Shown one piece after another: positions 1-26,317 of a stretch of DNA of 26,317 nt. The notes under the pieces are model-generated. The model worked only from the letters and a program-made list of their open reading frames with translations, did no database searches and had not been told where the DNA came from. The position numbers and the translations under genes were made by a program. The DNA is taken from the IMG/VR virus record IMGVR_UViG_3300011115_000383, positions 1-26,317 of that record, one strand, 5' to 3'. Source of the DNA: a virus. The first letter of the stretch is position 1, and the number at the start of each line of letters is the position of its first letter.

Positions 1-96
1 GCGTTCATTCTTATGTGAATACTCCAGCACTGTCCACTTGTTAAAGCGGAGACCTATCATGTCTTCCTTGTTATGGAGTCCATTATAGGCTGTCAT
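1..96 (-). CDS. AP2/HNH-type endonuclease, N-terminus only (partial)
   Basis: Reading leftward from an ATG at 96, an open frame of 32 codons runs off the window edge. It contains IGLRFNKWTVLEY, which closely resembles the conserved opening of phage AP2/HNH endonucleases (usual form GxRFGRLTVLE). Those proteins are site-specific nucleases that often behave as free-standing homing elements. The catalytic HNH part lies outside the window. The start is one base after the RNR stop (TAAGATG), so it should be translated from the same message, possibly by re-initiation. The identification rests on one short motif and stays provisional. Confidence 0.65.
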   Translation of the reverse strand, partial: MTAYNGLHNKEDMIGLRFNKWTVLEYSHKNER

Positions 97-97
97 C

Positions 98-2005
98 TTA
101 GATCTCGCAGCCGCCAGAAGCTGTGCAGGCCAGAGTCTGAGCACCTTCTACGTTGTCAGTGCCCTCAACCAGTTTATCCCAGTCAATACCCAAGGGCATA
201 GCAGCAACCATTGCATGATACTCTTCCTCAGTCATGGCCTCATAAGGAGCTTGTCGGTATGTCCCGCCATCCATCGGTAAGAAGCTCACACCTGTAATCT
301 CATCAAAGTTATTCCACACCCAAGCCCCAACTTCAGGCCACTCATTCTCGTTCACTGAGATAGTCACTGAAGGCTTATGCTCACAGTAGTGTCGCTGGAA
401 CAAGAGCCACAAGCGCAGGTGCTTAATAGCATTCAAGTCCTCACGCAGTACAGCACCCTTCTCAACTCGCATTGGGAAGCTAAAGATAGTGGTGCTATCA
501 GGCTTCATCACACAAGCCTCTGAAGGAAACCCTTGAGCTTTCAAGAAGTCAGTCAGAGGGTCTTTGTTATCAGACCTGACACGACGAATAAAGTACTGAC
601 TGTGCTGAGGGTGGATACCACTAGCAGTGCCTGTAAGCTGAGAGACAGTCCCTTCTGGCTTAATGGCAGTGATGGCAGCACTGCGATTAATACCGATAGC
701 GTCAGCAAACTCAGCGTTAGTAGCAATAGCAACATCTTTAAAGTCCTCTAATATCATAGGTAAATAAGCATCATCAGGGTTATTTAGCAAGGCATTGTCC
801 AAGATACCAGTCATAGACACACCCAGCAAACGCTCATCTTCAGTGTTTGTCTGCCACACCTTACGAAGATATGGGAAGTTAGTCATTGTCGATTGAAAAG
901 TCCCCAGAATAGTAGCCAAGCGCACCTTATTCCGTAGAGTATCCACACAATCATCGCTCCGCACAATAACAGAAGACAGATTACAAAATTGATAAGGTCT
1001 AAGGATAATCTCACTGCAAGGGTTTGTGCCCCACTCTTTACCCAATTCCCTACGTCCACTCTTAGCTGCTTGAAGTTCACTTGCATAACGATTAAAGATT
1101 CCTCGCTCTCCAGAATGTGATTCATAAATACTAGACCACTCACGCATGAACTTACCTACCTCAGGCTTAACTTCGTAGATGGCACTGTTGTTAGCCAAAG
1201 CACGTTGACCATTACCGTCCCACCAGTTACCAGCTTTAGCATGAGCCATACGGTCATCACCTAAGTCTGACAGAGAGATCATTGCAGATCTACGAACCCC
1301 ACCTACGACAACTACCTCGCCCACCTTGCAGAGGATGTCATGCGCTTCAAGTGAAGTGAGCTTACGGCCCGTTGCCCCTTTGAATTTAGCAGTGACGTAA
1401 TGGAATAAGGATACAAGAGGTTCTGGCCCTGATGCTCGTCCACCAAAAGTCTTAAGTCTTGCACCTGCTGGACGTACACTTGAGACATCCCACTTTGGAA
1501 TCTCACCTGCATATAGCAAGGCAATGACTTGTCGTAAGGCTTTAGCCCATCCCTCTTTGGAGTCCTTAACATTAATGACAGTGCCACTATTGTACAAATC
1601 AACTGGAATCTCAGGTAACTTAGATACATACTTTTGCTCCACACTAAAGCCCACACCAGTTCCGCATAACAGAATATACATGGCCTCATCAAAGGCTTTA
1701 GGGTCATCAATGGGCAGGTATGAACAGTTATAACCAGCTACGTTCTGTCTCTCTAAAGCATCACCAGCTGTCATAATGCTACGCATGGAAGGCATCACTT
1801 CTAAGTTAGTCACAGCACTCTGCAGTTGGTTACGCAATTCGTTACTTAGCAAGTAGTTATGCTTCTCTTGCAAGTGCTTAGTCATGAAGTTAAAGTAACG
1901 GTCTACAGTCTCAGGCCAATGCTCTCTCCGGCCTTTATCATCCAAGTAGCGAGAGTAGCGGCTCTTGCCAATGTATTCTTGGTATGGTGTCATTAGTTTA
2001 CGCAT
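98..2005 (-). CDS. nrdJ: Ribonucleoside-triphosphate reductase, adenosylcobalamin-dependent (class II, monomeric)
   Basis: 635 aa. Class II RNRs reduce ribonucleotides to deoxyribonucleotides using a radical made from adenosylcobalamin, so they need neither oxygen nor a separate beta subunit. The NPCSEI motif gives Asn328, Cys330 (thiyl radical) and Glu332. Cys94 (GYNCSYLP) and Cys341 (QFCNLSS) fit the active-site redox pair. The 11-residue step from Cys330 to Cys341 equals the step between Cys408 and Cys419 in the Lactobacillus leichmannii enzyme. The C-terminus carries Cys627 and Cys633 (ACTASGGCEI), the tail pair that is re-reduced by thioredoxin or glutaredoxin. No NrdB gene is visible nearby, as expected. 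The start is preceded by AAAGGA. It lies just downstream of the 52-aa and DUF3310 genes and just upstream of an AP2/HNH-like gene. The frame is uninterrupted, with no intron or intein. At 635 aa it is shorter than the about 740-aa Lactobacillus enzyme. Confidence 0.93.
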   Translation of the reverse strand: MRKLMTPYQEYIGKSRYSRYLDDKGRREHWPETVDRYFNFMTKHLQEKHNYLLSNELRNQLQSAVTNLEVMPSMRSIMTAGDALERQNVAGYNCSYLPIDDPKAFDEAMYILLCGTGVGFSVEQKYVSKLPEIPVDLYNSGTVINVKDSKEGWAKALRQVIALLYAGEIPKWDVSSVRPAGARLKTFGGRASGPEPLVSLFHYVTAKFKGATGRKLTSLEAHDILCKVGEVVVVGGVRRSAMISLSDLGDDRMAHAKAGNWWDGNGQRALANNSAIYEVKPEVGKFMREWSSIYESHSGERGIFNRYASELQAAKSGRRELGKEWGTNPCSEIILRPYQFCNLSSVIVRSDDCVDTLRNKVRLATILGTFQSTMTNFPYLRKVWQTNTEDERLLGVSMTGILDNALLNNPDDAYLPMILEDFKDVAIATNAEFADAIGINRSAAITAIKPEGTVSQLTGTASGIHPQHSQYFIRRVRSDNKDPLTDFLKAQGFPSEACVMKPDSTTIFSFPMRVEKGAVLREDLNAIKHLRLWLLFQRHYCEHKPSVTISVNENEWPEVGAWVWNNFDEITGVSFLPMDGGTYRQAPYEAMTEEEYHAMVAAMPLGIDWDKLVEGTDNVEGAQTLACTASGGCEI

Positions 2006-2006
2006 A

Positions 2007-2165
2007 TTAGTCTAGTTCCTTTATTAAATATTCTTGTTTCTTCTCAATTACATCGTCAAATCTATCAACAAGGTCATCACTCTGGATTCCTAACAGTTCC
2101 AAGAGTGACACCTCATCCAAACGCTTGAGAGCCTCTTTCAGTTCTTCAAATGTTATGTTGTTCAC
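2007..2165 (-). CDS. Small acidic helical protein, 52 aa, unknown function
   Basis: A GTG-started frame that overlaps the 3' end of the DUF3310 gene by 20 bases and stops one base before the RNR start. The product is strongly charged and leucine-rich (EELKEALKRLDEVSLLELL, then DDLVDRFDDVIE) and should form two amphipathic helices. The GTG is preceded by AGGGAG at suitable spacing. Proteins of this size and pattern are common in T7-like phages, but I know no function. The position between DUF3310 and RNR suggests a role in the nucleotide/replication module, which is only inference. Confidence 0.75.
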   Translation of the reverse strand: MNNITFEELKEALKRLDEVSLLELLGIQSDDLVDRFDDVIEKKQEYLIKELD

Positions 2166-2535
2166 GTTTAGTAATCTCCCTGTCAATGTACCACTTAGCC
2201 TTCTTCAAGTCTTCAATGGCATCCTTCTTAAGGTCACACCGCCAGATATACTTGATTGCATTACCTAAGTTAAAGCCCATGTGTTCTGTAACTTGGATAC
2301 ATTCAATACCTGATGGATGTTCAGTGTAGTGTTTAGGCTTGTGAATACTGTCATTAGCCCATTCACTGTGGTCTGAGTCTACCCACTCTTTAACAGCTTC
2401 ACTGAGTGGTTTAGCTGCTTCTCGAATGTACATATTACGAGGAACCCATTTGTCGTAATTGTCGCAAGTACTACAAGGAGCTATTTTACCATCTAGTTCA
2501 CTATAAAAGCAAGTTTGACATAGCTTTTCAACCAT
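2146..2535 (-). CDS. DUF3310 protein with N-terminal zinc-ribbon-like motif
   Basis: 129 aa. The C-terminal half (from about residue 62, KPKHYTEHPSGIECIQV, then GNAIKYIWR and DLKKAKWYI) has the characteristic pattern of DUF3310, a small helical phage family of unknown biochemistry often found beside nucleotide-metabolism genes. The N-terminus has CxxC (Cys6, Cys9) and a second CxxC (Cys21, Cys24), which suggests a bound zinc. The start is preceded by GGGAGGAAAT and overlaps the end of the phosphoesterase gene by 8 bases, so the two are probably translationally coupled. Family assignment is strong; function is unknown. Confidence 0.85.
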   Translation of the reverse strand: MVEKLCQTCFYSELDGKIAPCSTCDNYDKWVPRNMYIREAAKPLSEAVKEWVDSDHSEWANDSIHKPKHYTEHPSGIECIQVTEHMGFNLGNAIKYIWRCDLKKDAIEDLKKAKWYIDREITKREQHNI

Positions 2536-3289
2536 ATTTCCTCCCTAAATATTCTACACTCAAGAACATTTCATCGAAGTGTCCATCCTGTACTTCATTC
2601 ATCATCAGTAATCCCCTCCAGTGTCTGTTACTTAATTGATCCATATAGCTCTCATCATGGAGATAGTAAGAGCCAACGATGATAGCACAAATAGGCTTCC
2701 CATCAGCACGCTTACCATATGCAATCTGCTTTCCTTGTTGATGTCCAGCAATACAAGACATATGAAGCTTATTAATAATAGCACTAGCAGCAGCTGCTGG
2801 ACGTCCCATAGCACCCACAGGCCAATAATGGTTAAAGCCAACACCATTAATGAACACAGGATGAAGAAACCCATGTACTTCCCAATCTTTTTCATACTCA
2901 AGATCCTTTGTAGATATTAAGCCCTCAAGTGTAGGATTATTATTGACAGCTCTATCAATACGGTTCTCATGGTTCCCTAAAGTCATCACCATACGAGGCT
3001 TGTATACCTTGTGCTTAGATTCCTTCTGAGCCTTCTGAGCTTCTCTCAAAGGTGCTAGTAGAAGCTTCATAGCCTCCTTAGCAGCTTCAATGTCTTTCTT
3101 GTAGCGTAGACCTTCAAAGTACTTACTCCCTTTGATGTCGTGGCTACTAAGGCTTGGCATATCTGCAAAGTCACCTAGGTTAACCACTACATCAGGTTTG
3201 TAATCGACAATAGCTTTACCAGCCCATGTCAGATGCTCTAAAGGTACGCCCTCTTTAATCTGACAGTCCGGGATGACTAGAATCTTCAT
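2528..3289 (-). CDS. Calcineurin-like metallophosphoesterase
   Basis: 253 aa from the ATG at 3289, which has GGAGAGGACATCA in front of it. A TTG 18 bases upstream also opens the frame but is less likely. Metallophosphoesterase motifs run in order: PDCQ near the N-terminus (the usual DxH has Gln in place of His), GDFADMPS (GDxxD), GNHE, and GHQQG near the C-terminus. The fold binds two metal ions and hydrolyses phosphomonoesters or diesters. This subtype is common in phages, but its substrate is not known; a nucleotide or a nucleic-acid end is plausible given the neighbours. It overlaps the upstream 65-aa gene by 35 bases in another frame. Confidence 0.85.
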   Translation of the reverse strand: MKILVIPDCQIKEGVPLEHLTWAGKAIVDYKPDVVVNLGDFADMPSLSSHDIKGSKYFEGLRYKKDIEAAKEAMKLLLAPLREAQKAQKESKHKVYKPRMVMTLGNHENRIDRAVNNNPTLEGLISTKDLEYEKDWEVHGFLHPVFINGVGFNHYWPVGAMGRPAAAASAIINKLHMSCIAGHQQGKQIAYGKRADGKPICAIIVGSYYLHDESYMDQLSNRHWRGLLMMNEVQDGHFDEMFLSVEYLGRKYG

Positions 3290-3452
3290 TGATGTCCTCT
3301 CCTTCAACTGTTAGTCTATCACCTTCACGTATGCCAGCTTTGATGGCTTCTAGGATACCAAAGGTAAGTAGTGATTGAGCTTCATCAGCTGTTAAGTCAA
3401 ACTGATATGTTGCATCACCATTCTCATGCTCTTTAATCAGATTTACGTTCAT
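3255..3452 (-). CDS. Conserved-looking small phage protein, 65 aa, unknown function
   Basis: Starts MNVNLIKEHENGDATYQFDL and continues with TADEAQSLLTFGILEAIKAGI, an alternating beta then helical pattern that resembles a recurrent small phage protein family I cannot name. Its last 11 codons lie out of frame over the beginning of the phosphoesterase gene, and its start overlaps the end of the 87-aa gene upstream by 20 bases. The dense overlaps indicate co-translation. No catalytic motif is visible. Confidence 0.75.
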   Translation of the reverse strand: MNVNLIKEHENGDATYQFDLTADEAQSLLTFGILEAIKAGIREGDRLTVEGEDINEDSSHPGLSD

Positions 3453-3696
3453 TGTTAGCCTCCTTCAAGAACTCTTCAGCATCTTTAACAAACATGAAGT
3501 ATCTGAGACATATTGCTAAGGCTGCATTGACTTCCTTGCAGCTGGCAATGTCCTCAGGATGGCTACTCCACCCACCATTGAGAGTATTCAAGTAAGTACT
3601 CTTCATAGTCTCAACTGTGATGGCATCTGTAAAGTCTTCCCAAGCATTCTTAATCTCAGGAGACTTCATCATTGCTTCAATTAAATTATTTAACAT
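3433..3696 (-). CDS. Hypothetical protein, 87 aa
   Basis: A mostly helical small protein (MLNNLIEAMMKSPEI at the N-terminus, KDAEEFLKEANNERKSD at the C-terminus) with no recognisable domain. It lies four bases downstream of the endonuclease I stop, with AAAGGG upstream of the ATG, and overlaps the next gene. I do not recognise a family. The gene is supported by tight packing and a ribosome-binding site rather than by homology. Confidence 0.7.
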   Translation of the reverse strand: MLNNLIEAMMKSPEIKNAWEDFTDAITVETMKSTYLNTLNGGWSSHPEDIASCKEVNAALAICLRYFMFVKDAEEFLKEANNERKSD

Positions 3697-3700
3697 ATAA

Positions 3701-4129
3701 TCATTTACCCTTTCTTTCGTTTAACCATGACATTGGAATATCTTTATCGGCATACTGGAATCCATGCTTGTTGCACCAATCTCCGTATGTAGTTTGGCTT
3801 ACCTTTGAGAGCTTAGCTTTAGAGTTACTGAAGACAAATCTAATATCAAGTTCAGGGTGTTGTTCCTTCACCATCAAGTGTTTCTGTCTGTCAGCAGTCA
3901 TAAACCTGCCCTTGCTCTCAATGATAATACCATTACTAAGTAGTAAGAAGTCAGGAGTGTATGTACGTTTCTTCTCAGGCTGCGTATATGCAATCACTAG
4001 CTTCTCATACTCAAATGGAACTTCTAAGGCTTTCAATCTCTCAGCTATCTTATCCTCTAAGCCTGACCTGAAACCATGCTTCAAAGCTACTTGTCTAACT
4101 GTCAGTGGCTTTTTACGCTTAGGCTTCAT
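3701..4129 (-). CDS. Endonuclease I, T7 gp3-like Holliday-junction resolvase
   Basis: 142 aa, close to the 149 aa of T7 gp3. The enzyme cuts four-way junctions and branched DNA, and in T7 also helps degrade host DNA. The match covers the whole length: FRSGLEDKIAERLKAL, VPFEYEKLVI, TYTPDFLL, IIESKG, EQHPELDIRFVFS, KHGFQYADKDIP. The PD-(D/E)xK catalytic set is visible as Glu25, Asp60, Glu71 and Lys73, equivalent to T7 Glu20, Asp55, Glu65 and Lys67. The ATG follows AAGGTGAACC and overlaps the end of the metallopeptidase gene by 11 bases. It likely acts with the exonuclease upstream in recombination and in clearing branches before packaging. Confidence 0.95.
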   Translation of the reverse strand: MKPKRKKPLTVRQVALKHGFRSGLEDKIAERLKALEVPFEYEKLVIAYTQPEKKRTYTPDFLLLSNGIIIESKGRFMTADRQKHLMVKEQHPELDIRFVFSNSKAKLSKVSQTTYGDWCNKHGFQYADKDIPMSWLNERKGK

Positions 4130-4415
4130 GGTTCACCTTAGTCCTGTGATACTGATGGAGGAAAGCTCCAAAGGTATCCACAAACTCTTCATCATGGTTT
4201 AGCTTACCCATTGTGAACATAATGGCATGAACTAACTCATGGTAGAAGGTCTGCTCAGTGGTCTGCTTATTCATGTCCATACGGATTGAAATGGTTTGCT
4301 TCTCAGGGTCACACTTACCCATGTCATCCATGTGCATTACGTAGTTAACGTACCACACTGATCCTGCGAGACTGAAGGAGGTTGCCACATCTGGTTTGGT
4401 TCCCTTCTTAGCCAT
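4119..4415 (-). CDS. ImmA/IrrE- or SprT-like small zinc metallopeptidase
   Basis: 98 aa. A single zinc-protease motif HELVHAIM (HExxH) lies at about residues 59-66, preceded by a strand segment (KQTISIRMD) and followed by HDEEFVDTFGAFLHQYH, whose acidic residues could supply a third metal ligand. This layout is typical of short phage proteins annotated as ImmA/IrrE-like peptidases. ImmA cleaves phage-type repressors in Bacillus elements, but the target here is unknown and no repressor gene is visible. Its first 79 bases overlap the end of the exonuclease gene in a different frame, and no clear Shine-Dalgarno precedes the ATG, so it may rely on coupling. A later Met near residue 27 is a possible alternative start. 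Confidence 0.75.
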   Translation of the reverse strand: MAKKGTKPDVATSFSLAGSVWYVNYVMHMDDMGKCDPEKQTISIRMDMNKQTTEQTFYHELVHAIMFTMGKLNHDEEFVDTFGAFLHQYHRTKVNHEA

Positions 4416-5074
4416 AGGAGCTTACCGTTTTCCAGTACCCTGTCAGTATTGCCGTCATAAGCTTTGATACAAGCTGCATATAATTCCTCTTCGGTTGTAC
4501 AGTCTTTAAGAATCTTATCAGCCTTTACAGGGCCAATACCTCGTATACCTTCAATGTTATCAACTCTGTCACCTGTCAGTATCTGTTTGTAGAAACTGTA
4601 CAAGCCTTCAAACTCAGTAACATAATACTCCTCATCCTTTACAGGATTATAGTGCCACCCCGGTAACTGATCTAGGTCTTTGTCAACGTGAACAATCCAG
4701 AAGTTACCTTGGGTGGACGCTATGCCTACAGCATCATCAGCTTCCTCGTTCTCAGACATCTTAGCACCAAGCTTCATCAGATGTTTGCGAAGAGCCTCAT
4801 AATGTCTAGGCTTAGGAGCATCCTTGCGATTACCTTTGTAAGGAACAGTGGTAGCTACCTCGAATCTAAAGTTAGTTTTACCTGTAATCCATGCTCTGTA
4901 GTCATCACACTTCAAGCGCATATAGATTATGTCTGTAAACCACTCCGTGAGTCGATTTAGTGCCCACCGTTCCTCTTCCTCCTCATTGGAGAAGCCAACT
5001 TTATAAACTAAAAAGTCAGCATCTACAATAGCCTCAGTAGGCTTATCAGTCACCTGACGGTTAGAGGACATCAT
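4337..5074 (-). CDS. 5'-3' exonuclease, T7 gp6 / PolA-type FEN family
   Basis: 245 aa. The family removes primers and 5' flaps, and in T7 also degrades host DNA to feed phage synthesis. Visible motifs are VDADFLVYK near the N-terminus (metal-binding Asp), EADDAVGI (acidic cluster), VDKDLDQLPG, and GDRVDNIEGIRGIGPVKADKIL, the helix-three-turn-helix DNA-binding element. The C-terminus ends LLWLRREPNQMWQPP plus a short tail. The start uses ATGATG and overlaps the SSB stop by 14 bases. The last 26 codons are shared, out of frame, with the metallopeptidase gene, an unusually long overlap for this window. Confidence 0.9.
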   Translation of the reverse strand: MMSSNRQVTDKPTEAIVDADFLVYKVGFSNEEEEERWALNRLTEWFTDIIYMRLKCDDYRAWITGKTNFRFEVATTVPYKGNRKDAPKPRHYEALRKHLMKLGAKMSENEEADDAVGIASTQGNFWIVHVDKDLDQLPGWHYNPVKDEEYYVTEFEGLYSFYKQILTGDRVDNIEGIRGIGPVKADKILKDCTTEEELYAACIKAYDGNTDRVLENGKLLWLRREPNQMWQPPSVSQDQCGTLTT

Positions 5075-5495
5075 CCGCTGTCTCTTCTTCCTCAGCAGAA
5101 CCTTCAGGACTATATACCTTCAGTTCAGTCACAATCAATTTCTTAATTGATGGTGCAGCACCAAACTTAGCTGACATCTTGTGACGGTATGAAGAGATAA
5201 CTGCGTGGCACTTTGTACCATTACCCATCTTGGCAATGTCTACAGGATTACCTTCCTCATCCACAGGTGTGAACAAGTAGGTAGACTTGGCAACAATGAA
5301 GTTACCCATGCTCTCTTTGTTCTTGATGTTGATGCCCAGCTCTTTAAGCTTCTCACAGGCTGCATCACTCAAGTTACCAATAGTACATTCGTACTTCTTG
5401 TTGTCTTCGTTAAACTTGGTGTTAAAGGTGTTCATCCAGTTACTCCAGAAGATTTCACCAGCGACTTTAACGGGTTTCAGTGTATCAATACTCAT
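5061..5495 (-). CDS. Single-stranded DNA-binding protein, T7 gp2.5-like
   Basis: 144 aa, shorter than the 232 aa of T7 gp2.5. The body is beta-rich (VKVAGEIFWSNWMNTFNTKF, KKYECTIGNLSD, KCHAVISSYRHKM, KKLIVTELKVYSP), consistent with an OB fold. The C-terminus is an acidic tail (GSAEEEETADDVL), the segment that in T7-like SSBs contacts the polymerase and helicase. The ATG follows AAAGGAAAATGAA. It is flanked by the exonuclease and, two small genes upstream, the DNA polymerase, the usual T7-like neighbourhood. The function is well supported by tail and context; sequence identity to gp2.5 itself is low by eye. Confidence 0.85.
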   Translation of the reverse strand: MSIDTLKPVKVAGEIFWSNWMNTFNTKFNEDNKKYECTIGNLSDAACEKLKELGINIKNKESMGNFIVAKSTYLFTPVDEEGNPVDIAKMGNGTKCHAVISSYRHKMSAKFGAAPSIKKLIVTELKVYSPEGSAEEEETADDVL

Positions 5496-5517
5496 TTCAT
5501 TTTCCTTTAAGGTTAAT

Positions 5518-5679
5518 TTACTCAGCTACTACAGCGTTATCATCAGCAGCAGTAGGTTGCTGTGATTTAATTTGTGATTCCATCTTCTGTAGCAGTGTGA
5601 ATGCTCCAGTCTTAGTTGGAAGTTCACCAATTACTTGAAACAAGAAGTTAATCTCGTTGGGTTCAAGATTCAATGTCAT
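5518..5679 (-). CDS. Small phage protein, 53 aa, NLxPxE...GELPTKTG family, unknown function
   Basis: Starts MTLNLEPNEINFLFQVIGEL and continues PTKTGAFTLLQKMESQI, ending in a flexible acidic tail. The pattern of a leading NL-x-P-x-E, a hydrophobic helix and a GELPxK turn recurs in many short phage proteins beside replication genes, but no function is known to me. A good ribosome-binding site (AGAGGAAACATAA) precedes the ATG. It sits between the SSB gene and a GNRA-type hairpin that ends the preceding gene. Confidence 0.8.
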   Translation of the reverse strand: MTLNLEPNEINFLFQVIGELPTKTGAFTLLQKMESQIKSQQPTAADDNAVVAE

Positions 5680-5698
5680 TTATGTTTCCTCTATCTAC

Positions 5699-5714
5699 GT
5701 TTACTCTCGTAAAC
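5699..5714 (-). other. Six-base-pair hairpin with GAGA tetraloop in the intergenic gap
   Basis: On the transcribed (minus) strand GTTTAC and GTAAAC pair perfectly around GAGA, a GNRA tetraloop. The hairpin follows the stop codon of the 62-aa gene immediately and lies ahead of the ribosome-binding site of the 53-aa gene. There is no U-run, so it is not a classic terminator. A role in mRNA processing or stability is possible. Confidence 0.5.
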
Positions 5715-5903
5715 TTAATGCAGCTCTTGTGACGGGTGAGCTGTATTACCCGATGCCAGATCTTCTAAGTACATAAGTGCAGATAATAGCACAGTGTATA
5801 CCTCTTCAAGATCTAGATTCTCTCCTATCTTAACCTTGAAAGTTTCACCTTCAACGCTAAATAGTATTTGATTCTTATCAATGTGTTTCACGCCAGTTTG
5901 CAC
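5715..5903 (-). CDS. Hypothetical protein, about 62 aa
   Basis: A small protein (HIDKNQILFSVEGETFKVKIG, then LDLEEVYTVLLSALMYLEDLA) with a beta hairpin followed by a helix. Its 5' end overlaps the polymerase 3' end by 26 bases. The start is uncertain: a GTG at 5903 has GGGGAG about ten bases upstream, a TTG at 5906 is adjacent, and a later GTG at 5891 also fits. No family recognised. The context suggests a replication accessory protein, but nothing in the sequence proves that. Confidence 0.65.
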   Translation of the reverse strand: MQTGVKHIDKNQILFSVEGETFKVKIGENLDLEEVYTVLLSALMYLEDLASGNTAHPSQELH

Positions 5904-7608
5904 CAATCTTGTACTCCCCGTCTAGTGGACAACGAAGCTTGAAATGCTCACCAGCTTCAACGATACTTTGCTTTGCAGCCTCACCTACTATTGTAGCATA
6001 CATCTTAGGAACTTCAAGCTGAAATTCATCATGGACATTAGCTACCAGCTTCACAGGCCACTTGTTAGCCTTAGTCTTGTCGTGAAACAATACCAAAGCC
6101 TTTTTCATCACAATCGCCCCAGCCCCTTGAAGGAGCGAATTGAGAGCTGCGTGTTCGGAGCGCACCCATATCTTACGACCATCAAGCCCCGGTACAAAGC
6201 CCTTACCCGCATATCTACTAACCGTATTTCTAAGACGTTGTAAGGCGGGTGTATTTTTAAGAAAGGCATCGATAAGTTTCTGTCCCGCTTTAGCATTACC
6301 ACCGACAATGGAACCAATCTTAGCTGGCCCTGCACCGTATAGGAATGCGTAAATAAAGGTCTTAGCTTGATCCCTCGTTTCAAGGCCTGCAGCTTTCTGG
6401 TTCTGCGTGTGAACATCCGTCCCATCTTTAGAGGAGCCTTCAGTGACTGTCTTAACATAGTTATCATCTTTCATATAATGTGCAAGCATACGCAGCTCAA
6501 GGCCACTAGCGTCACAGCCAACCAATACGTTACCGCTTTCCACAGTCCAACACTCTCTGCACTCCGGCCCATAAATACTCCCAGCATTAGGAATCTGCGC
6601 CATGTTAGGACTACTGTGTGTCATCCTACCAGTTACAGCTCCGTTCGTTATAACCTTACCATGCACTCTACCGTCCTTACCTACAGACTCTAACCAGCTT
6701 TCAATCTGAGCTACACGTTTCTGTAGCATCAGGTAGGTAGCAATCATCTGAGCCTCAGGAATGTTAACAACCTTAGACAGCACAGACTCATCGACAATAG
6801 CCTGACCCTTCTCAGTAAACACCTTAGGTTTCCACCCTAGTTCCATCAGCTTCTCTCCAATCTGCTTTCTACTTCCGGGATTGAAAGTATCAACGCAGTC
6901 TTTGATGGGCTTTCCACTTGTCTTGTGAAACCTAGGTGTGACTGTTGGAGGCCATCTCTCTTGCATCTGCTCATAGATTCCTGCCATCTTTCCTTTGATG
7001 TCAGCAAGTAAACAGGTTGTATAGGCTTGGTCAAGTTTGAATCCATGTCGTGTTTGTTCCTCAATGATAGCAGCTACCTTATGTTCAAGGTCAAGGCTTT
7101 CTTGTGAAAAGTCTTTCGTAGTGAGTTCATTAGTAAGATGCTTATAAAGATCACAAGTGACCTCAACGTCCCTAATGCAATAATACTCCAGAAGAGCCAT
7201 GTGAGGAATGTTGAAGCACTCACCTTTGTATTCCTCTCGTCGTTCCATTAGCCATGTCCATACCCTTGCGTAGTCAATCTTATTCTTCCCCAACCTTGTT
7301 CCCCATGCGTCTAAGCTGTGCCCGTTCTCTATCGAGGGATCTAGCAGTCTTGAGGCTATCAGTGTATCGAACACTTGGTTCAAGCGAATCTTCGTAGTCC
7401 AGTGCCGATTCAATATCGGGAAATCGAAGCCTATTCCGTTGTGGGCTACTATCAACGTAACGTCCTTTAAATACGCCACGAGGCTGTCTGCTGCTTTCCA
7501 TACAAATACTTCTCCAGTGTCAATGTCCTTAGTGACTACCATCCAAATCGTGTTGTGATCTAGCGTAGTTTCGCAATCCAGTACGATGCGCTTCCCTGTA
7601 AGTTTCAT
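5878..7608 (-). CDS. DNA polymerase, family A, T7 gp5-like with 3'-5' exonuclease
   Basis: 576 aa from the ATG at 7608 (AAGGTGA upstream; a GTG two codons earlier is less likely). The exonuclease domain occupies about residues 1-160: Exo I LDCETT (Asp11, Glu13), Exo II VAHNGIGFDFP (Asp62), Exo III YYCIRDVEV (Asp147). Polymerase motifs: A at GCDASGLELR (Asp366), B at TRDQAKTFIYAFLYGAG (Arg412, Lys416, Tyr420, Tyr424), C at VHDEFQLEVP (His526, Asp527, Glu528). Tyr420 aligns with E. coli Phe762 and T7 Tyr526. The protein is about 130 aa shorter than T7 gp5, so the thioredoxin-binding thumb insertion is probably absent. It is the replicative polymerase, acting with the primase-helicase and SSB encoded nearby. 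Confidence 0.97.
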   Translation of the reverse strand: MKLTGKRIVLDCETTLDHNTIWMVVTKDIDTGEVFVWKAADSLVAYLKDVTLIVAHNGIGFDFPILNRHWTTKIRLNQVFDTLIASRLLDPSIENGHSLDAWGTRLGKNKIDYARVWTWLMERREEYKGECFNIPHMALLEYYCIRDVEVTCDLYKHLTNELTTKDFSQESLDLEHKVAAIIEEQTRHGFKLDQAYTTCLLADIKGKMAGIYEQMQERWPPTVTPRFHKTSGKPIKDCVDTFNPGSRKQIGEKLMELGWKPKVFTEKGQAIVDESVLSKVVNIPEAQMIATYLMLQKRVAQIESWLESVGKDGRVHGKVITNGAVTGRMTHSSPNMAQIPNAGSIYGPECRECWTVESGNVLVGCDASGLELRMLAHYMKDDNYVKTVTEGSSKDGTDVHTQNQKAAGLETRDQAKTFIYAFLYGAGPAKIGSIVGGNAKAGQKLIDAFLKNTPALQRLRNTVSRYAGKGFVPGLDGRKIWVRSEHAALNSLLQGAGAIVMKKALVLFHDKTKANKWPVKLVANVHDEFQLEVPKMYATIVGEAAKQSIVEAGEHFKLRCPLDGEYKIGANWRETH

Positions 7609-7723
7609 ATTCACCTTTTAAGTCTTCATAGTGATGGATAAGCAACTGATACTTCTCTTGCAGTTCATAGTACTTACTTTCCAAATCAAGCATTCTACCA
7701 GCTATCTTATCTATGTCAATCAT
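7529..7723 (-). CDS. Small coiled-coil protein, 64 aa, unknown function
   Basis: A strong heptad-like stretch (AGRMLDLESKYYELQEKYQ, then LLIHHYEDLKGEYETYREAH) predicts a coiled coil over most of the protein, so it probably oligomerises. The ATG follows GAGGTAAACAGA. Its last 27 codons lie out of frame over the start of the polymerase gene, and its start overlaps the end of the 84-aa gene by 8 bases. No enzymatic motif is visible. Confidence 0.7.
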   Translation of the reverse strand: MIDIDKIAGRMLDLESKYYELQEKYQLLIHHYEDLKGEYETYREAHRTGLRNYARSQHDLDGSH

Positions 7724-7970
7724 TCTGTTTACCTCGATAAGTTAGTTCAGGGCAATGATACACCGTATTCCTAAAGTCAGTCCTATAACGTGACCTGACT
7801 ACATTATTGACATTCATCGACATGACAGCTCTCTTACGTTCCTTTGTAGCTGCTTTGTAAGCATTAACCTTATCACGATTACGTTGAACCCACTCACGCT
7901 GCTTGAGTCTGATACGTTCCTTACGTTTCTCATGCACTGCCCATACATCTTTAATGGTTCCCTTACTCAC
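7716..7970 (-). CDS. Very basic small protein, 84 aa, unknown function
   Basis: From the GTG at 7970 (GGAGG eight bases upstream) the product is rich in Lys and Arg (KRKERIRLKQREWVQRNRDK, then KERKRAV), mostly helical, and likely to bind nucleic acid. A longer frame reaches 8141, but its extra part is cysteine-heavy and is the shadow of the 48-aa membrane gene, so the GTG start is preferred. The GTGA overlap with the upstream stop implies translational coupling. It resembles helical segments of HNH-associated or DNA-binding phage proteins, but no domain can be assigned. Confidence 0.65.
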   Translation of the reverse strand: MSKGTIKDVWAVHEKRKERIRLKQREWVQRNRDKVNAYKAATKERKRAVMSMNVNNVVRSRYRTDFRNTVYHCPELTYRGKQND

Positions 7971-8113
7971 TTTGCAGCCTCCATGTACAGTCCAACATTT
8001 CCCAGTGCATAACCTACAAAGGCTATCCCTAAGCCAGTATTCCCTTTGACGATCAAGTCTATAGCCACTACAGCATAGACAACACCTACAATAGCAATTA
8101 ACCATGCACTCAT
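7967..8113 (-). CDS. Small two-helix membrane protein, 48 aa
   Basis: Starts MSAWLIAIVGVVYAVVAIDL, then a short polar turn (IVKGNTG) and a second hydrophobic stretch (LGIAFVGYALGNVGLYM). Two membrane helices with a Lys/Asn-containing loop are predicted. Similar mini membrane proteins recur in T7-like phages inside the replication module; their role is unknown to me. It is not in a lysis cassette, so holin function is not implied. Start and stop overlap the neighbouring genes by four bases each (ATGA and GTGA), which supports real translation. Confidence 0.8.
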   Translation of the reverse strand: MSAWLIAIVGVVYAVVAIDLIVKGNTGLGIAFVGYALGNVGLYMEAAK

Positions 8114-8316
8114 TTCTGTTGTTCCTTTGAAATAGGTTCATAATCTAATCCTAATTCACGAGCATTATCAGCCATTTTGTCTAAAGCATCCTGAGCTTTA
8201 TCAAACTGAAAGTCACGTTCTTTGTCACCCTTGTCACGACCAAATATCATGTCCCATCGAGCTAAATACTCTTCCTGAGCTACACTGAAAGGTCTAGGTG
8301 TACTTCCTTTACTCAT
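8110..8316 (-). CDS. Small phage protein, 68 aa (MSKGSTPRPFSV family), unknown function
   Basis: The ATG at 8316 is preceded by a near-perfect ribosome-binding site (AGGAGGAGACATT) embedded in the last codons of the primase-helicase. The longer frame to 8376 is not needed. The N-terminus MSKGSTPRPFSVAQEEYLAR followed by WDMIFG matches a widespread small phage family of unknown function. The rest is charged and helical. Stop and start overlap (ATGA) with the primase-helicase, giving tight co-expression. Confidence 0.82.
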   Translation of the reverse strand: MSKGSTPRPFSVAQEEYLARWDMIFGRDKGDKERDFQFDKAQDALDKMADNARELGLDYEPISKEQQK

Positions 8317-9953
8317 AATGTCTCCTCCTGCATCTCCACCATGCGTCCAGTTTCCATGTTGTACTTTAACGTACACGCTGGCCCTGTATATCCGTTATAC
8401 CTATTCTTAGCAACAGAGATTTTAGTCTGGTGACGTTCTTGCTCATTGTCAGCCATACTGTTTCGTTCGAGCGTGATAACAGCATCGGAGAGTTGAGCAA
8501 TAGCTCCAGATCCTCGCAGCTGAGATAGTGAAACTGATTGCCCGTCTTCGTGTCCTGCATTGCCTTGTGGCCTCCGTAAGTGTGATACACAAATTAATGT
8601 AATCTCAAGCTCCTGCACCAATGTCCTGAGTTTGGTCATCATGTTATCAATAGCCTTACGCTCATCTCCATTGTCTTGACCAGATATAACAATACTAATG
8701 TGGTCGAGAAAGATAACCCTGCAATCGCAAGCTTTAGCCATGTATCGGATTCTGTTGGCAATGTTGTCAACGTCACTGCTACCGAAATGGTCAAAGAGAT
8801 AAACACGATTAGTACCAAGTGTTGCATCGAAAGCATCTTTAAGTTCCTTTTCAGTGGTAGGTGTGTCAGGCAAATGCAATAGCTTGTTAGCGTATAAGCT
8901 CATGATACTTCTAGCTGTCTTACGAGTTGACTCTTCAAGAAACAAGCCACCAACATTCCACTTGGTAGTGTTCAGTATATTGAACAATATCTCTCGCAGG
9001 AACTGACTCTTACCCAAGCCTGAACCTGCTGTGACTGTGACTAACTCTGAAGGTCTGATACCGTACAGGAGCTTATTCAAGCCCTTCCAAGGGTACATAG
9101 CCTCAGCCTTAGCCTCAGGTTTAATGACTTCCTCCCACAGTGAGGCTGCATTGATGATACCATCAGGAATGTACACCTCAGCTCTCCACCACTCATTCAC
9201 GAACTCTTTGGTAGCACCTGCAATGAGGTAGTCACAGGCATCTTTGTAGCCACTCAAGTGCTTCACAATCTTAGCCTTGTTACCGAACAGTTCAGCTACC
9301 TCTTTGGAGGCCTTCTTACCCGGTTCATCAGCATCGAAGCAGATCACAATGCTATCGAAGGAGTTGAGCCACTCATACTGTGCCTTGCAGTCCTTTAAAG
9401 CGGCCTGTGCACCGTTCCTGACTGATACTACAGGGTAGAGGCTACCATTCATCTGAAAAGCTGCTAGAGCGTCAAGTTCTCCTTCAGTGATGGTGACTGC
9501 CTTGCCGCCAGCGTGAAAGAGCTGTTGACCGAAAAGCCTAGCATTCGTGAATGTTCCAAGAATGCTGAAAGTTTTGTCTGCCACTCTTCTAAGTTTTGCG
9601 GCAACAACTCCTCCGGTATCGTCAGTGTAAGGATAAAAGTGCTGTCCATTATCTTGTGTAACTCCATATTTCTCACAGGTTTGAAGGGTAATACCTCTGT
9701 CGGGTATCGATTTAACATTTCCTCGTAGTTCTAACATAGGTGATGTTACCGTGGTTGATTTTCTGTTAACTGCATCTTGCATCACTGACAGTTCATCTGC
9801 ATCAGTTTCATTGTAGTAGGTATTGCATGAGAAACAATACGTGTGATTGTCATCGTATAAGCCATTGGCATCTGAGCTACCACAGGCATCACAGGCTATA
9901 TGCTTAATGAGTTTAGACTCAATCTTAGGCTTGCGTACTAGGTTCAGCTTCAT
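8313..9953 (-). CDS. Primase-helicase, T7 gp4-like
   Basis: 546 aa (T7 gp4A is 566). N-terminal zinc-binding domain with Cys21, Cys24, Cys40 and Cys43, which recognises primer start sites. TOPRIM primase core at about 150-225, with TEGE (Glu157) and FDADEPG (Asp207, Asp209). RecA-like hexameric helicase from about residue 285: Walker A GSGLGKSQ (310-317), Walker B VIFLDHIS (Asp417), motif VSHLRRP (His458) and SLSQLRGSGAIAQLSD. The C-terminal tail is acidic (MQEETL), the usual polymerase contact in T7. The ATG follows AGAGGAGCTACTG. It unwinds the fork and lays primers for the polymerase two operon positions downstream. Confidence 0.97.
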   Translation of the reverse strand: MKLNLVRKPKIESKLIKHIACDACGSSDANGLYDDNHTYCFSCNTYYNETDADELSVMQDAVNRKSTTVTSPMLELRGNVKSIPDRGITLQTCEKYGVTQDNGQHFYPYTDDTGGVVAAKLRRVADKTFSILGTFTNARLFGQQLFHAGGKAVTITEGELDALAAFQMNGSLYPVVSVRNGAQAALKDCKAQYEWLNSFDSIVICFDADEPGKKASKEVAELFGNKAKIVKHLSGYKDACDYLIAGATKEFVNEWWRAEVYIPDGIINAASLWEEVIKPEAKAEAMYPWKGLNKLLYGIRPSELVTVTAGSGLGKSQFLREILFNILNTTKWNVGGLFLEESTRKTARSIMSLYANKLLHLPDTPTTEKELKDAFDATLGTNRVYLFDHFGSSDVDNIANRIRYMAKACDCRVIFLDHISIVISGQDNGDERKAIDNMMTKLRTLVQELEITLICVSHLRRPQGNAGHEDGQSVSLSQLRGSGAIAQLSDAVITLERNSMADNEQERHQTKISVAKNRYNGYTGPACTLKYNMETGRMVEMQEETL

Positions 9954-10146
9954 CAGTAGCTCCTCTAAGTTCTTCGATGACCTTCAATGCTCTCACATCA
10001 AGGTAGCCATAGTAGATTTCACCTCGAAGCTGGAAGGCTGTGAAGTCCTGCAGTAGGGCTAGACAATCAGCTATCAATTTAGCATCGTTGTCCCCTTGTA
10101 TGATGTTAGACGGGAAAGGCCAAGGCTTATTAGGGTCAATAGTCAT
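9925..10146 (-). CDS. Hypothetical protein, 73 aa
   Basis: Begins MTIDPNKPWPFPSNIIQGDN and continues with a helical body (DAKLIADCLALLQDF, YYGYLDVRALKVIEEL). No domain recognised. Its 3' end overlaps the primase-helicase start by 29 bases. There is no convincing Shine-Dalgarno before its ATG; instead the ATG overlaps the stop (ATGA) of a 19-codon hydrophobic mini-ORF, so translational coupling is likely. Confidence 0.7.
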   Translation of the reverse strand: MTIDPNKPWPFPSNIIQGDNDAKLIADCLALLQDFTAFQLRGEIYYGYLDVRALKVIEELRGATDEAEPSTQA

Positions 10147-10202
10147 TTACTTAGTACCAGTTTAATTAAAGTTACGATGAAGACAAATATAGCCATTACC
10201 AT
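10143..10202 (-). CDS. Possible 19-aa single-span membrane micropeptide
   Basis: A tiny frame, MVMAIFVFIVTLIKLVLSK, is almost wholly hydrophobic with a Lys end, as expected for a single membrane helix. Its start overlaps the end of the 70-aa gene and its stop overlaps the next ATG (ATGA). The following gene lacks its own ribosome-binding site, which is indirect support for ribosomes passing through this frame. It could still be only a coupling leader, so confidence is low. Confidence 0.4.
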   Translation of the reverse strand: MVMAIFVFIVTLIKLVLSK

Positions 10203-10408
10203 AACAGAGGGTGCTCATCGTTCTCTTTGGCTACAACGTAACCACTGTGCACTTTGTGCAAGACAGCCTCAGATACATGAGACATTACCTTATCACGACC
10301 ATTATTCATGACTAATTCAGCCATGCTGTCAATGACAGACCAATACCAGCACTCATACTGTACTAAGTCCATATCAAAGTCATCATCGTTCATCATTTCA
10401 ATAGACAT
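10196..10408 (-). CDS. Hypothetical acidic protein, 70 aa, first gene of the replication operon
   Basis: Starts MSIEMMNDDDFDMDLVQYEC, with an acidic N-terminus, then WYWSVIDSMAEL and a polar C-terminus. No family recognised. GAAAGG precedes the ATG. It is the first gene after the leftward promoter at 10590-10618 and so would be transcribed early in that unit. Small acidic leading proteins in phages are often host-takeover factors, but this is only a guess from position and composition. Confidence 0.7.
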   Translation of the reverse strand: MSIEMMNDDDFDMDLVQYECWYWSVIDSMAELVMNNGRDKVMSHVSEAVLHKVHSGYVVAKENDEHPLLW

Positions 10409-10479
10409 AAAATTATCCTTTCAAGGTTAAATGTCTTTATCACATTATGAAACGTACACACACTTACGTTCCTACGGGC

Positions 10480-10554
10480 ACTTTAAAGTTACTTTATAAG
10501 TATATTACTTAAATAATACTTATATAGTGTATTTACTTCTATGTAACTTCTATG
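10480..10554 (-). promoter_or_regulatory. Leader module of the leftward replication operon (AT-rich repeats)
   Basis: In the direction of transcription the leader carries CATAGAAGTTA (10554-10544), a second CATAGAAGT one helical turn on (10543-10535), a nine-base inverted repeat TATAAGTAT/ATACTTATA (10495-10503 with 10516-10524), and GTAACTTTAAAGT (10492-10480). The first and last motifs also occur, in the same order and orientation, upstream of the terminase operon (14761-14771 and 14860-14872). The function is unknown; candidate roles are binding of a phage regulator or control of the RNA. Confidence 0.55.
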
Positions 10555-10580
10555 GAACATCTTAGTTCCTTTGTAGTTAC
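10543..10580 (-). promoter_or_regulatory. Predicted 5'-terminal mRNA hairpin
   Basis: On the minus strand GTAACT (10580-10575) pairs with AGTTAC (10548-10543), and inside it GGAAC pairs with GTTCC, separated by a symmetric five-base internal loop. This gives 11 base pairs beginning about three bases after the predicted transcription start near 10583. A hairpin at the extreme 5' end commonly protects phage or host mRNA from RNase E, as known for ompA and T7 transcripts; that role here is inference. Confidence 0.5.
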
Positions 10581-10590
10581 TTTAAAGTAA
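10577..10590. promoter_or_regulatory. 14-bp perfect palindrome at the predicted transcription start (operator candidate)
   Basis: TTACTTTAAAGTAA is a perfect palindrome. It adjoins the -10 hexamer of the leftward promoter and its centre falls at about 10583, where transcription should start. A dimeric repressor bound here would block initiation. The core ACTTTAAAGT recurs at 10480-10489 and 14863-14872. No repressor gene is recognisable in the window. Confidence 0.5.
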
Positions 10591-10618
10591 GGGTAGCACA
10601 CTTTTACTAGATTGTCAA
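10590..10618 (-). promoter_or_regulatory. Sigma70-type promoter, leftward (replication operon)
   Basis: On the minus strand there is a perfect -35 TTGACA (10618-10613), a 17-base spacer and -10 TACCCT (10595-10590), with TG one base before the -10 (extended -10). The -35 overlaps the stop codon of the upstream zinc-finger gene. It lies in the only large gap among the minus-strand genes, 182 bases before the 70-aa gene, and should drive the replication module with host RNA polymerase. Confidence 0.7.
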
Positions 10619-10851
10619 TGGTCTCCTTCACTGTTAGTGTCTCCAACGTGACAGTCACCATCTTCATCCTCAGCACTGTCATCTATATCCTCCGATGATA
10701 TAAGGTCTTTACGATCCTTTGTAGGCAAGTGAGAGTCAGCCTGTACAGTTTTAAAGCACTGCTGACAGAGGTCTATAAAGCTCCCAGTCACTGCGTGTTT
10801 ACGTGTTGATTCGTAATCCGTTAGAATCCTATCACAACAGAGACATTTCAT
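10615..10851 (-). CDS. Small zinc-finger-like phage protein, 78 aa
   Basis: The N-terminal part has CLCC (Cys3, Cys5, Cys6) and CQQC (Cys29, Cys32) around TDYESTRKHAVTGSFIDLC, a layout seen in a common T7-like phage family that probably binds one zinc. The C-terminal third is acidic and disordered (SEDIDDSAEDEDGDC). The role is unknown. Its ATG overlaps the stop of the 49-aa gene (ATGA), and its own stop lies inside the -35 box of the next promoter, so it ends the first minus-strand unit. Confidence 0.82.
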   Translation of the reverse strand: MKCLCCDRILTDYESTRKHAVTGSFIDLCQQCFKTVQADSHLPTKDRKDLISSEDIDDSAEDEDGDCHVGDTNSEGDH

Positions 10852-10997
10852 ACGTCTTCCCTCACTTCTAATAATTCCATGTCGTCAGGATCATAGCCTA
10901 GTTCTTCATAGACCATAACCTCAGCAGCCTCCTCATCGATGGCATAGACCCATACTGACCTAGTTTTGCTTACCTGATAGCAATATTCATTCATCAT
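10848..10997 (-). CDS. Small acidic protein, 49 aa, unknown function
   Basis: Starts MMNEYCYQVSKTRSVWVYAI and ends AEVMVYEELGYDPDDMELLE plus a few charged residues. It reads as one beta-rich unit followed by an acidic helix. Start choice is ambiguous between two adjacent ATGs; GAGG lies about ten bases upstream. It overlaps the next gene by ATGA. No family recognised. Confidence 0.72.
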   Translation of the reverse strand: MMNEYCYQVSKTRSVWVYAIDEEAAEVMVYEELGYDPDDMELLEVREDV

Positions 10998-10999
10998 GG

Positions 11000-11188
11000 T
11001 TATATATCCTCACATTCTAGAGTTAGTTTAAAGTGTAAAGCTTCACCTACATCGTTCATGGGTTCCCTCAGTGAGTCTAAAATCTTAGCCAGTTCATCAT
11101 CTGACATGATGCAACTAAAGTCAAGCTTTAAAACCTTGCGTTTATCTTCACCTGAGTAACCTACAATAGAGCCTTTTGTGTATAACAT
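11000..11188 (-). CDS. Hypothetical protein, 62 aa
   Basis: MLYTKGSIVGYSGEDKRKVL, then a short helical region (DDELAKILDSLREPM) and a beta strand (EALHFKLTLEC). No recognised motif. A strong purine-rich ribosome-binding site (AAGGGGG) precedes the ATG. It sits between two other small genes in the early cluster. Confidence 0.68.
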   Translation of the reverse strand: MLYTKGSIVGYSGEDKRKVLKLDFSCIMSDDELAKILDSLREPMNDVGEALHFKLTLECEDI

Positions 11189-11201
11189 AGCACCTACCCC
11201 C

Positions 11202-11498
11202 TTACCTAATGTTTAATGAAGGCTTAGAGAGGCCATAGATGGCTTCTAAAGCGTGTTCGTGATCGTGAGCAATGGTCAGTTGTTCATGATTCTCTAGTTT
11301 ATATTTCTTTGATGCCTCCCATTCAAGTTCTGACCACTGGAAATGTGAGATAACTTCAAGGACATCGATTCCCTTGTACATAACAGAATCTAAGCTTCTG
11401 CAGTCCCCATCTTCGTCAATCTGACATTGAACGTCAACGATAGCACCTGAGTCTTCTAATTCACCTACAAAGTGAAAGGTTATTGTTTCGATTGTCAT
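11202..11498 (-). CDS. Hypothetical acidic protein, 98 aa
   Basis: MTIETITFHFVGELEDSGAI with further beta-strand patterns (VDVQCQIDEDGDC, LDSVMYKGIDVLEV), then a helical C-terminal half (ELEWEASKKYKLENHEQL). The N-terminal half looks like a small all-beta domain. No family recognised. The start overlaps the previous stop (ATGA) and has AGAGG upstream, using the recurrent leader pattern ending ACACAATGAC. Confidence 0.68.
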   Translation of the reverse strand: MTIETITFHFVGELEDSGAIVDVQCQIDEDGDCRSLDSVMYKGIDVLEVISHFQWSELEWEASKKYKLENHEQLTIAHDHEHALEAIYGLSKPSLNIR

Positions 11499-11665
11499 TG
11501 TGTAGCCTCTGTTTCTAATTGTTGCAATATCTCACGTGCCAATATGACACGCTCATTGTCTGTCTTTGCTTGTCCCTCATCAATAAAATCACCATAATGT
11601 TCTTCGACAAAGTATTGAGCAAGGAACAATGCCATTTTAAGGTCATGAATTTGGTCTTTTGTCAT
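11495..11665 (-). CDS. Hypothetical helical protein, 56 aa
   Basis: MTKDQIHDLKMALFLAQYFV, then EEHYGDFIDEGQAKTDNERV and ILAREILQQLETEATQ. Two amphipathic helices are expected. AAAAAGGAACCAACACA precedes the ATG, a good ribosome-binding site. Both ends overlap neighbours by four bases, so it belongs to a continuous translational chain. No function can be assigned. Confidence 0.72.
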   Translation of the reverse strand: MTKDQIHDLKMALFLAQYFVEEHYGDFIDEGQAKTDNERVILAREILQQLETEATQ

Positions 11666-11829
11666 TGTGTTGGTTCCTTTTTACGTGTTACATGATTAGC
11701 CAATAGCCAATTATCTCCTAAGTGTCTAATTGATCTCACCCATTTAAGCCTATAACTTCGTCGGACGTGTTCCGGTACGTCATAAGACTTAAATAGTTCA
11801 CGTGTGTGTTTTAGTAGTTTAGTATTCAT
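11662..11829 (-). CDS. Hypothetical basic protein, 55 aa
   Basis: MNTKLLKHTRELFKSYDVPE, then HVRRSYRLKWVRSIRHLGDN and WLLANHVTRKKEPTQ. It is highly basic with a possible helix-rich nucleic-acid-binding surface, but there is no formal motif. AAAGGTTAAACA precedes the start. Overlaps of four bases on both sides support translation. Confidence 0.7.
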   Translation of the reverse strand: MNTKLLKHTRELFKSYDVPEHVRRSYRLKWVRSIRHLGDNWLLANHVTRKKEPTQ

Positions 11830-12242
11830 TGTTTAACCTTTTTGAATGTTACAGTTTTACCTTGTTGTTTCTCAAATAGAACCTGAAACTCTGCCTGCTC
11901 CTCTGAGAATAGCGTGTGAATCAGCTTTCCCTTGTCATTGTAGACCTTCCATACTGGCTTTCCGTCAAGTCTCCCAGTGTCAGGCAGGTAATCTTGCTTT
12001 TCCTCATCAAAGAATGACCAGCCCTCCCAGTGCCTTCGGTTATCGTCACAATCTATAACAAGTGAATATTTACGCTTACCTATTACAAGTGAATTGTGGT
12101 TCCTTTCAAAGCTACCGTGCCCGATGTCACCGCTGGCATATTGTCCATACTTAGGAAACAACACGTACCAATGGTCACGTTCAAGATCGACAATCAATTC
12201 TAGTTTGTGCTTGTATACTTCGACGTTGAAATGTTTAATCAT
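11826..12242 (-). CDS. Hypothetical beta-rich protein, 138 aa
   Basis: MIKHFNVEVYKHKLELIVDL followed by repeated aromatic/strand segments (HWYVLFPKYG, RKYSLVIDCDDN, GWSFFDEEKQDY, KPVWKVYNDKG) ending in a basic tail. The pattern suggests a mainly beta fold. No family recognised. GAGGTTATTAA precedes the ATG and the start overlaps the upstream stop by eight bases. Confidence 0.7.
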   Translation of the reverse strand: MIKHFNVEVYKHKLELIVDLERDHWYVLFPKYGQYASGDIGHGSFERNHNSLVIGKRKYSLVIDCDDNRRHWEGWSFFDEEKQDYLPDTGRLDGKPVWKVYNDKGKLIHTLFSEEQAEFQVLFEKQQGKTVTFKKVKQ

Positions 12243-12678
12243 TTAATAACCTCTTAGCTCTAATTGCTTCGTCACCGATTGTTTGCGGATCACCTTCAAA
12301 GACTGCCTCAATCAAAGCCTTTAAAGCCTGTTTTAATTGTGCACTGGTGACAGGCTTAGACTTGACCCTAACAGGTGCTTCAGTATAGTCAGGGTCTAAT
12401 TCCTCCAGCACCTCAGGGCTTGAAAGGTCATACATTGAGGGAATGTTTGAGAAGTTAGCGCATACGTGCCCACAATCAATCATGCGCTTATTGTCATTCA
12501 TGCGAATGTATGCCCTTAAGTAGTCTTCAGTGCTCATTGTAGGGTTCCATTGAGGGTAGCCCCTTCGTTCTGTCACTGAGCGAGTCTTTGGTGGCTTGTC
12601 CATCAGTTGCTTGTATTTCAAAGCATTTTCAGGCTTACATTTAACTTTAATTTCATTGTGTACAAATTCAATCATCAT
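12235..12678 (-). CDS. Hypothetical protein, 147 aa
   Basis: Starts MMIEFVHNEIKVKCKPENAL; the middle contains STEDYLRAYIRMNDNKRM and a proline-flanked linker; the C-terminus is helical (SAQLKQALKALIEAVFEG). The N-terminal 30 residues look like a small strand-helix unit. No catalytic motif. GGAGAAACAGC precedes two adjacent ATGs, and the start overlaps the previous stop (ATGA). Confidence 0.7.
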   Translation of the reverse strand: MMIEFVHNEIKVKCKPENALKYKQLMDKPPKTRSVTERRGYPQWNPTMSTEDYLRAYIRMNDNKRMIDCGHVCANFSNIPSMYDLSSPEVLEELDPDYTEAPVRVKSKPVTSAQLKQALKALIEAVFEGDPQTIGDEAIRAKRLLND

Positions 12679-12995
12679 GCTGTTTCTCCTTCTTTGTAGG
12701 CTTGAATATCCTCTTCGTCTGCGTAATCTAGAAACATATGTTCAGCAATCTCAAACCAATTAACGTCAGACAGGAAAGCCCTTGCATAGTCTTCCATTAA
12801 ACCACTCATTCGACATTTCTCAGTCTCTTGAAAAATAATCTCTTCAGCGTATTCCTTTAGAGTATCAGGGAGCCATTCCATCATGTTAGCTTGATTGTCT
12901 GAGAAGTTATCGAAGGGATCAAAGCCATCGAAGACCTCAAGATTGACCCTCCAAGTGGCATAGTTAGTCCAGCCATTGTATTTTTTATCAGTCAT
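12675..12995 (-). CDS. NGWTNYATW-type phage protein, 106 aa (DUF7249-like)
   Basis: Begins MTDKKYNGWTNYATWRVNLE, the characteristic N-terminus of a small phage family that occurs in many unrelated phages; I associate it with DUF7249 but cannot check. The rest is acidic and helical (MMEWLPDTLKEYAEEIIF, FEIAEHMFLDYADEEDIQAY). Biochemical function is unknown. GAGGTTAAACA precedes the ATG. It is separated from the next upstream gene by the structured gap at 13021-13096. Confidence 0.78.
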   Translation of the reverse strand: MTDKKYNGWTNYATWRVNLEVFDGFDPFDNFSDNQANMMEWLPDTLKEYAEEIIFQETEKCRMSGLMEDYARAFLSDVNWFEIAEHMFLDYADEEDIQAYKEGETA

Positions 12996-13020
12996 TGTTT
13001 AACCTCGTTAAAGTTAGGCC

Positions 13021-13096
13021 GTAGCCTTTCCCTGCAACATAGCAGGCCATAGCATCCTAGCAGGACGCTACAGTCTGCAGTGTCACTTAAGCGACA
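13021..13096 (-). other. Structured RNA candidate: three stem-loops in an intergenic gap
   Basis: Reading the minus strand: UGUCGC/GUGACA around a UUAA loop (13096-13081), AGCGUCC/GGAUGCU around UGCUA (13069-13051), and CCUGC/GCAGG around UAUGUU (13046-13031). GUAGC (13071-13067) can also pair with GCUAC (13025-13021) to close the last two into a multibranch form, in competition with part of the second stem. Two stems contain G-U pairs that exist only in minus-strand RNA and would be A-C mismatches on the plus strand, so the structure fits the transcribed strand. The first loop contains the stop codon of the 93-aa gene. Confidence 0.5.
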
Positions 13097-13368
13097 GACA
13101 GGTAAGTCATTTTGCCTTCTTTGTTATCCCTTGCCTTAGCGTATGAAACACGCCTAGAGCTTCCGTAAGCCTTTAAGACAGCGTTCATGTGTGAAGCTGT
13201 TGTTCGTGTGTAGAAGCCTCCCCAGTCTGTCACGAGTTGCCCTTGTTCGTTACGGTAGACAATCACTGTACGGTGTAACGTGTAGCGTTGACCGTCTGTA
13301 TGTGCATTGTGACAATGGGCTGACTTCCCGTTGACGAAGGCTTGTGCTGTTTGTTCAATAGTTGCCAT
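13087..13368 (-). CDS. Conserved-looking phage protein, 93 aa, unknown function
   Basis: Contains GKSAHCHNAHTDGQRYTLH, then VIVYRNEQGQLVTDWGGFY, HMNAVLKAYG and VSYAKARDN. The order, with polar Asn/His/Cys positions, a beta hairpin with WGG(F/W)Y and a C-terminal YAKARD, matches a recurrent small phage family. I do not know its function. It is a basic protein. The stop codon lies within the first hairpin of the structured gap downstream. Confidence 0.75.
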   Translation of the reverse strand: MATIEQTAQAFVNGKSAHCHNAHTDGQRYTLHRTVIVYRNEQGQLVTDWGGFYTRTTASHMNAVLKAYGSSRRVSYAKARDNKEGKMTYLSVA

Positions 13369-13380
13369 GATAATAACCCT

Positions 13381-13479
13381 TTACTTTGTGAGGACATCGA
13401 AATAAGATAATAAACCTACCGTTAACAGTAGCCCGATAATGACAGCCGTTAGGACATCATAAAATGTTTCTTTGCTCAT
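13381..13479 (-). CDS. Small single-span membrane protein, 32 aa
   Basis: MSKETFYDVLTAVIIGLLLT followed by VGLLSYFDVLTK: a short polar N-terminus, one hydrophobic helix of about 18 residues (10-27) and a short polar end. AAAGGAGCATAACAC is an excellent ribosome-binding site. It fits exactly between two genes with no overlap. Early phage micro-membrane proteins can affect superinfection or host membrane functions, but no specific role can be inferred. Confidence 0.75.
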   Translation of the reverse strand: MSKETFYDVLTAVIIGLLLTVGLLSYFDVLTK

Positions 13480-13482
13480 GTG

Positions 13483-13707
13483 TTATGCTCCTTTTGCATA
13501 GTTACGAAGTGACTTGATATATCCTAGCTTGTCTGAGTGGCTTTGTACGTTACCCTGCCAAGCGACTACTACAATGCCTGAGCGTTTAACACCTAGGAAC
13601 CTGCCTTTGTTGGCCTTAGTGCCTGCGTAGACCATCTGCCCAGCCTGCACGTGCTTAAGCAGGTCAACAGGTACTGCCCAGATGTCGAAGATTGATTGAT
13701 ATTTCAT
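13483..13707 (-). CDS. Hypothetical protein, 74 aa
   Basis: MKYQSIFDIWAVPVDLLKHV, then QAGQMVYAGTKANKGRFLGV and KRSGIVVVAWQGNV, ending YIKSLRNYAKGA. The central VQAGQ-x-VYAG and GVKRSGIVVVAW segments read like a small SH3-like beta barrel. No named family. AAAAAGGCAACACAATC precedes the ATG, another instance of the recurrent leader in this cluster. The start overlaps the upstream stop by four bases. Confidence 0.72.
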   Translation of the reverse strand: MKYQSIFDIWAVPVDLLKHVQAGQMVYAGTKANKGRFLGVKRSGIVVVAWQGNVQSHSDKLGYIKSLRNYAKGA

Positions 13708-13862
13708 GATTGTGTTGCCTTTTTAAAGTTTTCAATTTGAGTACGTGTGTCGTCTATTGCCATTCTGACCTTGCTTAACTGTTCCCAGTCGCCCTCAGAA
13801 TATAGCAAATTATCTTCTACTAATAACATAATTAAATGCTCTTCAAGTTTAAATAAAGTCAT
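13704..13862 (-). CDS. Hypothetical acidic helical protein, 52 aa, first gene of the leftward early cluster
   Basis: MTLFKLEEHLIMLLVEDNLL then YSEGDWEQLSKVRMAIDDTR and a polar tail; two amphipathic helices are likely. GAGGTAAACAGT precedes the ATG. It is the minus-strand gene nearest the central divide and so probably among the first transcribed leftward. No family recognised. Confidence 0.7.
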   Translation of the reverse strand: MTLFKLEEHLIMLLVEDNLLYSEGDWEQLSKVRMAIDDTRTQIENFKKATQS

Positions 13863-13909
13863 ACTGTTTACCTCGGTTTGTTGTTGCGATGTATGTATTA
13901 TTAGTTTTA

Positions 13910-13929
13910 AACCTTACATGAACCTTACA
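13910..13929. repeat. Direct repeat AACCTTACA, two copies 11 bp apart
   Basis: AACCTTACA at 13910-13918 and again at 13921-13929. The 11-bp period places both copies on the same DNA face, as expected for paired protein-binding sites. They lie between the candidate weak leftward promoter and the first leftward gene. Confidence 0.45.
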
Positions 13930-14051
13930 AATTACAGTTTATTCATACTTATTCTCACAAGGTGTATGAGTTTTCTTCATAGTGGCTGAAAGCCTCTAGA
14001 ACGGCCTCTGAGAGCTTTTCAGTGTTATGGTCACTAACCCCTTCGCAAGTG

Positions 14052-14171
14052 TTATCCACACCACAACTAGTACTTATCCACAATTTCAACTCTTATATAA
14101 GACTTTGCCTGTGTATAACTGTATACCCCTACCAGTACTTTATCCACAGCTTGTGTATAACCTGTGTATAA
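14052..14171. promoter_or_regulatory. Cluster of six DnaA boxes (origin or regulatory region)
   Basis: Three perfect TTATCCACA boxes read on the plus strand (14052-14060, 14074-14082, 14140-14148) and three TTATACACA boxes read on the minus strand (14118-14110, 14160-14152, 14171-14163). All six match the bacterial consensus TTATNCACA within 120 bases. DnaA is the host initiator protein. A very AT-rich block, the usual unwinding element, follows some 600 bases to the right and is not directly adjacent. The boxes could serve as a DnaA-dependent origin, a transcription control site, or a DnaA sink. Confidence 0.75.
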
Positions 14172-14254
14172 CTCTGATGGATACCCTTCCGAGTATTTCT
14201 AAGGGTAAACCCTAGGTGCTTCAGAGGGTGCTACATAGCCCTGCACATATCCTA

Positions 14255-14273
14255 AATGCGAATGATTCTCATT
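14255..14273. promoter_or_regulatory. Fur-box-like palindrome
   Basis: Read on the minus strand the 19 bases are AATGAGAATCATTCGCATT, close to the proteobacterial Fur consensus (alternating AATGATAATCATT-type units). The inner TGAGAAT-C-ATTCGCA fits the 7-1-7 model with three mismatches. Fur represses iron-uptake genes when iron is plentiful. Chance similarity in AT-rich DNA cannot be excluded. Confidence 0.35.
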
Positions 14274-14466
14274 AACGTTTCATGCAAGTATGCTAAGTGA
14301 GTACTTACTAACTTAAACTCATAAGTGTACATATGACTTTACTGACTTGCCAGTCATTAGCGTGACTGCGAAGTAAGCACTAACTAACTTCATAGGGGGG
14401 AGGGTCATGGCTTGTGAGTTACTTTTGCGGGAGCCTACAAAGTACACAAAAAAGTAAATATAGACC

Positions 14467-14495
14467 TTGACAGACACCAGAGCTAACTGTATGAT
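14467..14495 (+). promoter_or_regulatory. Sigma70 promoter P1, rightward
   Basis: Perfect -35 TTGACA (14467-14472), 17-base spacer, -10 TATGAT (14490-14495; five of six). Transcription should start near 14502. It lies 440 bases ahead of the small terminase gene with no gene between, so it feeds the long structural operon through host RNA polymerase. Confidence 0.72.
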
Positions 14496-14623
14496 AAATA
14501 TAGGAAAAGTATTACAAATAAGGGTCAACCAGACACCCTAGAAAAGGGGAACTACAAAGTTCATATAAGTGTGACTGGAATCACATGAATAGTAAAATAT
14601 ATGTGTACTAAGACAATAAAAGC

Positions 14624-14652
14624 TTGACAAATAGACAAAAGTATGATACAAT
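14624..14652 (+). promoter_or_regulatory. Sigma70 promoter P2, rightward
   Basis: Perfect -35 TTGACA (14624-14629), 17-base spacer, -10 TACAAT (14647-14652; five of six) with TG one base before the -10. Start predicted near 14659. It is 157 bases downstream of P1, making a tandem pair, and leaves a leader of about 275 bases before the small terminase gene. Confidence 0.75.
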
Positions 14653-14709
14653 ATTCTTTATAGCAAATAATTGTGTTTACTAAGTAGCCTGACCCCACTA
14701 CTAAGTTAA

Positions 14710-14770
14710 GACTTCTAAGGCTAAGATGTATAGCCGAAGGCGTACACCTTGGAAAGGGAACATAGAAGTT
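14710..14770 (+). other. Predicted three-way-junction RNA in the structural-operon leader
   Basis: GACUUCUA (14710-14717) pairs with UAGAAGUU (14763-14770), eight pairs including one G-U. It encloses GGCUA/UAGCC (14719-14723 with 14731-14735) and AAGG/CCUU (14737-14740 with 14747-14750). A further small hairpin AGUAG/CUACU (14683-14687 with 14698-14702) precedes it; its loop contains CCCC, which could contact GGG at 14756-14758. No known riboswitch class is recognised. Confidence 0.45.
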
Positions 14771-14872
14771 AAAACACACTTAAATTAAATATTATAAGTA
14801 AATTAATATTAATTACTTATATAAGTATCTTATAATGTTAATGTCTATGAATCGTATATGTAACTTTAAAGT
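14761..14872 (+). promoter_or_regulatory. Leader module of the structural operon, shared with the replication operon
   Basis: CATAGAAGTTA (14761-14771) and GTAACTTTAAAGT (14860-14872) occur here in the same order and transcription sense as in the leftward leader at 10554-10480. Between them is AT-rich DNA with ACTTATATAAGT, a perfect 12-base palindrome at 14816-14827. The distance from the second motif to the first gene is also similar (about 62 versus 71 bases). Confidence 0.55.
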
Positions 14873-14934
14873 ACTTTAAGTGCTTTATATGTCTGGTATT
14901 AATATGTCTCCCATTTAAGGATAAAGACTTTAGA

Positions 14935-15294
14935 ATGACTAAACCAACGGGTAATAAAGTAGGTCGTACCTCAACTAAGGCTTTAAAGTCTATAAGTGAG
15001 AATCGTAGTGTAGGTAGACCTAAGGGTGATGCTGCCATCATCAATGAGTACAAGCTTAGGATGTTAAACTCACCTAAGAGTGCTAAGGTGTTAGAAGCTA
15101 TATATGATGCAGCATTGAATGATGAACACAAGAATCAAGCAGCAGCATGGAAGTTAATTGTTGATAGGATTGTACCAGTGAGTGTCTTTGAGGCACAGAA
15201 GTCAGGGAACAGTACACCTACAGTGTCTATCAACATTACAGGCTTAACGTCACCAATGGTAAGCACAAGTGACGAAGAGGTCATAGATGTCTGA
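14935..15294 (+). CDS. terS: Terminase small subunit (putative)
   Basis: 119 aa. Small terminase recognises phage DNA and presents it to the large subunit for cutting and packaging. The N-terminal 40 residues are basic and polar (TSTKALKSIS, NRSVGRPKGDAAIINEYKLR), then a helical segment (SAKVLEAIYDAAL, NQAAAWKLIVDRIVPVSVFE) suited to oligomerisation, and an acidic end (TSDEEVIDV). The call rests mainly on size, composition and position directly before the large subunit, whose ATG overlaps its last codons by eight bases. AAGGA lies 13 bases before the ATG, rather far. It is the first gene after promoters P1 and P2. Confidence 0.72.
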   Translation: MTKPTGNKVGRTSTKALKSISENRSVGRPKGDAAIINEYKLRMLNSPKSAKVLEAIYDAALNDEHKNQAAAWKLIVDRIVPVSVFEAQKSGNSTPTVSINITGLTSPMVSTSDEEVIDV

Positions 15295-16573
15295 ACGCAG
15301 TGCTGAACTTAACTTCCAACTGCTTAAGTGGCAGCAAAGTGTCTTTAAAGATACTACTAGGTTTAAGGTAGTAGCTGCAGGTAGACGTTGTGGTAAGTCA
15401 AGGTTGTCAGCTGTATCGCTACTTATTGAAGGTTTGAATTGTCCCGATGGTTCAGCTGTGATGTACATAGCACCTACCCTAGGACAAGCTAGAACGATTA
15501 TGTGGGACTTACTGCATGAGCTAGGTAGACCAGTCATTAAGTCCAGCCATGTGAATAACTTAGAGATTACTCTAATTAATGGTAAGAAGATACTGGTACG
15601 TGGAGCTGATAACCCAGATAGTCTGCGAGGAGTCTCCTTAGTCTACGTAGTACTTGATGAGTGTGCCTTCGTTAAAGAGGATGTATGGCAGAAGATTATA
15701 CGTGCCTCACTGTCAGATAAGAAGGGTAGAGCTTTATTCATATCTACACCTTCAGGACGTAACTGGTTCTACGATGTCTTTAACTTAGGTAAGTTTGAAG
15801 ATGAAGAGGATAGGCAAGATGAAGAGTGGAAGTCATGGCACTTCACCACTCAGGACAATGAGACCATTGATCCTAAGGAGATTGAGGCTGCAAAGCGTAC
15901 ACTGAGTTCCTTTGCATTCAAGCAGGAATACCTGTCTAGCTTTGACACCTCAGGTGCTGATGTCTTTAAAGAGGAATGGTTCAAAACAGCTGAGGAACCT
16001 CAATTTGGTACATACATTGTAGCCATTGACTTAGCTGGGTTTGAAGAGGTAGGCAAGAATGCTAGTGCCTCTAAGAAAAGATTAGATGAGACAGCCATAG
16101 CAATAGTTAAGTTAGAAGATAACGGTGATTGGTGGGTAGATAAGATACAGCATGGTAGGTGGGATATTAGAGAGACTGCTGTGAACATCTTAAAGGTCAT
16201 TAGAGACTATCAACCAACAGCTGTAGGTATTGAGCGAGGAGCACTGAAGAATGCTGTGCTACCATACCTGAATGACTTGATGAGGAAGAACAATATCTAC
16301 TCACACATTCAAGACTTAACGCATGGTAATAAGAAGAAGATAGATAGGGTTGTCTGGAGCTTACAAGGTCGTATGGAACATGGAAGGGTATCCTTCAATG
16401 AGAAAGAAGACTGGAGTGAGTTCAGAGATCAGTTGGTGATGTTCCCTACAGCAGGGGTGCATGATGACTTGGTAGATGCTCTAAGTTACATTGACCAGTT
16501 AGCCATTACAAGCTACAACACTGACTACGAAGATGATGACTACGAAGTAATGGATGTTATATCAGGTTATTAA
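15287..16573 (+). CDS. terL: Terminase large subunit
   Basis: 428 aa. ATP-driven DNA packaging motor and nuclease. The ATPase half has Walker A GRRCGKS (32-38), Walker B VYVVLDE (Asp124, Glu125) and the coupling motif FISTPSGRNW (151-160). The nuclease half has the RNase H-like acidic residues Asp248 (VAIDLAG), Glu316 (GIERG) and the HDDLVDALSY cluster (Asp393, Asp394, Asp397). All required residues are present. The ATG follows GAGG seven bases upstream inside the small terminase gene. It belongs to the Terminase_6/P22-like group by motif style, not certain. Confidence 0.96.
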   Translation: MSERSAELNFQLLKWQQSVFKDTTRFKVVAAGRRCGKSRLSAVSLLIEGLNCPDGSAVMYIAPTLGQARTIMWDLLHELGRPVIKSSHVNNLEITLINGKKILVRGADNPDSLRGVSLVYVVLDECAFVKEDVWQKIIRASLSDKKGRALFISTPSGRNWFYDVFNLGKFEDEEDRQDEEWKSWHFTTQDNETIDPKEIEAAKRTLSSFAFKQEYLSSFDTSGADVFKEEWFKTAEEPQFGTYIVAIDLAGFEEVGKNASASKKRLDETAIAIVKLEDNGDWWVDKIQHGRWDIRETAVNILKVIRDYQPTAVGIERGALKNAVLPYLNDLMRKNNIYSHIQDLTHGNKKKIDRVVWSLQGRMEHGRVSFNEKEDWSEFRDQLVMFPTAGVHDDLVDALSYIDQLAITSYNTDYEDDDYEVMDVISGY

Positions 16574-16586
16574 AGGATATTGATAT

Positions 16587-16841
16587 ATGACAGTTAAACG
16601 AGGTAGTGAAGAGTTCCAAGGTTATAACAAACCTAAACGTACTCCCGGACACCCAAGTAAGAGTCATGCTGTCTTAGCTAAAACGGGTGAAGAGGTTAAG
16701 TTAATTAGGTTTGGTCAGCAAGGTGTTCAAGGATCTCCTGAAGGTTCAGCTCGTAACGATTCCTTTAAAGCTCGTCACGCTAAGAACATTGCCAAAGGTA
16801 AGATGTCAGCAGCTTACTGGGCTAACAAAGTAAAGTGGTAA
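16587..16841 (+). CDS. Small basic phage protein, 84 aa, KLIRFGQQGVQGSP family
   Basis: Highly basic with conserved-looking segments KPKRTPGHPSKSHAVLAKTG, then EVKLIRFGQQGVQGSPEGS, and ARNDSFKARHAKNIAKGKMS with AAYWANKVKW at the end. The last two segments recur in many phages between terminase and portal genes. Function is unknown; the charge and the KARHAKNIAKGK segment suggest nucleic-acid or capsid contact. AAGGATATTGAT precedes the ATG. Confidence 0.82.
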   Translation: MTVKRGSEEFQGYNKPKRTPGHPSKSHAVLAKTGEEVKLIRFGQQGVQGSPEGSARNDSFKARHAKNIAKGKMSAAYWANKVKW

Positions 16842-16850
16842 TAAGAATAT

Positions 16851-17270
16851 ATGCAATGCCCTATTGAAACACAAGACGTTAAAGCTAACCTGAAGAACAG
16901 GGATTGGGCTTTTAAGAACGTAGGCTATGGCCCAGCTAACCCTGAACTCTCCAATGGAGCTTTCTGGAGTGCTAAGGCTAATGAATGGCAAACTAGCATG
17001 GCACAGGCTAAGTCCATGCGCTGTGGTAACTGCTCAGCCTTTATCCAGACACCTGAGATGATGGAGTGTATCCGTTCAGGTATTGACATGGAAGAGGATA
17101 GCTTTGCTAAGGATGTCGTAGATTCAGCTAAGCTAGGATTCTGTGAGTTATTTGACTTCAAGTGTGCCGCTGATAGGACTTGTAGTGCATGGTTAGTGGG
17201 TGGCCCAATAACGTCTAGCAAGACTGAGATTGATGACGACTCTTTAGACGATTCAACAAAGGATATGTAA
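16851..17270 (+). CDS. Cysteine-rich metal-binding phage protein, 139 aa
   Basis: Cysteines at 3, 58, 61, 73, 98, 105 and 111 include MRCGNCSAF, LGFCELFDFKC and RTCSAWLVGGPI. The spacing suggests a zinc or iron-sulfur site; the CxxC followed by C...CxAW faintly recalls high-potential iron-sulfur proteins, which is speculative. An acidic C-terminal tail (EIDDDSLDDSTKDM) ends it. Such proteins occur just before portal genes in several marine and freshwater phage groups. The ribosome-binding site is weak. Function unknown. Confidence 0.78.
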   Translation: MQCPIETQDVKANLKNRDWAFKNVGYGPANPELSNGAFWSAKANEWQTSMAQAKSMRCGNCSAFIQTPEMMECIRSGIDMEEDSFAKDVVDSAKLGFCELFDFKCAADRTCSAWLVGGPITSSKTEIDDDSLDDSTKDM

Positions 17271-17275
17271 ACATT

Positions 17276-19297
17276 ATGGCTTTAACTAATGATAAGTTTG
17301 ACAGTGAAGATTCTCAGTGGGAAGAACCTACAGAGAACGAGAAGGAACTCACATCGTGGATTACTCAGCACATCACTCGCTGGCGTGACCACCGTGATGC
17401 CAACTACATGGACTTGTGGCAAGAGTACGAGCGTATCTTCCGAGGTGTATGGGCTGCTGAGGACAGGGGACGAGAGTCAGAGCGTTCACGTATTATCTCC
17501 CCAGCCACTCAGCAAGCCATTGAGACTCGTCACGCTGAGATCATGGAAGCTATCTTCGGTCAGGGTGAGTTCTTTGACATCACAGATGACATTAAAGATG
17601 TAGATGGTAATCCCTTTGATGTTGAACAAATCAAGAATCAACTGCATGAGGACTTTAAGAGAGACAAGATTAAGAAAGCTATTGACCAGATTGAGTTGAT
17701 GGCTGAAATATATGGTACAGGTATTGGTGAAATCATTGTTAAGACTGAGAAAGAATACTTACCAGCTACTCAGGCAATCCCCGGCATTGCTAATGCAGCC
17801 GCTATTGGAGTGCAAGAGAAAGATAGAGTTGCGGTTAAGATTAAACCAGTTAACCCTAAGAATTTCCTTATTGATCCTAATGCTGATTCCATTGACGATG
17901 CTTTGGGCGTTGCTATCGAGAAGTACGTATCCATTCACAAGGTTGTTGAGGGCATTGAGCGAGGGATTTATAAGAAGGTCGACATCACCATTGCAGCGGA
18001 GAATGAAGACTTGGAAGTAACCCAAGACTTGAAGACCTATCAAGATGATAAGGTTAAGCTAATCACTTATTATGGTTTAGTTCCCCGTGAGTACTTAGAT
18101 ACTGAAGACTCAGAAGAGTATGCTGACTTGTTCCCTGAAGGTTCAGCAGCTGATGACTACTCTGACTTGGTAGAAGCTATCATTGTGATTGCCAATGACT
18201 CTATCTTGCTTAAGGCTGAAGCTAATCCTTACATGATGAAGGATCGACCTGTCATTGCCTACCAAGACGATACAGTACCCGGTAGATTCTGGGGTCGAGG
18301 TACAGCTGAGAAAGCCTACAATATGCAGAAGGCTATTGATGGTCAGCTGCGTGCTCACATGGACTCTTTAGCCTTAACTACAGCACCTATGATTGCTATG
18401 GATGCCACAAGGCTTCCCCGTGGTGCTAAGTTTGAGATTAAGCCCGGTAAGGCTATCTTGACCAATGGCTCACCTTCTGAGATCTTGTATCCCTTCAAGT
18501 TCGGTCAGACTGATGGCAACTCAGCAGCTGCAGCGCAGAACTTTGAGCGTATGCTCCTACAGGCTACAGGCACAGTGGACAGCGCAGGTATGCCCTCCAA
18601 TGTTCCTCGTGATGCAGGTGCTGGTGGTATGTCTATGGCTATGGCAGGTATCATCAAGAAGTACAAGCGTACCTTGAGTAACTTCCAAGAAGACTTCATG
18701 ATCCCGTTCATTAACAAAGCTGCCTTCCGTTATATGCAGTTTGACAGTGAGCGTTACCCTTCAGTTGACATGACATTCGTTCCTACAGCTACCTTGGGTA
18801 TCTTGGCACGAGAGTTTGAACAACAACAGATGATTGGTTTGTTGCAGACCTTAGGCCCTAATACACCTGTACTGCCTTTGATCCTAAAAGGTATCCTCCA
18901 GAACAGTTCATTGTCTAACCGTGGTGAACTGATGAAGGCTTTGGATCAGATGTCTCAACCTAATCCACAGGCTGCTGAGGCTGAGCAGATGCAACAACAG
19001 GCTGCAATGCAACTGGCACAGGCTCAGGTGGCTGATTTGACCTCTAAAGCTCAGAAACAGTCAGCTGAAGCTCAGAAAACCATGATTGAAGCTCAGATGA
19101 TCCCTGAAGAGCATCGTGTTAAGGTGGTTCAGGCAGCTGCAACTAACCTAGACAATGGTGGAGACTTTGAGAAACGTCTGAAACTGGCTGACATGATGCT
19201 TAAAGAGAAGTCAGTTAACCTAAAAGCTGCTGATATTGCCTCAAATGAGCGTATTGCAAGCCTTCAAATGATGAATAAACAACAAAAGATACAATAA
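17276..19297 (+). CDS. Portal protein
   Basis: 673 aa. Portals form the dodecameric ring at one capsid vertex through which DNA passes. The N-terminal region has the characteristic helical and arginine-rich stretch (RWRDHRDANYMDLWQEYERI, FRGVW, SRIISPATQQAIETRHAEI). The middle contains VNPKNFLIDPNA and GRFWGRGTAEKAYNMQKAID, typical wing and stem parts of P22-like portals. The C-terminal third is a long Gln/Ala-rich helix (about residues 560-673), like the coiled barrel of P22-type portals. AAAGGATATGTAAACATT precedes the ATG. Its place between terminase and scaffold genes supports the call. Confidence 0.93.
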   Translation: MALTNDKFDSEDSQWEEPTENEKELTSWITQHITRWRDHRDANYMDLWQEYERIFRGVWAAEDRGRESERSRIISPATQQAIETRHAEIMEAIFGQGEFFDITDDIKDVDGNPFDVEQIKNQLHEDFKRDKIKKAIDQIELMAEIYGTGIGEIIVKTEKEYLPATQAIPGIANAAAIGVQEKDRVAVKIKPVNPKNFLIDPNADSIDDALGVAIEKYVSIHKVVEGIERGIYKKVDITIAAENEDLEVTQDLKTYQDDKVKLITYYGLVPREYLDTEDSEEYADLFPEGSAADDYSDLVEAIIVIANDSILLKAEANPYMMKDRPVIAYQDDTVPGRFWGRGTAEKAYNMQKAIDGQLRAHMDSLALTTAPMIAMDATRLPRGAKFEIKPGKAILTNGSPSEILYPFKFGQTDGNSAAAAQNFERMLLQATGTVDSAGMPSNVPRDAGAGGMSMAMAGIIKKYKRTLSNFQEDFMIPFINKAAFRYMQFDSERYPSVDMTFVPTATLGILAREFEQQQMIGLLQTLGPNTPVLPLILKGILQNSSLSNRGELMKALDQMSQPNPQAAEAEQMQQQAAMQLAQAQVADLTSKAQKQSAEAQKTMIEAQMIPEEHRVKVVQAAATNLDNGGDFEKRLKLADMMLKEKSVNLKAADIASNERIASLQMMNKQQKIQ

Positions 19298-19310
19298 GTT
19301 AACAAAAGAC

Positions 19311-19339
19311 TTGACAAAGTGATAAAAATGTGTTATCAT
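19311..19339 (+). promoter_or_regulatory. Internal sigma70 promoter ahead of the scaffold/capsid segment
   Basis: Perfect -35 TTGACA (19311-19316), 17-base spacer, -10 TATCAT (19334-19339; five of six) with TG one base before the -10. It has the same architecture as P2 and lies 14 bases after the portal stop in the only real gap of this part, so it can boost expression of the scaffold and major capsid genes. Confidence 0.72.
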
Positions 19340-19379
19340 AATACATACAGTCAAGAACTTTAAAGGAGGGATAAGCCAA

Positions 19380-19613
19380 ATGGCCCCTGATTTACAGAAA
19401 TATTACGAAGAAACCTTTAATACCATGAGTACTAAGGGTTGGGACTTCTTAATTGAAGACTTTGAAGAGATTAAGGCTAGTTTGAATGATATTTCTACTG
19501 TCGACGATACACAAACACTATATTATCGTAAAGGACAGTTAGATATTCTTGAATTGGTTTTAGGGCGTAAAGCTGTGTGTGAGAAGGTATATGAGGAGCT
19601 ACAAGATGAGTAA
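19380..19613 (+). CDS. Hypothetical small head-region protein, 77 aa
   Basis: MAPDLQKYYEETFNTMSTKG then WDFLIEDFEEIKASLNDIS and YYRKGQLDILELVLGRKAV. Small, acidic and helical. Proteins with the pattern YY-x(3)-F-x(7)-GW-x-F-x-ED and KGQL recur between portal and scaffold genes of podophages, but their role is not known to me. AAGGAGGGATAAGCCAA gives an excellent ribosome-binding site, the first after the internal promoter. Confidence 0.8.
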   Translation: MAPDLQKYYEETFNTMSTKGWDFLIEDFEEIKASLNDISTVDDTQTLYYRKGQLDILELVLGRKAVCEKVYEELQDE

Positions 19614-19842
19614 TCGTCTATATGACTTCTTATGTCCCAACAACCACACAACTGAATCGCTGGTAGATAGCGAACATACAACTGCAAAATGCAAAGTATG
19701 TAGTAAGGACGCTATCAGGCTCATTTCAGCTCCTACCATTGGGTTAGATGCCATATCTGGTGACTTCCCCGGTGCAACAGCTAAGTGGGCCGCTGTGAGA
19801 GCTGACAGGCTCAAGCAGGAACAAAAGAGAGGATCTGAATAG
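19606..19842 (+). CDS. FmdB-like zinc-ribbon protein, 78 aa
   Basis: From the ATG at 19606 (GAGGAGCTACAAG upstream) the protein begins MSNRLYDFLCPNNHTTESLV and continues TTAKCKVCSKDAIRLISAP. The order YDFxCP...H, then CxxC, then a RxxSAP strand is that of FmdB-type zinc ribbons, with the first CxxC altered to CPNNH, so zinc may be held by Cys, His and two Cys. The C-terminal part is basic and helical. It is common in phage head regions; role unknown. It overlaps the previous gene by eight bases. Confidence 0.8.
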   Translation: MSNRLYDFLCPNNHTTESLVDSEHTTAKCKVCSKDAIRLISAPTIGLDAISGDFPGATAKWAAVRADRLKQEQKRGSE

Positions 19843-19850
19843 CTATTCAG
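19835..19850. repeat. 16-bp perfect palindrome over the stop codon of the zinc-ribbon gene
   Basis: CTGAATAGCTATTCAG is its own reverse complement and contains the TAG stop. As RNA it could make a six-pair hairpin with an AGCU loop. T-rich sequence follows after ten bases (AATTTTATTTTTAA), so it might be a weak or leaky terminator between promoter-proximal small genes and the scaffold, but stem and spacing are poor. Confidence 0.35.
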
Positions 19851-19915
19851 GCAACCCAATTTTATTTTTAAGTTAATCCTGTAATCCATCACACGTGGAC
19901 AGGGAAAGGTTAGGT

Positions 19916-20728
19916 ATGGCTTTAATTGATAGCAATGAGGAACTAGGTAGCGTTAGTGAGATAGAAGCTGAGGACTTTAAACAACAACAGTCCACAAATG
20001 TACAGCAGACTCAACAACCTTCAGAGCAAGCTCCACAAGAGATCCCTGAGAAGTACAAAGGGAAGAATCTCGAAGATATTGTTCGTATGCACCAAGAGGC
20101 TGAAAAGCTAATCGGTAGGCAGGCACAGGAAGTTGGAGAAGTTAGACGTTTAGCTGATGATCTCATCAAACAAAGCTTATCTCAAAAGAATCAACAACAA
20201 GCACAACCAAATGAGGTAAATAACACCTCACAAGAGATTGATTTCTTTGAAGATCCGCAGAGTCACGTTAATCGTGCAGTTGCAAATCATCCAGATGTAA
20301 TAGCCGCTAAACAGGCATCACAGCAGTTAAAGCAAATTCAGACACAGGCAATGCTCAACAAGAAGCATCCTGACTTTGCAGATGTTGTTCGTGATGGTGA
20401 GTTTATTGAGTGGGTTAAAGCCTCTCCCATGAGACTTAATATCTACGCAATGGCTGATGCTAACTATGATTTTAATGCTGCTGATGAACTGATTACTACA
20501 TTCAAACAGATTCGTACATCTAAGACACAACAAACTACTGATGCAGGTAACGCTGTCCGCAAACAGAATCTGAAAGCAGCTGGTGTCGATGTTGGAGGAA
20601 CTGGAGAGTCTTCTAAGAAAGTATATCGTCGTGCCGACCTTATCCGGCTACGTATGCAAGACCCTGACCGTTATGAGGCACTGCAACCTGAAATTATGGC
20701 TGCATACTCTGAAGGTCGGGTTAAATAA
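19916..20728 (+). CDS. Capsid scaffolding protein (putative)
   Basis: 270 aa from the ATG at 19916 (AAGGTTAGGT upstream; a GTG at 19895 is possible). Very rich in Gln, Glu, Ala and Lys, with a helical, probably coiled-coil core (DIVRMHQEAEKLIGRQAQEV, LADDLIKQSL, KQASQQLKQIQTQAML) and a basic C-terminus (KVYRRADLIRLRMQDPDRYE). Scaffold proteins guide coat assembly and then leave; they are recognised mainly by this composition and by lying directly before the major capsid gene, as here. No protease domain is visible. Confidence 0.82.
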   Translation: MALIDSNEELGSVSEIEAEDFKQQQSTNVQQTQQPSEQAPQEIPEKYKGKNLEDIVRMHQEAEKLIGRQAQEVGEVRRLADDLIKQSLSQKNQQQAQPNEVNNTSQEIDFFEDPQSHVNRAVANHPDVIAAKQASQQLKQIQTQAMLNKKHPDFADVVRDGEFIEWVKASPMRLNIYAMADANYDFNAADELITTFKQIRTSKTQQTTDAGNAVRKQNLKAAGVDVGGTGESSKKVYRRADLIRLRMQDPDRYEALQPEIMAAYSEGRVK

Positions 20729-20766
20729 GTTTAATTTAATTCACAAATTCACAGGAGAATTTAAAA

Positions 20767-21726
20767 ATGGCATTAGGAACAGATCACGTAACGGTAACGA
20801 CCGCAGCAACGTTTATCCCAGAAGTATGGAGTGACGAGATTGTTGCGGCTTACAAAAAGAGCTTGGTTGCAGCTAACCTAGTTAAGAAAATGAGCTTCAA
20901 GGGCAAGAAAGGTGACACCGTTCACATTCCAGTCCCTGCACGTGGCTCCGCTTCTGCTAAGGCAGCTTCTACACAAGTTACACTCATTGCAGCTACTGAG
21001 ACTGAAGTAACTATCTCTATCAACAAGCACTACGAGTACTCACGTTTGATTGAGGACATCGTTGAAGCTCAAGCATTGTCTAGCCTGCGTCAGTTCTACA
21101 CTGATGATGCTGGTTATGCTTTGGGTAAGCAAGTTGATACTGACTTGGTAAACTTGGGTCAACAGTTCAATGTTTCAACAGCTGGTGCGGGTAACTTCCG
21201 TTACGCTGGTGCTTTCATTGGTGGTGATGGCTCTACAGCGTTTGACTACTCAGCTTCCTCTGGTGCAGGCAATGCCTCTACTTTGACAGCTGCTGGTATT
21301 CGTCGTACAATTCAGCGTCTTGATGACAGCGATGTTCCTATGGACAACCGCTTCTTCTTGATTCCTCCAAATGTACGCAATACTATCCTCGGCTTGACTG
21401 AGTTCACAACCTTCAACAGCGTTGGTGAAGCTGGTTCTGCTAACAGCATCCGTAACGGCATGATTGGTGACATCTATGGTGTTCCCGTCTATGTTACATC
21501 TAATGCTGGTACAGCTAAGTCTGCTGCTGACGGTTCCGGTACTACCATTGGTCGTGTGTGCTTGATGGCTCACAAGGACTCTATGGTGTTGGTGGAGCAA
21601 GTTGGTGTCCGTTCACAGACTCAGTACAAACAAGAGTACCTCGGTACATTGTTCACTGCTGATACTTTGTACGGTTGCGCTGAGTTGCGTAACTACGGTG
21701 GCGTTGCCCTCGTGGTTCCAGCTTAA
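20767..21726 (+). CDS. Major capsid protein, HK97-fold type
   Basis: 319 aa. Starts MALGTDHVTVTTAATFIPEV, then VWSDEIVAAYKKSLVAANLV and GKKGDTVHIPVPARGSA, followed by the E-loop-like and P-domain pattern (KHYEYSRLIEDIVEAQAL, YTDDAGYALGKQVDTDLV). The A-domain half has PPNVRNTILGL, GMIGDIYGVPVYVT and AHKDSMVLVEQV. This is the usual layout of phage coat proteins. CAGGAGAATTTAAAA precedes the ATG. A strong terminator follows. Codons look biased to highly expressed forms compared with neighbours, which fits the most abundant virion protein. Confidence 0.93.
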   Translation: MALGTDHVTVTTAATFIPEVWSDEIVAAYKKSLVAANLVKKMSFKGKKGDTVHIPVPARGSASAKAASTQVTLIAATETEVTISINKHYEYSRLIEDIVEAQALSSLRQFYTDDAGYALGKQVDTDLVNLGQQFNVSTAGAGNFRYAGAFIGGDGSTAFDYSASSGAGNASTLTAAGIRRTIQRLDDSDVPMDNRFFLIPPNVRNTILGLTEFTTFNSVGEAGSANSIRNGMIGDIYGVPVYVTSNAGTAKSAADGSGTTIGRVCLMAHKDSMVLVEQVGVRSQTQYKQEYLGTLFTADTLYGCAELRNYGGVALVVPA

Positions 21727-21736
21727 TAGCTAACTA

Positions 21737-21770
21737 GGTTCCCATGCTCATAAGGCGTGGGAGCCTTTTT
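21737..21770 (+). terminator. Rho-independent terminator after the major capsid gene
   Basis: GGTTCCCATGC (21737-21747) pairs with GCGTGGGAGCC (21755-21765), eleven pairs with two G-T wobbles and a seven-base loop, followed at once by five T residues. It begins ten bases after the stop codon. It would end most capsid transcripts; some read-through is needed for the genes that follow, because no strong promoter is seen between it and 21814. Confidence 0.9.
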
Positions 21771-21813
21771 AATGTATTACTCTTTTTATAGTACATCAGA
21801 AAGGTTTATCAAC

Positions 21814-21999
21814 ATGAAATTTAAATGTAATCAATCAGGTAACACAGTAGAGTTCTTCCAAGAGCATGAGATTGCTGAGATGAAGAAACATAGTGGTTAC
21901 ACTGAAGTACCGGAGGTACGGGAGGTAGTTGAAGTAGTTGAAGCTCCTAAAGTAACTAAGAAAACAGTAAAGCAAGATGAAACCAGTATCGACGGGTAA
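21814..21999 (+). CDS. Hypothetical protein, 61 aa
   Basis: From the ATG at 21814 (AGAAAGGTTTATCAAC upstream) the protein starts MKFKCNQSGNTVEFFQEHEI, then AEMKKHSGYTEVPEV and a Val/Glu repeat (REVVEVVEAPKV) with a basic end. The longer frame to 21757 would begin inside the terminator and is rejected. Small proteins with MKFKCNQSGNT(V)xF recur after capsid genes in podophages; function unknown. It overlaps the next gene by 23 bases. Confidence 0.75.
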   Translation: MKFKCNQSGNTVEFFQEHEIAEMKKHSGYTEVPEVREVVEVVEAPKVTKKTVKQDETSIDG

Positions 22000-22309
22000 T
22001 GTTCTTACTGCAGCAACGCAGACTACTCTTTTCACAGTACCCACTGGTTACTATGCTAGGTGGCCTCTTTGTTACGTTGTTAATACTGGTGGTAATAATA
22101 AAACTGTTGATGTTGTGTGGTATGACGCAAGTACAACAACTGAGGTTCACGTATTAGATAACTATGTGTTAAGTGCTACTCAGTTTATTAAGTTTAACGA
22201 TGGTGCTTATATTGTTCTTGAAGAGGGCGATCAAGTTCGTGCTACGTCTGAGACTGGTTCTACAATGAATATTATCAACACGTTTGAGTTATACAGAAAA
22301 GGCGAATAA
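21977..22309 (+). CDS. Putative beta-rich virion protein, 110 aa
   Basis: Begins MKPVSTGNVLTAATQTTLFT, then VPTGYYARWPLCYVVNTGGN and a series of strand patterns (TVDVVWYDAS, QFIKFNDGAYIVLEEGDQVR, NIINTFELYRKGE). This looks like an immunoglobulin- or jelly-roll-like beta sandwich, as in phage decoration or head-fibre-type proteins. The family has no firm name here. Position after the capsid gene suggests a head or head-tail structural role. The first eight codons overlap the preceding gene. Confidence 0.68.
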   Translation: MKPVSTGNVLTAATQTTLFTVPTGYYARWPLCYVVNTGGNNKTVDVVWYDASTTTEVHVLDNYVLSATQFIKFNDGAYIVLEEGDQVRATSETGSTMNIINTFELYRKGE

Positions 22310-22311
22310 GT

Positions 22312-24414
22312 ATGGCTTTATCAGCTGCAATGCAGTGGGCTTTAAACAACGGCATGACTGAAGCTGATGTTTATAAGAACATCAATGACTTTTTAGCTAC
22401 AAGCCCTTCTGCAGCTCAAACACAAGCGCAGATGGCTCAGTATGGTATTTCACCTGAAGATGTAGCTGCTGCAACAGGTGGTAAATCAGGCGGTATGCTC
22501 AGTGGTAACGTCTTAGCAGGTGCAAGCTGGAATAGCCTTAACGAAACACTTGGTAATCAACTTACAGAAGCTACAGGTCAGTCAACAGCCAATTATGCTG
22601 TAGGTGGTGCAACTACAACTGATACTTTAAACCAGCTTAATACATTCTTATCAGGTGGTGGTCAGTTTGACCCTAATGCCACAGTGTTCCTACAGACTGG
22701 TGGTGTAGATTTTATTCAAGGTGTAGATAAGAATACTGTTAAAGATAACATTAATCAGATTGTTAAGACTCTAGGCGATCAAGGTGTTAATGTTGTTCTG
22801 ACAGGTTCACCATATGCAGCTTCAATTCAAGATGTACAAACTAATAACTTTAATCCTGAAGTTGACCAGATCTTTAAAGACATTGCCAAAGAAAACTCTA
22901 ATGTAGCTCTGGTTGGTACTCAAGGTGAGATCCTCCAGAATAAAGGCTTACTTGTAGATGCTCTGCACACCAATGCTGAAGGTACTGCAGTCTACAATCA
23001 ATCTGTTATTGATGCTTTATCTCAGTTTAAGAATGATGTCCCTGTAAGTACACCTCAAGCTATTGCTCAAGTACAGCAAACAAATAAGGTAATTCCTACA
23101 GCTCGTGGTACTGTTATTGAAGGCGATAATATTGACCAACAGATTGCTGGTGTTCCTCAGTCTGTCTATGAGACACGTGTAGACCCTAACAATAAAGCTA
23201 ACTGGCAGACTGTAAACCCTAAGACAGGTGAAGTTATCAACTCAGGTACTTTTGCAGGTGGTGGCGATCAAGGTTTGTTAGCTGCTGCAAGACCAGTAGT
23301 TGCTTTAGCAGCAAGTGTCCTTGGTGCTCCATACTTAAGTAACTTGATTGCAGGTTCTACAGGATTAACTGGTTCAGCTTTAGCAGGTGCTACAGGTGCA
23401 ACCATTGCAGGTGGTTCAACTGCTTTAACAGGTGGTAGTACTGAAGATACATTGAAAGCTGCTTTATTAGGTGGCGGTGGAGGCTTCTTAGGTAGTGAAG
23501 TTAATAACTTATTGTATGATTCCACAGCTGCTGCTGACTTAGCTGCAGGTTTAGATCCTAGATATGGTGGTTCTAATCCTCTGTATGGTACTAAATATGA
23601 TGCAGCTATGTCTGACTTACTCAGCTCACCTGAGTCTCAGAAAGCACTAGCAGATTATATCAATGGAACAGCAACAACAGCAGCAACAGCTCCAGTAGCT
23701 GTGAGTACTCCAGTTACAGATGGTGGAGCAGTTAACATTACAGGTGCTGCAGCTCCAGCTCTGAATGCTGGTGGTTTACTCAGTAGTGTTGTTGATCCAA
23801 GACTTACTGTAACAGCTCCTAAAACTCCTCAACAAGTTGACCAAGCTACCTTGTCTTTAATTAATAGTCAATTAGCAGCTAACGCAGGTACACCAGCTAA
23901 TTTAGCTAATGTTGAAGTTACAGCTAAGAACCTATCAACCACACCAACAGATGCTGCCAGTATCCTTGCAGCTACTTTACCAGCTTTACCAAACATACCA
24001 GCTGCAGTAACACCTGCACCTACACTTCCAACTCAAACAATTACAGCTCCTAAGACTCCTTCAGTTGGTGATACTTTAGCAACACTACCAGCAACAATGT
24101 TGTCTCCTGCAGTAACAGATACTTCTGCAACTACTCCAGCTAAGAAAACTAATGAGTTAGGCTTAACAGATGAACAGATGTTAAAGTTACTTCAAGCTGG
24201 ATTAGGTTTGTTTGGAACTTTGGGAGCTACTTCAGCATTATCCAACAGAGGAACTACAGTTCCAGTAGGTTCCTTGCCTACACAGACTCCTCCAATGTAC
24301 ACAGATGATTACTTCACCAGAGTACAGCAGAACTATAACAGCCTTCTTCCAGCAGTCCCTCGTGATGTCGCCTCGCCATTACGTGACTGGTACACTTCAC
24401 AATACGGAGCTTAA
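22312..24414 (+). CDS. Large virion protein with SGNH-hydrolase-like domain and glycine/alanine-rich segment
   Basis: 700 aa. About residues 62-245 resemble an SGNH/GDSL hydrolase: block I-like LAGASWNS (usual GDS is GAS), block II-like YAVGGATTTDTL, block III-like LQTGGVDF, and block V-like DALHTNAEG with the Asp-x-x-His pair. These enzymes remove acyl groups from carbohydrates or lipids. A glycine/alanine-rich hydrophobic stretch follows at about 320-390 (LLAAARPVVALAASVLGAP, ALAGATGATIAGGS), which could insert into membranes. Then comes a long Ala/Thr/Pro-rich low-complexity part and a compact C-terminus (DYFTRVQQNYNSLLP, DWYTSQYGA). Plausibly an internal or tail virion protein released during infection; function not proven. 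AAAAGGCGAATAAGT precedes the ATG. Confidence 0.72.
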   Translation: MALSAAMQWALNNGMTEADVYKNINDFLATSPSAAQTQAQMAQYGISPEDVAAATGGKSGGMLSGNVLAGASWNSLNETLGNQLTEATGQSTANYAVGGATTTDTLNQLNTFLSGGGQFDPNATVFLQTGGVDFIQGVDKNTVKDNINQIVKTLGDQGVNVVLTGSPYAASIQDVQTNNFNPEVDQIFKDIAKENSNVALVGTQGEILQNKGLLVDALHTNAEGTAVYNQSVIDALSQFKNDVPVSTPQAIAQVQQTNKVIPTARGTVIEGDNIDQQIAGVPQSVYETRVDPNNKANWQTVNPKTGEVINSGTFAGGGDQGLLAAARPVVALAASVLGAPYLSNLIAGSTGLTGSALAGATGATIAGGSTALTGGSTEDTLKAALLGGGGGFLGSEVNNLLYDSTAAADLAAGLDPRYGGSNPLYGTKYDAAMSDLLSSPESQKALADYINGTATTAATAPVAVSTPVTDGGAVNITGAAAPALNAGGLLSSVVDPRLTVTAPKTPQQVDQATLSLINSQLAANAGTPANLANVEVTAKNLSTTPTDAASILAATLPALPNIPAAVTPAPTLPTQTITAPKTPSVGDTLATLPATMLSPAVTDTSATTPAKKTNELGLTDEQMLKLLQAGLGLFGTLGATSALSNRGTTVPVGSLPTQTPPMYTDDYFTRVQQNYNSLLPAVPRDVASPLRDWYTSQYGA

Positions 24415-24417
24415 TTA

Positions 24418-26317
24418 ATGGCAAGCACAATCATTACCAAAAATAGCAGCACAGCCTCAGCAGTACCTGTAGTAGGTGACTTAACTAAGGGTGAGTTAGC
24501 TGTTAATGTTACCGATAAGAAAATCTATACCAAGGATAACAGTGCAGCTGTTGTTAAGCTTGTAGGTTCCTTAGGTAATCAGGAAGCTAACGCTGTAGCC
24601 ATCACAGGTGGCTCCATAGCTGGTATCACAGACTTAGCAGTTGCCGATGGAGGTACTGGTGCTTCTACAGCGTCTGATGCTAGAACTAATTTAGGATTAG
24701 GCACTATTGCCACACAAGCAGCCTCTAGCGTAACAATTACAGGCGGTTCTGTAACAGGTATCACAGACATCACTGTAGCGGATGGTGGTACTGGAGCTTC
24801 TACAGCTGCTAATGCTCGCAGTAACTTAGGTGCTGCAGCCAGTGGAGCTAACAGTGATATTACCTCTTTGTCAGGTCTTACCACAGCTTTGTCAGTAGCA
24901 CAAGGTGGTACAGGTATTACTTCCTTTGGTAGCGGTGTAGCTACTTTCTTAGGTACTCCCTCAAGTGCTAACTTGCTTGCAGCTGTCACAGATGAAACTG
25001 GTACAGGTGCTTTGGTGTTTGCCAATACTCCTACTCTTGTAGCCCCCATACTAGGCACACCAACTTCAGGTAACTTCAGCACAGGCACATTTACTTGGCC
25101 TACATTCAATCAAAACACCACAGGTACAGCGGCAGGGTTGTCTTCAACCTTGGCAATAGCTTCTGGTGGTACAGGAGCAACAACGGCTGGTGGTGCATTG
25201 ACATCGTTAGGTGCTTATGCGGCAAGCAATCCTAGTGGCTACACAAGCAATACTGGCACAGTAACCAGCGTTGGAGGCACAGGAACTGTCAATGGATTGA
25301 CTTTAACAGGAACAGTTACTACATCTGGCAACCTGACATTGGGCGGTACGTTGTCTGGAGTTAGTCTGACAAGCCAAGTCTCAGGAACACTACCTACTGC
25401 CAATGGTGGTACTAACCTAACATCATTCACATCAGGCGGTGTAGTCTACGCAAGCAGTACAAGTGCATTGGCTACTGGGTCTGCGCTTACTTTTGATGGG
25501 TCAACATTTCAAGTTGCTAGTGCAGGGCTTATCCAATCTACTGACGGCACAAGAACTTTGGGCTTAACCGCAAATCAAACGGCATCAACTGCTGGTCTAT
25601 ATTCGCTTGGTAATAACCCTATTGCGTTTTACATAAACAGCGCAGAAATATTTAGAGCAACAAGCACATCGCTATACACCGCAAGCGGCATCAATGTGGG
25701 TATTGGGACAAGTTCGCCTATAACAAAACTATATGTGACCGTTTCTGCTGCAAGTGCAGCTTGCGCTGCGTTTTTTAATACTGACACCGCAAATGGTAAC
25801 GGTGTTTATATTAAAGCAGGTGGGGTAAACTCAGGCAAATATGCACTTGCTATTGATAATGCCGCATCCTCATCACTGATGTACCTTGAAAGCACAGGCA
25901 ATCTAGGTATTGGGACAAGTTCGCCTGCACAGAAACTTCATCTAAATGTTTCTTCTGGTAATGTTTACGAGCAAATAAGTTCTGGCTCAAACAATGTTTA
26001 TGTAGGCTTTGATAGTTCAAGAACTGTCGGAACAATTCAATCAAACAATGCTTTAACTTTTGATGTTGGAAGCAGTTACACAGAGCGTATGCGCCTCGAC
26101 AGCGCAGGCAATCTAGGTCTTGGTGTTACACCGAGTGCTTGGTACAACATAGTTAGTGCTTTGCAAATAAAAGATGCGTCAATATATTCCACAACAAACA
26201 CAGCTAATTTTTCAGCAAACGAGTTTGTAAATTCAAGTGCTCAGAACATATATAAGAACACAGGGTTTGCAAGCCTTTACGCCCAAAATAATGGTTCGCA
26301 TAAGTTCTACACTGCCG
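24418..26317 (+). CDS. Tail fibre / receptor-binding protein, repeat-rich (3' end outside the window)
   Basis: Open from the ATG at 24418 to the window end, 633 codons without a stop. The N-terminus (MASTIITKNSSTASAVPVVG, LTKGELAVNVTDKKIYTKD) is the typical attachment domain of phage fibres. Next come repeats with ITGGSxxGITD, ADGGTGASTA and NLG, about 45 residues each, then GGTG-type spacers, and a distal half with NVGIGTSSP and GNLGIGTSSPAQKLHL units like those preceding Peptidase_S74 chaperone domains. A self-cleaving S74 chaperone may follow beyond the window. Trimeric beta-helical fibres of this kind bind the host surface. The ATG is four bases after the previous stop (TTAATTAATG), with GGAG upstream. 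Confidence 0.9.
   Translation, partial: MASTIITKNSSTASAVPVVGDLTKGELAVNVTDKKIYTKDNSAAVVKLVGSLGNQEANAVAITGGSIAGITDLAVADGGTGASTASDARTNLGLGTIATQAASSVTITGGSVTGITDITVADGGTGASTAANARSNLGAAASGANSDITSLSGLTTALSVAQGGTGITSFGSGVATFLGTPSSANLLAAVTDETGTGALVFANTPTLVAPILGTPTSGNFSTGTFTWPTFNQNTTGTAAGLSSTLAIASGGTGATTAGGALTSLGAYAASNPSGYTSNTGTVTSVGGTGTVNGLTLTGTVTTSGNLTLGGTLSGVSLTSQVSGTLPTANGGTNLTSFTSGGVVYASSTSALATGSALTFDGSTFQVASAGLIQSTDGTRTLGLTANQTASTAGLYSLGNNPIAFYINSAEIFRATSTSLYTASGINVGIGTSSPITKLYVTVSAASAACAAFFNTDTANGNGVYIKAGGVNSGKYALAIDNAASSSLMYLESTGNLGIGTSSPAQKLHLNVSSGNVYEQISSGSNNVYVGFDSSRTVGTIQSNNALTFDVGSSYTERMRLDSAGNLGLGVTPSAWYNIVSALQIKDASIYSTTNTANFSANEFVNSSAQNIYKNTGFASLYAQNNGSHKFYTA
25699..25926 (+). repeat. 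Near-identical DNA repeats inside the fibre gene, 207 bp apart
   Basis: A 21-base segment encoding GIGTSSP is identical at 25699-25719 and 25906-25926, 69 codons apart and in frame, with similar flanking codons (NVG-/NLG-, then xxKLxxxVS). A third, more diverged unit (NLGLGVTPSAW) follows near 26110. This points to internal duplication of a structural repeat in the distal fibre. Confidence 0.7.

Follow-up and report, generated by a model that had tools for sequence, protein, structure and literature searches.

The question raised by this locus is why consensus DnaA boxes should be clustered in the control region of a phage with T7-type replication genes: whether they recruit the host initiator for origin firing, tie transcription to host growth, or titrate DnaA to stop host initiation.

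DnaA boxes and their neighbours in the divergent control region

The window, meaning the whole 26,317-bp stretch of DNA analysed, is a 26-kb virus record of a freshwater phage with relatives of up to 41 kb, and the box cluster lies inside its divergent intergenic region of approximately 1.07 kb (13863-14934). Leftward of this region are the replication genes (T7-type primase-helicase, family A polymerase, exonuclease, endonuclease I and ribonucleotide reductase), and rightward are the structural genes (terminase, portal and capsid). Among the latter, a 700-aa protein (22312-24414, plus strand) has a GDSL lipase/acylhydrolase domain at its N terminus (Pfam E 7e-8). The label "T7-like" in the original prediction holds for the replication genes only; by portal and polymerase affinity, the closest matches are HMO-2011-type and pelagiphage/roseophage podoviruses. 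On the other hand, the absence of a phage RNA polymerase was borne out, as none of the 12 relatives of 30-41 kb searched had a match to T7-type RNA polymerase (PF00940), while LUZ100 scored as the positive control. The main features are as follows, where types A to D are the cassette types described in the next section.

98-2005, minus strand: ribonucleotide reductase with a B12-dependent (class II) insertion domain
5878-7614, minus strand: family A DNA polymerase
8313-9953, minus strand: T7-type primase-helicase
13483-13707, minus strand: 74-aa early protein, phrog_21585; within the family, in type-A members only
14052-14060, plus strand: candidate DnaA box 1, TTATCCACA, exact match; position and spacing kept in type-A relatives
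14074-14082, plus strand: candidate DnaA box 2, TTATCCACA, exact match; near-invariant in the type-A alignment
14089-14104, no strand: palindrome ACTCTTATATAAGACT, core TCTTATATAAGA, between boxes 2 and 3; matches the SdhR operator core
14110-14118, minus strand: candidate DnaA box 3, TTATACACA, exact match; also in the type-A alignment
14123-14137, plus strand: first copy of the iteron-like repeat, ATACCCCTACCAGTA, located between boxes 3 and 4
14140-14148, plus strand: candidate DnaA box 4, TTATCCACA, exact match
14152-14160, minus strand: candidate DnaA box 5, TTATACACA, exact match
14163-14171, minus strand: candidate DnaA box 6, TTATACACA, exact match
14181-14195, plus strand: second copy of the iteron-like repeat, ATACCCTTCCGAGTA; relatives have more copies after it at 21-bp spacing
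14202-14213, no strand: palindrome AGGGTAAACCCT (AGGGTWWACCCT); 19 occurrences in control regions, none outside them in the relatives
14254-14280, no strand: Fur-box-like site AAATGCGAATGATTCTCATTAACGTTT, a motif only; variants include TGAGAATGATTCTCA
14467-14495, plus strand: sigma70-type promoter-like TTGACA-17-TATGAT, rightward
14624-14652, plus strand: sigma70-type promoter-like TTGACA-17-TACAAT with TG before the -10, rightward; conserved in types A-D
14780-14880, no strand: AT maximum of the window (92% over 60 bp and 86% over 100 bp), a possible melting region approximately 600 bp from the boxes

Exact matching to TTATNCACA recovers the six perfect-consensus boxes originally predicted at 14052-14171, three as TTATCCACA on the plus strand and three as TTATACACA on the minus strand, and a scan of the whole window adds just two more in 26 kb (at 11177 and 15550, both on the minus strand), while shuffles give an expectation of 1.4 for the whole window. 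In 2000 dinucleotide-preserving shuffles, the maximum was two boxes in any 120 bp, which upholds the claim that such clustering is unlikely by chance. When one mismatch is allowed, the window holds 39 sites against 34 expected, i.e., the chance level. A 62-aa ORF (14027-14215, plus strand) spans the entire array and is probably not a gene. The analysis thus supports a box cluster that is real, non-random and conserved, and the boxes are candidate DnaA sites to which host DnaA would be expected to bind.

A second host protein is suggested by the palindrome that separates boxes 2 and 3. SdhR, a GntR-family regulator, has the operator TCTTATGTCTTATATAAGACATAAGA (PMC4494728), whose central 12 bp are identical in the window; the extended form is found in type-C relatives only, where the longer CTTATGTCTTATATAAGA stands at the equivalent place. 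In the control regions, the palindrome occurs 49 times, compared with 0 in 611 kb elsewhere, and TCTTATATAAGA is invariant between boxes 2 and 3 in the alignment of all type-A phages, the pattern-fetched members being invariant by construction. In Burkholderiales, RSTCTTATATAAGASY is present in 19 of 200 genomes, mostly upstream of the genes for isocitrate lyase (aceA), aconitase B (acnB), isocitrate dehydrogenase (icd), prpE, acetate-CoA ligase (acs) and ATP synthase (atp), and the core also separates mdh from a divergently oriented GntR/UTRA regulator. The regulator's name and these gene contexts suggest that SdhR controls TCA-cycle genes. The palindrome is therefore a candidate SdhR operator, assigned to SdhR in the hosts by the published motif and gene context. 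It is unlikely, irrespective of the role of the boxes, that the palindrome is instead an unrelated structural or phage-factor site sharing the 12-bp core by coincidence; the matching does cover only the core and flanks, but the extended CTTATGTCTTATATAAGA at the equivalent place in type-C relatives argues for an operator, and the type-D motif GGCAAATATTGCC, searched in the same way as a control, gave mostly coding-region matches in Burkholderiales and was rejected as a further host operator. By itself the palindrome is not diagnostic, because many of its matches in viral contigs are unconnected with DnaA boxes. A separate observation concerns one Burkholderiales genome (G054, locus L287), in which a DnaA box lies a few bases from the palindrome upstream of an atp operon, the sole such pair among 399 Burkholderiales genomes.

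Beside the array, the Fur-like motif occurs 21 times in control regions and 0 times in 611 kb elsewhere; the window site, compared by eye with the 7-1-7 / 19-bp inverted repeat GATAATGATAATCATTATC, agrees at 14 of 19 positions and resembles a Fur box as a motif.

Cassette types among relatives and spread of the core

By terminase similarity, 80 relatives were gathered from viral contigs, and the type counts refer to the 41 distinct control regions of this terminase-selected set, window included, which come from related phages and are not independent events. At least two boxes at fixed spacings are present in 30 of the 41, so the cluster is conserved in relatives, and the arrays mostly lie 1.1-1.4 kb upstream of terminase. 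Type A (19/41) has boxes and palindrome as in the window, with box spacings of 22, 36, 30, 12 and 11; type B (11/41) typically has four direct boxes spaced 35, 19 and 19; type C (7/41) has palindromes without a box array; and type D (4/41) has neither boxes nor palindrome. In type D (L015, L016, L023 and L053), the DnaA boxes give way to three GGCAAATATTGCCG-like palindromes spaced exactly 21 bp apart. DnaA is therefore not obligatory for the family, because the 11 of 41 regions without a box array (types C and D) carry other site arrays; the terminase next to the region is the same in these types, and C and D examples also show the conserved promoter directed rightward. One left flank is common to A and C and another to B and D, with different cassettes swapped at the same place. 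Box density is 2.58 per kb in 64 control regions, a figure biased by the 23 that were pattern-fetched, compared with 0.057 per kb elsewhere. The original prediction described the boxes correctly and lacked the palindrome, the repeats, the Fur-like box and the replacement of boxes in 11 of 41 relatives. TGTCG-N5/6-CGACA-type inverted repeats and GTGAGTACTTAC repeats are also enriched in many control regions (L001, L003, L011, L015 and L016).

The 15-bp iteron-like repeat, ATACCC-N5-AGTA, is carried by 18 of the 19 type-A phages; one copy separates boxes 3 and 4, up to three more follow rightward, and the most frequent spacing is 21 bp (12 pairs). The repeat occurs 51 times in control regions against 13 in 462 kb elsewhere. 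Types B and D have their own repeats at exactly 21 bp (two and three, respectively). Tandem phasing of approximately 20-22 bp beside boxes is thus seen in many type-A and B relatives and in DC31, while the window has just two copies (14123 and 14181), 58 bp apart.

DC31 (PQ492658) is an isolated 76-kb Limnohabitans phage, culturable with its host Limnohabitans sp. DCL3, with a box-13-box-palindrome-box core that is 77% identical to the window over 88 bp. Its module comprises five boxes and the palindrome, along with AT-rich repeats of 16 bp and six adjoining 20-bp iterons; GTGACTG was rejected as a repeat shared with the DC31 iteron core, being only weakly enriched. The intergenic core is the same, but DC31 is long-tailed and otherwise nearly unrelated to the window, the protein overlap being a distant primase-helicase (28%), an exonuclease, a 46-residue match near the window end and the 74-aa early protein (54%). 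The DC31 paper does not mention DnaA (PMC12195039). In total, the box-palindrome-box core was found in 82 stretches of viral contigs, carried by window-like phages, DC31-related contigs and others without genes in common with either.

The 74-aa early protein occurs in 15 of 19 type-A phages and in 0 of 22 of the other types, as well as in DC31-like phages and distant phages of Nitrincola, Pseudomonas and Enterobacteria. Its predicted fold is confident (pLDDT 89.5), with no PDB match. As a candidate initiator it was set aside, since it has no Pfam domain and no fold match and occurs in phages without box clusters.

Possible roles of the array

Based on the sequence comparisons presented above, the array is a real, conserved and exchangeable control cassette with candidate host-protein sites. 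As to its role, we tentatively prefer, at a confidence a little under even, an exchangeable iteron-type origin and early-control cassette that lies upstream of the leftward replication genes and would recruit host DnaA. Host DnaA would bind the six consensus boxes and, together with a further protein on the 21-bp-phased repeats, would form a nucleoprotein complex that opens the DNA. The opened DNA would then allow loading of the phage T7-type primase-helicase and family A polymerase, such that DnaA-based opening would replace the RNA-polymerase-primed start of T7. Through the SdhR-type operator in the array, host carbon and energy status could influence either the complex or the neighbouring early promoter, and through the Fur-like box beside it, host iron status would probably do likewise. 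The binding of DnaA, SdhR and Fur, the origin activity and the order of events are what we infer from these sites.

Several observations favour this role: the six boxes, their conserved spacings, the 21-bp-phased repeats and the DC31 iterons; the lack of a T7-type RNA polymerase in the 12 relatives, yet with a T7-type primase-helicase and polymerase; and, as further support, the identity of the palindrome with the SdhR operator core found before TCA, acetate and ATP-synthase genes in Burkholderiales. Among the three roles originally proposed, it is the iteron-like repeats and the DC31 iterons that tip the balance towards an origin, short of proof. Counted against it are the 11 of 41 box-less control regions with the same terminase and conserved promoter; the array region of 61% AT, with no AT-rich melting stretch abutting the boxes; the two widely separated repeat copies of the window; the failure to identify a cognate initiator near the array, given that the 74-aa protein co-varies with type A yet occurs without box clusters; and the fact that some repeats are imperfect palindromes, a form that also fits operators. 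GC skew, proposed earlier as a check, lends no support and was rejected as origin evidence, as the same minimum is shared by box-less sister phages and the skew in DC31 follows gene direction.

The nearest alternative, possible but on the unlikely side, is a transcription switch only, in which DnaA, SdhR and Fur upstream of a leftward early promoter would make early transcription depend on the growth, carbon and iron status of the host, while replication would start elsewhere or by transcription. Both SdhR and Fur regulate transcription, the module stands upstream of leftward genes in DC31 as it does in the window, and cassettes with different sites are exchanged at one place (one left flank for A/C, another for B/D). 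Moreover, DnaA stimulates the lambda pR promoter (PMC7466680), and host PhoB controls cyanophage genes (PMC10976474). Nevertheless, six high-affinity boxes with 21-bp-spaced repeats exceed the needs of a promoter, the iterons of DC31 look classical, and no clear leftward sigma70 promoter was found beside the array.

A bolder form of the origin cassette, which we consider rather doubtful, is a mobile element passed among unrelated freshwater Burkholderiales phages. An element of approximately 250 bp would read DnaA (cell cycle), SdhR (carbon and energy flux) and Fur (iron) and would decide the start of replication, and sister phages would swap in cassettes for other regulators.

It is improbable that the array serves as a DnaA sink, in which many phage copies, each with six boxes, would titrate DnaA or alter its nucleotide state in the manner of datA, halting host initiation and freeing resources. 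E. coli has approximately 200 DnaA monomers per origin, and DnaA-box plasmids titrate DnaA measurably, so that some tens of six-box phage genomes could bind most of it (PMC5835720); the candidate sites for SdhR and Fur might likewise act as decoys. Titration, however, does not call for constant spacing or a set position within the control region, and outside that region these genomes have few boxes (0.06 per kb). The switch and sink models are not exclusive.

Finally, a phage-captured copy of host oriC is very improbable and was rejected: the boxes are dense and of consensus type and the DC31 host, Limnohabitans, is a Burkholderiales genus, but no full module was found in the bacterial genomes searched, with the box-palindrome-box core in 0 of 84,980, a best match to a sequence model of the module among 250 Burkholderiales of 20.6 bits (a partial one, with a single box and palindrome before an atp operon), and mostly one or two exact boxes at the dnaA loci of Burkholderia relatives. 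The DnaA query with which these Burkholderiales loci were fetched served as bait only. A Blast comparison of the module with plasmids likewise gave no match.

Comparison with known systems

No earlier description of the cassette was found in the literature (open-access text searched). In iteron plasmid origins (RK2 oriV, P1 oriR, pSC101 and F oriS), consensus DnaA boxes lie beside repeats phased at approximately two helical turns. Many type-A and B relatives and DC31 similarly have a box cluster adjoining phased repeats, but no plasmid-type Rep was found here, a candidate host-metabolism operator lies within the array, and the phage has its own T7-type replication genes. In E. coli, datA combines DnaA boxes with an IHF site. 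The array resembles datA and DARS in joining DnaA boxes to the site, here a candidate one, of a second host protein (PMC5835720), and differs from them in spacing, in the nature of the second site and in being phage-borne.

In lambda ori/pR, an early replication region of a phage is likewise linked to DnaA, there by its responsiveness to host DnaA (PMC7466680). Lambda, however, relies on O-protein iterons and P-dependent loading of host DnaB, whereas the window has six consensus boxes and a phage primase-helicase. As with the cyanophage PhoB boxes, the window appears to represent a virulent phage with candidate operators for host regulators (PMC10976474); cyanophages use one regulator with operators at individual genes, whereas the window gathers candidate sites for several regulators in one central control region.

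The cassette is thus a variant on known DnaA-box/iteron origins and on phage control regions responsive to host regulators. It is a defined 120-bp element that occurs in numerous freshwater phage contigs as well as in the isolated DC31, and it bears on how T7-type replication genes operate in phages that lack an RNA polymerase of their own. Should the candidate host-regulator sites prove functional, the replication decision of the phage would be wired to host growth, carbon and iron through one exchangeable cassette.
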